From an uncultured Verrucomicrobia subdivision 3 bacterium (GTDB taxonomy: Bacteria > Verrucomicrobiota > Verrucomicrobiia > Limisphaerales > UBA11358), in contig CAINLR010000004.1 of assembly GCA_903850425.1 (NCBI GenBank), positions 1 through 64,000 on the forward strand: 64,000 nt of DNA. The letters run 5' to 3'. Made by a program: the position numbers and the translations under genes. The notes beneath the pieces are model-generated. The model had not been told where the DNA came from. It worked only from the letters and a program-made list of their open reading frames with translations, and did not search any database. How positions within the stretch are numbered: position 1 is the stretch's first letter; each line of letters begins with the position of its first letter. Positions 1 to 64,000 of the stretch are shown piece by piece.

Positions 1-1
1 C

Positions 2-199
2 GAGAGCCTGGGATACTACAACGACCAGCTCGCGGCGTTGAAGAACAACCTGGCCGCCGCCAACAGCCGTATCACCGATGTGGACGTGGCGCAGGAAAGC
101 ACGACCTACGCGAAATACAACATCCTGGTCCAATCCGGCACCGCGATGCTGGCCCAAGCGAATTCGCTGCCGCAATCCGTCCTCAAGCTCCTCGGTTAG
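2..199 (+). CDS. Flagellin, C-terminal fragment
   Basis: Only the last 65 residues lie in the window; the gene begins before base 1. The visible part matches the conserved flagellin C-terminal helix: a stretch reading [13 protein letters not shown], then a [19 protein letters not shown]-type segment, and a final leucine-rich LLG end. In flagellins this helix packs with the N-terminal helix to form the filament core (D0/D1). The stop codon is followed within 25 bases by a GC-rich hairpin, so this is probably the last gene of its transcript. A flagellin gene implies that the organism, or an ancestor, is motile. The rest of the flagellar system cannot be judged from this window. Confidence 0.9.
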
Positions 200-219
200 A
201 ATTAGCCCGCCACCGTGCA

Positions 220-252
220 CGCCCGGATGGCTCCCGCCGTCCGGGCGTTCTT
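220..252 (+). terminator. Hairpin terminator after flagellin
   Basis: A 12-bp stem (220-231 pairs with 236-247, 11 of 12 positions complementary) has a 4-base loop and is followed by TTCTT. It lies 21 bases after the flagellin stop. The U-tract is weak, so termination is an inference from position and stem strength. Confidence 0.6.
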
Positions 253-515
253 CGCGAAAACAAACCCTCCCGGGAAGGCGCCAGTCCCGACCGCCCAGCC
301 ATCAACGCCGGCAGAGATTCTCCACCCGCGGCCAGAACCCCCGCCACACTCACCGGGTTCCCCAGCCCGGAAAATTCCCGCCGGCGTTGTGTTCGGCTTC
401 AGAAGGCAAAATCAGAGAACGGTTGGAAAGGGGTGCGGTGGTGTTGAGCGCGGCGCGACCGCTCCATGCCGGAAACAAACGGCTCGGTAAAAAAGTTGTA
501 GGCCGTATCTAAACG

Positions 516-606
516 TCAATCTCCCATAGGGGTAATGGAGCCACTGGCGATGTCCACCGGGCAGAGGAATAAATTCGGGTTGGCCGCATACTTGAACCAC
601 AGGCGC
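516..606 (-). pseudogene. Remnant of a prepilin-like gene
   Basis: Read leftward, this stretch encodes a peptide with the core [19 protein letters not shown]. It closely matches [19 protein letters not shown] inside the intact prepilin-type gene next door (789-1679). No intact frame surrounds it: it ends at a stop 7 codons after the match, and its upstream part is not recognisable. It is best explained as the leftover of a tandem paralogue. The rest of 253-788 shows no gene that I can support. Confidence 0.6.
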
Positions 607-788
607 GGGCGAGCGGGTCAATTACCTCACCATGGAGGCACAGCGCAGCCTTTCAGCCGCCGCTTTGGCGTTGGGATCGCCACTGGCGATGGCCGCCGCG
701 AGGCTGCTCTGCAGGCCGACCATCCGGTTTCATGCCCAGTGCGCCCTCGCCAGCCACGCTGGTTTCCAACAATTCGCTCTGCCCCACG

Positions 789-1679
789 TTAATGGCCGGT
801 GGTGTTCGAGCTCCACCAAAGCAAAGTTTTTACGTTGCCCATGCTCTGCTGGTTAAACAGCACGGTCGTTACAAAATCAACATGGCCATCCAAGGCGAGC
901 GCGTTGCCACCGTGTTTGCTGTGTAACAGTCCGATGCCCTCAGCACCGGTAGGGTTGCTCACCGTGGTGGTCGGGAAATTAGCCCCATCATTGTATTCAA
1001 AGGCTCCGATCGGTGTGCCGTCGCTTTGAAGCGCCTTCTCATTCGGCTCCCAAATCAGATAGCACATCGGACTCCAGGCTGCATTGATCTTCATGGGAGG
1101 CACAGCACCGCTAAAATTAACCACCGAGCCATTCATCACGTAAGTGGAAAGTTTATTAACTCGTCCACCGGACGCAGTTGGTGTGGTAAAAGTCTTGCTG
1201 GCGATATCCACCGGGCAGAGGAAGCTGTTTGGGTTGCTTGCATATTTGAACCATAACCCGGTTTTGTTTGCAGAATTGGGGGCGTTCTTCCAATAGGCCA
1301 CATCGTAAGGATTGGGAGCTGTGCCAGCGGGAGCACCGGGGAAACCTTCTGTGGTAAGATCGGCTGCCCTGGATGAGTAAAGCCAGCCTGCTGGCCCATC
1401 ATTTCCGCCGCCGTTGCCATCCCAGTTTGGATAGGCAAGATGGTCGGTGAAATCGTCCGCATACATCCGATTGCACAGCCCCAGCTGCTTCAGGTTGTTC
1501 ACACACCGGATGCTCTGCGCCTTGGCCTTGGCCCGCGCCAGCGCCGGCAGCAGCATCGCCGCCAGAATCGCAATGATGGCGATGACGACCAACAGCTCGA
1601 TCAGCGTGAACGCGCGGCGTTTGGGGGAGGTTTGCGGTGCTTGAGGCTGCCCAACAAAGGCGGGTGAATTGAGTGACAT
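789..1679 (-). CDS. Prepilin-type N-terminal methylation-domain protein (DUF1559-like)
   Basis: This is a 296-residue protein with a short basic leader ending [20 protein letters not shown] at about residues 20-40. That is the class III signal and hydrophobic helix cleaved by prepilin peptidase, with Phe-Thr-Leu-Ile-Glu at the cleavage site. The following [20 protein letters not shown] stretch and the HSKHGG...DGHVDF end are typical of the prepilin-like surface proteins that are abundant in Verrucomicrobia, Planctomycetes and Lentisphaerae. The body is probably an extracellular beta-rich domain. It is transcribed alone and away from the YkgJ gene's promoter side. A decayed paralogue lies just downstream (516-606). 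The exact role (pilus, secretion or matrix) is unknown; the family assignment is strong. Confidence 0.9.
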
Positions 1680-1883
1680 AGGCTTTTCCGATAATGGCTC
1701 TGAGTTGCTTTGTGTTTAGACAGCGCGTCGGCGCGGTTTTAACACGAGTTGCAATTGGTGACGAAAAAATATTACTCCAAATCGCGCGGTTGTCCATCCC
1801 CGGAATTGGCGATGCCATTTTCAGCCCCAGCCATTCCGCCGCCCGTTGCAATCCCTGGTCGCCATCGAAATCGGCGAAGCGTT

Positions 1884-2255
1884 TTATTGTCCGTCTCGAA
1901 TGGTTGTGGCGAGGCGACGCTGATATTCCGCCGCGCTGACTTCGCGTGGCCGGGCGTGGCAGATTTTTTCGAATCCGGGAAAATTCCAGAGGTTCGGAAA
2001 CTCGCGGCATTGCTGCGGCTTGACCGGCTGCACCGCGCAATTTTCGCCGTCGAGAAAAATGCACGCGCCATCCGGCTGTTCCTTCAGCGCCAGTCCTTGC
2101 CGGTCGTGCCGCAGCCGCGTGAATTGTTGAATAAACTCATTTTCGCTGAGGCCCTTGAACGTGGCCAGCCGCGTGATTTCGGCCGCGCTCAAGCGCACCT
2201 GCCCCGGCCAGCGGCAGCAGGCCGTGCAACGTTGACATTCAAAAAAAATCGGCAC
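1884..2255 (-). CDS. YkgJ-family cysteine-cluster protein
   Basis: This is a 123-residue protein. Near its N terminus it has a CQRCTACC motif (residues 7-14), and later cysteines fall in the ENCAVQ, QQCREFP and KICHARP contexts. This is the YkgJ/Fe-S (or zinc) cluster family, whose biochemical role is not settled. The only plausible start is a GTG at 2253-2255, placed directly before the conserved PIFFEC segment. It lies 12 bases downstream of the end of the sigma/serine-hydrolase operon on the same strand, so it may be the third gene of that transcript. Family identity is clear from the cysteine pattern; metal and function are inferred only by family. Confidence 0.85.
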   Translation of the reverse strand: MPIFFECQRCTACCRWPGQVRLSAAEITRLATFKGLSENEFIQQFTRLRHDRQGLALKEQPDGACIFLDGENCAVQPVKPQQCREFPNLWNFPGFEKICHARPREVSAAEYQRRLATTIRDGQ

Positions 2256-2267
2256 GCGCGCAGATTA

Positions 2268-4931
2268 TCAGTCCGGCAGCCATTTGTGAATCATCTCGAC
2301 GCACGCGTCGTCGCAGCCCTTCTCGGCATCGGTGCCGGCGACGTTGGTGGCCGCGATCACCGCAAAATCTTTTTCCGGCGCGAGCCACATCACGATATAC
2401 CACATGGTATTGGAGCCATTGTGCATCAGCGCGGTGCCGCCGGCCCAGCCGCGTTGCAAGACGACCCAGCCGCAGGCATAGTCGCCGCCGGCCGCCGGCG
2501 TGTGCAGCTTGGCCAGGGTTTCCGCCTTCAAGAGGCCATTGGTCGGCTGGCGTTGCAGATGGAACATGACAAAACGCGCCAGGTCATCCAGCGAACAATG
2601 GACCCGACCGGCCGGAGTGATGGCGGGTGGATTGTCTAATTGCAACGGGAGGGTGAGAAACAACTTGCGCGCGTGGCCCCACGGCTGGTCCACCTTATCT
2701 TTCGTGCCCGTCGGACCAAACCCGGCGGAATCCATGCGCAGCGGCTTGAACAGTCGCTGGGTGATCAAGGCTTCATAATTTGTGCCGGTCAATTTTTCCA
2801 GCATCGCGCCGACGATCGCGTAGCCTTGGTTGGAATAAATCATCTTGGTGCCCGGTGCGGCTTCCGGCGGTTGGCTCAACACCGCTGCGATGAATTCGCG
2901 ACGCTGTTCGGTGGGCGTGCCGTGTTCCTCCCACGCGCGTTTCCATGCGGCCGACGGCGGCGCCCCCGGAATGCCGCCGCGATGGTGGAGCAATTGTTCG
3001 ACTGTCACGGCCTCATATTGCGGGTGCATCTTGCCCTTCCACTCCGGAAATATTTCCGCGATGGTCGTGTCCCAGCGCAGTTTGTTTTCCTCGATCAAGA
3101 TGGCCGCGAGCGTGGCGGTCATGGATTTCGTGCAGGAGCCGATGTGAAAAACATCGTTGGTGGTGACGGGCGTGGGATCGCCCCACTTGCGCACGCCCAC
3201 GGCGTCGCGATCACAAATCTGACCATCCTTGACGACCACCACCGCGAGCGCGGGCAGGTTGTGCTTTGTGCGACTGGCTTCGAGGATTGGGGAAACGGAG
3301 TCGGAGCGCGCCATCGCCGGGGCTTTGGTCTCTTTCGCGCGAACAAACATAATCGCGCCGAGTGAGATCACTACGATTCCGATGAGGATTATTTTCGTCA
3401 TAAGTTTTTTCTTGGATGTTTTTGTTTTCAACAGCGGCAGGTATTGGCGGATCGGATGGTTGGCCGGCGCAAATTTTTCAACCGCTGCCTTCACGTCAGC
3501 ATGTCGTTCCAGCGGGCTCCAGTGCATGCGCGTCTTTTCGCCCGATGCTTGGATCACCCAGAGATTGCGAATGTTCAGAAACCGGAAGGGCCGGACTGCT
3601 TTTATTTCGTCCCAGAGAATCAAACTGTTCCCATTTTGCAAATGAATCCCCAACGCGCTGATGCCCACGGCCCGCTTGACGGTTTTCTGAATGAGCCAGG
3701 TGTAGATCAACCCGCCCACAAATGAGAGCAGGCCCCACAGCAGATGCGGCCAACTGAACAGGTGCCGGAGAAATGATTTGAACTCTTTGACGGCCGCGAG
3801 GTCCATGAGCGCGGGCTTGAAATAAATTCCCGAGATTTGATCATCCGCGTCGAGCGCCAGGCTCATCGTCATTTCACCGTAGCGACAAAACAGCCGATAC
3901 GCCGTCCACCCGTGGTAGCCGTCGCCAGTCGGGCCTTCCAGCCGTTCGACCTTGCCGAACGCGGAAAGCCGCGAATAAAATTCCGTGGTCTCCTTTGGCG
4001 GAAACAGCTTGCTCATCTCCGGGTCGTAGAGTTTTTGCACGGCGGCGTAATCGCCGGCATTGAATAGTGCAACCACCTTCAACGCGGCAACCGAGTAGCG
4101 ATTCGTTTCCGAAACACTGACGCTCAATGCCGGCGCTGCCATAGCCCGCTGATGAACCTGCCAGTCGCGATGGCTCACGGTGGAACTGAAAATCATAACG
4201 AACCAAATGCCGACAATTCCGGGGACGCCGTAAATGGCGAGCTGCCAGAAGGCGACCTTGAATTCAACCGGCTTGACCGTGTCCGCTGCCGCCAGCGAAA
4301 GAACGATTGGCCGCAGATTTGCGACGTGCGATTCCTCCGGTGGCTCGCCGGTTTCCGCCGAGCGGATCAGCGCTTCCAATTGCGCTTCGACGGGGAAAAG
4401 TTGTTTGGCCCGCGCCTGCCGGTTCAGCCAATAGATGCAGGCGTTCAGGGCAATTACGAAGATGGTGTAGCCGATGTTGCCGACCAGGCCGCCACCACTG
4501 CCCCAAGAACAGAGCAACACACCGATCGCCAATGGCAGCAAATACCACCACAGCACCGATCCCAGCATTCGCGATTGGGCGCGCACGGCGTTCAGTTCCG
4601 CCTGCAATGATTCGACCACGGTTGCTCCAGGCGGCGCCGGCGGAGTCAGTCGGCGCGTGTGAACCAGCTTCCAGGCAATAAAAATCGCACCTCCGATGAC
4701 AATCAAATCGCCGAGCCGCGAAACTGCTGTGCGATACACCGTAAAATAAAAAATTCCGAAAACAATGATCACGAAAGCGCCGGCGGCCAGTTCGCGGAGA
4801 TCGCGCGCGTTGAGAGTGCGACGCAACTGGCCCGTCTGCTTGTGCATGGCGGAAATCAACTGCGTCGGCGATACCTCCGATTTTCGCAGCGGCTGCTGCT
4901 GCCATAGTTTTTTCAGCTCGTCGTCGTTCAT
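2268..4931 (-). CDS. Multi-TM membrane protein fused to a class C beta-lactamase-like serine hydrolase
   Basis: This 887-residue protein has two parts. Residues 1 to about 500 contain several hydrophobic segments (near 50-90, 125-170, 225-250 and 390-415) and a soluble stretch near 280-370 resembling DUF3887-type domains. From Met511 a second leader-like segment (MTKIILIGIVVISLGAIMF) precedes a complete serine-hydrolase domain with SxxK (SCTK, Ser599/Lys602), YSN (Tyr699) and HNG (His837), the catalytic pattern of penicillin-binding-protein-like hydrolases. The ATG overlaps the stop of the sigma-factor gene by 4 bases, so the two are translationally coupled. An anti-sigma or sigma-linked sensor role for the N-terminal half is an inference from that coupling. 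The internal leader suggests that two ancestral genes fused in frame. Confidence 0.75.
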   Translation of the reverse strand: MNDDELKKLWQQQPLRKSEVSPTQLISAMHKQTGQLRRTLNARDLRELAAGAFVIIVFGIFYFTVYRTAVSRLGDLIVIGGAIFIAWKLVHTRRLTPPAPPGATVVESLQAELNAVRAQSRMLGSVLWWYLLPLAIGVLLCSWGSGGGLVGNIGYTIFVIALNACIYWLNRQARAKQLFPVEAQLEALIRSAETGEPPEESHVANLRPIVLSLAAADTVKPVEFKVAFWQLAIYGVPGIVGIWFVMIFSSTVSHRDWQVHQRAMAAPALSVSVSETNRYSVAALKVVALFNAGDYAAVQKLYDPEMSKLFPPKETTEFYSRLSAFGKVERLEGPTGDGYHGWTAYRLFCRYGEMTMSLALDADDQISGIYFKPALMDLAAVKEFKSFLRHLFSWPHLLWGLLSFVGGLIYTWLIQKTVKRAVGISALGIHLQNGNSLILWDEIKAVRPFRFLNIRNLWVIQASGEKTRMHWSPLERHADVKAAVEKFAPANHPIRQYLPLLKTKTSKKKLMTKIILIGIVVISLGAIMFVRAKETKAPAMARSDSVSPILEASRTKHNLPALAVVVVKDGQICDRDAVGVRKWGDPTPVTTNDVFHIGSCTKSMTATLAAILIEENKLRWDTTIAEIFPEWKGKMHPQYEAVTVEQLLHHRGGIPGAPPSAAWKRAWEEHGTPTEQRREFIAAVLSQPPEAAPGTKMIYSNQGYAIVGAMLEKLTGTNYEALITQRLFKPLRMDSAGFGPTGTKDKVDQPWGHARKLFLTLPLQLDNPPAITPAGRVHCSLDDLARFVMFHLQRQPTNGLLKAETLAKLHTPAAGGDYACGWVVLQRGWAGGTALMHNGSNTMWYIVMWLAPEKDFAVIAATNVAGTDAEKGCDDACVEMIHKWLPD

Positions 4932-5452
4932 TTGGCCTCCTCCTCGGTCATCAGGCTGGAAAGTTTTTTCTTTGCGCGATGCAGCATCACGCCGACGTTA
5001 TTGGCGTTGATGCCCGTGGCTTCCGCGATTTGTTCGTAGGTGAGGTCTTCCAGAAAAAGGGTGACGAGCGCTTTTTCAATCGGGTTCAGTTGGTAGATGG
5101 CGTTGTAAAGAGTTGCCATGCGGTCGTCCGGTTTTTCTACCGTGGTCTGCTGTGATTCAATCGTGCGCGTGAGTTCGGCGTGCTCGAAGTGAACGACGCG
5201 GTCAAGGCGCGACGCGCGTTTGCGAACAAATGAAATGGCGGTGTTGATGGCCACGCGATAAAGCCAGGTGTTGGCAAATTTGCTTTCTTTCAGCGCCGGC
5301 AGGCCGCGCCAGATTTGGCACAGGATTTCCTGATACAAATCGTCTTGATCCGCCGCGTTCCACGCATAGACGCGGCAGACCCGGAGAATCCGGTCGCGAT
5401 TCTCGTTCACCAGTTCCAGGAACTTGTTTTCGTCTGCAGGCGTCGAATTCAA
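4928..5452 (-). CDS. ECF-type RNA polymerase sigma factor
   Basis: This 174-residue sigma-70 family protein has region 2 (DQDDLYQEILCQIWR and the following ANTWLYRVAIN segment, residues about 35-75) and region 4 (a LTYEQIAEATGINANNVG helix-turn-helix, residues about 140-160). Region 3 is missing, as in ECF factors. The best start is the TTG at 5450-5452, because an AAAGG box sits 7 bases upstream and no ATG or GTG is better placed. Its stop overlaps the start of the membrane/serine-hydrolase gene (ATGA), the usual layout for an ECF factor and its regulator or target membrane protein. Its target promoters cannot be deduced here. Confidence 0.9.
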   Translation of the reverse strand: MNSTPADENKFLELVNENRDRILRVCRVYAWNAADQDDLYQEILCQIWRGLPALKESKFANTWLYRVAINTAISFVRKRASRLDRVVHFEHAELTRTIESQQTTVEKPDDRMATLYNAIYQLNPIEKALVTLFLEDLTYEQIAEATGINANNVGVMLHRAKKKLSSLMTEEEAK

Positions 5453-5606
5453 TCGTGAACCTTTATTGATTAGTCGCAGCGGAAGGAAGAATTATTACCG
5501 CCGTGGAAAAAAGTTTTCCGATGGCAGTCGCGACAAGCCTTGAACGCTTCCGTTGGCATCAGGCGGCGGGCAACATGATTTCTTGCCACGCAAATGCTCT
5601 TTAAGC

Positions 5607-6290
5607 TCAAGGACGGAAAATTCGCAGCATCTCATTGCCGCCTTTTTGAAATTCATATGGCACCCGCACGATTTCACTTGCCCAACCCGCTTGCCCAAGC
5701 CGGGCACGCACGGCCGCAAGGTGCGGGGACGTTTGGTGAGACAAAGTCAGTAGCGGAAAAATCCGCACCTCGCGCGCCACCCGGCAAAGTTCCGTGACCG
5801 ACCGAACATGGAACCCTTCCGGCAGATGCTCGGAATACAGAAAAAGCAGATGCGAACATAGCGCCAAATCGAAATGTCCATCCGCAAAAGGAAGCTCCGG
5901 CAAAGCCGCAATCTGGTAGCGACCCGCCTGGCGACCGGCTTCGTAGTCGGCCAAAAATTGCGATAAAGCCTTTCGCCGGTTGATCAACAAGCCGTCGGGA
6001 TCGCGATGATAGTCCCAATTCCATTTGTGCAGGCGCGCGCGCACCTGTTCGATGATCGTGGCCGAGGTCGCTTCAAATCGCGCGGCGATTTCCGCACCGG
6101 AACAGAAATAAATCGGGTCAGCCGACACCACCGAAAAGCCAGCCCGGGTCATTTCCGCATTGAAACTCGCCGGACCGTCGCCGCAGCCGAGAATTTTCCC
6201 CTGAAGTTCGGCTTTGGTCAGGCCAAACATCAGTTCATATTCCTCCCGTGTCCGACCCCACGGGATAATTTGATTCAGCTCAACACTCAT
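5607..6290 (-). CDS. Class I SAM-dependent methyltransferase-like protein
   Basis: This is a 227-residue protein. The start chosen is MSVELNQ at 6290; an upstream in-frame start would overlap the Nudix gene and adds non-conserved sequence. Residues about 30-45 give the glycine motif ILGCGDGPASFN, followed by an acidic residue in VVSADP. Further on, LPFADGHFDLALCSHLLF matches motifs II/III of Rossmann-fold methyltransferases. No substrate can be named. It lies 31 bases after the Nudix hydrolase on the same strand, so the two are probably co-transcribed. The region between it and the sigma gene (5453-5606) contains no supported gene. Confidence 0.8.
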   Translation of the reverse strand: MSVELNQIIPWGRTREEYELMFGLTKAELQGKILGCGDGPASFNAEMTRAGFSVVSADPIYFCSGAEIAARFEATSATIIEQVRARLHKWNWDYHRDPDGLLINRRKALSQFLADYEAGRQAGRYQIAALPELPFADGHFDLALCSHLLFLYSEHLPEGFHVRSVTELCRVAREVRIFPLLTLSHQTSPHLAAVRARLGQAGWASEIVRVPYEFQKGGNEMLRIFRP

Positions 6291-6321
6291 TTGAACGACA
6301 GACCTCGAACCGCACTGCGGC

Positions 6322-6879
6322 TCAGGCTTGCTTGATCCCGCGCTGCCACAGCTCAAAATGATACAACGCCACGACCACCAGCGAGTGACCGATCTTTTCG
6401 TCGGCGACGATTTTGGGAATTTCGGTGACGGGAATCAGTTTGGTGAGGATGTCTTCGCCGCTGTCGAATTCCACGCCGTGGCGAGGATGGCAGTTTTCAA
6501 TCAGCACGGTGAATGTCCGGTTGCTCAAGATGGCCGGGTTAGAATGAATGGTGCCAAGCAAACGCGCATTCTCGCCTTCGTAACCGGTCTCCTCGCGCAA
6601 CTCGCGCACGGCGGTCGCCACCGGATCAGCCTCGTGCGCGTCCATCATGCCGCCGGGAATTTCCAGTTCGACCGTGTTCGAACCATGGCGATATTGCTCC
6701 ACCATTACCAGCTTCTGGTCCGGCGTGACGGCGACGACGTTGACCCAGTTGACGCTGTCGAGCACGAAGAAGTCATGTTCCTTGCCGGTGCGCGGCGAAA
6801 TTTTGAAGTCCGAGCGCAGCTTAAAAATGCGATAATCACCGAGCGGCGCGGACCGGATTGTTTTCCAAGGCTGAATCAT
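6322..6879 (-). CDS. Nudix hydrolase (ADP-ribose pyrophosphatase-like)
   Basis: This is a 185-residue protein starting at MIQPWK; the open frame extends 71 codons upstream, but that stretch is low-complexity and unlike the family. The Nudix box is present as GGMMDAHEADPVATAVREL followed by REETGYEG, with spacing one residue longer than the textbook pattern. The glutamates that bind Mg2+ are conserved. The layout (an N-terminal beta-strand domain, VVAVTPDQKLVMVEQYRHG, then the box) resembles ADP-ribose pyrophosphatases, which hydrolyse nucleoside-diphosphate derivatives in the cytoplasm. Substrate is inferred, not seen. The 229-base gap up to the HEAT gene (6880-7108) carries nothing supported. 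Confidence 0.85.
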   Translation of the reverse strand: MIQPWKTIRSAPLGDYRIFKLRSDFKISPRTGKEHDFFVLDSVNWVNVVAVTPDQKLVMVEQYRHGSNTVELEIPGGMMDAHEADPVATAVRELREETGYEGENARLLGTIHSNPAILSNRTFTVLIENCHPRHGVEFDSGEDILTKLIPVTEIPKIVADEKIGHSLVVVALYHFELWQRGIKQA

Positions 6880-7108
6880 GCGGACAGAATTCAGAAGCCG
6901 TGCGCCAGAAGCCAGAAAATACTGTGGCGGCAAATTCGCCCGTGGCGGGGCTCCGTTTGGGGGCGGAACGATTCGGACGCCGGCAGCCGGCTGGGCCGGG
7001 GAGCGCCGCCAGCACTTGCTTTTTTGCGGGCTGCGCGGGCGCTGGTTCAAAGCAAACGGCGCACCCAGACTCGCCGGATGCGCCGATGGCACAGGCTTCG
7101 TCGCCGAA

Positions 7109-7669
7109 TCACTTCGCGCTCAAGGCAAAGATCGCGTCGTTCGCGTCTTTCTGCACTTTGCCGTCAGGGTTTTGTCGGAGCGGTTCAATGGACGGGATCA
7201 CGCTTTTGTCCGCGATGACCGCGAGCGTGCGGCAGGCGTCGCGCTTGACGTAGTTGTCGGCGTGCTGTAGCAACGGGAGGATTTTCGGGATGGTGCTTTG
7301 CGCTTTCAAACCGCGCAGCGCCTTGAGTCCTTCCATGATTTCTTTGGGGTCCGAGGCATCCAGCAGCGCGGCAATGCTTTTGAGATCGGCCTCGCTGACC
7401 TCGGCATGGAGCGCGCCCAGCACGCGGGCGGCTTTTTCCCGGATGTTTTGGCGCGGATCCGTCAGCAGCGTTTTTATCTTAGCCTGCGCGGGCGCGCTGG
7501 TGGGGAATTTCTTTTCCAAATCCTGCAGCGCGGCAAAAACCACTTTGGCCGTGGGCGACGCGAGGTTGGCGATCAATTGTTCCTCGGTTGGCTCCGGTTT
7601 GGCCAGCAGGGGGAGGGCGATGGCGAAAATAAATGCGCCAACGAGCAGACGTTTGCAGGTGTTTTTCAT
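7109..7669 (-). CDS. Exported HEAT-repeat protein
   Basis: This 186-residue protein has a cleavable signal peptide (basic start, hydrophobic core, ...LPLLAK at about residues 15-24) followed by tandem helical HEAT repeats. Repeat units are visible as LANLASPTAKVVFAALQDLE, TLLTDPRQNIREKAARVLGAL, ALLDASDPKEIMEGLKAL, LPLLQHADNYVKRDACRTL and SIEPLRQNPDGKVQKDAND. The fold serves protein-protein contacts in the periplasm; no catalytic residues are evident. It is divergently transcribed from the start of the large biosynthetic cluster, with 193 bases between the two start codons. It is probably not part of that pathway. Confidence 0.8.
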   Translation of the reverse strand: MKNTCKRLLVGAFIFAIALPLLAKPEPTEEQLIANLASPTAKVVFAALQDLEKKFPTSAPAQAKIKTLLTDPRQNIREKAARVLGALHAEVSEADLKSIAALLDASDPKEIMEGLKALRGLKAQSTIPKILPLLQHADNYVKRDACRTLAVIADKSVIPSIEPLRQNPDGKVQKDANDAIFALSAK

Positions 7670-7813
7670 ATTCTTCCTTTCTTGGTTTGATGGTTCCGAC
7701 GCCTTGAAATTAGCGGAGACTTTTCCCGTTTGTCAATCGCGTTGGTGGTTCCCTGATTTTTTTGGGGGGGGAGCGCGGCTGTGTCCCGCGCCGGGCGGGA
7801 TCCGCCCGCCGCG

Positions 7814-7841
7814 TTGACAAGTCGGCGGACACCGTTAGCAT
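7814..7841 (+). promoter_or_regulatory. Possible sigma-70-like promoter of the right-pointing cluster arm
   Basis: TTGACA (7814-7819) is followed after 16 bases by TAGCAT (7836-7841), 21 bases before the fabG-like ATG at 7863. The -35 is perfect and the -10 matches 4 of 6. This is the only promoter-like pair seen in front of the 11-kb rightward gene series. Confidence 0.4.
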
Positions 7842-7862
7842 TGCTCCCTTGCTATTTTGTGG

Positions 7863-8588
7863 ATGAAGAAAATTGCTCTTATCACCGGTGCCAGCCGGGG
7901 CATCGGACGCGCGATTGCCTTGGCGTTCGCCGCCGCTGGCCATCACACGCTCCTCAATTTCCGGAGTCGGACTGAGGAGGCGCAGGCGACGCTCGCGCTG
8001 ATTCAGAAAAGCGGCGGCAGCGGCGAACTCTGCCCGTTCGATGTCGCCGATGCCGTCGCGTGCGAGCAAGCCGTCGCGCAGATTCTCAAAGCGCACCAGC
8101 GGATTGACATCCTCGTCAACAACGCCGGCGTGCGCCACGACGCGCTGTTGATTTTTATGAAGCCCGAGCAGTGGGCGCAGGTCATCGCCACGAATCTCAA
8201 CAGCTTTTATTATTTGACCAGCCCGGTGGTGAAGCAGATGGCGCTGAACCGCTGGGGCCGCGTGGTGACCATCGCCTCCACTTCCGGCCAGACGGGCGTG
8301 GAAGGGCAGGCCAATTACGCAGCCGCGAAAGCCGGTGTCATCGGCGCATCCAAGGCGCTGGCCCGCGAAGTCGCCAAGCGCGGCGTCACCGTCAACGTCG
8401 TCGCGCCCGGCTTCATCGAAACGGAAATGCTCGCCGAAGCGCAGCGCGCCCAGTTTCTCCAGCAGATTCCCGCCGGACGCTTCGGCAAACCGGAGGAAGT
8501 CGCGGCGGCGGCGGCGTTCTTGTGTTCCGACGGGGCGGCTTACATCACCGGCGCGGTGCTCAATGTCAACGGCGGAGTTTATACCTGA
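7863..8588 (+). CDS. 3-oxoacyl-ACP reductase (FabG-like)
   Basis: This 241-residue short-chain dehydrogenase has the NAD(P)H-binding TGASRGIG motif (residues 9-16), NNAG (86-89) and the catalytic Ser139, Tyr152 and Lys156 within ASTSGQTGVEGQANYAAAK. The last 30 residues (SDGAAYITGAVLNVNGG) are typical of FabG. ATG at 7863 is preferred over the TTG two codons earlier. It reduces beta-ketoacyl chains on an acyl carrier protein. Because it leads a set of ketosynthases, dehydratases and an ACP, it most likely acts as the ketoreductase of the APE-like pathway (the ApeQ-type function) rather than in housekeeping fatty acid synthesis. The next gene starts 1 base after its stop. Confidence 0.93.
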   Translation: MKKIALITGASRGIGRAIALAFAAAGHHTLLNFRSRTEEAQATLALIQKSGGSGELCPFDVADAVACEQAVAQILKAHQRIDILVNNAGVRHDALLIFMKPEQWAQVIATNLNSFYYLTSPVVKQMALNRWGRVVTIASTSGQTGVEGQANYAAAKAGVIGASKALAREVAKRGVTVNVVAPGFIETEMLAEAQRAQFLQQIPAGRFGKPEEVAAAAAFLCSDGAAYITGAVLNVNGGVYT

Positions 8589-8589
8589 G

Positions 8590-9564
8590 ATGGCGGCGCA
8601 CGATCCACAAACGGGTCATTGGTCCGGCAGCGGCAAATTGCGCGGCGGCCGCAGCGGCATCTGGTTTTTCATCACCGCGCTGCGGTTGCTGGGCCTGCGC
8701 GTGACCTATGCGTTGACGGTGCCGGTGGCAATTTATTTTTCCTTTGCGTCCCCGGACGTGGCGGCCACGATGGATTTTCACCGGCGCGTGTTCGGCCCGT
8801 TGCCGTGGTGGAAACGGCGCTGGCTCGTCTTCAAACATTTTCTTTCGTTCGGCTTTGCCTTGATTGACCGCACCGCCGTGCTCGCGGGCAGGACGAAGCA
8901 TTTCAGTTTCACGTTTGACGGCGAAATGATCTTGCGCGAAGCCCTCACCGAAGGGCGCGGCGTGCTGGTGCTGACCGCGCACCTCGGCAACTGGGAGGCG
9001 GCGGGGCAGTTGCTGGCGCGACTCGACGTGCCCATCAACGTCACCGGCTTTGACAACGAATCCCCCGAAGTCCGCGAACTGCTCAACCAGGCTGGCCCGC
9101 AAAGATTTCGGCTCCTGCCGCTGACCGGTTCGCCGACCGATGTGATCCCACTCCTGGCCGCATTGCGTCGCGGCGAAATCGTCGCCATGCTCGGCGATCG
9201 CCCCTACGGCAGTCCGTCGGTGCGCATTCCGTTTCTCGGCGGCCTGGCGTCGTTTCCCGTCGGCGGCTATGTGATGGCCGCGCTGGCCGGGGCTCCGTTG
9301 ATGCACGTCTTCAATCTGCGCGAGCCCGGCGGGCATTACCGGTTTTTCCGATTTCCGCCGCAACACCCGAAGCTGCCCGTGCGCAGCGAACGGGATGCCT
9401 ATTTGCGCGCATGTGCCGCGCGGTTCGCTGGCGATCTGGAAGAAGTGCTCCGACGCGATCCGTTGCAATGGTATAATTTTTATCCGTTCTGGGAAGAAAC
9501 CAAACCGCCGGTTCCGCCACCGGTTCCGCCGCGCGCGAAGACCACCTTATGTCCCTCGCGCTAG
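8590..9564 (+). CDS. Lipid A lauroyl/myristoyl-type acyltransferase
   Basis: This is a 324-residue LPLAT-superfamily acyltransferase of the HtrB/LpxL type. The hallmark HLGNWE (His131...Glu136) is followed by GDRPYG and a C-terminal WYNFYPFWE segment. A hydrophobic segment near residues 25-50 suggests anchoring to the inner membrane. In aryl-polyene clusters, proteins of this type are thought to transfer the finished polyene, or another acyl chain, onto the lipid carrier. That role here is inferred from context. It begins 1 base after fabG and overlaps the following dehydratase by 16 bases, indicating tight co-translation. Confidence 0.85.
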   Translation: MAAHDPQTGHWSGSGKLRGGRSGIWFFITALRLLGLRVTYALTVPVAIYFSFASPDVAATMDFHRRVFGPLPWWKRRWLVFKHFLSFGFALIDRTAVLAGRTKHFSFTFDGEMILREALTEGRGVLVLTAHLGNWEAAGQLLARLDVPINVTGFDNESPEVRELLNQAGPQRFRLLPLTGSPTDVIPLLAALRRGEIVAMLGDRPYGSPSVRIPFLGGLASFPVGGYVMAALAGAPLMHVFNLREPGGHYRFFRFPPQHPKLPVRSERDAYLRACAARFAGDLEEVLRRDPLQWYNFYPFWEETKPPVPPPVPPRAKTTLCPSR

Positions 9565-9962
9565 CTCAGCTCCTTCCGCATCGCGCGCCGATGCAGTGGC
9601 TCAATGCCCTGACGAGTTGCACCGAAACGACGGCGACCGCGACGGCGTGCTTTGGCGAAAATGATTTCGCGGTGGCCGACGGCAAAGTCATCGAGACGGC
9701 GCTGGTCGAATGCGTCGCTCAAACCGTCGCGGCGGCGCTGGGTCAGCGGGCGCAAGCCGGTGGCGGCAAAACCGGAATGGCCGCCAACGGCATGCTGGTG
9801 GCCGTTTCCAATTTCAAAATCCAGTCGCGCCCGTCCGCCGGAAAAACGTTGCACATCGAAGTTCGCGAAGTGCGCCGCTTGGGCCTGATGTTGCTGATTG
9901 CCGGAACGATTTCTTGTGACGGCCAAACGGTTGCGAACGGGGAACTGTCGTTGTATGCGTGA
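9549..9962 (+). CDS. Hot-dog fold 3-hydroxyacyl-ACP dehydratase-like protein (ApeP-like)
   Basis: This 137-residue hot-dog domain protein starts inside the end of the acyltransferase gene. The LPHRAPM segment (residues 9-15) carries the catalytic-type histidine, and ETALVECVAQTVAAALG (about 50-66) carries the partner glutamate of the FabA/FabZ family. It would remove water from 3-hydroxyacyl-ACP to leave a double bond. A second hot-dog dehydratase lies at 16388-16753, as expected of aryl-polyene pathways, which use two. The stop overlaps the next ketosynthase start by 8 bases. Confidence 0.82.
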   Translation: MSLALAQLLPHRAPMQWLNALTSCTETTATATACFGENDFAVADGKVIETALVECVAQTVAAALGQRAQAGGGKTGMAANGMLVAVSNFKIQSRPSAGKTLHIEVREVRRLGLMLLIAGTISCDGQTVANGELSLYA

Positions 9963-11121
9963 ACCAATTGAGCACGGCGTTCCAGTCGTCATCGCCGGCT
10001 GCGGTGCGATCACCGCCGTGGGCCGTGGCCTTGAGCCGCTGCGCGCCGCGTTACAAAAAAACCTGAGCGGTCTGCGCCAGTCGGAAAAATTCAGTTCGCC
10101 TCGTTTTCAATCCAACATTGTCGGTGCCGCGCCAAGAAACTTCGACGAGGAGAATCCGGCCTGGCAGCTTGCCTCGGCAGCCTTGCAGCAAGCGCACGAA
10201 TCATCGCCAAAGGTTTTGGAAAGTATTCCCGCCGAACGCATCGGCCTCGTGCTTTCGACCACCAAAGCCAATATCGAGGCGCTCGAACGGATTTCCGACA
10301 ATCGTGCCTGTTCCGACAGCGCGCGCCGGCATTTGCAGTCCAATCTGCTCGCGGCTGATCTCGCGGCCGCGCATGGCGCGCGCGGGCCGGTGCAGACTAT
10401 TTCCGTCGCTTGCGTATCCGGCCTCATTGCCATTCAGCAAGGAACCCGAATGATTCAACGGGGCGAAGCCGAGGCGGTGCTCGTCGTGGGCGTGGATTGC
10501 CTCTCGGAATTTGTCGTGGCCGGATTCACCGCGCTCAAAGCGCTCGATCCCATCGGCTGCCGGCCCTTCGATGCGAAGCGCTGCGGCCTGAGTCCGGGCG
10601 AAGCCGGGGCCGCCATCGTTTTGGTTCGCGGTGATCTGATGTCGCAACCGGCGATCGCCATTCGTGGTTTCGGCAGCAGCAACGATGCAAATCATCTCAC
10701 CGGGCCATCGCGTGACGGGTCGGGACTGGCGCAGGCGATTCAAGCGGCCTTGGCCGCCGCCAAACTGGCACCGAACGAAATTGACTACGTCCACGCCCAC
10801 GGGACCGCCACAAGCTACAACGACACGATGGAATCGCTGGCGCTCCACACAGTTTTTGGCGAAGCCTGTCCGCCGGTCAGCGGCTCAAAAGGAATGCTCG
10901 GTCACACGCTCGGCGCGGCGGGCGTCGTGGAGACGATCTGCTGCGTGCTGGCGATGCAGGAAAACTTTCTGCCGGGCACACCGCGATTGAGTGTCGCGGC
11001 CGAAGGCACGCCCGCCCGCCTCGTGCGCGAACCACGCACGGGCGTGAAACTAAGAAACGTGCTGAAACTCAACACCGGTTTCGGCGGCATGAACGGCGCG
11101 CTGATCTTGAGCCATGAATAA
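9955..11121 (+). CDS. Beta-ketoacyl-ACP synthase (KAS I/II type)
   Basis: This 388-residue ketosynthase has the complete Cys-His-His triad: Cys153 in SVACVSG, His282 in HAHGTAT and His317 in GMLGHTLGAAG. The start at 9955 is preferred because the earlier in-frame codon lies deep in the preceding gene. The enzyme extends an acyl chain by decarboxylative condensation with malonyl-ACP. It overlaps its neighbours on both sides by 8 bases. Together with the KS-like half protein, the ACP and the KS-CLF fusion that follow, it forms the elongation core of the cluster. Confidence 0.92.
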   Translation: MREPIEHGVPVVIAGCGAITAVGRGLEPLRAALQKNLSGLRQSEKFSSPRFQSNIVGAAPRNFDEENPAWQLASAALQQAHESSPKVLESIPAERIGLVLSTTKANIEALERISDNRACSDSARRHLQSNLLAADLAAAHGARGPVQTISVACVSGLIAIQQGTRMIQRGEAEAVLVVGVDCLSEFVVAGFTALKALDPIGCRPFDAKRCGLSPGEAGAAIVLVRGDLMSQPAIAIRGFGSSNDANHLTGPSRDGSGLAQAIQAALAAAKLAPNEIDYVHAHGTATSYNDTMESLALHTVFGEACPPVSGSKGMLGHTLGAAGVVETICCVLAMQENFLPGTPRLSVAAEGTPARLVREPRTGVKLRNVLKLNTGFGGMNGALILSHE

Positions 11122-11707
11122 AATCTTCATTGCCGCCGCCAGCATTGTGACCGAAACCGATTTGCCTTCGGCCCGGCTTGGCCAGCGTTTTGGGCGGCTG
11201 GATTTGCAGAGTCAGTTGGCGCTACTGGCCGTCGCGTCGCTGCAGATTGACTTTGCGAAATTCCCTCCAGACCGCCTCGGTATCTGCCTCGTGGCCAGCG
11301 CCGGCTCGCTGACGACCGATCTCAATTTTTGGAACGGACGCAGTGGCGTGGGCGGGCCGAGTCCGACCTTGTTCGCCTACACGTTACCGAGCGCGGCAGT
11401 CGGCGAAATCGCCATTCACTTTGGGCTCACCGGCCCGGATTTGTGCTTCGTGGGCGACGGCACGGAACTGATTACCGAAGCTGTGGATCTGATCCGCAGC
11501 GACAAAGTGGACGGCTGCCTCTGCATTTGCGGCGAAGTCATTTCCACCGAAGTCGCGAAAATTATCTCCGGGCCGTCCGCCGCGACCGCCTGTGCGCTGT
11601 TTTTAACGCGCGCCGCTCTGTCGCCGGATTCGCGCGAGTTGCGGGAATTTGACCGTGACATCAAACCGCTCTGTGCGTTACTTTGCGCTGCAAAATCAGC
11701 GAGTTAA
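11114..11707 (+). CDS. Stand-alone ketosynthase N-terminal-like protein (ApeC-like)
   Basis: This 197-residue protein resembles the N-terminal half of a thiolase-fold ketosynthase (the family called ketoacyl-synt_2). It has GICLVASAGSLTTDLNF, an APE-typical TLPSAAVGEIAIHFGLTGP stretch, and then CFVGDGTELI where a true ketosynthase has its nucleophilic cysteine motif. The C-terminal half with the two histidines is absent. It is therefore unlikely to condense chains by itself and may be a structural partner. Such half proteins are a recurrent marker of aryl-polyene clusters. It overlaps the KS gene by 8 bases and sits 6 bases before the ACP gene. Confidence 0.75.
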   Translation: MNKIFIAAASIVTETDLPSARLGQRFGRLDLQSQLALLAVASLQIDFAKFPPDRLGICLVASAGSLTTDLNFWNGRSGVGGPSPTLFAYTLPSAAVGEIAIHFGLTGPDLCFVGDGTELITEAVDLIRSDKVDGCLCICGEVISTEVAKIISGPSAATACALFLTRAALSPDSRELREFDRDIKPLCALLCAAKSAS

Positions 11708-11713
11708 TCACCC

Positions 11714-11971
11714 ATGCAAATCTCAACCCACGAACTGAAATCGAAAGTCATCGAGTCGCTCAAGCTGCAGGACATCACGCCGGAACAGATTGACGACGAC
11801 GCGCCCTTGTTCGGCACGGGGCTGGGGTTGGATTCCATTGACGCGCTGGAACTCGTCGTGCTGCTGGAAAAAGATTACGGCATCGTCATCAAGGACATCG
11901 AGGAAGGTCGCCCGGCGTTTCGCTCGGTGAAAACGCTCGCCGAATTCATCGCGGCCAAACGCCCGCAATAG
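11714..11971 (+). CDS. Acyl carrier protein (first of two)
   Basis: This is an 85-residue acidic ACP. The phosphopantetheine attachment site is Ser41 in GLGLDSIDALEL, followed by the helix III region ending at AEFIAAKRPQ. It carries the growing chain as a thioester between the cluster's ketosynthases, ketoreductase and dehydratases. It lies between the half ketosynthase and the KS-CLF fusion with gaps of 6 and 4 bases. A second, differently placed ACP occurs on the other arm (27642-27896), consistent with separate starter and elongation carriers; that division of labour is inference. Confidence 0.93.
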   Translation: MQISTHELKSKVIESLKLQDITPEQIDDDAPLFGTGLGLDSIDALELVVLLEKDYGIVIKDIEEGRPAFRSVKTLAEFIAAKRPQ

Positions 11972-11975
11972 CATC

Positions 11976-14168
11976 GTGGCCGACCGTTCTCCAGTCATCA
12001 CCGGCCTGGGCATCGTGTCCGCCGCCGGCTTCGGCACGGAGGAAGTCTGGCGCGCGGTGGCCGCCGGCACCAGCGGACTCAAGCCGCTGACGCTTTTTCA
12101 ATCGCCGCGCTACGGCCAGATTGTCACGGGCGAAATCCAGCGCGACCTGATTGCGCTCGGGGCACCAACCCACAGTTCCCGCAGCGACAAACTCGGCTGG
12201 CTCGCCGCGCGGGAGGCCATCGCGGATGCGAAGATTGATTTCCAAACTTGTGGCGATCGCGCAGGCGTTCTGCTCGGCACCTCCGTCGGCGGCTCCTACG
12301 ACAGCGAACTTTTCCTCGCCACGCTAATCAAACGCGGAAAAATGCGCGCCCGCCCGACGCGGTTTCATGAATGTTCGACCACGGTGGATTTGATCGCGGA
12401 TTCGTTCGGCTTGTTCGGTCCCAGCATGGCTATTGCAACGGCCTGTTCGTCGAGCGCATTGGCGATTGCGCAGGCAGCGGAAATGATCATGTCCGGTGAG
12501 GCTGACGTGATGCTAACCGGTGGTGCCGACTCGATGTCGCGCATGACCTGGGGCGGCTTTCATTCGCTGCTGCTCGTGGATGCGGCGGGCTGCCGGCCCT
12601 TTGATGTGACCCGTTCCGGTATGAGCCACGGCGAAGGCGCGGCGGTTTTGATTTTGGAATCTGAAGAATCAGCGCGCCGTCGCGGCGCAAAAATTCTCGC
12701 GCGCCTGTCCGGCTGGGGCCTGAGCTGCGATGCGTATCACGCGACCGCGCCGCATCCGCAGGGCGCGGGCGCAACGGCGGCGATGCAATCCGCGCTGCAC
12801 CGCGCCGGACTCGAACCGGCGGCGATTGATTACGTCAACGCCCACGGCACCGGCACGCGCGACAACGACATTGCGGAAACGATCGCGCTGAAAACGGTTT
12901 TTCATAATCGCGTGCCGCCCTTCTCCAGCACGAAACGGGTTTTCGGTCATGCGCTGGCCGCTAGCGGCGCGATGGAGGCCGTCGTCTGTATTGAAGCATT
13001 GCGGCATCAGGAACTCCCGCCCAATCCTGGCTTCAGCAAATGCGATCCCGCCATCGGCCTCGAACCGGTCACTGAGCTTCGGCACGCGCCGCTGTCGCAT
13101 GTGATGAGCAACTCCTTCGGCTTCGGCGGCAACAACGGCGTGCTCATTTTTTCCAAAGCAGCAACGTCTCCGCAAACCCGCGCGCCAAAAAAGGTTCAAG
13201 TAGCCGTCGGTGGCATCGGAGTCATTGGGCCGGGCGCCATTGTCATCAAGCAAATCACTGCGCCGCTGCCGCCGGGGCAGGGGCCGGTTCGCAGTTGCGG
13301 TCTTCTCGCGGATGCGGCCATGCTGGCACCGAATCAGCGTCGTCGTCTGAGCCGATTGCAACAGATGGCCATTATTACTGCGCGTCACAGTCACCCGCCG
13401 GATGCGGCGCAGCGCGTCGCCATCGCGATTGGCACCGGGCTCGGATGTCTCGAAGACGCTGGCGCGTTCATCGAAAATCTGGTCGCCAAGGACGAACGCG
13501 AGCCGATGCCGTCGCGCTTTCCCAATTCCGTTCATAATTCTCCGGCCGGCCAAGTGGCGATTGATCAGGCCGCGCGCGGGATGAACGCCGCGCCCACCGT
13601 CGGCGAAATCACGTTTGAATGCGCGCTCTGGCAGGGGATTTCCCAGCTTAACACTGACGAAGCTGATTGCGCACTGGTTGGCGCGGTGGATGAAACTGAC
13701 AAATATCTCTTGAGCATCGGCCAGCGTTGGGGCGCGTGGAACGAAACCATCATGCCCGGCGAAGGCGCGGTCGTCGCCAGCCTGGCGGGCGCGGATCAGC
13801 TTGCGTCGCCGCTCGCCCGCGTGACGACCTTGAAACTAGGCCGCTATCACAAGCCGTTTGATGCGGAACGTGAAGCCGATTGGATTGCTTCTGTGGTTGA
13901 CCTGTCCCAAGCGGACGTGCTTTTAAGCGGGGCCAAAGGTTTCCGCAAGCTTGAGCCGATGTATGCCGCTGTCGCGGCGGCGCTGATTCAACGTGCCGGA
14001 AAAAAGCTGGAACATCAGACTTACAAGCAGCTCTGCGGCGAATTTCACTCGGCCTCGGCGTTTGGCTTTTCCATCGCCGTGAAATTGGCGCAGGAAAGAA
14101 AATGCGGCGTGCTGCTCTACACCTTGTCACAGCGCGGAGCCAAAGCGTTATGCCTGGTGCAACCCTGA
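11976..14168 (+). CDS. Ketosynthase fused to a chain-length-factor-like second ketosynthase domain
   Basis: This is a 730-residue protein starting at GTG. Domain 1 (residues 1-395) is a full ketosynthase with Cys157 (ATACSSSA), His290 (VNAHGTGT) and His325 (VFGHALAASG). Domain 2 (about 407-730) has the same fold in outline, but AHGT is replaced by a GAKG-type sequence and the cysteine loop is degenerate (TFECALWQG). A histidine remains in GEFHSASAFG. This is the pattern of a chain-length factor. KS and CLF are normally separate paired proteins, so the fusion is notable. It is expected to control polyene length with the ACP encoded just upstream. Confidence 0.85.
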   Translation: MADRSPVITGLGIVSAAGFGTEEVWRAVAAGTSGLKPLTLFQSPRYGQIVTGEIQRDLIALGAPTHSSRSDKLGWLAAREAIADAKIDFQTCGDRAGVLLGTSVGGSYDSELFLATLIKRGKMRARPTRFHECSTTVDLIADSFGLFGPSMAIATACSSSALAIAQAAEMIMSGEADVMLTGGADSMSRMTWGGFHSLLLVDAAGCRPFDVTRSGMSHGEGAAVLILESEESARRRGAKILARLSGWGLSCDAYHATAPHPQGAGATAAMQSALHRAGLEPAAIDYVNAHGTGTRDNDIAETIALKTVFHNRVPPFSSTKRVFGHALAASGAMEAVVCIEALRHQELPPNPGFSKCDPAIGLEPVTELRHAPLSHVMSNSFGFGGNNGVLIFSKAATSPQTRAPKKVQVAVGGIGVIGPGAIVIKQITAPLPPGQGPVRSCGLLADAAMLAPNQRRRLSRLQQMAIITARHSHPPDAAQRVAIAIGTGLGCLEDAGAFIENLVAKDEREPMPSRFPNSVHNSPAGQVAIDQAARGMNAAPTVGEITFECALWQGISQLNTDEADCALVGAVDETDKYLLSIGQRWGAWNETIMPGEGAVVASLAGADQLASPLARVTTLKLGRYHKPFDAEREADWIASVVDLSQADVLLSGAKGFRKLEPMYAAVAAALIQRAGKKLEHQTYKQLCGEFHSASAFGFSIAVKLAQERKCGVLLYTLSQRGAKALCLVQP

Positions 14169-14176
14169 CCCGGAAC

Positions 14177-14238
14177 GCCGAGCGCCTTCTCGGCAATTGG
14201 ATTTTCCTCTCCTCCGACTCGCCGAGCCGAGGCTCGGC
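14177..14238. repeat. Two GC-rich inverted repeats after the KS-CLF gene
   Basis: GCCGAG and CTCGGC face each other across 6 bases (14177-14194). A perfect 8-bp palindromic pair (GCCGAGCC / GGCTCGGC, 2-base spacer) lies at 14221-14238, directly before the deacetylase ATG. Either could attenuate transcription or be a small dispersed palindrome; no U-tract follows the second. Confidence 0.45.
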
Positions 14239-14247
14239 GCTCCAGCC

Positions 14248-15000
14248 ATGACGCGCTTTCACATTGTGGCGTCAATCTCAGGCATGGCCGCCGCCGCGGC
14301 ATGGGCATTTCATGATTTTATTCTGCTCGGTGTGGTGGTTGCCACCTTCTTCGTCGTGATGGGTTTGGGGGTGGCGCTTCCTCAGCTTCGCTTTTTTGGA
14401 GATTTTATCTGTCGTGGCAGCAGTTCCCGCCGCTGCGTTGCGCTGACCTTTGACGACGGCCCGGACCCGCGCTCCACGCCCGCTTTGCTAGAACTACTCC
14501 GCATGGAAAAAGTCCCCGCTGCCTTCTTCTGCATTGGCAAAAAGGTTGAGTCTGATCCTGAGCTCGCGGCGCGCATCGTTCGCGAGGGCCATCTGCTGGA
14601 AAACCATTCCTACGCGCACAGCAATTTCACAAATTTCTATTCTACCGCGCGACTCCAGGCAGAATTGGTCCAGACTCAAGCGGTCGTCGAAAAAGCTTCC
14701 GGCGTCTCGCCAAAGTATTTTCGTCCGCCGGTGGGCTTGTCGAATCCCGGCACCTTCCGCGCCGCGCGCAATTTGAACCTGCAAGTCATCGGCTGGACGA
14801 TTCGGAGCCTCGACACGGTCATTGCCAGCCCGGACAAGATTGTGGCGCGCGTGAAACGCGGGCTGCAACCCGGCGCGATTATTTTGCTGCACGACGGCAA
14901 CATTCCTGCGGAGAAACTGTTGGCGACCGTGAAATCGCTGTTGGACACCGTGCGCGGGCTGGGTTATGAAATTGTGCGATTGGACGAACTATTGAAATGA
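14248..15000 (+). CDS. Membrane-anchored polysaccharide deacetylase (NodB family)
   Basis: This is a 250-residue protein starting at ATG 14248; a TTG 17 codons earlier lies across the inverted repeats and is less likely. An N-terminal hydrophobic segment (about 20-45) is followed by the NodB domain: TFDDGPDP (67-74), the metal ligands in HSYAH (120-124), the RPPVG motif and LHDG near the end. Such enzymes remove N- or O-acetyl groups from carbohydrates or related amides at the membrane. Inside an APE-like cluster it may trim a sugar made by the GT2 glycosyltransferase on the opposite arm; that is inference. It overlaps the LolA-like gene by 4 bases. Confidence 0.88.
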   Translation: MTRFHIVASISGMAAAAAWAFHDFILLGVVVATFFVVMGLGVALPQLRFFGDFICRGSSSRRCVALTFDDGPDPRSTPALLELLRMEKVPAAFFCIGKKVESDPELAARIVREGHLLENHSYAHSNFTNFYSTARLQAELVQTQAVVEKASGVSPKYFRPPVGLSNPGTFRAARNLNLQVIGWTIRSLDTVIASPDKIVARVKRGLQPGAIILLHDGNIPAEKLLATVKSLLDTVRGLGYEIVRLDELLK

Positions 15001-15689
15001 AGACACTCATACGAATTTTAACGCTGGCGCGGGCGTTGGTTGCGGTTTCCGCCTGGGGCGAACCGCCTACCAAACCAGTCATCGATTCCCAGCCGGTGCT
15101 TTCGGATTTGCAGCACAAGATGGCGTCCGTGCGTTCGGTTTATCTGGAATTCACCCAGGAGCGCGTGTTGAAGTTATTCACCGAGCCGCTGAAAACCGAG
15201 GGCGTGATGCTGATCGAGCGGCCGGACAAAATCCGCTGGGAAACCACCGCGCCCTATCAATCCATTCTGCTCGGCGATCAAAAAACCGTGGCGCAATTTG
15301 AATTCAACGACGGCAAGTGGGAAAAATTGAAACTCGGCTTTCCCCAGCTCCTGCAGCGCGTGATGCAGCAGATGGCGTTGATGAACCAAGGCAAACTCGA
15401 CGCGCTGATGACCGACTACAAAATTAGCGTGGCGACGGGCGCGCTGACGGTGCTGACGATGGTGCCGAAAGACGAAAACGTGCGCGGCATGATGTCGTCG
15501 CTGGAAGTGCATCTGTTGCCGGATTTGTCCGCGACGCGCGTCGTGGTGATGAACGAACCAAATGGGGATCTGACGCGCATCACTTTTCGGAACGAAAAGC
15601 GCGACGCGAATTTTCCGGCGAACACCTTCGATCAATCCAAACCGCTTGCGATTGCCGCCGTGCAGTCGGTCGTGAAAAATGCGCTTTAG
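14997..15689 (+). CDS. LolA-like outer-membrane lipoprotein carrier protein
   Basis: This 230-residue protein has a signal-like N terminus and the LolA/LolB beta-barrel signature: VRSVYLEFTQERVLKLFTEP, then VMLIERPDKIRWETTAPY, ILLGDQKTVAQFEF and, near the end, ITFRNEKRDANFP. LolA proteins carry lipidated molecules through the periplasm. Cluster-encoded LolA copies in aryl-polyene loci are believed to move the polyene lipid to the outer membrane. It overlaps the deacetylase by 4 bases and precedes a palindromic repeat element and a lipoprotein that may act as the receiving partner. Confidence 0.85.
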   Translation: MKTLIRILTLARALVAVSAWGEPPTKPVIDSQPVLSDLQHKMASVRSVYLEFTQERVLKLFTEPLKTEGVMLIERPDKIRWETTAPYQSILLGDQKTVAQFEFNDGKWEKLKLGFPQLLQRVMQQMALMNQGKLDALMTDYKISVATGALTVLTMVPKDENVRGMMSSLEVHLLPDLSATRVVVMNEPNGDLTRITFRNEKRDANFPANTFDQSKPLAIAAVQSVVKNAL

Positions 15690-15720
15690 TCTTACGCGCC
15701 AACGAATGAACTCCGGTCGC

Positions 15721-15873
15721 CTCTCATTAGCACCTGGCTTCAGCCAGGTGATTTCTGGAATTCGGCGGCCACAGCCGTTTCAACGGCTTTGGTCGGGCGC
15801 GACGCAAACCGTTAAAACGGTTTTGACGTCCTATGCGGCATTCCACCGGGCTGCAGCCCGGTGTTAATGAGAG
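15721..15873. repeat. 153-bp MITE-like palindromic element
   Basis: The outer 14 bases at each end (15721-15734 and 15860-15873) are inverted repeats matching at 13 of 14 positions. Inside are four nested small palindromes: CACCTGG...CCAGGTG near 15731, a CCGTTTCAACGG-type stem, an AAACCGTTAAAACGGTTT-type stem and a CACCGGGCTGCAGCCCGGTG stem at the right end. No gene is present. The structure is that of a REP/BIME or miniature inverted-repeat element inserted between the LolA and lipoprotein genes. The right end lies 8 bases before the next ATG and so overlaps its ribosome-binding region. Confidence 0.75.
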
Positions 15874-15881
15874 GTAAGTTT

Positions 15882-16391
15882 ATGTTTTTATCCTGTCGTA
15901 TTATTTTTTTTGTGGTGCTGGCTGCGGTGCTGGCCGGTTGCGCCACGCGGCCGCCGAACCACTTTTCCCCGCCGGTCGGCATGTTTCCCGCCAACGGACT
16001 CTTGATTCAGCGCGCCCTTTTCACAGCGCGCGGCCGCCAGTTCGCCCTGAACGGCTATCTGGCGTTGAGTGAAACCGGCGGCAAACGGCTCATCGTCACG
16101 GAGACTTTCGGCAACGTGATGGCCGATGTGTTGGTCAAACCGGATGGCCGGGTTTTCGTCATCAAGTCGAGCCGGATGTTTCCCGAAAGATACATTCGCC
16201 GGCTCGTGGTTGCTGATCTGGAATGCGTGTTTGGCAGTGCGCCGGCGGCGGATTGTCCCGTGACGATGCCAGGCAAAAACCATTTCGTGATTGATCGTGG
16301 CGGATACCAATTGGATTTGCGGATCGTGGAAACCAAGTCCAGCGCACAACCCGCAGCGATGTTTGACGAGACGGCCTCCTTGAAGAAATGA
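15882..16391 (+). CDS. Outer-membrane lipoprotein, LolB/DUF3261-like
   Basis: This 169-residue protein has a lipoprotein signal (FFVVLAAVLAGCATRPP, with the lipid-bearing cysteine in LAGC). The ATG at 15882 is chosen because an AGAGG box lies just upstream; an alternative ATG at 15867 is less well spaced. The mature part has the sequence flow of the LolB-like family seen in aryl-polyene loci (RQFALNGYLALSETGGKRLIVTET, then ADVLVKPDGRVFVIKSSR). It probably accepts cargo from the LolA-like protein at the outer membrane. It overlaps the following dehydratase by 4 bases. Confidence 0.72.
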   Translation: MFLSCRIIFFVVLAAVLAGCATRPPNHFSPPVGMFPANGLLIQRALFTARGRQFALNGYLALSETGGKRLIVTETFGNVMADVLVKPDGRVFVIKSSRMFPERYIRRLVVADLECVFGSAPAADCPVTMPGKNHFVIDRGGYQLDLRIVETKSSAQPAAMFDETASLKK

Positions 16392-16753
16392 ACCTGCAAG
16401 ATTCCATCGCCGCAGCGCGGGTCGCCGGCCCGCTGCCGCAAGCCGACGGCACCAACCGGTTTGAATTCAATTTCAGTCCCGACGATCCGACGTTCGTCGG
16501 GCATTTCCCGGGCCGCCCGATTTTGCCCGGCGTCTTTCAACTGGAAATCGTCCGGCTGGCAGCGGAGTGGATTCAACATCGTCCGCTCGCCGTGCGCGAA
16601 ATTGCCAAGGCAAAGTTTCAACGACCAATCTTACCTGGCGAAATTTTGAAGCTCGATTTGAAACTGGTTGAGGCCGACGCCGTGGTTTCGGCCCGGGCGA
16701 CTTTTTCCTGCGGCGGACAACCAGCCGGCGAGGCCTTCCTGAAACTGTCGTGA
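16388..16753 (+). CDS. FabZ-like 3-hydroxyacyl-ACP dehydratase (ApeI-like)
   Basis: This 121-residue hot-dog protein has the complete FabZ active-site segment GHFPGRPILPGVFQLE, with catalytic His and Glu, at about residues 38-53. The following strand AKFQRPILPGEILKLDLKL is typical of the family. It dehydrates 3-hydroxyacyl-ACP intermediates. With the hot-dog protein at 9549-9962 it gives the cluster two dehydratases. Start and stop each overlap neighbouring genes by 4 bases, so it belongs to the same transcription unit. Confidence 0.88.
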   Translation: MNLQDSIAAARVAGPLPQADGTNRFEFNFSPDDPTFVGHFPGRPILPGVFQLEIVRLAAEWIQHRPLAVREIAKAKFQRPILPGEILKLDLKLVEADAVVSARATFSCGGQPAGEAFLKLS

Positions 16754-18417
16754 AGCGAATGAAGAAATGGCTCAAGCGGCTGCTGCTCGCCGCAATTGTT
16801 CTCACGCTGGCTGGCTGGCTGGCTGCCACCGTGATGGTTCGCCGCAGCATTGCGCCACCGCCACCGATGCCGGCGGACGTCTCGGTGTTGCAACTGAAGC
16901 CTGAGGTTCGCGACGGCAAAACCTGGTTGGGCAAATCCTGGACCGGCGAGCGCGAAGGCTTGCGCGTCGTCTATCTGAAAGGTTCGCCGCTCGAACTCGG
17001 TTTTGCCGACGGCAGCTTGATGCAGGAGAAAATGCACACCCTGGAAAATGAGTTCATGAAAATGATCCAGGGCTATGTGCCGCAGCATTGGCTGATGGAG
17101 CTGCTGAAAAATTACGTCATCTATCGCAACCGCCACCTGACCGATTTTGTGCCGTTGGATTATCGCCTCGAAATTTACGGCACCACGCTCGGCTGTTCGG
17201 ACATCCACCCGGAAGAAGGCAATTTTTACAACCGCCTTTTCAACTACCACGCCGCGCACGATGTTTCCTACATGATGATTGACAATCCGCTCATCTCGCG
17301 TGCCGGCTGCACGGCGTTCGGCGCGTGGGGCAAGGCGACGGCCAATCAACATTTGATCACCGGCAGGAATTTCGACTGGGAAGCCGCCGAGGTTTTCAGC
17401 CGCGATCGGGTGGTGGAAATGTGCGAGCCGGATGGCGGCATTCCCTTCATCTCGCTCTCCTGGGCCGGCATGGCGGGCGTGGTTTCTGGCATGAACCGCG
17501 CAGGCGTTTCCGTCACCGTCAATGGCGCGCCATCGGCTTTGCCCAACGAAATCGGCACGCCGGTGGCGATGGTAGCCCGCGATATTTTGCAGCACGCCCA
17601 CAATTTGGATGAGTCGTTGAAGATCATGCGTGCCGCCAAAGTGTTTGTGTCCACGATCTGGCTGGTTGGCAGTCGCGCCGATGGGAAGTTTATCGTGGTC
17701 GAGAAAACTCCGGCGGTGATGAACGTGCGCGAACCGGCCGGCGATTCGATTGTGTGCCCGAACCACTTTGAAACCGATGGGATCAAAGACAGCGAACGCA
17801 ACACGAACTACATGGCCGAGGCCACTTCCGTCTCCCGCGACACGCGGATGAAGGAGTTGATCCAGCAATTTCACGGCACCATTTCAGCCACGCAGACCGT
17901 TGACTTTTTGCGCGACCGGAAACTGCCCGGCGGAATTTTTGCGGGCGATGGACACCGAGGTTCGCTCAACGCCTTCATCGCCACGCACGCGACGGTGATG
18001 GATCTGACGGCGGGAATTTTCTGGGCCGCGTCGCCGCCGAACCAATTGGGCAAATTCGTCGCGTTTGACGTGAATGATTTTTCGCACGAACTGCCGGAGC
18101 TGACCATCACCGCCGATGCCACCATCGCGTCCGGCGAATACGAGCGCGCCAAGCAGGCGCAGAAATTTCTAGGAGCTGGACAGCGCGCCTTGAAAATCAG
18201 GGATGCCCAAGCCGGATTGGATTTTGCCAAGAAAGCAGAAGCGTTGAACCCGGGGTTTTACCAGAATTCGATCTTGCTGGGCCGCGCGTTGCTGGCTTTG
18301 GGCCGGCGCGAGGAGGCCGTCCGCGCCTTTGAGACGGCGCGGAAGGAGCAGCCGGCGTTTCTAAAAGAGAAGATCGAACTCGAAGCCTGGTTGCGCCAGG
18401 CCAGAAGCACGAATTAG
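16750..18417 (+). CDS. C45-family NTN-hydrolase/acyltransferase with C-terminal TPR-like region
   Basis: This is a 555-residue protein, start GTG 16750 (ATG three codons on is possible). One N-terminal transmembrane helix (about residues 10-30) anchors it. The catalytic core resembles acyl-CoA:6-aminopenicillanate acyltransferases: Cys187 in RAGCTAFGAWG would be the nucleophile exposed by self-cleavage, followed by TGRNFDW and a VCPNHF-type segment. The last about 100 residues are helical and TPR-like. These enzymes make or break amide or ester bonds to acyl groups. Homologues accompany flexirubin/APE pigment loci, so it may help couple or release the product. The exact reaction is unknown. 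Confidence 0.8.
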   Translation: MKRMKKWLKRLLLAAIVLTLAGWLAATVMVRRSIAPPPPMPADVSVLQLKPEVRDGKTWLGKSWTGEREGLRVVYLKGSPLELGFADGSLMQEKMHTLENEFMKMIQGYVPQHWLMELLKNYVIYRNRHLTDFVPLDYRLEIYGTTLGCSDIHPEEGNFYNRLFNYHAAHDVSYMMIDNPLISRAGCTAFGAWGKATANQHLITGRNFDWEAAEVFSRDRVVEMCEPDGGIPFISLSWAGMAGVVSGMNRAGVSVTVNGAPSALPNEIGTPVAMVARDILQHAHNLDESLKIMRAAKVFVSTIWLVGSRADGKFIVVEKTPAVMNVREPAGDSIVCPNHFETDGIKDSERNTNYMAEATSVSRDTRMKELIQQFHGTISATQTVDFLRDRKLPGGIFAGDGHRGSLNAFIATHATVMDLTAGIFWAASPPNQLGKFVAFDVNDFSHELPELTITADATIASGEYERAKQAQKFLGAGQRALKIRDAQAGLDFAKKAEALNPGFYQNSILLGRALLALGRREEAVRAFETARKEQPAFLKEKIELEAWLRQARSTN

Positions 18418-18418
18418 G

Positions 18419-19102
18419 ATGGCACCCATTTTATCCATGGCACCAACGGAACAACTCCGGGTTTCGCGAAAGCTGAAGTGCGTTCAGGCATTGCTCGGTT
18501 TCTTTGCCTATCTGATTTTGGTTCTTCCTTATTTACGGCGGACGCACGGGCTGGAAAAGCTGAAGCCCTCGCAGCGTTATCTGCTCGTTTCCAATCACGT
18601 CAGCCTCCTCGACACCATTCTGCTGGGCGCGCTGCTCTGGCGTTCCGGCAATTATCCCATCCTGGTGCTCGGCGACAAAAGCGTCTGGCGCGATTCGTGG
18701 TTCCGCGATGCGCTGAGCAAGCCCATCGGCTTTTTGCTGGAACGTGGAAAGTTGAATCCCGGCCGCATCGCTGAACTGCAAAAATACGCCGGTGAAATCA
18801 AGCGATTCAACCTCATCGTTTTCCCCGAAGGCACGCGCGGCAACGGCGTGGACGTCGCGGAATGCCGGCCGGGAATTTATTACGTCGCACAGGAGTCCCG
18901 CGCACCCATTGTGCCGGTGTTCATCGAAAACATGCAGTTTGTTTCCACCAAGACGGGGAAGTTCCATCCGGTGGGCGGTCGGCGCAAAATCGAAGTTCAC
19001 TTTGGTGATCCGATTCCTCTGGAAGGTTATGTGTCGAGATCGCGCGAAGAATTTACCGAGTTCGTTCGTGAGAAAATCAGCTCACTGCGACCGAGGTGCT
19101 AA
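18419..19102 (+). CDS. 1-acylglycerol-3-phosphate acyltransferase-like protein (PlsC family)
   Basis: This 227-residue protein has an N-terminal hydrophobic segment (about 25-40), the acyltransferase motif NHVSLLDT (NHx4D) and FPEGTRG. It transfers an acyl group to a glycerol-phosphate-like acceptor at the inner membrane. It is the last gene of the rightward arm, starting 1 base after the C45 gene's stop. Its final 26 bases overlap, on the opposite strand, the end of the exporter-fusion gene. It may attach the polyene to its lipid anchor or be a paralogue of normal PlsC; the sequence does not decide this. An alternative ATG lies 18 bases downstream. Confidence 0.87.
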   Translation: MAPILSMAPTEQLRVSRKLKCVQALLGFFAYLILVLPYLRRTHGLEKLKPSQRYLLVSNHVSLLDTILLGALLWRSGNYPILVLGDKSVWRDSWFRDALSKPIGFLLERGKLNPGRIAELQKYAGEIKRFNLIVFPEGTRGNGVDVAECRPGIYYVAQESRAPIVPVFIENMQFVSTKTGKFHPVGGRRKIEVHFGDPIPLEGYVSRSREEFTEFVREKISSLRPRC

Positions 19103-22100
19103 GCATTACATTCGAGTCTCGGCCGCCTCCACTCACGATCTCCCACTGGGCGAAACCCGCGGCTGACAAGGCAGCGGTCAGTTCTTCGAGGGTCTGGAAA
19201 TGCAGGCCTTCGCGCGTCTGGTTGTGACCGATGGCGGTCGCAAATTTTTCCCAACGATGCACGCTGCGGTGGGCGGCACCTTCGGCTTGGGCGCCGTCGC
19301 GCAGAATCAGTTTGCCGCCGGGCCGCAACGCGCGCCGCGCCTTGTCGAGAATCCGTTGCTGCTTGTCCGGGGTCCAATAATGCAGCACGTCCAGCAGCAG
19401 GATGGCGTCGCAGGCGGGATACTCAAACTCAAGGACATTTTGAAATTCGAACTTGATGCGCGGATGCTGCGGCGCAGTCCGCTCGGCGGTGCGGATTTTG
19501 TCCTCGTCATAATCCACGCCGAGGAACGTCCGCGTGTCGGTGCATTGCGCCAGCCAGTGCGTGGCAAAGCCGTAGCCGCAGCCGAGGTCGAGGATGAATC
19601 CACTGCGCGGAACGACGCGATCCAGCGGCGCGAACATCGGATCAATCTTCATTTTCCAATGCGCGAGTTGCTCCACGAACTGGCCCTGATAGCGGTAGAG
19701 CCGCTCGACTTTGCGGCGCAGCACGCGCGGCGTGTTGAGTTCGTCGAGCTGCGATTGCAGGGCGTCGCGGACGATTTTCTCGCAGTGCTGCATTAACGCG
19801 ACGCTGCCAAGCGAGTAGTCAAAATTCCGGGGCGCGACACGCGGCAGCGCCCGGACGACGGCGCGATACGGCTCGAACCACCAAGTGTCGCGGGGCATGG
19901 CGGTGTTCGTGTCAGCCAAAATGACGGGGAGAATTTCCTGGCGCAATTCAATCGCCAACTCAAAGGCGCCGCGATGGAAGCGCTGGATGAAACCGTCGGG
20001 CGAGCGCGTGCCTTCGGGATAAAAATGAACGCAGGCGCGTTCGGCCAATCGTTCACGGCAGCGCTGGAGGGTCGTTGCCGGATCGTTAGGCTCGACCATG
20101 ACATGGCCGAGAATCTTGCAGCCGATGCCGAGGAAAGGCGCGTCAAACACGCGTTTCTTGGCCGTCTGCCGCACGTCGCCGGGCAGGCTGACCACGAGCA
20201 TCACGTCCACGGCGGACTGATGGTTGCTGATGACGATGCACGGCGGCGAAAACGTTTCCGGCGAAATATTCTTGAATTCCAGTTTTCCGAAGGGAACGGC
20301 TTTCACCACGCCGCGCGCAAACCAGCGCGTGGCACGTCTTAATTGGTCGTCGGCCTTGCGCGGTGATACAACCTTCAACAGCGGGCGCAGGGCGTAATAC
20401 AAAAAAATCTGGCTGCCGCCGAGGTGCAACGCAACCCAGAGCGTGCCGAGCGGATGCCACCAGCGCGGCGCGCCGCGCGGTTGCGGGCGGAACAGCAGCA
20501 GGTCCATGCACGCCGGCGTGATGACAAGCGTGGCGATGAAGGCGCTGACCATGCCCAGCAAAACCGTGGTGCCCATCGAGAATAAAACCGGATGATGCGC
20601 GAACACGAGCACGGCAAAACCGAAGATGGTCGTGGCGGCGGAAATCAGCACCGACGCACTGGTGGCGTGGATGCGCGGCGGATGCCCGCGCCATTCGTCC
20701 AGTTTGCTCGTCGCCAGGAACACGCTGTAATCTTCGCCCATGCCGATGACGAAGATCACAAAGACGCAATTCATCACGTTGATCGGCAGACCGAGCAGCC
20801 CCATCAAACCCAGCGTCCACAGCAGTCCGAAGCCAATGGGCAGCATCGTGGCCAGGACGAGTTCCACCGAACCGAGCGCGAAGTAGGCGATGGCACCGAC
20901 GAACACGACGGTCCAAAATGCGAAGTGGCCCATGCCGTTTTTGGCGAGCGCGGCGATGTGGTCGGCGAAGTTTTTTTGGTCAATGAGAATGAAGCCTGGC
21001 AGCGCGTCGCGCAGTTTGCCGGCCGCCGAACGATCGCCCAGTTTGATGAGCGTGCTGACGGCGGTGTCGTTGGTGCCGGTGGCGACGCGTTCGCTCAGTG
21101 CCTGTTCCAGCGCCGTGCCGCGAAACTGGTCGAGCGTGATCATCGCCGGTTTATCCTCAACGGATTTCCAGAACGGAGCGAAGGCGTCCGGGCGGAACCC
21201 CAGTTCGCCGCCGACTTGCTGCAAGGCCTGTCTTAATGCGGATTGCTTTTCCGGCGTCCAAAATTTTTGCCAGCGCTGGATATTGGTTGCCTGAGAACCG
21301 AGCGAGGGACACACGGCGGCGAGAGAATACACGCCGATAACATTGGGTTGCTGCGCGAGCAACTCTGCGGCGCGGTCGTTTTGGGCGAGAGCCTCGTCCG
21401 CCGTCTTTCCGCGTGCGACAACCAAGGTCATGCCGAGGGCGTCGCCCCAAGTCTGGCTGATCAACTTGTCGTCGGCGCGCGTGGATTCGGTGATGCCATT
21501 GAGTTTTGAGATGTCGCCTTCAAAGTGAAGTTTCTTCACGCCGCAGATGGCCAGGACCGTCAGTGCCAGCACACCGAGCAAGAGCAGGGGGCGCTTTTTC
21601 TTTTGCCAGGCATGAAAACTTTCCATCCAGTTGGTGAAACGCAGTTGCGGCAGTTCCTCGTTATTTTTCGGCAGCGGAATCAGCAGTGGCAACACCAGCA
21701 GCGCGAACGCGGCTGACATCATCACGCCGACCGCGCCAAAAATGCCGAGTTGCTGATAGCCGCGCATGGGCGACGTGGCCAGCACGAGGAACGCAGCGAT
21801 GATGGTCAGCGCGCCGATGAAGGTGGGCAGCACGAGCCGCCCGGTGATTTTGCCGGCGGATTCGCGGTCACGCGCGGCGTTGTCGATGTGATAGACGACG
21901 TAAATGCCGTAATCCACCGTGATGCCAATCGCCATGCTCGCGAAGCCGATGGCAATGGCGGAGAGATGTTCGTCCACGATCGCGAGCACCGCGCCCGCCA
22001 TGAGCGTGCCGAACAGCGAAGGCAAAAAGGTCACGCACGCCAGCCAGCGCCGCCGATACGCGGTGAAGCACAGAATGAACATTGCTGAAATGGCGAGGAT

Positions 22101-22910
22101 CATGCAGTGCGTCGCGTCGCGGCGGATGAGCGTGGCGTTGTCGAGCGACATGCGGTGTCCGCCTGTGATGGCGACGTGAACGCCGGGGAAATTATTTTCC
22201 ACGGCCTGCGCCACGCGCAGCATCTCGGCAACAAGCAAGGCGCTTTGTTTGGAATCTGCGGATGGGAATTTGGGTTCCGCCATCATGAGCACATGGCGGC
22301 CGTCACTGCTCGTCAGGCGTCCGTCATCAACGTGAGCGTCGCCAAATCCAGTTTGGAGCGGAACGATTTTGGCAATGACCAGCGCGCTCATGCCGATCGG
22401 ATCGGCGGCCACGACGTCTTTCAAAACCATGCCTTCGGGCCCGGCGAGTTTGCGGCGTCGCTCGGTCAGAAAAGTGCGAATGGAATTCGGCTCCAGCTTT
22501 TTTTCCAGTGCCAGCGCATCGGCATCGGTAAAGAGATTCGGCAGCGCGCCGGTCAGAAAATTGACAATCGTTCGCTGACTGCCGAGTTCGATGTGGTAGG
22601 TGATGCGCGCAAAGGCGGCGTTCGTTGACAGTGCGACATAGACTTCATCCGCCGCGCGCTTGAGCGATTCGGGATCGTCCTTGGCCACGCCCACGTCAAT
22701 ATAGACGCGGTCAATCTGGTGAAACTTGCGGATGGTGTATTTGTAATCGTCAACAATCGGATCGCGTTGCGGCAGGATGCCGAGAATGTCCTCCTCCAGA
22801 TCAATCCGTGACGAAATGGCGATGCAGCCAACAGCGATGAGGATTGCCGTGACGAACACCGCACGTCGGTGCACCACCAGCCACAAATAAAGTCGCGTGT
22901 AGGAATTCAT
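19077..22910 (-). CDS. MMPL-family exporter fused to a PlsC-like acyltransferase and a methyltransferase
   Basis: This is a 1277-residue protein in three parts. Residues 1 to about 800 are an RND/MMPL exporter with two sets of membrane helices (an early SIAIGFASMAIGITVDYGIYV-like segment and a later NCVFVIFVIGMGEDYSVFL one). About 860-1060 is a PlsC-type acyltransferase with NHQSAVD (from 886) and EGTR (956). About 1100-1277 is a Rossmann methyltransferase with LDLGCGYG (from 1107) and LLLDVLHYW. In known aryl-polyene loci exporter, acyltransferase and methyltransferase are usually separate genes. Start is MNSYTRL; the longer frame would run into the GT2 gene, which it already overlaps by 4 bases. 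It probably modifies and flips the lipid product. Confidence 0.88.
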   Translation of the reverse strand: MNSYTRLYLWLVVHRRAVFVTAILIAVGCIAISSRIDLEEDILGILPQRDPIVDDYKYTIRKFHQIDRVYIDVGVAKDDPESLKRAADEVYVALSTNAAFARITYHIELGSQRTIVNFLTGALPNLFTDADALALEKKLEPNSIRTFLTERRRKLAGPEGMVLKDVVAADPIGMSALVIAKIVPLQTGFGDAHVDDGRLTSSDGRHVLMMAEPKFPSADSKQSALLVAEMLRVAQAVENNFPGVHVAITGGHRMSLDNATLIRRDATHCMILAISAMFILCFTAYRRRWLACVTFLPSLFGTLMAGAVLAIVDEHLSAIAIGFASMAIGITVDYGIYVVYHIDNAARDRESAGKITGRLVLPTFIGALTIIAAFLVLATSPMRGYQQLGIFGAVGVMMSAAFALLVLPLLIPLPKNNEELPQLRFTNWMESFHAWQKKKRPLLLLGVLALTVLAICGVKKLHFEGDISKLNGITESTRADDKLISQTWGDALGMTLVVARGKTADEALAQNDRAAELLAQQPNVIGVYSLAAVCPSLGSQATNIQRWQKFWTPEKQSALRQALQQVGGELGFRPDAFAPFWKSVEDKPAMITLDQFRGTALEQALSERVATGTNDTAVSTLIKLGDRSAAGKLRDALPGFILIDQKNFADHIAALAKNGMGHFAFWTVVFVGAIAYFALGSVELVLATMLPIGFGLLWTLGLMGLLGLPINVMNCVFVIFVIGMGEDYSVFLATSKLDEWRGHPPRIHATSASVLISAATTIFGFAVLVFAHHPVLFSMGTTVLLGMVSAFIATLVITPACMDLLLFRPQPRGAPRWWHPLGTLWVALHLGGSQIFLYYALRPLLKVVSPRKADDQLRRATRWFARGVVKAVPFGKLEFKNISPETFSPPCIVISNHQSAVDVMLVVSLPGDVRQTAKKRVFDAPFLGIGCKILGHVMVEPNDPATTLQRCRERLAERACVHFYPEGTRSPDGFIQRFHRGAFELAIELRQEILPVILADTNTAMPRDTWWFEPYRAVVRALPRVAPRNFDYSLGSVALMQHCEKIVRDALQSQLDELNTPRVLRRKVERLYRYQGQFVEQLAHWKMKIDPMFAPLDRVVPRSGFILDLGCGYGFATHWLAQCTDTRTFLGVDYDEDKIRTAERTAPQHPRIKFEFQNVLEFEYPACDAILLLDVLHYWTPDKQQRILDKARRALRPGGKLILRDGAQAEGAAHRSVHRWEKFATAIGHNQTREGLHFQTLEELTAALSAAGFAQWEIVSGGGRDSNVMLSTSVAVS

Positions 22911-24031
22911 TTGCGCTTCACCAGCCGCGCCACGGTGTAAGTAACGACGGTTCCCAGAGCGGCAACAACAACCGCGAGCACGACGCTGCCGACGAGCCAT
23001 TGCCAGATGTATTCAAAGGCTTTTGCGCCGTGCATCGGCGGCGGCGCGAGTTTCAGCACTTCGCCCGTGAACAACCAGTGGCCGAGAATGAAAGCCGCGC
23101 CGATGATGAAGGGCGCGACTGGCGGGATGGAGATATTGCTCGCAAGCAGGGTGATCGCTTTGTTCAGGCGCAACAAATGCGCGACGGTCGCGGCTACCGC
23201 CATTTGGACGCCCCAGATTGGCACGATGCCAAAAAACAATCCCAACCCCACCGCCAGCGACAGCCGCAACGGATCGTGCGCGTGCTCGGTGAAGAATTCG
23301 CGGATCGCCTTGGCGGGCGCGACTTTTTTGCCGTAGGACCACGTTACCCGCAGCGAGCGTGGCACGAACCAGGATTGCCAGACCAGCCCGATATTCATGA
23401 AGGTGATGTGGGCGAGATCTTTCACCGGCCGGAAATGCGAGAGCCGGATCTGGTCGGGCGCGTAAGTGCATTTCACCGGCACGGCGACGATGGGCGTGCC
23501 GACCCATGAAGAGCGCACCATCAATTCCAATTCAAACGCATAACGGCTCGAACGAATCTTCAATCGTTGCGTCAAGGCCAGTGGATAGCCGCGAAAGCCG
23601 CACTGCGAATCGCCCAGCCGCACACCGGTTTCGGCGCGAAACCAAAAGGTGGAAACGGCGTTCGAGCGCCGGCGGTGGGTCGGACAACCGGCCGCAAAAA
23701 AATCGCGCACGCCCACGGCCAGTGCGTCGGGATGATTTTGGATGACGGATAAAAACTTTGGCAGATCTTCGGCGAAGTGCTGGCCGTCGGCATCCATCGT
23801 GATTGCGTGCGTGAAGCCCAGTTCCGTCGCGCGATCGAAACCGGTTTGCAGCGCCGCGCCTTTGCCGGAATTTTTCTCGAGTCGAAAAATGGTGCAGCCC
23901 GGCAGCGGCGGCAGCGGCTGCGTGGAGCCGTCATCCACGACTAACACGGGCAAATACTGCTGCGCCGCCTGCGCCACGGCGGCGACGGTGGCCGGATGAT
24001 CGAAGCAGGGGATGATGACGCAAATCTTCAT
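22907..24031 (-). CDS. Family 2 glycosyltransferase fused to a DUF2062 membrane domain
   Basis: This is a 374-residue protein. Residues 1 to about 220 are a GT-A glycosyltransferase with VVDDGST, the metal-binding TMDADGQH and a QCGFRGYPL segment. Residues about 235-374 contain hydrophobic helices of the DUF2062 type (FGIVPIWGVQMAVAA and LASNISIPPVAPFIIG). It would add a sugar to a lipid at the inner membrane. It lies between the exporter fusion and the PaaK-like ligase with 4-base overlaps at both ends, so it belongs to the same leftward operon. Confidence 0.87.
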   Translation of the reverse strand: MKICVIIPCFDHPATVAAVAQAAQQYLPVLVVDDGSTQPLPPLPGCTIFRLEKNSGKGAALQTGFDRATELGFTHAITMDADGQHFAEDLPKFLSVIQNHPDALAVGVRDFFAAGCPTHRRRSNAVSTFWFRAETGVRLGDSQCGFRGYPLALTQRLKIRSSRYAFELELMVRSSWVGTPIVAVPVKCTYAPDQIRLSHFRPVKDLAHITFMNIGLVWQSWFVPRSLRVTWSYGKKVAPAKAIREFFTEHAHDPLRLSLAVGLGLFFGIVPIWGVQMAVAATVAHLLRLNKAITLLASNISIPPVAPFIIGAAFILGHWLFTGEVLKLAPPPMHGAKAFEYIWQWLVGSVVLAVVVAALGTVVTYTVARLVKRK

Positions 24032-25245
24032 CGCAAATCCACGAAGGTTCTCCGCTTGCGCGCCTGCGGCGGCATTTGCAGTGCCTCGATGGTGGCGCGG
24101 GAAGCGTGGCGAATGAGTGGGGTGATTTTTGTGCGCGCCTGAATCGCCTCGCGCAACGCGGAGGCCGACGCCTTGCCGTGAAACAAGATCTCAATCGCGT
24201 CGGACAGTTCATCCTCCGCCCGCGCCACCACGGCGAAGGAATCAACGCCCTTGGTCTCCTCCAGCACGGCCTGCAGCGTCGAGGGAAACAACGAGGTGCC
24301 TTTGAATTTCAGCTTCTGGAGTTTGCGTCCGAGAATCGGGCCCAGTCGCGGCGTGGTGCGTCCGCACTTGCAGCGCGCGTGAAAGATGGCGGCGCAATCA
24401 CCGGTGCGATACCGGATGAGCGGCATGGCTTCCACGCCGAAAGTGGTGGCCACGATTTCGCCAACTTCGCCGTCAGGCAACGGCTGGCCGGCATCGTCGA
24501 GAATCTCCAGATGCAACATCGCGTCATGCAGATGTCCGCCTTGGCCAGCGCTGCATTCGCAAAGTGAATTCGCCAGTTCCGTGACGCCATAGGTCGAATA
24601 GACTTTCGCACCCCAGGCTTGTTCGATCAGCCGGCCCGAGGGGTTCAACTTAAAAGTTCCGGCGCGAATGGGCTCGCCAATGCACACCGCTCTCTTGATG
24701 GAACAGTGCTTCAGATCGAATTTCGACTCGCTCGCCTTGTCGGCGATCACGCGCAAAAAAGACGGAACCGCAACGATGGCGGTGGGCTGGATGCGCTCGA
24801 TCATTTCGAGCACGAGCATTGAAGAGGATGCCCCGACGCGCACCACGGCGCAGCCGAGTTCGCGCAAGCCCTGCCAGTAAGCGAGGCCCGCGATGAAGCA
24901 GCGGTCGAGCGCCACCGCAACGAGCACGGTGTCGCGGGCGGTCAGCCCGGCGCATTCAAAAGAAATTTTCTCATTCGAGGCGAGGCGTTTCACGTCTGAT
25001 TCGGTAAGCATCCACAACAGCGGCTTGCCGGTGGTGCCGCTGGTGGTGACGATTTCGGCGATGCGCTGGCGCGGGACGCAGAGAAAATCCAAATTGCGTT
25101 CGGACAAAGCGGTTTTATCCACTGTCGGCAACTGTTCAAGTAGAGGCACACCTTTGATGCCGCGAAAGAAATCGCGATAAAACGGCGAAAACCGTTTCGC
25201 GTAACGAAAGGTCTCCGGCCAGAATTTTTCCAAGGCGGGCGTCAT
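24028..25245 (-). CDS. Phenylacetate-CoA ligase-like adenylate-forming enzyme
   Basis: This is a 405-residue protein of the PaaK-like branch of AMP-forming ligases. The ATP loop TTSGTTGKPL is at about residues 67-76, YSTYGVTE is the adenylate-binding motif and IRYRTGDC is the hinge region. A CKCG segment before TPRLGPILGR is typical of PaaK relatives. It would activate an aromatic or other carboxylic acid, plausibly the aryl starter unit. The substrate cannot be read from the sequence. It is encoded together with a second, different AMP ligase (27898-29298), and both neighbouring genes overlap it by 4 bases. Confidence 0.85.
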   Translation of the reverse strand: MTPALEKFWPETFRYAKRFSPFYRDFFRGIKGVPLLEQLPTVDKTALSERNLDFLCVPRQRIAEIVTTSGTTGKPLLWMLTESDVKRLASNEKISFECAGLTARDTVLVAVALDRCFIAGLAYWQGLRELGCAVVRVGASSSMLVLEMIERIQPTAIVAVPSFLRVIADKASESKFDLKHCSIKRAVCIGEPIRAGTFKLNPSGRLIEQAWGAKVYSTYGVTELANSLCECSAGQGGHLHDAMLHLEILDDAGQPLPDGEVGEIVATTFGVEAMPLIRYRTGDCAAIFHARCKCGRTTPRLGPILGRKLQKLKFKGTSLFPSTLQAVLEETKGVDSFAVVARAEDELSDAIEILFHGKASASALREAIQARTKITPLIRHASRATIEALQMPPQARKRRTFVDLR

Positions 25246-26387
25246 TTCTGTGAGTCTAAATACTTTGCCGCCAGAACTCCAGCCGCCGCGCCCGTGGCCA
25301 GGCAGCAGCCCATGACTCGCGCGCTGCCGATCGCATTTGCATCGGCGCTGATCGTTTTGCCGGCCATGAAAAGATTTTCGATCTTGGCTGCGCGCAGTGA
25401 ACGCGCCGGAATTTCATAATGCGCACCCAGCGGCAGATAGCGGAGCCGTGCTTGGCCGGCGGCATTCCATTGTTCAATCGGCCACGCGCCGCGAGCAACG
25501 GCGTCATGAAACTTTCTTCCGCCGAGAACATCTGCGCCGGTCAGAACGTATTCACCGACGATCATCCGCCCGGCGCGGCGCGCGACAGAAAACTCCTTCA
25601 GCGGCGTCGAGCAGTTTTCAAAACCGCGAATGTTCGTGCGCAGGAATTCAATCAACGCTGGAACCTGCGCGGGCTGGCCCGTGAATTTGGCAGTCAGGGA
25701 GTTCGGTTCGAGGTTTGCTTGAAAGTTGATCGGGGGAAATCCGGCGCGGGCGAGCGGCAGCAATAGCTTGACGGCCTCGGCGGGCGTGTGGATTTCGGGC
25801 GTGACGTGGTGCAGTGGAAAAATCACGGCGGTCGCCTGCGTTGTTTCATCAGTCTCCAAACACTCCGCGCCGCCGGCTTGGGCGACTTCCGCGCTGCCGC
25901 TGCAATCAATCACCGCGCCAACGTTGAATCCGTTGACGGAAACGATGCGGTCATTTGCCACCGAGACGTTTGCCAGCGGTGCCTGCCAATGCGGTTGCAG
26001 GTTGGGCGTGGAGGAGAGTAGGTGCGCCGCCGCTTCGCGGAATTTTTCCGGACGATACGGCCGCACCCAGACCCGGCCCATTTTGATCGGAGCGCCCGTC
26101 TCCGGCCCGGCGTGTTTACTTGGTATTGCTTCTGGTTCGAGCTGGGCCGGAGGCTGGCGTTCCGTTAATGCGTTTGCAAATTCTCTTGTAAACCCGTCGT
26201 TCAGGAAATTCCCAGCCTCATCGTAAAGCCCGCAGAGCGTCGTTAGCCCGCTTAGACCACCGGTGCCGCCGGGGGCGGGGTTTTTGTCAAGCAACAGCGT
26301 CGCGCGACCTGCGCGCGCGGAGGAAACAGCGGCGGCGATGCCGGCCGCGCCGCTGCCAATAACGACGATGTCGAAGGCTCGGCTCAA
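25242..26387 (-). CDS. FAD-dependent oxidoreductase
   Basis: This 381-residue flavoprotein starts with a Rossmann FAD-binding motif (VVIGSGAAGIAAAVSSARAG) followed by LLLDKNPAPGGTGG. A C-terminal FAD motif lies around NLFMAGKTISADANAIGSARVMG. No disulfide CxxC or covalent flavin site stands out. The fold is that of the geranylgeranyl-reductase/FAD-dependent dehydrogenase group. Flavoproteins in flexirubin/APE-type clusters oxidise or aromatise the head group; such a role here is inference from position between the ligase and the condensation-like gene. Confidence 0.82.
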   Translation of the reverse strand: MSRAFDIVVIGSGAAGIAAAVSSARAGRATLLLDKNPAPGGTGGLSGLTTLCGLYDEAGNFLNDGFTREFANALTERQPPAQLEPEAIPSKHAGPETGAPIKMGRVWVRPYRPEKFREAAAHLLSSTPNLQPHWQAPLANVSVANDRIVSVNGFNVGAVIDCSGSAEVAQAGGAECLETDETTQATAVIFPLHHVTPEIHTPAEAVKLLLPLARAGFPPINFQANLEPNSLTAKFTGQPAQVPALIEFLRTNIRGFENCSTPLKEFSVARRAGRMIVGEYVLTGADVLGGRKFHDAVARGAWPIEQWNAAGQARLRYLPLGAHYEIPARSLRAAKIENLFMAGKTISADANAIGSARVMGCCLATGAAAGVLAAKYLDSQK

Positions 26388-27652
26388 GGATTCAACAAGC
26401 GGTTGCGGATGGCGGCGGCGAAGTCGGCGGCTTCGTTGTCACGCAAAACCGTTTTGGCATGAACGATGGTAACGCGAAGTTCGCCGCGAAAATAATAAAA
26501 GACCACACCAAGCCCGGGCGCAGGCGTGACGGCGGCGACGTGCGTAAAGTTTTCCACGCTCACGCCGAGAAAATTCTCCAGCTTCGGATTCACGGCGGCG
26601 GTGTCGCCAAAAAAGAGCGAGCAGATTTCGCCCTTCAATCCATGTTTCAGCACGGCCATATAAACCGGCAGCGGCAGAAAGCTGAACAGTTCGGACAGTT
26701 TGCGACCGTAGCCGATGGCGTTTTCGCGCAAGGCCTGCGCCGTTTGCGCCTTTAACGACGCGACCGTTTTTTCCATCGCGCCCAGTTGTTCCGGCAAAAA
26801 CTGGAGCATCAGCATGTCAATTTGATTGCTGAACAACGGTTCAATCCTGCCTTTGGGGCGCAGGCCAACGGGCATGGGCAGGATGTAACTCTTGGTCGCG
26901 CAACCGAGTTTTTGGTGCAGCCGATGAAGTTCCAGCGCTGCGACCGCAGCGTGGAATTGCGCATCGCCCAGAATGCCGCACAGCCGAGAGCTGTTGGCGC
27001 GAATCGTTTTGGTTTCTTCGGGGGAGAACTTTTCAACGCGATATTGCAACTCGCGCGGTGCGGTCAGTTGGCGCACGCCCATTGAGCGCGGTTGCTGCTC
27101 GCAAAACTTGTCGAGCTGCGCGACGGATTTTTTCATCAATTCCAATCGCTCCGGCCATTGCTTTGGCGCGCCGGATGGTTGCGGATTGGTTTTCGGCAGA
27201 ACCATATTTTCATCGCTGACGGCGGTGAGAAAATGTTCGGCGGCGGTCGCATCCATGAGCGTGTGCGCCCAGGTGAAAATCAAATCCATGCCCGCGCCCG
27301 CGTGATAAACGAGATCGAAACGCATCAGGACACCTCGTTTCACGCACAGCGGCTCGTTGAAAAGTTTTTGCCGCAAGCCTGGTTCGTCCAGAAACACTCG
27401 CACCAGGACCACCGCTTTTACCCGCGGCGGAATTTTCCATTTCGGTTTGAAGATTCCACCGACGCGCGCATTGAGCATGGGGAATTCCTTTTGCAGCGCA
27501 GCGACGCGATTTTCCAATTCCTCCGGTGAAATCCTGGCGGCGAGTTCGAGAATGATCTGGCACTGGTTGCCGGCGAAACCGCGACGGCGCAGCTCAAAAT
27601 CGAAGCCGCGCATCAGTTGATCCGAACCGTTGAGCGGCACGCTATTTTTCAT
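26384..27652 (-). CDS. Condensation-domain-like acyltransferase
   Basis: This 422-residue protein resembles the chloramphenicol-acetyltransferase/NRPS condensation superfamily. Where the family has HHxxxDG it has AHTLMDA (residues 129-135): the catalytic second histidine (His130) and the aspartate (Asp134) are kept, but the first histidine and the glycine are alanine. The C-terminal half contains a QIDMLML segment and a bridging region with FGDTAAVNP. It lies directly downstream of an ACP and an acyl-AMP ligase gene (11-base overlap with the ACP). It could therefore transfer an acyl group from that ACP to an acceptor such as an alcohol or amine. The acceptor is unknown. Confidence 0.72.
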   Translation of the reverse strand: MKNSVPLNGSDQLMRGFDFELRRRGFAGNQCQIILELAARISPEELENRVAALQKEFPMLNARVGGIFKPKWKIPPRVKAVVLVRVFLDEPGLRQKLFNEPLCVKRGVLMRFDLVYHAGAGMDLIFTWAHTLMDATAAEHFLTAVSDENMVLPKTNPQPSGAPKQWPERLELMKKSVAQLDKFCEQQPRSMGVRQLTAPRELQYRVEKFSPEETKTIRANSSRLCGILGDAQFHAAVAALELHRLHQKLGCATKSYILPMPVGLRPKGRIEPLFSNQIDMLMLQFLPEQLGAMEKTVASLKAQTAQALRENAIGYGRKLSELFSFLPLPVYMAVLKHGLKGEICSLFFGDTAAVNPKLENFLGVSVENFTHVAAVTPAPGLGVVFYYFRGELRVTIVHAKTVLRDNEAADFAAAIRNRLLNP

Positions 27653-27896
27653 TCAGGACGCGGGCGACGGTCGCGGCGAGGGCGCGGATGCTGGCGAGCG
27701 CCTCGTTGGTGATTTCGCTTTCGGGAATCCATTTGCCGTAATTGGTTTCGACGTGCAGCAGCGTTTTCACGAGCGACATCGAGTCAAAGCCGGCGGCGAC
27801 CAGATCCGTCTCGCCATCGAGCTGGGTTTCGGGCGCAAAAATGTCGCGTCGCAAAAAGGCGAGCAGTTCGGTTTCAATTTCGGATGATGGGATCAT
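27642..27896 (-). CDS. Acyl carrier protein (second)
   Basis: This is an 84-residue carrier protein starting MIPSSEIETELL. Ser39 in AAGFDSMSLVK is the phosphopantetheine site. The start at 27896 is preferred because the frame upstream lies entirely within the neighbouring ligase gene. It is placed between the acyl-AMP ligase and the condensation-like protein, so it probably receives the acyl group activated by the ligase and offers it to the condensation-like enzyme. It is less acidic and shorter than the ACP at 11714-11971. Confidence 0.9.
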   Translation of the reverse strand: MIPSSEIETELLAFLRRDIFAPETQLDGETDLVAAGFDSMSLVKTLLHVETNYGKWIPESEITNEALASIRALAATVARVLNEK

Positions 27897-27897
27897 G

Positions 27898-29298
27898 TCA
27901 GGCCACAGCGGCAACGCGGCGGATTTTGCCAGTTGCCGGCGTGCGCGGCAATGCCGGAACGACATGAAAACGCGTGGGAATCTTGAACGCGGCCAGATGC
28001 TCGCGGCAAAAATGGGAAAGGTTCTCGGTGCTGGCGTTTTCGGCCGACAATACAATTTCGGCCTCGACCACCTCGCCGAGGTGCGGATGCAAACGGCCAA
28101 AGACGCGGGATTCGCGGATGGACGGATGGCGGTTGAGCACCGCTTCGATCTCCTCGGGAAACACTTTTCGCCCGGCGAGATTGATGACGGCGGTTTTGCG
28201 CGAAATCAGGAATAGGAAGCCATCCGCGTCCAGGCGGCCCAGGTCACCGGTGATGAACCAGCCGTCGCGCAGGATTTGTTTGCGGGCTTGCCACGGCGCG
28301 GCGTAGGCGTCGCAAATGCCCGGTCCGGCGACGGCGACTTCGCCAATTCCATTTTCATCTGGCGACAGGATTTCTACGCGAAAATCAGCGAGCGGTTTCC
28401 CGACGGAATTCCAGCGGCCACGCGGATCCTCCGCGTTGAAGGCGACCAGTCCGAGCTCGATGATGCCGAGCGCGGGCACGAGCGGTTTGCCGAAGCGTTT
28501 GAAAAATTCTGCCGAAACGTCCTGCGGCAGCGCGCAGGTGGTGGAGACGGCCAGGCGGACGGAATCCATTTGCGCGGCGGAATGGTCGCGGGCCAGCAGC
28601 GAGAAATGAAACGGTGCCGCATACAAAACCGTGCCGTGCCAGCGATTGACGGCTTCCAGAAACGGTTTGGCGGTGACGTGGCGGGCGAGCACCACGGTCG
28701 CGCCGGCGCTGAGATACAAGACGATGGTGATGAGGAAATGGTGCGCCATCGGCAGGCACCAGACGACCGTGTCATTCTCCGTGATTTGAAAAGCCTGGTT
28801 CGCGGCGAGGACGCGGTCGCGCACGGTTTCGTGGCAGAGGACGACGCCTTTGCGCGCATTGGTGGTGCCGGAAGTGAAACGGATGAAGGCGATGTTCAAA
28901 CCGTGATTGTCCGGAGTTGTCGCCGGTTTTAGGCGCGCAAGAAACAAATCGGGCAACAGCGGTTCGCTTCCCGGCAGGGGTTTATGGCTCAAAATCGCGG
29001 CGAGTTCCATGGTCGCGGCGATTTCTGATAATTCCTCCGGCGGACACTCGGTGGGGATGGGAACCACCACGGCGTTGACATTCCACAACGCAAACGTCAG
29101 GGCAACATAGCTGACGGAATTGGGAAAACTCAAGCCCACGCGCGAGCCAGACGGGAGCTGGAGTGATTGAAGTTGTTGTGTGAAGACAACAGATTTCTCC
29201 ACCAGCGCAGCGTAGGAGATTTCGGAAGCCTCCTCGACGAACGCAGTTTTTTGCGGCCAGCGGCGGGCGGAGTTTTCGAGGAGTTCGGTGAGGTTCAT
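27898..29298 (-). CDS. Acyl-AMP ligase / AMP-dependent synthetase (ApeH-like)
   Basis: This is a 466-residue adenylate-forming enzyme. The P-loop-like motif FTSGTTNARKG is at about residues 140-150, followed by a central VPALGIIELGLV region, a GWFITGDLGRLDADGFL motif and a C-terminal PATGKIRR lysine motif. It opens the leftward arm of the cluster. It would activate an acyl or aryl acid as the adenylate and load it onto the adjacent ACP (its stop is 1 base before that gene's start). This matches the ApeH-type role in aryl-polyene loci. Substrate is not deducible from sequence alone. Confidence 0.88.
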   Translation of the reverse strand: MNLTELLENSARRWPQKTAFVEEASEISYAALVEKSVVFTQQLQSLQLPSGSRVGLSFPNSVSYVALTFALWNVNAVVVPIPTECPPEELSEIAATMELAAILSHKPLPGSEPLLPDLFLARLKPATTPDNHGLNIAFIRFTSGTTNARKGVVLCHETVRDRVLAANQAFQITENDTVVWCLPMAHHFLITIVLYLSAGATVVLARHVTAKPFLEAVNRWHGTVLYAAPFHFSLLARDHSAAQMDSVRLAVSTTCALPQDVSAEFFKRFGKPLVPALGIIELGLVAFNAEDPRGRWNSVGKPLADFRVEILSPDENGIGEVAVAGPGICDAYAAPWQARKQILRDGWFITGDLGRLDADGFLFLISRKTAVINLAGRKVFPEEIEAVLNRHPSIRESRVFGRLHPHLGEVVEAEIVLSAENASTENLSHFCREHLAAFKIPTRFHVVPALPRTPATGKIRRVAAVA

Positions 29299-29681
29299 TC
29301 GGCGCGTCAGCGTAAGTCAGCGGCGCGCGGGGTGTCAATCCAAGCGCTGCGGAGGAAAATGGCACCAGGTTGCCAGGGTGGCAGAGCGGCTGTCGGCAAA
29401 CGGTTGCCGCCGGCGCGCGGGTCGGTGAGCGGCAGTTGCTTCGCCAACGCGGAGCGTTTGCGAAGTTGGATGAGCGCCGCAAGATCACGCCGCTGCGGGC
29501 CACAGACTCGCGCGCCGCTCCAATCCACGTTTTCTGCAATTGAAGACGCGCCTGGAACAGACCAGCCCCGCTCGCCCGGTTCTTGTCAGCGATGCTGGGT
29601 TGAAACGCGAAGCCGGCGGCTATTTTGGTCGGTAATCCAGTGGGAAAAATCCATTGGGCACAAATCTCCGGCCAATAAATC
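29299..29681. other. Spacer without recognised gene
   Basis: These bases separate the biosynthetic cluster from the sec genes. A leftward open frame (29307-29528) is rich in Arg and Pro and resembles no family I know. The sequence is GC-rich with no clear hairpin. It probably contains the promoter of the leftward ligase operon, but no convincing box pair was seen. Confidence 0.5.
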
Positions 29682-29709
29682 TTGCCATTTGCCGCGCGTT
29701 TCTTAAATT
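29682..29709 (+). promoter_or_regulatory. Possible promoter of yajC-secDF
   Basis: TTGCCA (29682-29687) and TAAATT (29704-29709) are separated by 16 bases and end 20 bases before the yajC ATG. The fit to a sigma-70-like promoter is moderate, with an AT-rich -10. Confidence 0.35.
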
Positions 29710-29729
29710 GTCCGACCGTTTTTTCATTT

Positions 29730-30074
29730 ATGCACTTGAATTGTTTCGCCGAAGTTTTAGCCCTGGCTACGCCGCCGGCCAATGGCCAGTCCGGCACGCA
29801 ACCCAATGCGTTGATGTCCTTCCTGCCGATGATCCTGCTGGTCGTTGTGTTCTATTTCATCCTCATCCGTCCGCAGCAGCAGCGCGCCAAGCAGCAGAAA
29901 AAACTGCTCGAAGCGCTCAAGGCGGGTGACAAAGTCATTACGTCCAGCGGCATCATTGCCGTGGTCGTCACGGTCAAAGATAAATCGGTGACGCTCCGCT
30001 CCGCCGATGCCAAATTTGAAGTCACCAAGGCGTCGGTCACCGACATCCTCGACGCCAGCACCCCGACCGAATAA
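29730..30074 (+). CDS. yajC: Sec translocon accessory subunit YajC
   Basis: This is a 114-residue protein. A short N-terminal region is followed by one transmembrane helix (MILLVVVFYFILIRPQQQRAKQQ), the hallmark of YajC, then a soluble beta-rich part (LKAGDKVITSSGIIAVVVTVKDKSVTL). YajC associates with SecDF at the inner membrane and aids Sec-dependent export. Its immediate partner secDF begins 14 bases downstream, the usual order. The start ATG 29730 gives a normal length; an in-frame start 16 codons earlier precedes the promoter-like -10 and is unlikely. Confidence 0.95.
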   Translation: MHLNCFAEVLALATPPANGQSGTQPNALMSFLPMILLVVVFYFILIRPQQQRAKQQKKLLEALKAGDKVITSSGIIAVVVTVKDKSVTLRSADAKFEVTKASVTDILDASTPTE

Positions 30075-30088
30075 CACCAAAAACAGTC

Positions 30089-32653
30089 ATGAAGCAAAAT
30101 AACCTGGGCCGTTTCCTCCTCGTCATCGCCATCGTTCTGTGGTCGCTCTTTGAAATCTATCCGCCGTCCTCGCGCAACCTGGTGTCGGATTTTTCCCGCC
30201 GCGCGGTGATCCCGCCCGCGACCGTGGACAAGACCGCCGCCGCGACCTTCAAGGGTATTCTCGATCAAGTCGCCGTGCTGCAAGCGACCAAGACGAACAG
30301 CGACTTCATGGCGCTGCAAGCCGCCATCGGCACGAACGACATCCAGAAATATTTTCCGTTCGTGGATGCGAAGAACCAGCTTTACCCGACCACCTTCATC
30401 TTGAACCACCTCCAGCGCGGCGCTTCCGGCAAGATCAAACTGGGCCTGGATTTGCAGGGCGGCACGTCGTTCCTCGTCAGCATGGACACCAATGTGCTGC
30501 TGTCGGCGGAAGGCACGAACAATGTGCGGTCCAGCGCGGATCTGACCAGCGCGGCGTTGTCGCAGGCGATCGAAGTGTTGCGCAAACGTATTGACCGTTT
30601 CGGCGTGGCGGAACCGGTGATTCAATCCGCCGGCGGCAACCGCATTTTGATCCAGTTGCCCGGCCTCTCGCAGTCCGACAAGGAAAGCGCCAAGCAGCAA
30701 ATCCAGAAGACGGCGTATCTTGAATTCCGCATGGTCCATGACAATAGCGATCAGATCATTGGCAACAACGAGCCAATCCCCGCCAACTATCAATTGCTCA
30801 AACGCATCTCGCAGAAAGCCAATGGCAAGTCCACGGTCGAGCAGGTGATTGTCCGCAAGAAAGCGGAGAACGGTCTGGCCGGTGACATCATCAAAAATTC
30901 CATGGTCGTGCGCGGCAACATGGGCGAACCCCAGATTGATTTCGAGCTCAGCGACAGCGGTGCCAAGAAATTTGGGGAGACCACGCGCGAAAATGTCGGC
31001 CATCGCCTCGCCATTATTTTGGACGGTGAACTGTATTCCGCGCCGAACATCCAAAGCCCGATCGAAACCGGTCGCGGCCAGATCACCGGCAATTACTCGA
31101 TTGAAGAAGCGATGGAACTTGCCAACGTCCTGCAGAATCCGCTGAAGGCGCCGTTGCACATTGACTATTCCAGCGACGTGGATCCGACCCTCGGCCTCGA
31201 CTCCATCAAGAGCGGCATCCGCGCCTCCATCGCCGCCGTGGTGCTGGTTTCCGGCTTCATGCTGTGCTACTACCTCGTGGCGGGCATCGCGGCGAACGTT
31301 GCGCTTTTCACCAACATCATCATTTTGTTTGGCGTCATGTGCTCGGTCGGCACCACGCTGACGCTGCCCGGCATCGCGGGCATGGTGCTCACCGTCGGCA
31401 TGGCGGTGGATGCAAACGTGCTGATTTACGAACGTATCCGTGAGGAACTGGACAAGGGCAAATCGCTCCGAGGCGCAATTGATGCCGGCTATGCCCGCGC
31501 CTTCGGCACGATTTTCGATTCGCACGTCACCACGCTCATCTCGTCCATTATTTTGATATTCATGGGCACGGGCACCATCAAAGGCTTCGGTGTGACCTTG
31601 ACCATCGGCGTGGCTGCAAGCTTGTTCACCGCCCTGATCGTGACGCGCTTGATCTTCAACTTCATGCTCGACCGCAACCTGATCAAGTCGCTGCCGATGT
31701 TCCATCTCATCCGCAGTTCCAAGGTCAATTTCATGGGCATCGCCAAACCGCTATTCATCCTGTCGTGGACGTTTGTGGTGCTATCGCTCGGCTTCGGTTT
31801 TGTGCGCGGTGAAAAGCTGTTCGGCGTGGATTTCCGCGGTGGCGACAGCACGTTGTTTAGCTACGCGCAAAAACCGGGCGTGGACGAAATTCGTGCCGTC
31901 CTAATTGCGACGGGCGAAAAAGACTCACAGATTCAATACCAGAAAGACATCGGCAGCAGCGCGGAAACGCTGCGCGTCACGACCTCCAGCGGCTCGGAGG
32001 CGAAGATTGAAGCGGCCTTGGCGGCCAAATTCCCGGCGGCGCAATTCAAGGTCATGAGCAAGCAGCAGGTCGGTGCGATCATCGGCAAGGAAATCCAGCG
32101 CTCGGCCATCGTGGCGTCGCTCCTGTCCATGTTCGGCATCCTGGTTTACGTGGCGTTCCGCTACGAATTCTCCTTCGCCGTCGCCGCCGTCATCGCCGTG
32201 TTGCACGACGTGTTGCTGGCGATTGGCTGCTACTGCATTGCGAACTACATTTCCGGCCGCGAGTTCAACGCCACGGTGGTGGCGGCGATCCTGACCATCA
32301 TCGGTTTCTCCATCAATGACAAGATCGTCATCTTTGATCGTATCCGCGAAGACTTGAAGCTCGGCCTGCGCGGCTCGTTCAACGACATCATCAACCAGGC
32401 GTTGAATCAGACCCTGAGCCGCACGATCATTACGAGCGGCACAGTCTTGCTGGCCACGGCCGCGTTGTATATCTGGGGCGGCGGCGTCATCAACGACTTC
32501 GCCTTCACCTTCCTGATCGGCATCATCACCGGCACCTACTCGTCCATCTACGTGGCCAGCTGGATCGTGCTCAAGTGGCACAAAGGCGAACGCCCCAACA
32601 TCGGTGCGTCGCAGGTCACGGTGCAAAATGTCGCCGCCGAAAAGGTGGGATAA
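30089..32653 (+). CDS. secDF: Protein translocase subunit SecDF (fused)
   Basis: This 854-residue protein combines SecD and SecF. The SecD half has the N-terminal helix, the periplasmic P1 region beginning LGLDLQGGTSFLV, the SGA..FGETTRENVGHRLAIILDGEL segment and a six-helix bundle with VLTVGMAVDANVLIYERIREE. The SecF half starts near residue 550 with LFGVDFRGGDS and has its own bundle with GFSINDKIVIFDRIRED. The two proton-relay aspartates in those helices are present. SecDF uses proton-motive force to pull exported proteins across the membrane. It is downstream of yajC and 6 bases before a TerC-family gene, probably in one operon. Confidence 0.96.
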   Translation: MKQNNLGRFLLVIAIVLWSLFEIYPPSSRNLVSDFSRRAVIPPATVDKTAAATFKGILDQVAVLQATKTNSDFMALQAAIGTNDIQKYFPFVDAKNQLYPTTFILNHLQRGASGKIKLGLDLQGGTSFLVSMDTNVLLSAEGTNNVRSSADLTSAALSQAIEVLRKRIDRFGVAEPVIQSAGGNRILIQLPGLSQSDKESAKQQIQKTAYLEFRMVHDNSDQIIGNNEPIPANYQLLKRISQKANGKSTVEQVIVRKKAENGLAGDIIKNSMVVRGNMGEPQIDFELSDSGAKKFGETTRENVGHRLAIILDGELYSAPNIQSPIETGRGQITGNYSIEEAMELANVLQNPLKAPLHIDYSSDVDPTLGLDSIKSGIRASIAAVVLVSGFMLCYYLVAGIAANVALFTNIIILFGVMCSVGTTLTLPGIAGMVLTVGMAVDANVLIYERIREELDKGKSLRGAIDAGYARAFGTIFDSHVTTLISSIILIFMGTGTIKGFGVTLTIGVAASLFTALIVTRLIFNFMLDRNLIKSLPMFHLIRSSKVNFMGIAKPLFILSWTFVVLSLGFGFVRGEKLFGVDFRGGDSTLFSYAQKPGVDEIRAVLIATGEKDSQIQYQKDIGSSAETLRVTTSSGSEAKIEAALAAKFPAAQFKVMSKQQVGAIIGKEIQRSAIVASLLSMFGILVYVAFRYEFSFAVAAVIAVLHDVLLAIGCYCIANYISGREFNATVVAAILTIIGFSINDKIVIFDRIREDLKLGLRGSFNDIINQALNQTLSRTIITSGTVLLATAALYIWGGGVINDFAFTFLIGIITGTYSSIYVASWIVLKWHKGERPNIGASQVTVQNVAAEKVG

Positions 32654-32659
32654 GCCTTC

Positions 32660-33604
32660 ATGCTCGCCCTTGTCACCATTACGCCGTGGCATTGGGCGGG
32701 CTTCATCGCCTGCGTGCTGGTGTTTCTCGCCTTTGACTTGGGCGTGTTCAATCGGCAGGCGCACGTCATCGGCTTCAAAGAAGCGCTGGTCTGGACGGGT
32801 ATTTGGTTTGCGATGGCCATGCTCTTTGCCTTGGTTATTGCGCCGCTGATGGTGAGCGACTGGCAACTCAAACAGACCGTTGACTTCATCACCGGCTACG
32901 TCATCGAGTTGTCGCTCTCGATGGACAACGTCTTTGTCATCGCCCTCATCTTCGCGCACTTCGCCGTGCCCAACCAGTATCAGCATCGCGTGCTGTTCTG
33001 GGGTATTCTGGGCGCGCTCGTAATGCGCGGTCTGATGATCTGGCTGGGTGTCGAGCTCATCCACCGTTTCGAATGGCTGCTCGTCGCGCTCGGCGCGTTC
33101 CTGGTTTTCTCCGGCCTCAAAATGGTGTTTACCAAGGAGAAAGAATCCGACCCGGAAAAAAAACTTGCCGTGCGGCTTACGCGGAAACTGTTCCCTGTCA
33201 GCACCGAATATGACGGCCAGAATTTTCTCACTCAAGTCAAAGGCCGCCAGGCGCTGACGCCACTGGCGCTGGTGCTGGTGTTGGTGGAAACGACCGATTT
33301 GATCTTCGCGCTGGATTCCATCCCCGCGATTTTCGCCGTGACCCGCGATGCCTTCATCGTGTTCACCTCGAATGTTTTTGCCATTCTCGGCTTGCGCTCG
33401 CTGTATTTCGTGCTCGCCGGCGCGATCCAATATTTCCGCTATTTGAAAGTCGGGCTGTCCATCGTGCTCGTCTTCATCGGCCTGAAAATGGTGATGGCCA
33501 AATACGTCCATATCCCGACCCCGCTTTCGCTCGGCATCGTGGTCTTCCTCATTGCCGGTTCGATTCTGCTTTCCGTCCGCGCCACCCACCGCGAACAGGC
33601 CTGA
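32660..33604 (+). CDS. TerC-family integral membrane protein
   Basis: This 314-residue protein has about eight hydrophobic segments and the TerC landmarks LSLSMDNVFVIALIF and VLVLVETTDLIFALDSIPAIFAV, whose acidic residues in membrane helices may bind metal. Members are implicated in manganese export or metal loading of secreted proteins, and earlier in tellurium resistance. Placement directly after secDF supports a role linked to export, but that is inference. It is followed by a palindromic repeat element rather than a classical terminator. Confidence 0.92.
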   Translation: MLALVTITPWHWAGFIACVLVFLAFDLGVFNRQAHVIGFKEALVWTGIWFAMAMLFALVIAPLMVSDWQLKQTVDFITGYVIELSLSMDNVFVIALIFAHFAVPNQYQHRVLFWGILGALVMRGLMIWLGVELIHRFEWLLVALGAFLVFSGLKMVFTKEKESDPEKKLAVRLTRKLFPVSTEYDGQNFLTQVKGRQALTPLALVLVLVETTDLIFALDSIPAIFAVTRDAFIVFTSNVFAILGLRSLYFVLAGAIQYFRYLKVGLSIVLVFIGLKMVMAKYVHIPTPLSLGIVVFLIAGSILLSVRATHREQA

Positions 33605-33607
33605 ATC

Positions 33608-33686
33608 GTGGCACAGGCGTCCCGCCGGTGAGTTCCAGCAGAGTGTCAACCGCAGAAGCAACCCACAGGCGGGACGCCCGGGCCAC
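33608..33686. repeat. Imperfect palindromic repeat (copy 1 of the 'GGCGTCCCGCC' family)
   Basis: Left arm 33608-33630 and right arm 33664-33686 are complementary at 20 of 23 positions around a 33-base centre. The arms share their core with the palindrome at 39889-39968, so this is a dispersed element. It lies 4 bases after the TerC-family stop and could end transcription as a large hairpin. Confidence 0.75.
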
Positions 33687-33768
33687 TACGCCGCTGCGAA
33701 ACGCTCGCGAAACGATATTCTGGTTTTAGCCGTGTCCATCTGTGTCCATCCGTGGTTAAATAATTCCT

Positions 33769-35514
33769 ATGAAATTCCGCTGGTCACTGGCCACGCCGCA
33801 GCCGCTGCTCGCCGCCCAACTCGCCGGGGCGCTGAACATTTCCCCGCTGCTCGCGCAGTGTCTGCTCAATCGCGGCCTGAGTGAACCCGCCGCCATCGAA
33901 CATTTTCTTTCGCCGCGCCTCAAAAACCTGGCCGATCCGTTTCTGCTCCCAAACATGCACGTCGCCGTCGAGCGCTTGCTGCGTGCGCGCGAGCAGGATG
34001 AGCCGCTCGTCATTTTCGGCGACTACGACGTGGACGGCGTCACTTCCACCACGATTCTGCTCGAAGGGTTGCGGCCGCTTGGCTGGCGGGTGGAAGCCTA
34101 TCTGCCAAACCGGATGGACGAAGGCTACGGCCTGAGCCGCGACGGCGTGGAAAATTGTCTAAGAAAATTTCCGGTCAAACTGCTGCTCGCCGTGGACTGC
34201 GGTTCCACCGCCGTGGAAACCATCCAATGGCTTAACGAAACCGGCGTCGAAGTCATCGTGCTGGATCATCATCAAGTCTCCAATCCTGCGCCCGCCGCTG
34301 TGGCCTTGGTGAATCCGCAAGTTGGAGTTCAAGCTTCAGCCTGTTCAGAACAGCCTGCCGGCTGCACTTCAACTTTCACCGAGCTATGCTCCGCCGGCCT
34401 TGCCTTCAAACTCGCGCACGCGCTCGTGAAACGCGGCCGCGAAACTGGTTTGGCCGGTGCGACCGAATATGATCTCCGTCAACTGCTGGACTTGGTCGCG
34501 CTCGGCACCATCGCCGATCTCGTGCCGCTTACCGGCGAGAATCGCATCCTAGTCTCGGCTGGTTTGGAACGACTGGGCACGACGCAGCGGCCCGGCTTGG
34601 TCGCATTGAAGCAAGTGGCTGAGTCGCCGGAAAAACTGGGTGCGTTTGAAGTCGGTTTCCAACTCGCCCCGCGCCTGAACGCATCGGGCCGCTTGGAAAC
34701 CGCCGAGCAATCGCTGCAATTATTGCTCGCGCCTGATTTGGCAACGGCGTTGCCGCTGGCGGAGAATCTGGACTCGTGCAATCGCGAGCGGCAGAAGATC
34801 GAGCGTGGCATTGCGCAGACGGCCATTGGCGTGGTGCGTTCGAAGTTCGATGCGCAAAAGGATTTCGTCATCGTCGAAGGCGAATTGCTCTGGCACATCG
34901 GCGTGGTCGGCATTGTGGCGTCGCGCGTGTTGTCGGAGTTTTACCGGCCCACCATCATTATCGGCGGCGAGAACGGTGAGATGCGCGGCTCGGGTCGTAG
35001 CATCGCCGGCTTCGATCTGGCGGCGGCGTTGCGCGCGTGCGACGACTTGCTGGTGAAACATGGTGGCCACGCAATGGCGGCCGGCTTGAGCATTTTGCCG
35101 GAGAAGATTGATCTGTTGCGGACGCGCTTGAATGAATTGGCCAGCCGCACTTTGAGACTGGAAGATTTGCAACCGCCATTGCGCCTTGATGCGGAAGTGG
35201 GTTTGGGCGAAATCAGTTTGGACTCGCTGGCGGAACTGGATCGCTTGAGACCGATGGGGATGGGGAATCCACTGACCCAATTTTTCGCGCGCGGCCTGGT
35301 GCAAGCGCGGCCAGCGCAGCGCATGGGTGCGGAGAAGCAGCACGTCAAGCTGTGGGTGAAAGCGGGTGCGATCACCCACGAAGTGGTCTGGTGGGGCGCG
35401 GGCGAGAAGGCGCTGCCGGAAGGGAAATTTGATCTGGCGTTCGCGCCGGCGGTGAATGAATTCAACGGCCGGCGCACGGTGCAATTGAAGTTCCTGGACT
35501 GGCGGCCTGCTTGA
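33769..35514 (+). CDS. recJ: Single-stranded-DNA-specific exonuclease RecJ
   Basis: This 581-residue DHH-family nuclease has GDYDVDGVTSTT (about residues 83-94), the DCGS motif, VLDHHQVS (about 163-170) and the C-terminal DHHA1 motif (GRSIAGFDLAAALRACDDLLVKHGGHAMAAG). These residues hold two metal ions that cut single-stranded DNA 5' to 3' in recombination and repair. After VNPQ there is an extra stretch, VGVQASACSEQPAGCTSTF, which does not look like RecJ. It coincides with a DNA palindrome (34321-34373) that has entered the gene in frame. The start ATG at 33769 is well supported by similarity from MKFRW onward. Confidence 0.95.
   Translation: MKFRWSLATPQPLLAAQLAGALNISPLLAQCLLNRGLSEPAAIEHFLSPRLKNLADPFLLPNMHVAVERLLRAREQDEPLVIFGDYDVDGVTSTTILLEGLRPLGWRVEAYLPNRMDEGYGLSRDGVENCLRKFPVKLLLAVDCGSTAVETIQWLNETGVEVIVLDHHQVSNPAPAAVALVNPQVGVQASACSEQPAGCTSTFTELCSAGLAFKLAHALVKRGRETGLAGATEYDLRQLLDLVALGTIADLVPLTGENRILVSAGLERLGTTQRPGLVALKQVAESPEKLGAFEVGFQLAPRLNASGRLETAEQSLQLLLAPDLATALPLAENLDSCNRERQKIERGIAQTAIGVVRSKFDAQKDFVIVEGELLWHIGVVGIVASRVLSEFYRPTIIIGGENGEMRGSGRSIAGFDLAAALRACDDLLVKHGGHAMAAGLSILPEKIDLLRTRLNELASRTLRLEDLQPPLRLDAEVGLGEISLDSLAELDRLRPMGMGNPLTQFFARGLVQARPAQRMGAEKQHVKLWVKAGAITHEVVWWGAGEKALPEGKFDLAFAPAVNEFNGRRTVQLKFLDWRPA
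34321..34373. repeat. Palindromic repeat inside recJ
   Basis: Two arms (34321-34346 and 34348-34373) are complementary at about 19 of 26 positions. They encode the non-conserved residues between the VNPQ and FTELCSAG segments of RecJ. The frame is preserved. Confidence 0.55.
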
Positions 35515-36891
35515 TCAGGAGGCCACGCCAAAGTGCCGCCCGCCGAATTGATTTTTGCGCGGACGATAGGTCTTGCTGCTGTGCGTCAGCAGCCAGGTGC
35601 TCGCCAGAAAGGCGGTCAGGATCAGTCCGGCGGAGATGACGACGTGCGTGAGCAAATCAAATTGCAGATGTTGTTTCAGCAGCAGCGCGCTCACCGGTCC
35701 GCCGATGACCATCGCCATGACGAGCGCGCCGGCAAACAAATCAAAGCCGCGCCAGACCACGATCGGCACCACCGATATCGCCAAGGACATTTGCAGGAGG
35801 CTGCCGTGCCGCCACAGTTCCACCGGATTGTAGCTCAGGTTGCTGAACAGGAACGCGAACACCAGCGTGGCGAAGACCGTCACCACCAGCATGGCGGCAA
35901 CCGGCGCGAAGATCAAAGTGCCGGCCACGCTCGTAGCGGGCACCGGCAGCGTCCGCAGAAAGCGAATGTGCAGCGAAGCTTTCATCGTCTGCCAGAGGAT
36001 CAGCCAGAACAGCATTTGCGTGAGAAAGATCAACACTTGCAAATCAGCCTGAATCGCCATGCTGGAAAAAGTATTGGTCAGCCATTGCGTCACCCGGAAC
36101 GCCCCACCTCCGATCAGCAGCATGGTCAGCCCCATCAAGACCATGCGGACAAAAATGGTTTTGAAGAGAAACCACATGCCGCCGCGTCCTTCCATGCTGC
36201 GGTCGGCCAGTTTGTTCGACCGCATCCAACGCGGCATGGACTGGTCGGAACGCGGCCGCAGTGGCGGTGATTCCAGCCGCTCACGCGCGAACGCTTCCGC
36301 GCCGAACCAACTGGCAATGGTCAGGGCACTGCCGGCCGCGACGAAACACTTCCAAGCCAGCGTGTGCGGCGGAAAAATCCGGTAAAAATAAATCATGCTG
36401 AAAGTGGTGGCCATGAACAGCAGGCTGAAAAGGAATCCCAGCAATTGCGACCGCCCGTTTTTGAAGCTGCCCAGGCTGGGTATCCGGCTGAAAAAATAGA
36501 ACTGCGGCCCAAACAGCAGCGTGTTGCCCACCAAAAAATTCCTCGCAGCTTCCAATGACAACGGCTGTTTGCCGTAGTAACGTGAGGCCACCAGAACTAA
36601 CCCGACGATCAGCGTCATCAGCAGCCCCGGCACGCCGACCGAAGCCCACCACCAAGCCCGGCCAATCTGCCGGTTGGAGACGGGCATGGACCTCAGCACC
36701 CGCCGCAGGTCTGTGCGCATCAAGTCCTGCGACAATTGGACCACGCCCAGATACATGGCCAGTGGAAAGCACGCGTTGGACAAATCCGGTTTCAGCGGAC
36801 TCCCGAAGCCTACAATCCAGGTGCAGGCGATGGTGCTCAACACCCAGAGCCACCACCAGCGGCGGATGTGATCCAACACGATGGTTTTCAT
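35515..36891 (-). CDS. ABC transporter permease-like membrane protein
   Basis: This 458-residue protein has ten or more hydrophobic segments (for example about 15-35, 85-105, 150-170, 240-265, 330-355 and 420-440) separated by short loops. There is no ATPase motif. Its start overlaps the stop of the ATP-binding gene by 4 bases, and the pair follows a GntR-type regulator. This is the layout of YtrABC-like exporters of Gram-positive and Verrucomicrobial genomes. Substrate is unknown. The stop lies 1 base after the end of recJ on the other strand, so the two genes converge. Confidence 0.78.
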   Translation of the reverse strand: MKTIVLDHIRRWWWLWVLSTIACTWIVGFGSPLKPDLSNACFPLAMYLGVVQLSQDLMRTDLRRVLRSMPVSNRQIGRAWWWASVGVPGLLMTLIVGLVLVASRYYGKQPLSLEAARNFLVGNTLLFGPQFYFFSRIPSLGSFKNGRSQLLGFLFSLLFMATTFSMIYFYRIFPPHTLAWKCFVAAGSALTIASWFGAEAFARERLESPPLRPRSDQSMPRWMRSNKLADRSMEGRGGMWFLFKTIFVRMVLMGLTMLLIGGGAFRVTQWLTNTFSSMAIQADLQVLIFLTQMLFWLILWQTMKASLHIRFLRTLPVPATSVAGTLIFAPVAAMLVVTVFATLVFAFLFSNLSYNPVELWRHGSLLQMSLAISVVPIVVWRGFDLFAGALVMAMVIGGPVSALLLKQHLQFDLLTHVVISAGLILTAFLASTWLLTHSSKTYRPRKNQFGGRHFGVAS

Positions 36892-37772
36892 ACCGCCTCC
36901 TTTTCCCGGGCCAGAGCCACGAACAAATCCTCCAGCGTCATGCGGGTGAGCGAGAGATTTTGCGCCCCGCTTTTTTGCAGCCAGTCGGCCACGCCGCGTT
37001 CCTGATCCAGCACGGCCTGCCAGCGATTTTCATTTCGTTTCACGACGATAAAGCCGTCGCGGTTGGCAAATTCGGCGTTGTTCTCCGTGAAAAATTCCGC
37101 CAGCCGAAAACGATCCACCACTTCATCCATACGGCCTTCGAGCAGCAATTGCCCGTGGCGAATCATGCCCACGTGATCGGCAAAGCGCTCAATGTCCGTG
37201 AGGTTGTGGGAAGAAATCAACACCGTGCGCTCGCCATCCTCGACAATCCGCAGCAGTTCGGCAAAGAGCTGCTGTTTGGAAACCGCGTCGAGTCCGGTGG
37301 TGGGTTCGTCGAGCAACAGCAATTCGGGCCGATGCGCCAGCGCGAGCAGCACGCTCAATTTGGTTCGCGCGCCAAAAGACAGCCACGCAATGCGCGCGCC
37401 GGCATCCAAGTCAAACGACTTCATCAGGTCCTTACAGTAAGCGTCATCCCAGGTTGGATAAAATCCGCGCACGAAACGAATCGCGCGACCGACGCTGCCC
37501 CAGACGTCAAAGTTTAATTCCGGACTGACATAGCTGGTGCGCCGCTTGAGGGCCACGGCGTCGCGCTGGTGATCGAAACCGAGCACGCGGATTTCGCCTT
37601 CCTCGTTCCGCCCCATGCCATAGATCAAATCGAGAATGGTGGTTTTTCCCGCGCCATTGGGTCCGATCAGACCGTAGATGGCCCCGCGCGGCACGGTCAG
37701 GTCCAGCGCGCCGAGCCGGAAGGGGAAGTAAGTTTTCACCAGCCCGCGGATTTCAATGGCGTTGTCGTTCAT
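36888..37772 (-). CDS. ABC transporter ATP-binding protein
   Basis: This 294-residue ATPase has Walker A GPNGAGKTT (37-45), a Q-loop region around TSYVSPELNF, a signature motif in the variant form LSFGARTK, and Walker B LLLLDEPTTGLD with the H-loop in LISSHNL. The last about 70 residues form the extra C-terminal domain seen in export-type ATPases. It powers the permease encoded next (4-base overlap). Its start codon lies 1 base after the stop of the GntR gene, so translation is coupled to the regulator. Confidence 0.93.
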   Translation of the reverse strand: MNDNAIEIRGLVKTYFPFRLGALDLTVPRGAIYGLIGPNGAGKTTILDLIYGMGRNEEGEIRVLGFDHQRDAVALKRRTSYVSPELNFDVWGSVGRAIRFVRGFYPTWDDAYCKDLMKSFDLDAGARIAWLSFGARTKLSVLLALAHRPELLLLDEPTTGLDAVSKQQLFAELLRIVEDGERTVLISSHNLTDIERFADHVGMIRHGQLLLEGRMDEVVDRFRLAEFFTENNAEFANRDGFIVVKRNENRWQAVLDQERGVADWLQKSGAQNLSLTRMTLEDLFVALAREKEAV

Positions 37773-37773
37773 A

Positions 37774-38172
37774 TCATTTTCCTTTGATGATGTTAGTGGC
37801 GAGTTCGAGAATTTCCGCCGGTTTCAGTCCGGCTTCCGCCGCTTCGCGCGCGGCTTCACGAAATAATTCCTCCGCAACACTCAATTTGGCTTCGCGACTG
37901 CGATCGTGGCCTTGTGCGGCGACGAACGTGCCGAGACCCTGCCGGCGAAAGATAATGCCTTCGCGCTCCAGTTCCTCGTAGGCGCGTTTGACGGTGATCA
38001 GGCTCACGAGCAAATCCTCCGCCAGCATGCGAAACGACGGCAACGCCGCGCCGGGCTTGAGCCGGCCCTCGCTGACCTCCCGTTTGACGCGGTCCACAAT
38101 CTGCTGATAGAGCGCGCCAGCGGCCGCCGGGGAAATCGGGCCGAGCAAAAAGGGTTTGCGGTCGTTGGTCAT
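37774..38172 (-). CDS. GntR-family transcriptional regulator (YtrA-like)
   Basis: This is a 132-residue protein starting at MTNDRK; a TTG two codons earlier is less likely. An N-terminal winged helix-turn-helix (LYQQIVDRVKREVSEGRLKPGAALPSFRMLAEDLLVSLITVKRAYEELEREG, residues about 20-70, shown in part) is followed by a short helical dimerisation tail, the YtrA subfamily plan. Such proteins repress their own ABC-transporter operon, which follows directly. Its promoter region contains an imperfect palindrome overlapping the -10 element, matching autoregulation. Confidence 0.9.
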   Translation of the reverse strand: MTNDRKPFLLGPISPAAAGALYQQIVDRVKREVSEGRLKPGAALPSFRMLAEDLLVSLITVKRAYEELEREGIIFRRQGLGTFVAAQGHDRSREAKLSVAEELFREAAREAAEAGLKPAEILELATNIIKGK

Positions 38173-38183
38173 GGGCAACGACT

Positions 38184-38215
38184 ACTGGTTATACACAATA
38201 GATACAGTAAGTCAA
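38184..38215 (-). promoter_or_regulatory. Promoter and likely operator of the GntR-ABC operon
   Basis: Read leftward: TTGACT (38215-38210), a 16-base spacer, then TATAAC (38193-38188), 15 bases before the ATG at 38172. The stretch 38184-38208 is an imperfect palindrome (ACTG...CAGT ends, about 6 of 9 positions per arm) covering the -10 and spacer, as expected for a self-repressing GntR protein. The very short leader leaves little room for a ribosome-binding site. Confidence 0.6.
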
Positions 38216-38263
38216 GCGCGGATTTTACAATGGCCGCGTCGGCGGCATTCGCCGGCTGTCCCA

Positions 38264-38290
38264 GTAGCGCAGATTTCCGATCTGCGCTAC
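38264..38290. repeat. Perfect 11-bp inverted repeat
   Basis: GTAGCGCAGAT (38264-38274) and ATCTGCGCTAC (38280-38290) face each other across 5 bases between the divergent GntR and DUF853 genes. It resembles a small dispersed palindrome; no U-tract follows it. Confidence 0.6.
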
Positions 38291-38376
38291 CCGGGCAGGC
38301 TACGCCGGTCGCGTCATTGGAGGTTTCCGCCTTAATTGCCTTGAGCGCGCTGGACCTCGCGGTCTAATCTTTTCGC

Positions 38377-39888
38377 ATGTCCGCCAGCCCCATTCTCATT
38401 GCTAAAAATGCGACCGATATTTATTTGCTGCCGCAGATGGCCAACCGCCACGGCCTGATTGCCGGCGCGACGGGCACGGGCAAAACCATCACCCTGCAAG
38501 TGCTCGCGGAAAATTTCAGCGCGCAGGGCGTGCCGGTTTTCATGGCGGATGTGAAAGGCGATCTCGCCGGTCTCAGCCAGCCGGGCGGTCAGTCGCCGAA
38601 AGTTCAGGAGCGCGTGCGGCAGTTGCCGCTGGCTGACTTCGCGCCCGCCGGTTGCCCGGTGACGTTCTGGGATGTGTTCGGCGCGAGCGGCCATCCGGTG
38701 CGCGCCACAATTTCTGACATGGGGCCGCAGCTTTTGGCACGCCTGCTCCAGCTCAACGAAACCCAGGCGGGCGTGTTGAATCTGGTCTTCCGCATCGCCG
38801 ACACCAACGGACTGCTGCTACTGGACGAAAAAGATTTGCGCGCCATGCTGCAATTCGTCGGCGAAAACGCCGGGCAGTTCACCACGGAATACGGCAACAT
38901 TTCCCCCGCCAGCATTGGTGCGATCCAGCGCAACCTGCTCGCGCTCGAAGCGCAGGGCGCGGAAAAATTCTTTGCCGAACCCGCGCTGAACTTGGACGAT
39001 TTGATTCAGACCGATGCCGATGGCAAGGGCTTCATCAACATTCTCTCGGCGGACAAGCTCATGCAGTCGCCGAAGATTTACGCGACGTTCCTGCTGTGGC
39101 TGCTGTCGGAATTATTCGAGCGTCTGCCGGAAGTTGGCGATGTGCCGCAGCCCAAGCTCGTATTTTTCTTCGATGAAGCGCATTTGCTGTTCAACGACAT
39201 CCCGCCCGCGTTGCTGGAAAAAATCGAGCAGGTCGTGCGCCTCGTGCGCTCCAAAGGCGTCGGCGTTTATTTCGTGAGCCAGAACCCGCGCGACATTCCC
39301 GACAACATTCTCGGCCAGCTCGGCAACCGCGTGCAACATGCGTTGCGCGCTTTCACGCCGGCGGATCAGAAGGCCGTGAAGTCCGCTGCGGACACCTTTC
39401 GCGCCAATCCGAAACTCAACACCGAGGCCGTGTTGACGGAACTGGCCGTGGGCGAGGCTTTGGTTTCACTGCTGGATGGCAACGGACAGCCGGGCATTGT
39501 GCAGCGGGCGTGGATTGTTCCGCCGCGCAGCCAGATCGGGCCAATTACGACGGCGCAACGCCAGCAGATTTTGCAAAATTCCCTCGTGGCGGGCGTCTAT
39601 GAAAAAGTGGTGGATCGCGAATCCGCCTACGAAAAACTGAAAGCCGCGCATGGCCCGTCCACCCCAACGATGGCGACAGCTCCCTCGGGTTCGCCGATCG
39701 CGAGCGCCCCGGCGGTGGCAGCTTCGGGTGGCGGAATCTTTGGTTCATTGTTTCAAAAAACCAGTGCGCGCGGCGACAGCATTGCGGCCACCATGGCCAA
39801 GAGCGTGGCGCGTTCCATGAGCAGCACGGTCGGTCGCGAAATCGTGCGCGGTCTGCTCGGCTCGCTGTTTGGCGGCCGCAAACGGTAA
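38377..39888 (+). CDS. HerA-like NTPase (DUF853 family)
   Basis: This 503-residue cytoplasmic NTPase has Walker A GATGTGKT (30-37), then [18 protein letters not shown], and a Walker B-like [12 protein letters not shown] segment (about 262-273) followed by [18 protein letters not shown]. The fold is that of HerA/FtsK-type DNA-pumping ATPases, and the best match in organisation is YjgR (DUF853). The biological role of this subfamily is not settled. It is transcribed alone and divergently from the GntR operon. A palindromic repeat begins directly after its stop. Confidence 0.9.
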
Positions 39889-39968
39889 TGGCACGGGCGT
39901 CCCGCCTGTGGGTTGCCACCCAGCCTATTGCCCCGAACTAAAAACTCACAGGCGGGATGCGCGTGCCA
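39889..39968. repeat. Imperfect palindromic repeat (copy 2 of the 'GGCGTCCCGCC' family)
   Basis: Left arm 39889-39910 and right arm 39947-39968 are complementary at 20 of 22 positions around a 36-base centre. The arms are very similar to those at 33608-33686. It starts immediately after the DUF853 stop codon and may serve as its terminator. Confidence 0.75.
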
Positions 39969-40044
39969 CTATGAGGGGCCGCTCGCTTGCCCATATCAAA
40001 CTTTCAACTTTCAACCGGCAACCTGCAACCGTTAGATTAGCGCT

Positions 40045-40695
40045 GTGGCAATTTTGAGTTACATCCTGATCGCGCTCGGCGCGTATCTGCTCGGCTCGAT
40101 TCCGTTTGGCTATCTCGTCGCGAAGGCGAAGGGCATTGATATTCGCAACGTCGGGAGCGGCAATATCGGCGCGACGAACGCCATGCGCGTGCTCGGCAAG
40201 CCAGCGGGAATTATTGTGCTGCTAATGGATGCGTTGAAGGGGTATATCGCCGTTGCTTTTCTGGCAACATCGGGTTGCATATTGGCTTATCCAAAAATTG
40301 TCGAATCGGATTCGTTTTGTAACAACTTACATATCGTCGCGGGAATTTTTGCCGTGCTTGGGCACAATTATACCTGCTGGCTAAAGTTCAAAGGTGGCAA
40401 AGGGATCGCCACAACCGCCGGCGTTTACCTTGCACTTGCGCCGTGGCCTTTGCTAATTGCCTTGTTGATCTTTGTTTTGGCAGTGGTGCTTACACGATAT
40501 GTTTCGGTTGGTTCAATCGCGTCCGCTGTTGCATTGCCTGCTGCGGTTTGGATCTGGCCGCCGCAGAATTTGTTTCTCGGTGTTGTCACCACGGCGCTCG
40601 GCGCGCTGGCGATTTACAAACACAAATCCAACATCCAACGGCTTATGGCAGGAACTGAAAACCGGCTCGGCAAAAAATTGGAGGCGACGAAATGA
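40045..40695 (+). CDS. plsY: Glycerol-3-phosphate acyltransferase PlsY
   Basis: This is a 216-residue membrane protein, start GTG. It carries the PlsY motifs GSIPFGYLVAK, the serine-rich loop NVGSGNIGATNAMRVLGK (about 33-50), then GHNYTCWLKFKGGKGIATTAG (about 110-130) and a final helix. It transfers an acyl group from acyl-phosphate to glycerol-3-phosphate, the first step of phospholipid synthesis. The gene overlaps gpsA by 4 bases. gpsA supplies glycerol-3-phosphate, so the pair makes metabolic sense. Confidence 0.95.
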   Translation: MAILSYILIALGAYLLGSIPFGYLVAKAKGIDIRNVGSGNIGATNAMRVLGKPAGIIVLLMDALKGYIAVAFLATSGCILAYPKIVESDSFCNNLHIVAGIFAVLGHNYTCWLKFKGGKGIATTAGVYLALAPWPLLIALLIFVLAVVLTRYVSVGSIASAVALPAAVWIWPPQNLFLGVVTTALGALAIYKHKSNIQRLMAGTENRLGKKLEATK

Positions 40696-41669
40696 GAATC
40701 TGTGTATTAGGCGCGGGCGCATGGGGCGCGGCACTGGCAAAAGTTTTGCAGGAAAATGGCAACGCCGTGACGCTCTGGGACATCAACACCTCGTTGCTCG
40801 ACGAGTTGAAGTCGGGGCACAGCGAAAAACTACTGCCGGGCGTCGCGCTGCCGACGGATTGGAAAACGGAACCGGATTTTGCGAAGGCCGTGGGCGGTCG
40901 GGAAGTGCTGGTGCTGGCCATCCCCTCGCAATTTTTTCGCGAAGTGGCGATGAAGCTCAAGGGTCATCCGGGCATTTTTCTCAGCGTGACCAAAGGCATC
41001 GAATTTGAAACGGGCGAGACGATGAGCCGTATTTTGCGCGAACAGGCTCCGCCCGACCGCGTGGCGGCGTTGTCCGGTCCCAGCTTTGCGCGCGAAGTGG
41101 CGCTGGGCATTCCGACGACCGTCGTGTGCGCCTGCGAGAGCGTCGGCACGGCGAAAACGGTGCAGGGAATTTTTCACCGGCCGGAATTTAGGATCTACCG
41201 CAGCACGGATATTCTCGGGGTGGAATATGGCGGCGCGCTGAAGAATGTTATCGCCGTGGCCGCCGGCGTGAGCGATGGGCTGGGCTATGGCGACAACACC
41301 AAGGCCGGCCTGGTGACGCGGGCGCTGTCGGAAATGCGCCGGCTCGGCGTCGCGTGTGGCGCGCAGCCGGAGACGTTCGCCGGCTTGAGCGGCCTGGGCG
41401 ATCTGATGTTGACATGTCTTTCGAAGCAGAGCCGTAACCGTGATTTGGGCGAGCGGCTCGGTCGCGGTGAGACCATCGAGGCAATCCAGGCATCGCATCC
41501 GAAGCTGGCGGAAGGGTATCCCACGGCGCGTTCCGCACATCGGCTGGCGAAAGAAAAAAATGTCGCGACGCCAATTATTGACGAAGTTTACGCGATGCTT
41601 TACGCGGCGAAGAATCCGAAGCTGGCCGTGCGCGATTTGATTTCGCGGGCATTCAAAGCCGAAGACTGA
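40692..41669 (+). CDS. gpsA: Glycerol-3-phosphate dehydrogenase [NAD(P)+]
   Basis: This 325-residue enzyme has an N-terminal Rossmann motif CVLGAGAWGAALA (residues 4-16), the substrate region ALSGPSFAREVALG and LGVEYGGALKNVIAVAAG with the catalytic lysine, and GLGDLMLTCLSKQSRNRDLG. It reduces dihydroxyacetone phosphate to sn-glycerol-3-phosphate in the cytoplasm. Translationally coupled to plsY. Length and motifs are normal for the family. Confidence 0.96.
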   Translation: MRICVLGAGAWGAALAKVLQENGNAVTLWDINTSLLDELKSGHSEKLLPGVALPTDWKTEPDFAKAVGGREVLVLAIPSQFFREVAMKLKGHPGIFLSVTKGIEFETGETMSRILREQAPPDRVAALSGPSFAREVALGIPTTVVCACESVGTAKTVQGIFHRPEFRIYRSTDILGVEYGGALKNVIAVAAGVSDGLGYGDNTKAGLVTRALSEMRRLGVACGAQPETFAGLSGLGDLMLTCLSKQSRNRDLGERLGRGETIEAIQASHPKLAEGYPTARSAHRLAKEKNVATPIIDEVYAMLYAAKNPKLAVRDLISRAFKAED

Positions 41670-42108
41670 TGGCCCTGCGCAATTCGGCGTCCGGCAGGCC
41701 TTGGTAGCCTTGGTTGCGCTGCGGCCAAACATTCGGCGAAGTGGGATAGGCAGCTTGCCGATCCAGTTCCAGACCAGGACATCCGGCATGAACTCGACCG
41801 GCAAGATGCTGTCCCACTACTGTAACCGGGACCGCTCTACGGCAGAGGGAGTCGCATCACGGCCTCAATCACCGACCAGGGCAATATCCTCATTTCCGGC
41901 CGAATGGCCGATCAAAAGCGCCTCCAGGCTGGGTGTTTAACGCCGCCGCTTATCTCCACGCCCGATAGTGATTCGTAAGCCTTTTTAATCATTTATAACA
42001 GTAATGTAAATAGCCTCTGAATGAGTTTGATTCTTATCCAATACCCGCTATTTATCTGGGCGTAAATCACCCGTAGGAAACATTAAGCACGCGGCAACAC
42101 GCTATTTT
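41670..42108. other. Spacer upstream of the acyl-CoA dehydrogenase
   Basis: No gene is supported here. A short rightward open stretch (about 41835-41960) reads SRITASITDQGNILISGRMA and looks like a scrap of a former coding sequence. The last 130 bases (from 41975) are AT-rich, unlike the surrounding DNA, and probably hold the promoter of the dehydrogenase operon. Confidence 0.5.
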
Positions 42109-44346
42109 ATGGAAATCACTACTGAAACCAAATCAGCATCCGGTTTGACCACTCTCCCATCCGACGGCTTGCGCCAGATCATGTGGCGCTTTGCCGACCG
42201 TTATGAATTGCACATGCTCGTGCAGTCGGCGCGCGCCGTGGCGCGCGGGCCGGTCGCGCGGCTCGTGGCCGCCGGCGGACGCAATTCGCACGAATGGACC
42301 GCGGAGAAGCACAGCCTGCTTCAGCACTATGATGACAGCGGCATCACCGCGGCGTCGCTGGAGCCCGAACAAGGTGGTTACATTGCCGGGCCAAAGAATC
42401 TGGCGCTGGCCCTCATGGCGTTTGAACTCGCGTGGGTGGATGCCGGGGCTGCGACCGGCAGTCTGGCGAGCAATCTCGGCCTCGCGCCGATTCACGAACG
42501 CGGCACGCCGGAGCAGCGCGAGAAATACGTCGGCAACGCGGCGCCGCTCAAGCCTGGCGAAACCCGCACGCAGGTGCGCGCCGCCTTCGCGTTGACGGAG
42601 CCGATTCCGTTTGTCGGGGTCGAGACCGGAATGCTCGCGGGCAAAGTGCGCGTGGCGGAATGGAAGGAAGGCGCAGCGCCGTGGTTGCAGGTGGAAAAGC
42701 GCGGTCGTTTCATCACCAACATGGGCTTTGCCAACGTCGTCACGGCGGCGGTGAGTTCGGATGATCCCCGGATCAAGGGCAGTTGCATGGTCATCATGGA
42801 GGAAGGCGATCCGGGCATCTGGGATCGCGGCACCCCGACGAAGAAACTCGTCCACCAACTTTCCTCGACGAACGATCCGGTGTTCAACCTGAAAGTTCCC
42901 GCCAGCCGTATCGTCGGCGGCTACACCGTCAAGGACGGTGTCATCATCCCGAATTTTTCGCATGGCGACGTGATCGAAGCGGTCTTCCGCCGCACGCGCG
43001 TGACGGTGGGTTTGATGACTTCGGCGAAACTGCTTTCCGCCGTCGAGCCGGTGATTCTGTATCAGCGCCGCCGGTTTCGCGGTGGCGAAGGCGTGCCCGG
43101 TTCGCCGCGTTACGAACTCGGCATCCAACAAAAGGAAGATGCGCTGCACCGCCTCGTTGACATTTGGGCGACCGGCGAAGCCAGCGCGTCACTGGGCTTC
43201 CACGCCGCCCGGTTGTTTGATGAACTGGATCCGCTGGAAAAAGTGAAAGACCAGTGGCTGGCTGAAAAAAATCTGACCGGCCGCGCCGCGCTCAAGGAAA
43301 TGGCGAAGAAAAATGCCGAGGCGATGGAGTTGGTGGCGATCAATGCTCTGCCCGTCGGCGAACGGGATTTGAAACGCGCTGATAAATTGGAAGCCGATCC
43401 GCTGGTGCGATTTGCCGTGCTCGACTCGCAGGCCAATGTTTTCTGTCCCGCGTGCAAACTGTGGAACACCGGCTACGGCGCGAACATGATGCGCGAGGCT
43501 GTCAGCCTGATGGGCGGCTATGGCGTCACCGAGGATTGCCCCGGATTCCTCGGCCAGAAATGGATGGACGCGCAGCTCGAAGCCACTTACGAAGGCCCGG
43601 AAGCCGTGCAGCGATTACAGTTGTCGCTCACGATGACGAACGAGCTGTTCCTCGCGCAGTTCAAGCAGTGGATCGCTGAGTTGCGGCAGCTCGCGGGCAA
43701 ACGTCCCGGCACCGGTGCCTGCACGCTCGCCAGTGCGATGCAGCTCTGGTCCTGGACGCTCCATCATGCCCAGACGGCCGTGGATGCCGACGGCACGAAG
43801 CTGTTCCATAAATCGCGCCAGGGCGTGACCTTTCCATTGACGGATGCGCTGTGCTGGCTGCTCGCCGCGCGGCAGTTCATCCTCGACGTGGCGGAACTGG
43901 AAACCAAAGGCGCGGAAAATCCCTCGCTCGCCGACGGCCTCGACGGCACCGTGAACTTCTTCACCGACCTCTGCCATGTGCAATGCGCCCGCGCCGCCGG
44001 CGAGGTCAGCCGCGTTTGCACCGAACTGGTTTACGGTTACCAGCGGCATCCTGCCTGGGACGAGGCAAGCTGCCACGCCTGTTATTGCGCGGCGGAATTG
44101 GAATCGCTCGAAGGCATCATCCCCGGCATGGAAGACTCCGCCCGCGCCTACTCCGACGTGGCGGAAACCGGCGAGGAACATCCGTGCAAAGCCGGCCCGT
44201 GCGTGAAGTTTTACGGGCTGGAAGGCTTTGTCCGCCTGCGCGCCAAACTGGACGGCTGCCTCACCGGCAGCCGCCTCGCCAAAGATCGCGCCGCTGAATC
44301 GCTGACGAAGGTAATGACGCGTGAGGCGCTGGATTATCCGGTTTGA
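42109..44346 (+). CDS. Acyl-CoA dehydrogenase (large, about 745 residues)
   Basis: The 745-residue protein has an N-terminal dehydrogenase region with FAD- and substrate-binding segments (AAFALTEPIPFVG, RFITNMGFANVVTAA, HQLSSTNDPVFNLKVPASRIVGG), a helical middle domain with LLSAVEPVILYQRRRF, and a catalytic-type EATYEGPEAVQRLQL stretch with the glutamate in YEG. It then continues for about 220 residues beyond usual acyl-CoA dehydrogenases, with many cysteines (ASCHACYCAAE; HPCKAGPCVKF). It should oxidise an acyl-CoA and pass electrons to the electron-transfer flavoprotein encoded downstream. The long cysteine-containing tail is unusual, and the chain-length preference is unknown. Confidence 0.9.
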   Translation: MEITTETKSASGLTTLPSDGLRQIMWRFADRYELHMLVQSARAVARGPVARLVAAGGRNSHEWTAEKHSLLQHYDDSGITAASLEPEQGGYIAGPKNLALALMAFELAWVDAGAATGSLASNLGLAPIHERGTPEQREKYVGNAAPLKPGETRTQVRAAFALTEPIPFVGVETGMLAGKVRVAEWKEGAAPWLQVEKRGRFITNMGFANVVTAAVSSDDPRIKGSCMVIMEEGDPGIWDRGTPTKKLVHQLSSTNDPVFNLKVPASRIVGGYTVKDGVIIPNFSHGDVIEAVFRRTRVTVGLMTSAKLLSAVEPVILYQRRRFRGGEGVPGSPRYELGIQQKEDALHRLVDIWATGEASASLGFHAARLFDELDPLEKVKDQWLAEKNLTGRAALKEMAKKNAEAMELVAINALPVGERDLKRADKLEADPLVRFAVLDSQANVFCPACKLWNTGYGANMMREAVSLMGGYGVTEDCPGFLGQKWMDAQLEATYEGPEAVQRLQLSLTMTNELFLAQFKQWIAELRQLAGKRPGTGACTLASAMQLWSWTLHHAQTAVDADGTKLFHKSRQGVTFPLTDALCWLLAARQFILDVAELETKGAENPSLADGLDGTVNFFTDLCHVQCARAAGEVSRVCTELVYGYQRHPAWDEASCHACYCAAELESLEGIIPGMEDSARAYSDVAETGEEHPCKAGPCVKFYGLEGFVRLRAKLDGCLTGSRLAKDRAAESLTKVMTREALDYPV

Positions 44347-44854
44347 GCCTCACGCCAAGACGCTAAGGCGCAAAGAAATTTCAAACCTTTGCGTCTTGGC
44401 GGCTTTGCGTGAGAAAAATATGAGCAAGTTTTCCGAAAACGAAATTGCCCGCGAAATCGTGGATGCGGCTTTCCACCTTCACAAGGCACTTGGCCCGGGT
44501 TTGCTTGAAACAGTTTATGAAGTCATTCTCGCGCGCGAGCTGGAAAAACGTGGTTTGAGTGTCGTCCGGCAACAGCCGGTGCCGATTGTTTTTGGCGACC
44601 TGAAATTCGATGAAGGCTTTCGCGCCGATCTGATTGTCGAAAACAAAGTCATCGTTGAACTGAAATCCGTCGAACAAATCGCGCCGGTCCATAAGAAGCA
44701 ACTGCTGACGCTTCTCCGCCTCGCTGACAAGCGGCTCGGTCTTTTAATTAATTTTGGTTCCGTCGTCATCAAGGACGGCATTTCACGAATCGTAAACGGC
44801 CTGGAAGAATGAAGTGAAAATCTTTGCGCCTTTGCGTCTTTGCGTGAGTCAAAT
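44347..44854. mobile_element. Repeat-bounded GxxExxY cassette inside the etf operon
   Basis: Before the GxxExxY gene (44347-44419) lie two inverted stretches built on the words CGCCAAGACGC, GGCGCAAAG and CTTTGCG. After it (44818-44854) a third arm repeats TTTGCGTCTTTGCGTGAG-like sequence. Both the cassette gene and the next gene start with the same context, GCGTGAG followed 6 bases later by ATG. This gives direct repeats at the two edges, as if the gene was inserted and copied the start-site context. No transposase is present. Confidence 0.6.
44420..44812 (+). CDS. GxxExxY-family protein
   Basis: This 130-residue protein has the name-giving motif GPGLLETVYE (residues about 22-31), then FRADLIVENKVIVELKSVEQIAPVHKKQL, with a D...ExK core like the PD-(D/E)xK nuclease fold. 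ATG 44420 is chosen; the longer frame reads through the repeats. Such proteins are widespread, occur singly between other operons' genes and have no agreed function; a nuclease-like role is proposed from fold only. Here it splits the acyl-CoA dehydrogenase from the ETF:quinone oxidoreductase gene and is bounded by repeats, consistent with a mobile cassette. Confidence 0.9.
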   Translation: MSKFSENEIAREIVDAAFHLHKALGPGLLETVYEVILARELEKRGLSVVRQQPVPIVFGDLKFDEGFRADLIVENKVIVELKSVEQIAPVHKKQLLTLLRLADKRLGLLINFGSVVIKDGISRIVNGLEE

Positions 44855-46798
44855 ATGAACGAACAACCTCCATTCGAACGCCCGCGTATGGACGTGGACA
44901 TCGTCTGCGTCGGCTTTGGCCCCGCCACGGCGGGATTTCTCACCACCCTGTCCAAGCAACTCACCAACGCTGACGGCACGCCCGCCGTCGAAAGCGCCGT
45001 CATGCCCGGCATGCCGCCACAGGTGCTGTGCTACGAACGCGCCGATGACATTGGCTTCGGTGTCTCCGGCGTCGTGACGAAAGCACGGGCTTTGCGCGAA
45101 AGCTTTCCCGAAATCAAAACCGCCGGCATTCCGATGGCCGCGTCCGTCGGCGAAGAAAAGGTTCTCTACCTGCTCGATCCTCACGGCGCGAGCCGCCGCT
45201 CAGCGGCACTGCGTCTCGCAGATTCATTGATTCGGGCGACGAAGTTTGCTTTGCCCGTGGAGAACCACGCATTGAACTTGCCGTGGACGCCATCGTTTTT
45301 GCACAAGCACGACGGCATGATTCTCTCGATGGGCCAGTTCATGCAATGGGTCGGCGCGCAAGTGCAAAGCACCGGCACCATCCAAATCTGGCCCGGCACG
45401 CCGGTGGCGGAAGCGTTGATTGAGAACGGCGAAGCGGCTGCGGAGCGCGGACAGCCTTGTCCGCGAGTTTCAACCGGAGACGAAGGAACACGCGGACAAG
45501 GCTGTCCGCGCTCCAAAGTTGTCGGCGTCCGCCTGCTTGATCAAGGCGTGGACAAAAAAGGCGCTCCCGCCGACGGCTTCACGCCGGGCATGGATATCCA
45601 CGCCGCGCTGACAGTCGTCGCAGACGGTCCGATTGGTCCCATCGGCCGCCAACTCGACGAGATTTTTGGCTTGCCTGAGAACCACCACACCCGCGATTGG
45701 GCCGTGGGCATGAAGTTCGTCGTGGATTTGCCGGAAGACACCACGCTCAAACCCGGCACGGTGCTGCACACGTTCGGTTATCCCGAGCCGGAGATTTTTG
45801 GATTTCTCTACGTCCATCCCGACCGCGTCGCGTCGCTCGGCATTTTCGTGCCGTCGTGGTTCGACAGCCCGGCGCGCACGGCTTACCGCTATCTCCAACA
45901 TTGGATGCTGCATCCGAATCTCTGGCGTTATCTCAAGGGCGGCAAGCTCCGCTCGTGGGGCGCCAAGACGCTCGGCGAATCCGGCAAGCACGGCGAACCG
46001 CATCTCACCGGCGACGGCTACGCGCGCATCGGCGAAGGCAGTGGCACCACGAACGTCCTGACCGGCTCCGGCGTGGACGAAGCCTGGGCCACCGGCACGC
46101 AACTCGCCGAGGCCGTCATCGAATTACTCAAGGCCAAAAAACCGTTCACCAAACAAAACCTCGATGAAACCTACGTAAAACGCCGTCGCTCAAGCTGGGT
46201 GGAGGCCGAAGGCCGCGTCGCCGAAAAATCCCGCGACGGTTTTCAAAAAGGCGTCGCCACCGGCATGATCGGCATGGCGCTTGCCGGTTTGACGAACGGA
46301 AAATTCTCGCTCGGCCACGCGCCCGTGCAGCCGTGGAAACGCATTCCGACGGTGGAAGATTATTTCGCCGCAAAAATTTCCCGCGCAGAAATCGCGAAGC
46401 TCCGCGACGAGTGCAAAACGAAAAATGTTTCGCTCCACGGCGCGCTGATGGACAAAGCCGGCTGGCCCGCGATTCCGTTCGACGGCCAATTGCTCGTGTC
46501 GCATCAGGACGCGCTGCTGATGGGCGGCAAGGTGCAGGCGCCGCACGGCTACGCCGACCACGTCGTTTTCCTGCATCCCGAACTCTGCGAGAAATGCGGC
46601 GCGCGGATTTGCATCGAGGCGTGCAGCGGCCAGGCGATTTATCCCGGCGAAACCGGCGTGCCGGCGTTTGACCGCGAGAAATGCGTCCACTGCGGCGCGT
46701 GCCTGTGGAACTGCTCGCAGGCGAACCCGGAAGATTCTGAGCGCATGAACATCGCCTTCCGCGCCGGCACCGGCGGATTGCACTCGGCGGAGAATTGA
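44855..46798 (+). CDS. Electron-transfer-flavoprotein:quinone oxidoreductase-like FAD/4Fe-4S protein
   Basis: This is a 647-residue protein. It starts with an FAD-binding VDIVCVGFGPATAGF segment, has central regions shared with ETF-QO/FixC (TVVADGPIGPIGR, VLHTFGYPEPEIFGFLYVHPDRVASLGI), and ends with ferredoxin-type cysteines CEKCGARICIEAC and CVHCGACLWNC that ligate an iron-sulfur cluster. It would take electrons from ETF and deliver them to membrane quinone. The start at 44855 avoids the repeat-derived extension. Around residues 196-220 it contains an extra peptide (ERGQPCPRV...RGQGCPRS) encoded by a perfect DNA palindrome. Its 3' end is repeated three times downstream. Confidence 0.88.
   Translation: MNEQPPFERPRMDVDIVCVGFGPATAGFLTTLSKQLTNADGTPAVESAVMPGMPPQVLCYERADDIGFGVSGVVTKARALRESFPEIKTAGIPMAASVGEEKVLYLLDPHGASRRSAALRLADSLIRATKFALPVENHALNLPWTPSFLHKHDGMILSMGQFMQWVGAQVQSTGTIQIWPGTPVAEALIENGEAAAERGQPCPRVSTGDEGTRGQGCPRSKVVGVRLLDQGVDKKGAPADGFTPGMDIHAALTVVADGPIGPIGRQLDEIFGLPENHHTRDWAVGMKFVVDLPEDTTLKPGTVLHTFGYPEPEIFGFLYVHPDRVASLGIFVPSWFDSPARTAYRYLQHWMLHPNLWRYLKGGKLRSWGAKTLGESGKHGEPHLTGDGYARIGEGSGTTNVLTGSGVDEAWATGTQLAEAVIELLKAKKPFTKQNLDETYVKRRRSSWVEAEGRVAEKSRDGFQKGVATGMIGMALAGLTNGKFSLGHAPVQPWKRIPTVEDYFAAKISRAEIAKLRDECKTKNVSLHGALMDKAGWPAIPFDGQLLVSHQDALLMGGKVQAPHGYADHVVFLHPELCEKCGARICIEACSGQAIYPGETGVPAFDREKCVHCGACLWNCSQANPEDSERMNIAFRAGTGGLHSAEN
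45442..45514. repeat. Perfect 24-bp palindromic arms inside the ETF-QO gene
   Basis: Arms 45442-45465 and 45491-45514 are exact reverse complements around a 25-base centre, 73 bases in all. They are read through in frame as ERGQPCPRV, a short linker and RGQGCPRS. The flanking residues (ENGEAA before, KVVGVRL after) rejoin normal family sequence, so this is an insertion tolerated as an extra loop. Confidence 0.85.
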
Positions 46799-46807
46799 GA
46801 TTCCGCG

Positions 46808-46840
46808 TTGACAGAAAAAGACTTTGAGGACAATTTGTCC
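46808..46840 (+). promoter_or_regulatory. Promoter and palindromic operator of the HigBA module
   Basis: TTGACA (46808-46813) is followed after 15 bases by GACAAT (46829-46834). A perfect 13-base palindrome, GGACAATTTGTCC (46828-46840), covers the -10 and ends 2 bases before the toxin ATG. This fits autorepression by the antitoxin. There is no ribosome-binding site before the ATG. Confidence 0.55.
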
Positions 46841-46842
46841 CC

Positions 46843-47151
46843 ATGCGTATCATCGCCGAAGGCACCATCCGGCAATGGGCCGGAGACCACGCCCGCGCCG
46901 CCGGGTCGTTGCGGCAATGGGTCAAGGTAGTGCGCCTCGTCCGCTGGCGTTCCTTTGTCGAGCTGCGCCGAACCTTTCCGTCAGCCGACATGGTTATTGC
47001 AAAAAGCGGACGGAAGGTGATGGTGTTTAACGTGGGCGGCAATGAGTTTCGCCTGATCTGCGCCGTTCACTTCAACACAGAGATGGTGTTCGCCCTGCGA
47101 TTCCTGTCGCACGCCGAATACAGCAAAGACACTTGGAAAAATGAATTATGA
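46843..47151 (+). CDS. higB: HigB-type mRNA-interferase toxin
   Basis: This 102-residue protein matches the HigB toxin family: a W-rich first half (WVKVVRLVRWRSFVELRRTFPSADM), then VMVFNVGGNEFRLICAVHF and a final RFLSHAEYSKDTWKNEL. Such toxins cleave mRNA on the ribosome until bound by the antitoxin. The antitoxin gene overlaps by 4 bases downstream, the classical hig order of toxin first. The module sits directly after the ETF-QO gene, and a degraded copy of that gene's 3' end follows it. Confidence 0.9.
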   Translation: MRIIAEGTIRQWAGDHARAAGSLRQWVKVVRLVRWRSFVELRRTFPSADMVIAKSGRKVMVFNVGGNEFRLICAVHFNTEMVFALRFLSHAEYSKDTWKNEL

Positions 47152-47585
47152 AAACAGCCACTCGAACCAGCGCCAGTCCCGGATCCTTCGCCTCGTTGCC
47201 CAAGGATTACACCGGGCTTTGCCTGCGTTACGTTCCACGTCCGCTGCATGACGCCGCCGACTATGCCGCCGCCCGTCAGGCCATCGAACCCCTGCTGGGT
47301 TTTGAAGACCGGCTGAACGCGGATCAGACAGACTATCTTGAAGCGGTCAGTTCGTTTATCGAAGCCTACGACGAGACGCGAGTGAAGTGGCCCAAGGGCA
47401 ATCCAGTGGCAACGCTCCAGTTTCTCCTTGAACAGCACGACCTGTCCGCCGCCGACCTTTCGCGAATCCTCGGCAGCGACCGTTCACTCGGGCCGAAACT
47501 GGTGCGGGGGGAGCGCCGCCTGACCGTGGACCACATCCGCACACTGGCCCGGCGCTTCAACATCGAACCCGGAAGCTTGCTCTGA
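47148..47585 (+). CDS. higA: HigA-type antitoxin with helix-turn-helix
   Basis: This is a 145-residue protein. The N-terminal about 80 residues contain LCLRYVPRPLHDAADYAAARQ and an acidic region, as in long HigA antitoxins. The C-terminal XRE-like helix-turn-helix reads ATLQFLLEQHDLSAADLSRILGSDRSLGPKLVRG. It neutralises HigB and probably represses the operon through the palindrome at 46828-46840. It overlaps higB by 4 bases. Confidence 0.9.
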   Translation: MKTATRTSASPGSFASLPKDYTGLCLRYVPRPLHDAADYAAARQAIEPLLGFEDRLNADQTDYLEAVSSFIEAYDETRVKWPKGNPVATLQFLLEQHDLSAADLSRILGSDRSLGPKLVRGERRLTVDHIRTLARRFNIEPGSLL

Positions 47586-47616
47586 ACCACGCAACCTGAG
47601 CCGAACCGCCAGTTCC

Positions 47617-47745
47617 GACCGCGAGCAATGCGTCCATTGTGGCGCGTGCCTGTGGAACTGCTCGCAGGCGAACCCGGAAAATCCCGAACGCATGAACATC
47701 GCCTTCCGCGCCAGCACCGGTGGACTGCATTCGGCCGAGAATTGA
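47617..47745 (+). pseudogene. Copy A: duplicated 3' end of the ETF-QO gene
   Basis: These 129 bases align without gaps to 46670-46798, the end of the ETF-QO gene, with 117 identities (about 91%). The copy still encodes CVHCGACLWNCSQANPE and GLHSAEN and the same stop, but nothing upstream of it is a gene. The copy carries substitutions such as Lys to Gln and Gly to Ser, so it is not a fresh duplication. Confidence 0.9.
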
Positions 47746-47968
47746 ACACAATGAAAAATGCACATTACGATGGACCGACCCTTCATGGCCGAGCGGATCA
47801 ATTGACGGCAGTGCATTGGCAGAGTGCTTGGCAGAATTATCGGCTGGCAAGGCAGCTTGTCCAGTGCGTGTGCCATGCTACACACCTGCCGCGTATAAAT
47901 CATTCACTTGCATGTTTGCGGTTCTTGGGGATCAAATATAACCAGTGTCGAATCTCGGGATCAAAATT

Positions 47969-49573
47969 ATGAAAATCGTGCCCATTTTACTTTTGTCAGC
48001 CTGGTCAGCCACGGCTGAGGTCACCTTCAATTGCACCACCAATCACGGCACGATCACCATCAACGATTTCTTTAGCACGAACGACGTGCTGACGATTCCC
48101 AGCACGCTCCATGGAATGCCGGTGGTGAGCATCGAATATGATGAACGGGAATATTACCACTTTAGCACCATACGTCATGACGATCTGATTGAGGTCAACA
48201 TTCCCGCCACAGTTACGAACATCGGTTACAACTCGTTCCTCTCGGGTTGGACATCGGAATCACGAAATCTCGTTGAAATAAAAGTGGATCCGGCCAATCC
48301 GCGCTTCAGCAGTGTGGACGGAATCTTGTTTAACCAAGACAAAACCAAGCTCTACATTTTTCCAGCAGCCAAAAAACTCCAGTCGTATGCTGTGCCCGAT
48401 AGCGTAACTCTCATTGATTGGGGAGCTTTCTCTGATTGCGCCCACCTGACCAATGTTATTTTGGGAGCCAAGGTGGCCACCCTCAAAGAGGCAGCATTTG
48501 GCGGATGCAAAAACCTCACCCAGTTGCGCATACCCAAAAGCGTGACCTGTATCGAACCTGGCGCTTTGGATGATTCCCTCGCCATCGTCGTGGACGCTTT
48601 AAATCCCGCCTACTGCATCTCAGACGATGTCCTGTGGGACAAGCACCAAACCACGCTCATTCGATTACTGAGAAGTAAATCGGACAGCTATGCCGTTCCA
48701 AAGACCGTCACCAACATCGGCAACTTTGCATTTAGCAGCCGCCACAGCCTTACCAACATCGTCCTTGGCCCACAAGTCACGCAGATAGGAAATGGTGCTT
48801 TCAGAGGGTGCGACAAGCTTGTCAGCCTTACCTTGCCGGCTAAGATCGCTTTCATTGGCAATTATGCTTTTCAATCCTGCACCAGCCTGACGCAAATCAA
48901 GATACCTGACCGCGTCACGCGCATTGGGACCAATGCGTTCGCCAAATGTTATCAGTTGACCAATGTGATATTTGGCGACCAAGTCACCAACATCGAACAA
49001 GGAGCGTTCAACGATTGCAGGAAACTGACTCACGTCACATTGAGCAAGAATCTCGTGAGCATCGGTAGTTACGCGTTTCGCAATTGTGGCTTGACCAACA
49101 TTTTCCTTGGCCCCCAAATCAAGCAGCTAGGGCCTGACGCATTCAGCCGATGCGACAAACTGACCAGCCTTGTCCTTCCCGACACCATCACATTCATCGA
49201 AAATTATGCGTTTCAATCCTGCACCAGCCTGACGCAAATCAAGATACCTGATCGGGTCACGCGCATTGGAGCCGGTGCGTTTTCCCGATGCTATAGCTTG
49301 ACCAATGTGGACTTCGGCGAGAATGTCACTCACATTGAGGAGGCAGCATTTAGTAGTTGCCTGAACCTAACTCACGTCTCGCTGGGCAGAAATCTCGTGA
49401 GCATCGGCAGATATGCGTTCAACAAATGTGGACTGACGAACGTCTCTATCCCCAAAAGTGTGGTCAGCGTTGGCGAGTTGGCCTTTGGCTGCGATGCCAT
49501 AACAAATTCGCCGGGCCCGAAGGCTGTTACCAATCTTGACAGGATTGTCTTTCCGACAAACGGCTTGCGTTAA
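47969..49573 (+). CDS. Secreted BspA-like leucine-rich-repeat protein
   Basis: This is a 534-residue protein. After a signal peptide (MKIVPILLLSAWSATA) it consists of LRR_5/BspA repeats of about 23 residues, each with an IP..V..IG..AF..C..L pattern, for example VTNIGNFAFSSRHSLTNIVLG. Two blocks are nearly identical (DNA 48860-48927 and 49202-49269, 65 of 68 bases), showing a recent internal duplication. BspA-type proteins are cell-surface or secreted binding proteins. ATG 47969 is preferred over the GTG at 47945 because it starts the signal peptide. It is cargo between the duplicated etf-operon junctions and does not belong to electron transfer. Confidence 0.88.
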   Translation: MKIVPILLLSAWSATAEVTFNCTTNHGTITINDFFSTNDVLTIPSTLHGMPVVSIEYDEREYYHFSTIRHDDLIEVNIPATVTNIGYNSFLSGWTSESRNLVEIKVDPANPRFSSVDGILFNQDKTKLYIFPAAKKLQSYAVPDSVTLIDWGAFSDCAHLTNVILGAKVATLKEAAFGGCKNLTQLRIPKSVTCIEPGALDDSLAIVVDALNPAYCISDDVLWDKHQTTLIRLLRSKSDSYAVPKTVTNIGNFAFSSRHSLTNIVLGPQVTQIGNGAFRGCDKLVSLTLPAKIAFIGNYAFQSCTSLTQIKIPDRVTRIGTNAFAKCYQLTNVIFGDQVTNIEQGAFNDCRKLTHVTLSKNLVSIGSYAFRNCGLTNIFLGPQIKQLGPDAFSRCDKLTSLVLPDTITFIENYAFQSCTSLTQIKIPDRVTRIGAGAFSRCYSLTNVDFGENVTHIEEAAFSSCLNLTHVSLGRNLVSIGRYAFNKCGLTNVSIPKSVVSVGELAFGCDAITNSPGPKAVTNLDRIVFPTNGLR

Positions 49574-49614
49574 TCAGCAATAAGGATCGGAAACGGGTCA
49601 CCCAGCATTAAAGT

Positions 49615-49663
49615 AAAGGGGTCAGTTCTTAAAGGGGTCAGTTCTTGGTATTGACAACTATTG
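49615..49663. repeat. Solo copies of the RAYT element end
   Basis: AAAGGGGTCAGTTCTT occurs twice in tandem (49615-49630 and 49631-49646). The second copy continues with the same GGTATTGACAACTATTG that follows the left end of the RAYT element at 51147-51169. These are element ends without a transposase gene. Confidence 0.75.
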
Positions 49664-49691
49664 ATTACAAAGAATTCCTTTGCGCCTTTTC

Positions 49692-49850
49692 GCGGCCAAC
49701 CTGAAATTTTATGAGCACAGCCTATCAAATTGTTGTTTGCGGCAGCATCGTTCCCGATCCGCTGCAAACACTGAAAAAACGAAAAATCCCGAACGCATGA
49801 ACATCGCCTTTCGCGCCGGCACCGGCGGATTGCACTCGGCGGAGAATTGA
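49692..49850 (+). pseudogene. Copy B: etfB 5' end joined to ETF-QO 3' end
   Basis: Bases 49692-49773 match the native etfB start region (54035-54116), including the leader GGCCAACCTGAAATTTTATG and codons for MSTAYQIVVCGSIVPDPLQTL. After a short A-rich join, 49781-49850 matches the end of the ETF-QO gene (ERMNIAFRAGTGG...SAEN, stop). The order is head of etfB then tail of ETF-QO, reversed relative to the operon, as a tandem-duplication joint would give. Confidence 0.9.
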
Positions 49851-49935
49851 ATCAACCACGGATGGACGCGGATGAACACGGATAAAAACAAACTGTCGCG
49901 CAATGAATCCCAAAGGGATTTTCGGAACTTCGGTC

Positions 49936-50126
49936 GCGGCCAACCTGAGATTTTATGAGCCCAGCCTATCAAATTGTTGTTTGCGGCCGCCTCGTTCCCA
50001 CTCCGCTGCAGACGCTGCAACCCGCCCGTTGATTTACGATTTACGATTGGAGATTTCGGATTTGAAGAATGCGAAAAATGAAATGAGGCTGTCCGCCGTC
50101 CTTGATCCGTGGGCGGGCCATGCGCG
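49936..50126 (+). pseudogene. Copy C: degraded 5' end of etfB
   Basis: Bases 49936-50028 match the etfB leader and first codons (MSPAYQIVVCGRLVP). An insertion built on GATTTACGATTTACGATT follows. Then 50073-50126 matches etfB again (AAAAATGAAATGA...GTGGGCGGGCCA). The frame is broken by a stop in the insertion. The stretch 49851-49935 between copies B and C is only 85 bases and contains a CCACGGATGGACGCGGATGA-type sequence. Confidence 0.85.
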
Positions 50127-50279
50127 CGGGCGCGCAAAAAGCAATTAAGACTTTCCATTTTACCTCAATTTAATAACCTCGATAAGTTGCTCGCAGTTGT
50201 CCTCGATGACCGCTTCAAGGAAGCGGAGCCTAGACTTAGAAACTCAGAAATTATTGGTTTGCGTCAATCAACAAAAAAC

Positions 50280-51071
50280 ATGAAGTCCAACATCCAAACT
50301 CGCGCCGCCCAGCTCGCCTTTTGTGCTTTCAGCCTCGGTGCTATCGGTCTGCAAGCCCAAAACCTCCTGCTCAATGGCGATTTTAGCGCTGGCAACCAAG
50401 GCTTCGCCAGCGGTTATTCTTTTGTGGTCTCCGGCACCAGCCAGTCCCCAAACACAATTGGCATCCGGACCAGTTCGCAAGATTACAACCCGGGGTTTGT
50501 GCCATTCGCTGATCATACGACGGGCACTGGCAACATGCTACTCGTGGATGGTTCACAAAGCTCGGGCGTGACGGTTTGGAGCGAGACGGTTTCGGTCGCG
50601 CCGAACGCGCCCTATCTTTTTTCCGGCTGGGTCACCGCCGCTGACGACAGTAATTTGCCGACCCTGCGATTTTTCATCAACGGTGTTGCGGTCGGTTCGG
50701 ACCTGGCCTTGTCCACCCCGGCCGGCCAATGGCAGAAATTTTTGATCACTTGGAACTCGGGCACGAACACGAGCGCGACCCTGTCAGTCGAGGATGAAAA
50801 CACGGTGAGCTACGGCAACGATTTCGCTCTGGATGATCTCTCGTTTGCGTCCAGCACGGTGCCCAACCCGCCACCGTTGCTGAACCTGGCATCCGTCGGC
50901 AATCAAAGCGTGCTATTTTGGCCCTTATCCGCCACCAATTACGTTTTGCAAAGCACCACCAATCTGACCTCGCCCAATTGGACTGCGGCGAGTGATGCGG
51001 TGTTGGTGAAAGCTTATACCGTGACCAACACCACGCCGGGGCGTTTCTTTCGGCTCCAACTGCAACCCTGA
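50280..51071 (+). CDS. Secreted protein with carbohydrate-binding-like domain
   Basis: This is a 263-residue protein. A signal peptide (SLGAIGLQAQ) precedes LLLNGDFSAGNQGFASGY, the opening of CBM4/9-like jelly-roll domains, which continue to FALDDLSFAS at about residue 190. The C-terminal 70 residues (YVLQSTTNLTSPNWT...GRFFRLQLQP) form the short tail common on secreted Verrucomicrobial proteins. No enzyme motif is seen. It starts at ATG 50280; an upstream in-frame extension would run through copy C. It is cargo in the expanded etf junction. Its ligand is unknown. Confidence 0.75.
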   Translation: MKSNIQTRAAQLAFCAFSLGAIGLQAQNLLLNGDFSAGNQGFASGYSFVVSGTSQSPNTIGIRTSSQDYNPGFVPFADHTTGTGNMLLVDGSQSSGVTVWSETVSVAPNAPYLFSGWVTAADDSNLPTLRFFINGVAVGSDLALSTPAGQWQKFLITWNSGTNTSATLSVEDENTVSYGNDFALDDLSFASSTVPNPPPLLNLASVGNQSVLFWPLSATNYVLQSTTNLTSPNWTAASDAVLVKAYTVTNTTPGRFFRLQLQP

Positions 51072-51135
51072 TGGCCATTTGATACCAACGTGAAGGGGGC
51101 AGATGGCAAAGGCACAAAGGGGTCACAAGGGGTCA

Positions 51136-52170
51136 CAAAGGGGTCAGTTCTTGGTATTGACAACTATTGGTGGCGACGGCAATTTCCCCAGCATGGCGCG
51201 CAAGTTACGAGTGGAATATGCCGGTGCGATTTATCATGTGATGAATCGCGGGGATCGGCGTGAGGAGATTTTCAAGGATGACCCGGATCGGGAGCGGTTT
51301 TTGGTCACGCTGGGGGAGGTTTGCGTCAAGACGGGTTGGCAGATTCATGCGCTGTGCCTGATGCCCAATCATTTTCATCTGGTGGTCGAAACGCCGCAGG
51401 GGAATCTGGTGGCGGGCATGAAATGGTTGCTGGGCACTTACACGGCGCGGTTCAACCGGCGGCACAAGCTGTTCGGGCATCTGTTCAGCGGGCGTTACAA
51501 GGCGTTGATCGTGGACGGGAGCGGCACGGGGTATCTGAAGACGGTGTGTGATTATGTGCATTTGAATCCCGCGCGGGCCAGGCTGCTGACGCCGGAACAT
51601 CCGTTGACGGCGTATTGCTGGAGCAGTTGGCCGGATTATTTGAAGAGTCCGGGCAAGCGTCCGGCGTGGTTGCGGGTGGACCGGTTGCTGGGGGAGTATA
51701 AGATTCCGCAGGACAGTGCGGCGGGGCGGCGGGTGTTGGCGCAGGCGTTGGAGGCGCGGCGGCAGGCGGAGGCGGGCGCGGATTACAAGCTGATCCGGCG
51801 CGGGTGGTGCCTGGGTGAAGAATCATTTCGGAACGCGTTGCTGGCGCAAATGACGGAGCGAATCGGCGCGGAGCATTACGGGACCGAGCGGTTGGAAACA
51901 ACCGAGGCCAAAGCCGAGCGAATCCTGCGCGAGGAATTGAAGTCGCGGCGTTGGAAGGAAAGCGACCTGCTGAAGCGAGCCAAAGGCGACCTTGGCAAGG
52001 TGAAGATAGCCGCGCGATTGCGGGAGGAAACGCTGGTTACGGTGAAGTGGATCGCCACGCGGTTGGGAATGGGCACGGCGGGTTATGTGAACAACCGGTT
52101 GTATCGGTGGCGCAAGGGAACACTGGCATGAACGCGGACGAGTGAACAATACCAAGAACTGACCCCTTTG
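51136..52170 (+). mobile_element. RAYT transposase element with 24-bp terminal inverted repeats
   Basis: Bases 51136-51159 and 52147-52170 are exact reverse complements (core AAAGGGGTCAGTTCTT). They enclose a complete RAYT/Y1-type transposase gene. Extra AAGGGGTCACA-type words stand before the left end (51107-51140). Related ends without a gene occur at 49615-49663, and a fragment of a second transposase follows at 52174. Confidence 0.8.
51193..52131 (+). CDS. REP-associated tyrosine transposase (RAYT, Y1/IS200-like)
   Basis: This is a 312-residue protein. It starts MARKLRVEYAGAIYHVMNRGD, the usual RAYT opening, has the HUH metal-binding motif MPNHFHLVVETP at about residues 70-81, and the catalytic-tyrosine region CDYVHLNPARA at about 120-130. 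The C-terminal third is a helical DNA-binding extension (TVKWIATRLGMGTAGYVNNRLYRW). RAYTs are thought to move short palindromic repeats through single-strand cleavage. The start at 51193 is favoured over an earlier frame start because it begins the conserved domain. All key residues look intact. Confidence 0.92.
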   Translation: MARKLRVEYAGAIYHVMNRGDRREEIFKDDPDRERFLVTLGEVCVKTGWQIHALCLMPNHFHLVVETPQGNLVAGMKWLLGTYTARFNRRHKLFGHLFSGRYKALIVDGSGTGYLKTVCDYVHLNPARARLLTPEHPLTAYCWSSWPDYLKSPGKRPAWLRVDRLLGEYKIPQDSAAGRRVLAQALEARRQAEAGADYKLIRRGWCLGEESFRNALLAQMTERIGAEHYGTERLETTEAKAERILREELKSRRWKESDLLKRAKGDLGKVKIAARLREETLVTVKWIATRLGMGTAGYVNNRLYRWRKGTLA

Positions 52171-52173
52171 TTG

Positions 52174-52281
52174 TATCAGTTGATGAATCGTGGCGACCGG
52201 CGGGAGGAAATTTTCAAAGATGACCCGGATCGGAAACGATTTCTGGTCACACTAGGTGAGGATTTTCTCATGAGTGGCTGA
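52174..52281 (+). pseudogene. Fragment of a second RAYT transposase
   Basis: The stretch encodes a peptide reading YQLMNRGDRREEIFKDDPD followed by RKRFLVTLGED and then a stop. It matches residues about 14-45 of the intact transposase upstream but not identically. It starts 3 bases after the right inverted repeat, so it is the remnant of an older element next to the intact one. The following 52282-52457 has no recognised gene. Confidence 0.85.
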
Positions 52282-52457
52282 GAGGTTTCATTAATTCCCA
52301 ATACCCTTCCCTGGAAATCCAGCGCGGTTGGGAGTCTGCCGCGCTAACTCTTAGGATTCACCGGGCAAATACTTGGTGTTGGCTGGGTTATTTTCTTTCG
52401 TCCGCCCCCATTTTCAGCCAGAAATTTGGCGTGCGGATTTGCCTCCGTCATCATTGT

Positions 52458-52586
52458 GCCAACCTGAAATTGTATGAGCCCAGCCTATCAAATTGCTGTT
52501 TGCGGAGCATTGTTCCTGATCCGCTGCAAAAGCTTGAACCCGTCGCCTTCCGCGCCGGCACCGGCGGCTAGCGCTCGGCGGAGAAT
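52458..52586 (+). pseudogene. Copy D: etfB 5' end joined to ETF-QO 3' end
   Basis: 52458-52541 matches the etfB leader and first codons (MSPAYQIAVCG...), with a one-base loss after TGCGG. From about 52541 it continues as the ETF-QO tail (GCCTTCCGCGCCGGCACCGG), which now contains a TAG stop. The two sources meet at the shared word TCGCC, so the joint has microhomology. This is more decayed than copies A-C. Confidence 0.85.
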
Positions 52587-52631
52587 AATAAATGTTTGAG
52601 TGAACAATCCGATGACTGCCCCTTTCTTGAT

Positions 52632-53942
52632 ATGCAAAGCAAAGCGCAATCTTTCACCCGGCTCCTGACCTTGCTGACATGGAGTGTTTTTTTGACCGGA
52701 GCCGAGCGGTTGTCGGCTGCTCCCACCATATTTTCCTCCGTCCCAGCCAACGGCTCGACCGGGGTGTCGCCTGCCACCACATTGACGCTGAATTTCAGTG
52801 AGGCCATGAACACCACAGCCACCACGGTCATGGTGATAGCTGGCTCGCAGATGGTCACGGTCTCCCCGGCTTGGAATGCCGGCAAGACCATCCTGACCTG
52901 CACGCCCACCACCGCCTTGCCGGTTAATCAGATGATCACTTGGGTGGCAAGCGGAACGAGCGCCGCCGGTGTGGCGCTCGGTGGCACCACCTATGGCACG
53001 TTTACCACCCTGGCACCCAATACTGGCTGCGACCCGACGGCCTTGGAGCTTTCACTGACGGTTTCCAAGAACGGCATGTATTTGCAGGCTGCCACCAACG
53101 CGCCGACGCCCAATCCCAGCTCGTCGAATGTTTTTCTGGCGTGCATGTCCTTGCCCTGTCCGCGCGACGCCACCAATATCAGCCTTCAAATGCCCGGCAG
53201 CGCGGTGTCCAACCTCACGCTAGCATACCCCGGCCACCTGACGCTGACGGATATCGGTCATGCCAGTCAGCCGGGGTTTGATACCACTTATCCGGCCGGC
53301 AATTACATCTTCACCATCAAGGCCGTGAACTCCAATCAGACGGTCTCGGTCAATTTTTCGTCCAGTCTCACCGCGCCGCCGGCGCCGCACCTGAGCAATT
53401 ATCTGGCGGCCCAGGCCATCAACCCGGCGCAGCCGTTTGTGCTGAGGTGGGACCCGCTGGCGGGCGGATCGGCAGCCGATGTCATCTACGTGGAGATTTA
53501 TGGCGGGTATTTTAACACCCCGGCTCTGGGGAATGCCGGCTCGCTCAACAGCACGGTGACCTCGGTGACCATTCCGGCGGGGACCCTGCAAGCCAACCAA
53601 ACCTACTCCGGTTGCGTCACGTTTTATCATTGTCTGCTGGTGACCAATGGCGCGACTTATCTGACGCTGACGTACCGAGCGGCCACCACGGAGTTTGGAT
53701 TGCAGACTGGCACCGGCAGCACACCGCTGGTTTTGACGCCGGCGGGATGGAGCGGGGGAAGTTTTTCCTTCGACTCCACCTGCACGAACGGCCAGGCGTT
53801 GACTGCGGAATACACCACCAATCTGGCTCCGCCGCATTGGACCACGCTCTATTCCACCAACAGCCCGGCTGCGCGAGTGCGCTTTAGCGATCCCCATGCA
53901 GCCACCAACCGGCAGCTTTTTTATCGGGTGCGCACGCCGTGA
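52632..53942 (+). CDS. Secreted protein with bacterial Ig-like (SbsA/Big_5) domain
   Basis: This is a 436-residue protein. A signal peptide (LLTLLTWSVFLTGAERLSAA) is followed by a Big_5-type Ig domain (FSSVPANGSTGVSPATTLTLNFSEAMN, residues about 33-130; quoted in part). After that come beta-rich regions with no enzyme motif and a C-terminal PHWTTLYSTNSPAARVRF...FYRVRTP tail typical of secreted Verrucomicrobial proteins. The ATG at 52632 is chosen since it begins the signal peptide. It lies between copy D and the true etfB gene. Function is unknown; an extracellular or cell-surface location is likely. Confidence 0.75.
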   Translation: MQSKAQSFTRLLTLLTWSVFLTGAERLSAAPTIFSSVPANGSTGVSPATTLTLNFSEAMNTTATTVMVIAGSQMVTVSPAWNAGKTILTCTPTTALPVNQMITWVASGTSAAGVALGGTTYGTFTTLAPNTGCDPTALELSLTVSKNGMYLQAATNAPTPNPSSSNVFLACMSLPCPRDATNISLQMPGSAVSNLTLAYPGHLTLTDIGHASQPGFDTTYPAGNYIFTIKAVNSNQTVSVNFSSSLTAPPAPHLSNYLAAQAINPAQPFVLRWDPLAGGSAADVIYVEIYGGYFNTPALGNAGSLNSTVTSVTIPAGTLQANQTYSGCVTFYHCLLVTNGATYLTLTYRAATTEFGLQTGTGSTPLVLTPAGWSGGSFSFDSTCTNGQALTAEYTTNLAPPHWTTLYSTNSPAARVRFSDPHAATNRQLFYRVRTP

Positions 53943-54053
53943 GACGGATGCCTCACGGAAAGATTCGAAGAGATGAGTCAGCGCTTGATGTTGACTACTA
54001 TTAATTGATCGCAACGACTCTTTTTGCGACTGTCCCGGCCAACCTGAAATTTT

Positions 54054-54863
54054 ATGAGCACAGCCTATCAAATTGTCGTCTGCGGCAGCATCGTTCCCGA
54101 TCCGCTGCAGACGTTGGAACCCATCGCGTCGCCCACCGGGCCGGCGTTGAAAAATGAAATGATGCTGCCCGCCGTCCTCGATCCGTGGGCGGGCCACGCG
54201 CTTTACGAAGCCGCCAACCTGGCGAAAAACCAGCCCGGCAGCAAAGTCTGGCTCGTCAGCCTCGGCCCGAAAGCCAAGCTCCAGCAGGTGATGATGACCG
54301 TCGCGCAAAAAGTGCCGTTCGAACTCGTCGCGCTCGACGGCTCGGCCAGCGGTTTCACCGACGCCACCGAAACAGCGGCAGCGCTCGCTGACGCCATCGC
54401 CGCCATTCCGGGCCTCGACAAATCCAGGCTGCTCGTTTTCGGCGGCTGGGAATCCGCCTCGCGCGGCGCGGGCGCGACGATGCAAATGGTCGGCGAACGC
54501 CTCGGTCTCGTGGATCAATTTCAAGGCGTGGATCAACTCACGGTGAACGCCGACGGTTCGCTGGAAATTTTGGAGCGCATCGAAGGCGGAAAGCATCAAG
54601 TCTCGAAATGCGCGGGCGCACCGGCGTTGCTCGGCTGGGCCACGGGCAATTTGCCGGAGCCGAGGAACAATCCGCAGGTCGGCATGGTCAACATGCGCAC
54701 GGTGATGCCAGCATTGCAAAAGGCCAAGCCGACGAAGCTGGCCGGTGAAGGTTTGAGTTTCGCCAGCGTGGCGCTACCGAAACAACTGCGCGAAACGCAA
54801 ATCGTGAAGGACAAATCGCCGGACGACATCGCGAAGGAAATTGTCGAGTGGATCAAGAAGTAG
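54054..54863 (+). CDS. etfB: Electron transfer flavoprotein beta subunit
   Basis: This 269-residue protein has the EtfB plan: YQIVVCGSIVPDP at the N terminus, a conserved NEMMLPAVLDPWAGHALYEAANL segment (residues about 35-56; shown in part), VWLVSLGP, and the GWESASRGAGATMQMVGERLGL region that contacts AMP and FAD. With the alpha subunit it accepts electrons from the acyl-CoA dehydrogenase encoded upstream and passes them to the ETF:quinone oxidoreductase. Its 5' end is copied three times in the upstream 5 kb. The alpha gene follows 38 bases later. Confidence 0.95.
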   Translation: MSTAYQIVVCGSIVPDPLQTLEPIASPTGPALKNEMMLPAVLDPWAGHALYEAANLAKNQPGSKVWLVSLGPKAKLQQVMMTVAQKVPFELVALDGSASGFTDATETAAALADAIAAIPGLDKSRLLVFGGWESASRGAGATMQMVGERLGLVDQFQGVDQLTVNADGSLEILERIEGGKHQVSKCAGAPALLGWATGNLPEPRNNPQVGMVNMRTVMPALQKAKPTKLAGEGLSFASVALPKQLRETQIVKDKSPDDIAKEIVEWIKK

Positions 54864-54901
54864 AAAACACGAAATACACGAACCACACGAAAAATTATTT
54901 T

Positions 54902-55936
54902 ATGGAAACGATTCTTGTTCTGGCTCACACGGAAACTGACGGTTCGCTCGCCAAGCCGGTGCGCGAGGCGTTGCACGCGGCGGCGGCGCTGCACAAATCA
55001 CTCGCTGGTTCCAAGCTCCTCGTGGGTTTGATTGGCGAAGATGTTCAGGCGGCAGCGAACTCCATCGCGGCCAGTCCGGCGACTAAATATTTTGGCGTGA
55101 CCGGCGCGGATTTCAGCGTGTCGCGCTACGCCACGGATGCGGCGGCGGCGGAAGCCATTTTCAAGGCGGCGCAGGCCACGGTGGTGGTCGCTCCGGCGAC
55201 TTCGCGTTGGGCGCGTGTTTTGCCCGGCGTCGCGCAACGGCTCGGCGGACGCGCGGACACGCACGTCACCGGCGTGGCGGTGGCGGACGGAAAAATTTCC
55301 GTCAACCGCTGGTATTACCGGCAGCGCATGGAAGGTGTGCTGACGCGGACGCAGCGGCCGTGGATTATCGGGGTTGATCCGGGCAGCCACACACCATGCG
55401 AATGTGGCGCGGGGGCGGCGAGCGTGGAAATGGTCCCGGTCAATCTTACGGAGGCCAACAAACGCACGACGGTGGTTGGCATTCGTGAGCCAAAGGCCGA
55501 TGCGCAAACCATCCGGCCGGACGCGGAATTGTTGTTCGTCACCGGCGCGGGCTGGACGAAGAAACAGGCCGACGGCCAGACCCACGTTCCCGAAGCGGAG
55601 AAGCTGATTCTTGGTTTCCTGAAACAAGCGCGCGCCTCGCTGGGCAGCAGCAAATCGCTGGTGGATTTGGGCGGCGAAGGGCAGGCGGTGTTGCCGTTTC
55701 TGTCGCATTTGAATCAAATTGGCCAGACGGGCGCGACCCCGCGGCACGCGAAAGGATTGAGCACCTGTTGTCACGGCGAAGAGCCGCACACGGTCGGCTG
55801 GCGTTTCATCGGCGAGCGCCGAGCGATCAGCCTCGACCCGAACTGCGGCTGGGCGCGCGGCAAGGCCGACGTGCTCTATGTCGCCGACGCGTTTGCGGTG
55901 GTGGCCAAAGTGAACGAGCTGCTGGCGGCTGGCTGA
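54902..55936 (+). CDS. etfA: Electron transfer flavoprotein alpha subunit
   Basis: This is a 344-residue protein. The N-terminal domain runs from METILVLAHTETDGSL to VEMVPVNLT. The C-terminal FAD domain carries LLFVTGAGWTKKQ, DLGGEGQAVLPFLSHLNQIGQTG and CGWARGKADVLYVADAFAVV in place of the common SGAIQH-type wording, so it is a divergent EtfA. ATG 54902 is chosen; the frame upstream overlaps the end of etfB. It forms the ETF heterodimer with EtfB in the cytoplasm. Confidence 0.92.
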   Translation: METILVLAHTETDGSLAKPVREALHAAAALHKSLAGSKLLVGLIGEDVQAAANSIAASPATKYFGVTGADFSVSRYATDAAAAEAIFKAAQATVVVAPATSRWARVLPGVAQRLGGRADTHVTGVAVADGKISVNRWYYRQRMEGVLTRTQRPWIIGVDPGSHTPCECGAGAASVEMVPVNLTEANKRTTVVGIREPKADAQTIRPDAELLFVTGAGWTKKQADGQTHVPEAEKLILGFLKQARASLGSSKSLVDLGGEGQAVLPFLSHLNQIGQTGATPRHAKGLSTCCHGEEPHTVGWRFIGERRAISLDPNCGWARGKADVLYVADAFAVVAKVNELLAAG

Positions 55937-56030
55937 GTTGATCAAGCGGGCGGCGGCGCTAAAGGCGATGATTTCCCGGTGATTTAAGCTTGCGTCGAAG
56001 TGGGAACGGGAGGAGCTTCTGCTCATCGCC

Positions 56031-57230
56031 ATGCCTCGAATATTTGACATTGTGTTGGGATCGGTCGGACTGATCGTCACCATCGGCCTGGTGGCCTTTG
56101 GATTTTTTTGGATGATCAAACGGAGCTACGACCCAGGGAAGATGATCTTCAAATGTGGTTTTACCATTCCCTTTGTCGGCGGCTGCATTTTTCTCGCCTA
56201 CAAAATGGGGCCGTTTGGGCCGTTTCTCATCGTCTTCATGGCGGTGGTGCTCTCTTATATGTGGACGCCGCACCTCAGCGAACTGGTGGCCGGGCCGCTG
56301 GCGAATCTGTTTGATGGCGGCAGCGAGGAGCCGGATAAGAAACCGTATTATTCGATTGCGATGGGCAAACAAAAGCGCGGCAAATATCTGGAGGCCATCG
56401 TGGATATCCGCGCGCAGCTCGCCAAATTTCCGAATGATTATGAAGGCATGATGCTGCTCGCGCATATCCAGGCCGAGAACCTGAAGGACTTGCCCGGCGC
56501 GGAAATCACTTGCAACCACTTTTGCGACCGGCCCGACGCCCCGCCGAAACAGGTCGCCGCCGCCTGCACGCAACTGGCCGACTGGTATCTGAAAATCGGC
56601 GTGGACGTGGAGGCGGCGGGGGCAGTGTTGCAACGAGTGGTGGACCGTTATCCGGACACCGAGATTGCCCTGGCGGCGGAGCAGCGCCTCGCGCATCTCG
56701 GCGGCGTGCAGAAAATCTTGTTAGAATCGCACGACCGCCAGCCCATGGTGCTGCCGGAAGGCGTGCATAATATCGGGCTGCTGGACTCGACGAAATTTTT
56801 GCGGCCGAAGGAGCTTGAGCCGGGCCAACTGGCGGCGGCGCACGTCAAACATCTGGAAGAGCATCCGCATGATTCGGAGGTGCGCGAGAAACTGGCGACG
56901 CTTTATGCGCGGGATTTCAAGCGGCTGGACCTGGCGACCATGGAAATGGCGCAGTTGATCAACGAGCCAAGGCATTCTCCGAAGCAGGTGGCGACCTGGC
57001 TGAATCTGCTGGCGAACTTCCAGATCGATTTGGGTGCCGACGTGGCGACCGTGCGCGAGACGCTGGAGCAAATTGTGGAACGCTTTCCGGGGTTGCCGCT
57101 GGCCGAGATCACGCAACGCCGCCTGAATTTGCTCAACCTGGAGTTCAAGGGCAAAGAAAAAACGCCGGACGTGAAGCTCGGCGTTTATGAACAGAATGTC
57201 GGGTTGAAATACGGCTCACCGCGCCGCTAA
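56031..57230 (+). CDS. Membrane protein with TPR-like soluble domain
   Basis: This is a 399-residue protein. Three hydrophobic segments lie in the first 90 residues (about 10-28, 43-56 and 62-80). A soluble part then has tetratricopeptide-like helix pairs (YYSIAMGKQKRGKYLEAIVDI, then DYEGMMLLAHIQAENLKDLPGAE, then further pairs to about residue 370). No enzyme motif is seen. It starts 94 bases after etfA and may be a distal member of that operon, or independent. Its last 15 bases overlap the end of the lipoprotein gene on the opposite strand. Confidence 0.75.
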   Translation: MPRIFDIVLGSVGLIVTIGLVAFGFFWMIKRSYDPGKMIFKCGFTIPFVGGCIFLAYKMGPFGPFLIVFMAVVLSYMWTPHLSELVAGPLANLFDGGSEEPDKKPYYSIAMGKQKRGKYLEAIVDIRAQLAKFPNDYEGMMLLAHIQAENLKDLPGAEITCNHFCDRPDAPPKQVAAACTQLADWYLKIGVDVEAAGAVLQRVVDRYPDTEIALAAEQRLAHLGGVQKILLESHDRQPMVLPEGVHNIGLLDSTKFLRPKELEPGQLAAAHVKHLEEHPHDSEVREKLATLYARDFKRLDLATMEMAQLINEPRHSPKQVATWLNLLANFQIDLGADVATVRETLEQIVERFPGLPLAEITQRRLNLLNLEFKGKEKTPDVKLGVYEQNVGLKYGSPRR

Positions 57231-57614
57231 TTGCAGCGCAATTTCCTTTTCGATTTCGTGGACCAGGTCCAGATCGCTCACGCCCCATTTGGTGCGCGCC
57301 TGCACATCCACCTGCGTGGTCTTCGGGTCCACCGCTTCCACCCGGACCCAGACATTGCGGTCATTCACGCGGCCCTGCAGCGAGCGGACGTTGTTGGTGG
57401 TGTCGTGCGGAATGTATTCCTTGATCATCACGCCATTGTTCTGGATGACGGCGACGGAAGCGGCATAAACCTGATCCATCGTCCGCGCGTAACGGCCGGC
57501 CACCGAGTCCTTGCTCCAAGTCGTGGCGAAAGAGTGAGTGTCGCTCACGGTGTTGACACAGCCGATGGTCACGAGGCCCAGGGCGAGGGACAGGGCAAAA
57601 ATTGATTTTTTCAT
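57216..57614 (-). CDS. Small lipoprotein, DUF3568-like
   Basis: This 132-residue protein has a lipoprotein signal (MKKSIFALSLALGLVTIGC, lipid cysteine at residue 19). The rest follows the DUF3568 pattern: VYAASVAVIQNNGVMIKEY, then VRSLQGRVNDRNVWVRVEAVDPKTTQVDV and a C-terminal helix. It is a periplasmic, membrane-anchored protein of unknown role. ATG 57614 is chosen because it begins the signal; 13 further codons upstream are open but not signal-like. Confidence 0.82.
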   Translation of the reverse strand: MKKSIFALSLALGLVTIGCVNTVSDTHSFATTWSKDSVAGRYARTMDQVYAASVAVIQNNGVMIKEYIPHDTTNNVRSLQGRVNDRNVWVRVEAVDPKTTQVDVQARTKWGVSDLDLVHEIEKEIALQLAAR

Positions 57615-57731
57615 ATCGCCGACAATGTCACCGCGAAAAGCCGTGCGCGTCAAGCACGTTTCCTGTTTCCCCGGTTTGGGAAAAGCGGCGAATTTTGGGT
57701 GCCGGCTGCCGCCGGGCGGAGGGGCGCGGTA

Positions 57732-58151
57732 TCAATTGCTAACCGGCTTGGCTGCCGCCTGCAATCGGCGCTGCGGCCAAAAGGGCTTCCGAAAGGCGTC
57801 GGTGAAATCATAGCCGGTCTGGAAATCGTCGCGCGTGTCTTTCTCCGTTTTGGCCAGCAGGCCGATTTCCACCATGTTGAAAACGATGTCGCCGAAATCC
57901 TTGCTGGTGTGGATGCCCCACTCTTCAAGCACGGTCATCGTCATCGGGCCGAATTGCGTCAGCGAATATTGCCGGATGCCGTCCAGCAGTTCCTGGCCGG
58001 TGACGTGGCGGACGGTGCCGCGATTTTCCTTGCTGATGAACTTCTGGGTGAAGTCCAGCGCCTCGCGGACAAACGTGTAGGCATCGCGTTGGAAACGCGC
58101 ATCGGTGGCGAGGATGTTCTCCACGGCTGCTTCGAAATTGACTTCTTGCAT
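57732..58151 (-). CDS. Minf_1886-family protein
   Basis: This 139-residue protein matches the Minf_1886 family defined in the PVC superphylum: VENILATDARFQRDAYTFVREALDFTQ, then HVTGQELLDGIRQYSLTQFGPMTMTVLEEWGIH and FGDIVFNMVEIGLL. The function is unknown. It is cytoplasmic by sequence (no signal or membrane helix). The start is 1 base after the stop of a 43-codon gene, so the two are coupled. Its presence is one of the better phylum clues in the window. Confidence 0.9.
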   Translation of the reverse strand: MQEVNFEAAVENILATDARFQRDAYTFVREALDFTQKFISKENRGTVRHVTGQELLDGIRQYSLTQFGPMTMTVLEEWGIHTSKDFGDIVFNMVEIGLLAKTEKDTRDDFQTGYDFTDAFRKPFWPQRRLQAAAKPVSN

Positions 58152-58152
58152 A

Positions 58153-58284
58153 TCAGGGTCGGGCGGACTGGGTCGTGGTTGCGGCTGGATGAGCGGCGCG
58201 ATAAGTTTTCACGCACCACCCCGTCAGCAGCAAACCCACGATGACACAAAGAACCAATTGTTCCTGTTTTGTCAGCCCATTCAT
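58153..58284 (-). CDS. 43-residue membrane micro-protein coupled to the Minf_1886 gene
   Basis: A short reading frame starts MNGLTKQEQLVLCVIVGLLL and continues TGWCVKTYRAAH to a small Thr/Ala-rich tail. It has one hydrophobic helix (residues about 9-22) with a basic C-terminal side, so a single-pass membrane peptide is predicted. Its TGA is separated by one base from the ATG of the Minf_1886 gene. I know of similar short leaders in related genomes only by general impression. The coupling and the clean helix are the evidence that it is real. Confidence 0.6.
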   Translation of the reverse strand: MNGLTKQEQLVLCVIVGLLLTGWCVKTYRAAHPAATTTQSARP

Positions 58285-58775
58285 GCGAGTAATCTAACGA
58301 AAAACCAGCCAACGGCAACCATTGCGTTGACGGGTGCCGGGACGGGTTCAAAAGGAGACGATTTTACGGGGAGTAATTCCCGGGGTTTTCGGACCAGAGG
58401 GTGGCCGGTGATGTTGGGGGTGAGGAACGGCCCAGAACGGTCTGCGCGGATGGTGGGGATGGAGGATTGTCTGGTGGGCGCGATGTGCCAGGTCCGGCCC
58501 AAGCAGTCAATTAGTTGGCGGCGTTGCCCCAGCATTTCAAATGGAGCGGCATCCGCAGCGTCCATCGCCCCTTGATTGAACTGCATGAGGAAAACCGTTT
58601 GGCGCGGCGTTTGGCGATTTGCTTTTTTATCACCGCAAGTCAAGCCGGCCGTTATCCTTTGATCAAGGGCTTTCATCGGCCTTTGCTCTGCTCAGGCATC
58701 CTCAACCCGCCCGGCTAAAGGACAGATACCATTGTTAAATCACCGGTCTCCTTCTGTTCCCGCCCCGATCCCAAA
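58285..58775. other. Spacer with no recognised gene
   Basis: Both strands have open stretches (for example leftward 58281-58676), but their composition is unlike a protein and no family is recognisable. No rRNA, tRNA, RNase P, SRP or 6S landmark was found. The segment may hold promoters for the micro-protein gene. Confidence 0.45.
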
Positions 58776-59465
58776 TTAACTGCGGCTGTCGCGCGCGGCC
58801 ATGACGTAATAGAGCAGTTCCATCACGCTGCTCACCAGCGCGGCCACATAGGTGAGCGCGGCGGCGTGGAGCACTTGGCTGACCCCGGCGCGTTCGTCTT
58901 CGCGCACCAAGCCGAGGCGAAAGAGCTGTTCCTTGGCGCGGCTGCTGGCGTCGTATTCCACCGGTAACGTGACGAGTTGAAACAGCGTCAGCACGGCGAA
59001 GATGACGATGATGATGGGCAGCACCACTTTCAGCAGGCCTAGAAACATGCCGAGAAAGAAAATGCCCATGTAGGCGTAGCTGGCGAATTGCGTGACCGGC
59101 ACCAGCGCCATCCGCAAATTAAACAAGCCGTAAGCGGCCTGATGCTGGAGCGCATGGCCGGCTTCGTGCGCCGCCACGCCGACGGCGGCGATGGAGGTGC
59201 CCTGGAAATTGTCCGACGACAAAAACAGGGCGCGTTTCGTCGGGTCGTAATGGTCGCTCAACCGGCCGGCGACTTCCTCGACGGGCATCTCGGTCAGGCC
59301 GGCGCGGTCGAGAATCCGCCGCGCGGTCTGGGCACCGGTTCGTCCCGATTCCACCGGCACACTACTGTATTTGGCGTAGATCGAACTCAGTCGGATCTGG
59401 GCATAGATGCCGAGCAGCAAACCCGGGGCGGCGAACAATAAATATTTTGGATCGAAAAACATCAT
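58776..59465 (-). CDS. Membrane zinc metallopeptidase (YugP-like)
   Basis: This 229-residue protein has an N-terminal hydrophobic segment (YLLFAAPGLLLGIYAQ), the zinc motif AAHEAGHALQHQ (HExxH, about residues 110-114), and two or three later membrane helices (VVLPIIIVIFAVLTLFQLVTLP, around 150-170). This is the YugP/COG2738 family of neutral zinc peptidases of uncertain substrate. ATG 59465 or the adjacent 59462 is the start; the upstream extension is not conserved. It lies between the Minf_1886 pair and the sulfur operon and is probably independent of both. Confidence 0.88.
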   Translation of the reverse strand: MMFFDPKYLLFAAPGLLLGIYAQIRLSSIYAKYSSVPVESGRTGAQTARRILDRAGLTEMPVEEVAGRLSDHYDPTKRALFLSSDNFQGTSIAAVGVAAHEAGHALQHQAAYGLFNLRMALVPVTQFASYAYMGIFFLGMFLGLLKVVLPIIIVIFAVLTLFQLVTLPVEYDASSRAKEQLFRLGLVREDERAGVSQVLHAAALTYVAALVSSVMELLYYVMAARDSRS

Positions 59466-59615
59466 AGACTCATTCAATGGACAGCCTGGCGGCCAATTCA
59501 TTCAAAAGGAGGCCCGCCGCCTTGCAGCCGAGATTGAAGCAGAATCCCGCACCGCCGGCAATGCGGATTGGGTTTCTGGCTGGATTCGGAATTGCGCCGC
59601 TGGTGCGGCCCGGAT

Positions 59616-60929
59616 TCAAATCGCGAAGTCGGAGTATTCCGGGCGCGCGGCTTCGGTCGGTGCGGACAACATGCCCGCCGCCACCGTGGCGTTCGTGCCT
59701 TGCTCGATCAAGATAAACGCGCCGGTCAAATGGTTCGTCGTGTAGCCATCAAACACAATCGGCTTGGCCGTCCGCAAGCGGATGGCCCCGATGTCATTGA
59801 TCGCCAGCGCGGCCGGATCCGCCTCCGGTTCGAGCGTGGTCATGTTGATCCGGCTGTCAATTTTCGTCACGATGGCCTGCACGGTCTGCGTGGTGTGTTT
59901 GAGAAAATACTTTCTGCCAGCCTGCAGCGGGCGGGCGTGCATCCAGCAAACCTGACCCGACAATTCCGAACTGCGGCCGGGCAGGTTTTCCACGCCCACA
60001 AGCATGTCGCCCCGGCTGATATCAATGTCGTGTTCCAGGCAAAGCGTCACGGACTGCGGACAGAACGCCTCGTCGAGCGATCCGTGATAGGTCCAGATGT
60101 CCGCGACCCGGGTCTTGATGCCAGCGGGGAGCATGACCACTTCCTGGCCCTTGCGCACGATGCCGCTGGCGATCTGGCCGCTCAACCCGCGAAAGTCATG
60201 GAGCTGCTGGTCCGTCGGATTATTCGGCCGGTTGACCCATTGCACGGGGAAACGCAGCGAGTTCAAATTCCGGTCGCTCGCGATGTGGACAGTTTCCAGA
60301 TGACTGAGCAAGGCTGGCCCATCATACCACGGCGTCTTTTTGGAAAGATCCACCACGTTGTCGCCGTCGAGCGCGCTCATCGGAATGAATTTCACATCGC
60401 GGAACGCGCCGAGCTTCGGCAAAAAAGCTTCGATTTCATCGCGGATTTCCGTGTAGCGCGCTTCGCTCCAGCCCACTAAGTCCATCTTATTCACCGCGAT
60501 CACGAGATGCGGAATGCCCAACAACGCCGCAATGAACGAGTGCCGCCGCGTCTGCTCAATCACCCCTTGCCGCGCGTCCACCAGCACGATGGAAAGATTC
60601 GCCGTGCTCGCGCCCGTGACCATGTTGCGCGTGTATTGCACATGCCCGGGCGTGTCCGCGACGATGAACTTGCGTTTGGGCGTGGCGAAGTAGCGATACG
60701 CCACATCAATCGTGATGCCTTGCTCGCGTTCGGCGCGGAGGCCGTCGGTGAGGTTGGCGAGATTGATCTGTCCGCCCCCGGTGATGGCGGCGGATTTTTC
60801 CATCGCCTCAATCTGGTCTTCCATCAGCGATTTGGAATCGTAAAGCAAACGGCCGATGAGCGTGGACTTGCCGTCATCAACCGACCCGCAGGTGTTGAAG
60901 CGCAAGAGTTCGATGGGATGTTGGGGCAT
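59616..60929 (-). CDS. cysN: Sulfate adenylyltransferase subunit 1 (GTPase)
   Basis: This 437-residue GTPase has P-loop GSVDDGKST (15-23), the switch region AEREQGITIDVAYRYF, DTPGH, and NKMD with its SAL partner. EF-Tu-like beta-barrel domains follow. It couples GTP hydrolysis to ATP sulfurylase (CysD), driving sulfate to adenylyl-sulfate. No APS-kinase (CysC) domain is fused at the C terminus. It is the last gene of the leftward cys operon and is separated from cysD by an inserted four-helix-bundle gene. Confidence 0.95.
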   Translation of the reverse strand: MPQHPIELLRFNTCGSVDDGKSTLIGRLLYDSKSLMEDQIEAMEKSAAITGGGQINLANLTDGLRAEREQGITIDVAYRYFATPKRKFIVADTPGHVQYTRNMVTGASTANLSIVLVDARQGVIEQTRRHSFIAALLGIPHLVIAVNKMDLVGWSEARYTEIRDEIEAFLPKLGAFRDVKFIPMSALDGDNVVDLSKKTPWYDGPALLSHLETVHIASDRNLNSLRFPVQWVNRPNNPTDQQLHDFRGLSGQIASGIVRKGQEVVMLPAGIKTRVADIWTYHGSLDEAFCPQSVTLCLEHDIDISRGDMLVGVENLPGRSSELSGQVCWMHARPLQAGRKYFLKHTTQTVQAIVTKIDSRINMTTLEPEADPAALAINDIGAIRLRTAKPIVFDGYTTNHLTGAFILIEQGTNATVAAGMLSAPTEAARPEYSDFAI

Positions 60930-60930
60930 T

Positions 60931-61349
60931 AGGAGATGGGAGTTGGCAGATGGAAGTTAGGGTTGAGCCGTGCGTGCGCGGGTGGAACGAATCAATCCGG
61001 AAACCAAGCGGCCTGATTGAGCCACAAGTTCAAGCAAGGTTTTGTGTTCTTGTTCCGAAATGTAATTTGCATCAAGCATGACGCAGGATAGCGAACGCAC
61101 TTCGCCACAGGAAGCACGCGCTACGTTGTAAAACTGCAGTTTCTCGCCGGGGTGAGCGCGCTCAAATCCTTCCGCGACGTTCGTCATGGCCGAGACGGCC
61201 GCGCGTTGGACTTGATCGCGCAACCCAAAATCGAGGGCTGCGGGTTTGCGCCGAAAAAAAGAATAAACTGCGCGGACAAGTTCTCTTGCCGTTCGCCAGG
61301 CCTCAAGTCGCTCGAAATTTTCAATCCTATCTGCCATCTGCCATCTCCT
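60931..61349. mobile_element. Four-helix-bundle cassette with inverted repeat ends inside cysDN
   Basis: The gene at 60957-61337 is bounded by AGGAGATGGGAGTTGGCAGA (from 60931) and CTGCCATCTGCCATCTCCT (61331-61349), which are inverted relatives. The stop codon abuts the left arm and the ATG lies inside the right arm. The same words, without a gene, occur between cysD and cysH (62306-62377). This suggests a repeat-borne cassette and its empty counterpart. Confidence 0.65.
60957..61337 (-). CDS. Four-helix-bundle protein (23S rRNA IVP-type family)
   Basis: This is a 126-residue all-helical protein of the family named after intervening sequences of 23S rRNA: LEAWRTARELVRAVYSF, then LDFGLRDQVQRAAVSAMTNVAEGFER, then FYNVARASCGEVRSLSCVMLDA (segments shown singly). 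Members are common, short and often found alone between other genes; the function is unknown. Here it separates cysD from cysN and is flanked by inverted repeats. It has no signal or membrane helix. Confidence 0.9.
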   Translation of the reverse strand: MADRIENFERLEAWRTARELVRAVYSFFRRKPAALDFGLRDQVQRAAVSAMTNVAEGFERAHPGEKLQFYNVARASCGEVRSLSCVMLDANYISEQEHKTLLELVAQSGRLVSGLIRSTRARTAQP

Positions 61350-61355
61350 ATCCGC

Positions 61356-62294
61356 TTAGAAGTATCCTGCTTTTTTTCGGTCTTCCATCGCGGCTTCGCT
61401 GGCTTTGTCATCGGCGCGGGTGCCGCGTTCAGTCACGCGCGCGGCGGCGACTTCGGCGATGATGTCGTCAATCGTGTCGGTCTTCGATTCTATCATGCCG
61501 GTGCTGATCATGTCCGCGATGGTGCGCACGCGGACAATTAACTTTTTGATTGGCTCGTTCGGCTTCGGGCGCGCGCCTTCAAATGGATCGGGCTTGGTGG
61601 TGTCCGTGTGCGGCGGCGGCACGGGCAGCCATTGGCCGCCTTTTCTAAAACAATCGCGCTCGTGGCTGAAATAAAGATTCGGCACTTCGAGCTTTTCTTT
61701 TTTGATGTATTCCCAAACGTCCATCTCGGTCCAGTTGGAGAGCGGAAACACGCGCATGTTTTCGCCGGGATTCACCTTGGCGTTATACAGATTCCAAATT
61801 TCGGGCCGCTGATTTTTTGGATCCCACTGGCCGAACGAATCGCGGAAGCTAAAGAAACGTTCTTTCGCGCGGGCTTTTTCCTCGTCGCGGCGCGCGCCGC
61901 CGATGGCGCAGTCGAATTGAAATTCTTCAATGGCGCCGAGCAGCACGGGAATCTGCAGCTTGTTGCGGCTGATTTCGCCGGGGGCCGGATGCGCTTGGCC
62001 TTTGGCAATCGCTTCGTCCACGGTGCGAACGATGAGCTTTGCGCCGAGCTCCTGCGCGCGGCGGTCGCGGAATTCCAAGAGCTCGGGAAACTCATGGCCG
62101 GTTTCCACGTTCAGAAACGGCATCGGAATATCGGAAGGGCGAAATGCTTTTTCGGCGAGGCGCAAAAGGCAGATCGAATCTTTGCCGCCGGAAAAGAGCA
62201 GGCTGGGGCGCTCAAATTCCGCCGCGACTTCACGCATGATGTGAATCGCCTCGGTCTCCAAAAACTGCAAGTGGTCCAAATGGTAACTGCTCAT
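61356..62294 (-). CDS. cysD: Sulfate adenylyltransferase subunit 2
   Basis: This 312-residue PP-loop enzyme has SGGKDS (35-40), then the conserved FLNVETGHEFPELLEFRD, a GGARRDEEKARAKER segment and RVFPLSNWTEMDVWEYI. The C-terminal KKAGYF is the usual CysD ending. It adenylates sulfate, with the GTPase CysN as partner. The start at 62294 avoids reading through the repeat. Downstream in transcription, cysN is split off by the inserted four-helix-bundle gene. Confidence 0.96.
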   Translation of the reverse strand: MSSYHLDHLQFLETEAIHIMREVAAEFERPSLLFSGGKDSICLLRLAEKAFRPSDIPMPFLNVETGHEFPELLEFRDRRAQELGAKLIVRTVDEAIAKGQAHPAPGEISRNKLQIPVLLGAIEEFQFDCAIGGARRDEEKARAKERFFSFRDSFGQWDPKNQRPEIWNLYNAKVNPGENMRVFPLSNWTEMDVWEYIKKEKLEVPNLYFSHERDCFRKGGQWLPVPPPHTDTTKPDPFEGARPKPNEPIKKLIVRVRTIADMISTGMIESKTDTIDDIIAEVAAARVTERGTRADDKASEAAMEDRKKAGYF

Positions 62295-62305
62295 AAAAAA
62301 ATCAA

Positions 62306-62377
62306 AGGAGATAGGAGTTGGCAGATGGGAGTTGGGTTCTGCCGCCCTATCTGCCAACTGCTATCTCCCATCTCCTG
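62306..62377. repeat. Imperfect palindrome between cysH and cysD
   Basis: GGAGATAGGAGTTGGCAGAT and its inverted relative (CTATCTGCCAACTGCTATCT) face each other in the cysH-cysD gap. It overlaps the last codons of cysH, which therefore end in a repeat-derived AGDGR. The same sequence family frames the four-helix-bundle gene. Confidence 0.7.
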
Positions 62378-63032
62378 CCACGGCTTTGCCGCCCCACGCC
62401 GCGTGCAAACCGCACTCGCGCTTTTCGTCCGCCTTAGCGGGGTCGAAGTAATCCCACTCGTTCGGCAGGTGGTGCTGTCTTAAATAATTTTCCATGTCCG
62501 CGTCGCTCCAATAAAATAGCGGACTGACTTTGATCGTGTTGAAATTGCTATCAGCGACCACGATGTCCAAACCCGCGCGATTTGGATTCTGCACTTGGCG
62601 CAAGGCGGTGAGCCAGATCGTCGGCGCGAGTTCCTTCATGCCGCGCTGGAACGGCTCCAGTTTCATGGTCGTGCTGAACGCCTTGATGCGCTCTTCATTT
62701 TCTGGCGTGGGTTCCGGCATGCCGCCAAACGCGGCGTCGTAATGCGCCGCCGTCAGCTTCGGGAGATACGCCTGGATGTTCAGTTTGAGCAACTGTTTCA
62801 CCTGCTCGGCGTGTTTGTAAGTCGCCGGGCGATTGTAGCCGTGATCCACCCACAACACGGGGATATCCGGCTGCACTTGTGTGGCGAGATGCAGAATCAC
62901 CGCTTCGTAAGGACGATAATTCGTGGAGACAATCGCGCGGCCATGAGCTTGCCCGATGGCCCAGCGAATGATCTCCAACGGTGATTGGGAGCGTAACTCG
63001 GCGTTGGCGTCTTTAATTTGTTCAGCAGTCAT
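62361..63032 (-). CDS. cysH: Phosphoadenylyl-sulfate reductase
   Basis: This is a 223-residue protein of the PAPS/APS reductase family. The PP-loop region reads AIVSTNYRPYEAVILHLATQ, followed by PVLWVDHGYN, VSPLFYWSDADMENYLRQ and the catalytic ECGLH near the end. Only that one cysteine is present: the CC...CxxC pairs that hold a 4Fe-4S cluster in APS-type reductases are missing, so it should use PAPS and thioredoxin. No APS kinase gene is seen in the window. The C terminus is altered by a repeat. It overlaps the nucleotidyltransferase gene by 4 bases. Confidence 0.92.
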   Translation of the reverse strand: MTAEQIKDANAELRSQSPLEIIRWAIGQAHGRAIVSTNYRPYEAVILHLATQVQPDIPVLWVDHGYNRPATYKHAEQVKQLLKLNIQAYLPKLTAAHYDAAFGGMPEPTPENEERIKAFSTTMKLEPFQRGMKELAPTIWLTALRQVQNPNRAGLDIVVADSNFNTIKVSPLFYWSDADMENYLRQHHLPNEWDYFDPAKADEKRECGLHAAWGGKAVAGDGR

Positions 63033-63493
63033 TTCAATTTTTCTCCGGGCAAATTGTCCAAGTCGGCGAGGTCTTTGTTCCTGCCGCTGGCACATTTGTT
63101 TGTTTTCAAATCCGCCAGCGCAATAATTTTTACCGGAATTCCTTCCAGCGTGGTCTCCACTCGGCGCGGATAAACCTCGGCAAACTTCAGGCCGCTCGCG
63201 TTCTGAAACACTTCGATCTTGTTCGGCACCCGGCCCAGATAGAGCGACTCGTTGTTTTGCAGAAACTGCTTGTCCAGTCCCGCCAGGTCTTCACCAAAAA
63301 AATCGCGCACGGCCGCCAGCAGCCGGTCAAAATTCGCATCTGAAACCGCGATCCAGAAATCAATATCTTCGGTGAAGCGGTGATAGCCGTAATGATTCAC
63401 GGCAAATCCGCCCACCAGGAGATATTCAACTCCGGCGCGGTTCAGGCACGCCAAAAACTCGCGAAACTCGGGCGTTAATTTTCGCTTCGCCAT
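63029..63493 (-). CDS. Nucleotidyltransferase-fold protein (MNT-like)
   Basis: This 154-residue protein has the nucleotidyltransferase pattern YLLVGGFAVNHYGYHRFTEDIDFWIAVS (residues about 25-52; shown in part): a GG motif and a D-x-D pair (EDIDFW) as metal ligands. A conserved VKIIALADLKTNK near the end is typical of proteins that work with a small partner. Such proteins form toxin-antitoxin-like pairs. A 70-codon partner overlaps its 5' end by 68 bases. The pair is inserted between cysI and cysH. Confidence 0.8.
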   Translation of the reverse strand: MAKRKLTPEFREFLACLNRAGVEYLLVGGFAVNHYGYHRFTEDIDFWIAVSDANFDRLLAAVRDFFGEDLAGLDKQFLQNNESLYLGRVPNKIEVFQNASGLKFAEVYPRRVETTLEGIPVKIIALADLKTNKCASGRNKDLADLDNLPGEKLK

Positions 63494-63638
63494 AAACTCG
63501 TATCCTCAATTCTTCCAGCGCCGCCATGCGTTCTTCGGGAGTCCTCGACCACCAATAACGGCGCAACTCCTCATCCGCTTCCGCAAACGACATTTTGCCA
63601 AAGGTCCGGTAATGCTCATGTCGCTTCGTTGAACTCAT
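63426..63638 (-). CDS. Small partner of the nucleotidyltransferase
   Basis: A 70-residue basic, helical protein begins MSSTKRHEHYRTFGKMSF and contains a YWWSRTPEERMAALEELR segment. That segment is a recurrent motif in short proteins encoded immediately upstream of nucleotidyltransferase-fold genes. It overlaps the nucleotidyltransferase start by 68 bases. The two are a likely toxin-antitoxin-like module, but which one would be toxic is not shown by the sequence. Confidence 0.7.
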   Translation of the reverse strand: MSSTKRHEHYRTFGKMSFAEADEELRRYWWSRTPEERMAALEELRIRVYGEAKINARVSRVFGVPEPRRS

Positions 63639-63694
63639 TTTTACAACAGCGCCACGAAGGAACAAAGAATCTTCGTGGCTTTGTTTCGTGGTGG

Positions 63695-64000
63695 TTAATT
63701 CGTTGGCTCCTTCAAAAACACCCGGTCGCACCAGTCGCCGAAGCGTTCGTGGGCGAGGCGTTCCTTCGCAAACCGTGTGAGCACGGGGCGCAGTTCGTTT
63801 TCGATGTCCGGATCTTTGACGACATCCTTCCAGATACGATTCAGCCGGGTGCCGGAAGCATCGCCGCCGAGCCAGACTTGATACCGGCCCGGCGCCTTGC
63901 CGACGAACGCAATTTCCGCCACATAAGGCCGGGCGCAGCCGTTTGGGCAACCGGTCGAGCGGATGATGATTTCTTCGCTGCCCAGGCCGAGGTCGTCGCA
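63695..64000 (-). CDS. cysI: Sulfite reductase hemoprotein subunit, C-terminal fragment
   Basis: This is the end of a gene that continues beyond the window; 101 residues are visible. The stretch [24 protein letters not shown] contains the last cysteines (CPNGC) that bind the 4Fe-4S cluster and siroheme in assimilatory sulfite reductases. The remaining [14 protein letters not shown]...[18 protein letters not shown] is the conserved C terminus. It would reduce sulfite to sulfide, the final step of the pathway encoded by cysHDN downstream. Whether it is the ferredoxin or NADPH type cannot be told from this part. Confidence 0.9.

Follow-up and report, generated by a model that had tools for sequence, protein, structure and literature searches.

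Judging from sequence, the junction between two genes of a metabolic operon, ETF-QO and etfB, is in many uncultured Verrucomicrobia a parking place for unrelated genes, bordered by broken ends of the operon genes themselves. The junction described here lies in a window of 64,000 nucleotides, the whole stretch of DNA that was analysed, and would represent one allele of a long-lived array of accessory genes in Limisphaerales-type Verrucomicrobia. We read the array as a hot spot fed by recombination, with DNA from relatives entering at truncated gene ends, and give this reading as a whole a somewhat better than even chance. If it is true, the junction of a core metabolic operon can serve as a platform for gene cassettes with its own gene ends as sole homology arms, and the origin of hot spots devoid of tRNA genes or integrases becomes testable. 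Each scar would be the record of an event, so that comparing the alleles of one locus across the order could retrace how genes were captured over time. A caution is that junctions of this type break short-read assemblies.

Layout of the junction

In the window's own genome (G000, an assembly of 6.9 Mb), ETF-QO ends at 46798 and etfB starts at 54054; between them lie four sites holding truncated copies of the ETF-QO tail (T), of the etfB head (H) or of both (Table 1). This four-site layout, its coordinates and its compartments had been described in an earlier note on this DNA, and they are confirmed by repeat comparison, DNA and protein searches and Pfam.

Table 1. Features between and including ETF-QO and etfB in the window.
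Feature	Position	Strand	Basis
ETF-QO, intact	44840..46798	+	ORF; Pfam ETFQO_UQ-bd and Fer4; repeat comparison
HigB toxin, occupant 1	46843..47151	+	Pfam PF09907, E 6e-21
HigA-like antitoxin, HTH below Pfam cut-off	47148..47585	+	84% to G030
Copy A: T, 129 nt, 91% to 46670-46798	47617-47745	+	Repeat comparison, DNA search
73-aa ORF	47751..47972	+	Sequence; no Pfam match
BspA-type LRR protein, occupant 2	47969..49573	+	Pfam PF13306, E 1e-101
Solo RAYT end sequence, 47 bp upstream of copy B head	49631..49663	+	33 nt identical to 51137-51169
Copy B, first half: leader and etfB head (H)	49690-49776	+	Repeat comparison
Copy B, second half: ETF-QO tail (T)	49780-49850	+	Repeat comparison, DNA search
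Copy C: leader and etfB head, form H*	49934..50125 (49934-50020 and 50073-50125)	+	Repeat comparison
Putatively secreted protein, occupant 4a	50280..51071	+	ORF; no Pfam match; secretion judged by eye
RAYT element, gene 51193-52131	51137..52171	+	Y1 transposase, Pfam PF01797
Copy D: fusion of an etfB head with an ETF-QO tail (H.T)	52458..52586	+	Repeat comparison
Ig-like (Big_5) protein, occupant 5	52596..53942	+	Pfam
Leader (54033-54053) and intact etfB (54054-54863)	54033..54863	+	Pfam PF01012

By repeat comparison, the parent of the T copies is the last 129 nt of ETF-QO (46670-46798). When the end of ETF-QO was searched as DNA against the entire assembly, it returned the junction tails (E 2.3e-45, 3.4e-22 and 1.1e-11) and, elsewhere, a single 25-nt match (contig C1, E 4e-4). 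Protein search found etfB-head pieces of this genome at B and C only, the head of copy D being too short for its reach and identified from DNA. Chance matching is rejected as the source, given E values down to 2e-45 and the internal, unanchored position of the weak panel matches in outgroup loci. The 73-aa ORF begins 5 nt past copy A, and its stop overlaps the start codon of the LRR protein. In copy C, a GATTTACG-type repeat interrupts the etfB head and replaces 24 nt after +72, a form (H*) common to copies in four other genomes. The head of copy D begins at about 52458 and its tail ends at 52586, and apparently the same fusion occurs in G134. At the two fused joints that were legible, head and tail overlap by the short motif TCGCC at D, a candidate microhomology that would suit the reading favoured here, and by at most 3 nt (at most GAA), plus unexplained bases, at B, which counts against it.

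Anchoring and ends of the scars

Across the sample, the copies are anchored to within 5 nt at one end, T at the ETF-QO stop in 23 of 27 cases and H at the etfB ATG in 16 of 21, and are truncated at the opposite end; a start-trimmed etfB (G163) that the script had called an H copy was removed by hand from the H count. Copies measure 28 to 209 nt, and the only longer T copy sits at a contig end. Near ends are constant, while far ends vary yet cluster, some of them recurring, with those of H grouped near +66-86 and +147-158. The H-end clusters and the T ceiling of 209 nt show that scar ends are non-random, a pattern which simple one-sided joining would not predict.

In this sample the copies are specific to the locus: in a control scan of 362 ORFs over 458 kb, where a longer antisense ORF masked the window etfB and hence its heads, no gene outside the junction had end-anchored copies of at least 80% identity. 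The scan returned weaker anchored matches (66-74%), mostly within other ORFs with one outside (66%), a single anchored match of 81% that belongs to an occupant within the G031 array, and several short unanchored matches (80-88%). Genome-wide gene-fragment noise is rejected as the source on this ground.

Gene-end repeats between tandem occupants resemble the attL/attR of islands, and the recurrence of some scar ends would also suit integrative elements that build up in tandem and whose tyrosine or serine recombinase targets one of the two gene ends (3' in ETF-QO, 5' in etfB) and restores it. Such elements are nonetheless improbable here: Y1 transposase aside, none of the 37 scanned occupant proteins, a subset of the array ORFs listed, has a tyrosine or serine recombinase, copy length is variable with an inconstant far end, and the ends of both genes are copied. 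An assembly or binning artefact is a concern since all the sources are MAG-like drafts, and several copies sit on short contigs or at the edge of a contig (G047, G110, G156, G261, G263); its likelihood is next to negligible, as the copies differ from the intact genes by 4-30%, recur in the assemblies of many projects and have breakpoints common to different families.

Alleles of the junction in relatives

The earlier note proposed an insertion hot spot, to be checked by comparing the ETF-QO/etfB gaps of relatives; this comparison supports the claim and widens it, as the junction is empty (5-14 bp), holds simple occupants or carries multi-occupant arrays, and the same occupants are found in different arrays. 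Copies are present in 18 of the 30 genomes whose loci were scanned, in 8 families, the 30 having been partly picked because of their matches. Both genes lie close together on one contig in 19 genomes of the order (G026 C243, where the contig cuts the ETF-QO end, is left out); the gap is shorter than 1 kb and holds no copy in nine of them (5-14 bp in five) and spans 1.2-11 kb in the other ten, five of which have copies. Within the genus, copies occur in 9 of the 13 etfB-bearing genomes, one being a weak case (the H copy of G002, 79% of 47 nt). Empty alleles are found within the same genus (G017, G021, G024; G100 beside G099). All genomes examined are draft or metagenome-derived, except one single-contig genome, which has no copies.

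The further proposal that the junction regenerates itself with each insertion stands in part: the scar of most events is one-sided, either T or H, and a T-H pair within the array is kept only in G099, where 4-5 bp separate the two and the etfB start codon is lost. Tandem amplification, the note's other suggestion, is disfavoured because the window occupants are unrelated. If a unit made up of the ETF-QO end, the cargo and the etfB start had been duplicated in tandem and its cargo had then diverged, this would indeed give the H.T order seen at B and D, and two near-identical 160-bp stretches (94% alike) follow T in G030. Against it, no two occupants of the window are related at E 1e-6, so that neighbouring units are not paralogous, the exceptions being a RAYT remnant beside the RAYT and the one G030 stretch; certain copies elsewhere match other lineages. 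We consider this route highly improbable.

Shared cargo and apparently imported copies

The T-HigBA modules of G000 and G030 are 82% alike over a stretch that opens 4-5 nt behind T and closes shortly beyond higA, with different right-hand neighbours, which makes this the one clear case of a homologous left joint combined with a non-homologous right one. The same arrangement recurs in G134 (f37) and G146 (f43), in both of which, as in the window, a T copy comes next after HigBA; these scars are common to different families. Leaders are likewise shared by different cargo: about 46 bp next to T in G030, G031 and G060, and 27-81 bp next to H in G000, G026, G134, G137 and G142. Module order is not fixed, PPDK preceding the nitroreductase in G030 and following it in G031.

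Three pieces are closer to a foreign lineage than expected from their hosts, their sources having been picked post hoc. The Phd-PIN unit of G099 and G134 is identical at 622 of 704 nt, compared with 629 of 810 for etfB and 817 of 1030 for ETF-QO (Fisher 3e-8 and 7e-7, respectively). The G031 H copy matches G136 at 60 of 68 nt and the etfB of its own contig at 46 of 68, and the G146 T copy, which lies 30 kb upstream of ETF-QO and outside the gap, matches G003 at 94 of 112 nt and the ETF-QO of its own contig at 78 of 112; the P values of these two (5e-4 and 9e-4) are flattered because the foreign sources were chosen as best matches. Part of the copies and cargo thus looks imported, and some parked pieces seem to have moved between families.

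The divergence of HigBA mostly tracks that of core genes (78.5% between G000 and G134, as against 80.4% for ETF-QO), and much of the array may therefore be old and inherited. Taken to its limit, scars and cargo would predate the split of the families and have since been lost, decayed and partly gene-converted, with little or no transfer now. The occurrence of T-HigBA-T in three families at near-core divergence agrees with such an ancient array, as does an NAD(P)H oxidoreductase that adjoins etfB in both G066 (f1) and G163 (f51) within a 2-kb alignable block; the G134 T copies and the G099 H copy carry host-typical changes, which point to local origin or gene conversion. Trees of copies, poorly supported on 70-150 nt, were used for the two clear cases only. 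An exclusively ancient array is at odds with a Phd-PIN unit that is better conserved between its two genomes than their core genes are, with the G031 and G146 copies nearer other lineages, with module order that differs between sister species and with the empty alleles in the same genus. We hold it possible, though unlikely.

The resident RAYT and a possible route of assembly

The RAYT of the window is flanked by its end sequence (51137-51169) and an inverted copy (52147-52171). A resident Y1 (HUH) transposase could cut and join single-stranded DNA at ends beside T and H, and so cause the breaks, fusions and moves. Only three Y1_Tnp matches occur in the 6.9 Mb of G000, and the best of them falls in the 7-kb junction; the array contig has 1 of 12 such matches in G030 and 1 of 10 in G134, and related RAYT sequence is also found in G134 C160 and G263 C722. 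Three of the eight copies of the end sequence in G000 are in the junction, and strong matches number seven in 535 kb of array loci, compared with none in a 291-kb own-genome control and none in 1.26 Mb of other loci. On the other hand, two of those three copies are the RAYT's own ends, only one of six matches in the eight other genomes searched lies in an array contig at the stated stringency, and most T and H copies have no end sequence alongside. In G030 and G134 a T or H copy is cut short by RAYT or REP-like sequence, as a passenger would do, and no RAYT is found in the gene lists of the G060 and G099 arrays. A RAYT-driven array seems doubtful and quite unlikely.

For the recombination-fed hot spot that we favour, the building mechanism is inferred from the anatomy of the arrays. 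A cell would take up DNA from another strain or species carrying different genes at the same junction, and the incoming ETF-QO tail or etfB head would pair with the resident one, so that one flank of the fragment recombines by homology. Its opposite flank would be joined without homology, unless the fragment circularises first and integrates by one crossover. Cargo would thereby be gained, with the truncated T or H of the resident gene left as a scar, and selection would retain a single functional copy of each of the two genes. Scars and their adjacent short leaders may later act as homology arms, allowing cargo-plus-scar modules to be reshuffled and passed between families. As a candidate sign of DNA uptake, ComEC is encoded in 18 of 18 genomes, but it is common, occurring also in 10 of 14 control genomes, and says little. 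Classical end joining is rejected as the joiner: among 49 genomes of the genus, Ku turned up in one, which is not among the 13 that bear etfB. A more speculative variant, rather unlikely in our estimation, would have T and H serve as recombination sites for a dedicated cassette system that spans the order and needs no site-specific integrase. Scars and leaders would then be portable attachment arms, carried along with cargo from one family to another, and the resident RAYT, cutting single-stranded DNA at its ends, would help new fusions.

Comparison with known systems

A literature search that reached few subscription journals returned no printed description of an ETF-operon array. Integron cassette arrays are promoter-side, carry small enzymes as well as toxin-antitoxin modules, keep most of this cargo in one direction where they are compact, and have a shuffled order; the ETF array is like them in position, cargo, orientation and shuffling, but has no integrase among the scanned occupants, and its repeats are gene ends of variable length and probably not attC sites. 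SCC elements are tandem integrative elements at gene ends. In tandem islands at gene ends such as tDNAs or dusA, the topic of PMC4891358 and PMC4482086, the ends of the target gene are repeated between tandem units; the ETF array differs in that no recombinase is seen, the far end is inconstant and both flanking genes are copied. It shares with the TnpAREP/REP system (REPtron), as outlined in PMC8266576, a Y1 (HUH) transposase and end sequences, present in several arrays; the window holds both a RAYT gene and its end sequences, with cleavage activity only putative, and differs in the low copy number of the end sequence (8 in the genome) and in the putative nature of its role in the array.

Two further comparisons rest on the accessible text of PMC5361080. 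Orphan modules of Rhs/CDI systems are similar in that displaced 3' pieces are strung beside an intact gene, whereas in the ETF array there is no displaced C-terminal toxin, and ETF-QO and etfB retain their ends. The nearest printed analogue found is the type VI secretion (T6SS) immunity-gene array of Vibrio cholerae, whose orphan genes that source explains by homology-facilitated illegitimate recombination; the earlier note's statement that no system like this had been described was consequently too strong. Both arrays appear to combine tandem imported modules at one conserved anchor, homology on one side with an illegitimate join on the other, and older pieces displaced along the array, an integrase being unnecessary. 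As far as PMC5361080 describes it, the V. cholerae anchor belongs to a weapon and its cargo consists of effector and immunity genes, whereas the ETF array is anchored on a metabolic gene pair, at both of its ends, and holds functionally unrelated cargo; its scars, moreover, are gene ends that do not code, and the hot spot extends across families within one order.

Layout of the ETF Junction

The earlier note had described truncated ETF-QO tails and etfB heads within the 7.3 kb that separate the two genes in the window, and this description holds; the ETF junction is a real, recurrent and locus-specific array. With T for a tail copy, H for a head copy, H.T for their fusion, T0 and H0 for the ends of the intact genes and A to D for the four copy-bearing places, the order from ETF-QO to etfB is T0, HigBA, T(A), a 73-aa ORF with the LRR protein, H.T(B), a spacer of 83 bp, H(C), the secreted protein with the RAYT, H.T(D), the Ig-like protein and H0. 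Six ORFs were called between the two genes, all of them on the + strand. Outside the junction, the window's own genome (G000; other G numbers are relatives) has no ETF-QO tail copies except one 25-nt match. As a specificity control, the heads and tails of 362 ORFs were compared with DNA at most 25 kb away, in 458 kb from this genome and relatives, array loci included (the window's etfB being masked by a longer antisense ORF), and no gene had end-anchored copies at least 80% identical outside the ETF junction. Tandem amplification, which the note had also considered, and an artefact are both disfavoured as the origin of the array.

The PDDEXK_3 gene upstream of ETF-QO indicates that a second occupant may sit there in the operon. 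Peptides like the inverted-repeat stretch of ETF-QO are also encoded on contigs C12, C16 and C99 of the window's genome, and the stretch is missing from several relatives.

Table. Coordinates of features in and beside the junction
Feature	Position	Remark
PDDEXK_3 (PF13366) gene	44321-44812	between acyl-CoA dehydrogenase and ETF-QO
ETF-QO, intact	44840-46798	codirectional with etfB
28-bp inverted repeat	45442-45514	in frame within ETF-QO (~aa 199-231, RGQPCPR...TRGQGCPRS)
Internal repeats of LRR gene	48747-49388	two of 300 nt, 74% identical
GATTTACG-type short repeats	50023-50072	replace part of etfB head in copy C and, at the matching site, in copies from other families
Second RAYT start remnant	52174-52287	77% to 51232-51345; directly after inverted end sequence
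etfB, intact	54054-54863	codirectional with ETF-QO

The Junction in Relatives

Across 320 genomes of the order, searched at E 1e-3, the ETF-QO end was matched in 77 and etfB in 78 (weak ferredoxin- or ETF-like matches included), and the two lay near each other on one contig in 19. Comparison of these gaps, as the note had proposed, shows that they vary from 5 bp to 11 kb, with and without copies: 5 bp (G017), 6 (G100), 9 (G021), 10 (G024), 14 (G088), 49 (G265), 97 (G257), 373 (G118) and 656 bp (G066), 1.2-2.4 kb in seven genomes (G163, G142, G136, G003, G262, G099, G137), and 7.3 kb (G000), 9.9 kb (G249) and 11 kb (G060). T or H copies were found in none of the nine genomes with gaps below 1 kb and in five of the ten with gaps above it (G000, G003, G060, G099, G137). 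Many other genomes have ETF-QO and etfB on separate contigs; in the single-contig G107 (C1) the distance is 3.2 Mb, and the pair is thus not always an operon. Within the window's genus, etfB is present in 13 of 49 genomes, nine of which have copies. Named genomes, the majority of them Verrucomicrobia and the rest Acidobacteria and other groups, provided 80 loci with etfB relatives; the only records there with anchored copies were ones already among the genomes of the order.

In G006 and G071, the etfB beside ETF-QO is a head remnant only (locus L036 8687-8844; L096 4035-4188), resembling the window's genus, and a more divergent, intact etfB lies on a different contig.

Anatomy of the Copies

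A scan of loci from 30 genomes gave 27 T copies in 12 genomes and 21 H copies in 11, with one or both kinds in 18 genomes spanning eight families. Most T copies (23/27) end within 5 nt of the ETF-QO stop and most H copies (16/21) start within 5 nt of the etfB ATG. The former are 28-209 nt long, save for a 386-nt copy where a contig ends; the latter extend to +43 to +177, their far ends concentrating at about +66-86 and +147-158. A repeat insertion after +72 of H is common to G000 (in copy C), G099, G137, G134 and G110, which represent four families, a hairpin insertion in T is common to G006 (family f1) and G134 (f37), and the H.T fusion of copy D recurs on contig C366 of G134 (58/74 aligned nt, 3 gap positions). 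Scars shared in this way mark the copies as modules with their own history and not as fresh accidents.

Cargo and RAYT

Toxin-antitoxin genes are recurring cargo across arrays: HigBA (G000, G030, G134, G146), DUF2281 with PIN (G006) or DUF2281 (G163), Phd with PIN plus a HicB-like protein (G099), and an HTH antitoxin-like protein (G031). Further occupants are a nitroreductase, a flavodoxin-fold oxidoreductase, an ammonium transporter, an acyltransferase, a PPDK-like protein, a DEAD helicase, a kinase, GH3, GH94 and LRR proteins; no tyrosine or serine recombinase was found among the 37 occupant proteins scanned. Since some cargo starts 0-24 nt downstream of T in G066, G006 and G003, the GGAG of the ETF-QO tail may act as its ribosome-binding site.

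The best of three Y1_Tnp matches in G000 is the junction RAYT, whose end sequence has eight copies in that genome, three of them in the junction. Related RAYT sequence occurs on array contigs of G030 and G134, and also in G263. The interruption of T or H copies by RAYT or REP-like sequence in G030 and G134 fits the RAYT being a passenger of the array; the alternative would be a RAYT that drives it.

Movement and Inheritance

T plus HigBA is 82% identical over 790 nt between G000 and G030, the likeness stopping just past higA; G134 and G146 share the window's arrangement of ETF-QO, HigBA and T copy. Different cargo is flanked by common sequence, about 46 bp after T in G030, G031 and G060 and 27-81 bp before H in G000, G026, G134, G137 and G142, and module order is swapped, PPDK preceding the nitroreductase in G030 and following it in G031. 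Between G099 and G134, the Phd-PIN unit is 88.4% identical, etfB 77.7% and ETF-QO 79.3%, G134 being 7% contaminated, with its Phd-PIN unit and etfB on different contigs. Informative sites agree with other lineages in the H copy of G031 (15/16) and the T copy of G146 (19/22). Against transfer, however, HigBA divergence mostly tracks core genes, and copies of G134 and G099 carry host-specific changes. Taken together, these foreign-like and host-like signals indicate an old array in which mixing continues.

The foreign-type T copy of G146 (L120 3697-3808) lies upstream of the ETF-QO gene of the same genome, at a distance of about 30 kb, and is followed after 21 nt by an ORF.

Possible Mechanism

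Homologous recombination on one side, combined with a second joint made without homology, would account for all three kinds of scar (T-only, H-only, H.T) as well as for foreign origin and for arrays that grow by addition; it leaves unexplained the upper limit of about 200 nt, the clustered ends and the choice of the ETF-QO/etfB junction. Ku is absent from all 13 etfB-bearing genomes of the window's genus, which rules out classical end joining as the second-joint reaction. Alternatively, linear DNA could circularise and enter by a single crossover, giving the same H.T joints, and such circularisation is mentioned for E. coli (PMC3240628). One-sided homology with a non-homologous second joint has likewise been proposed for T6SS arrays (PMC5361080).
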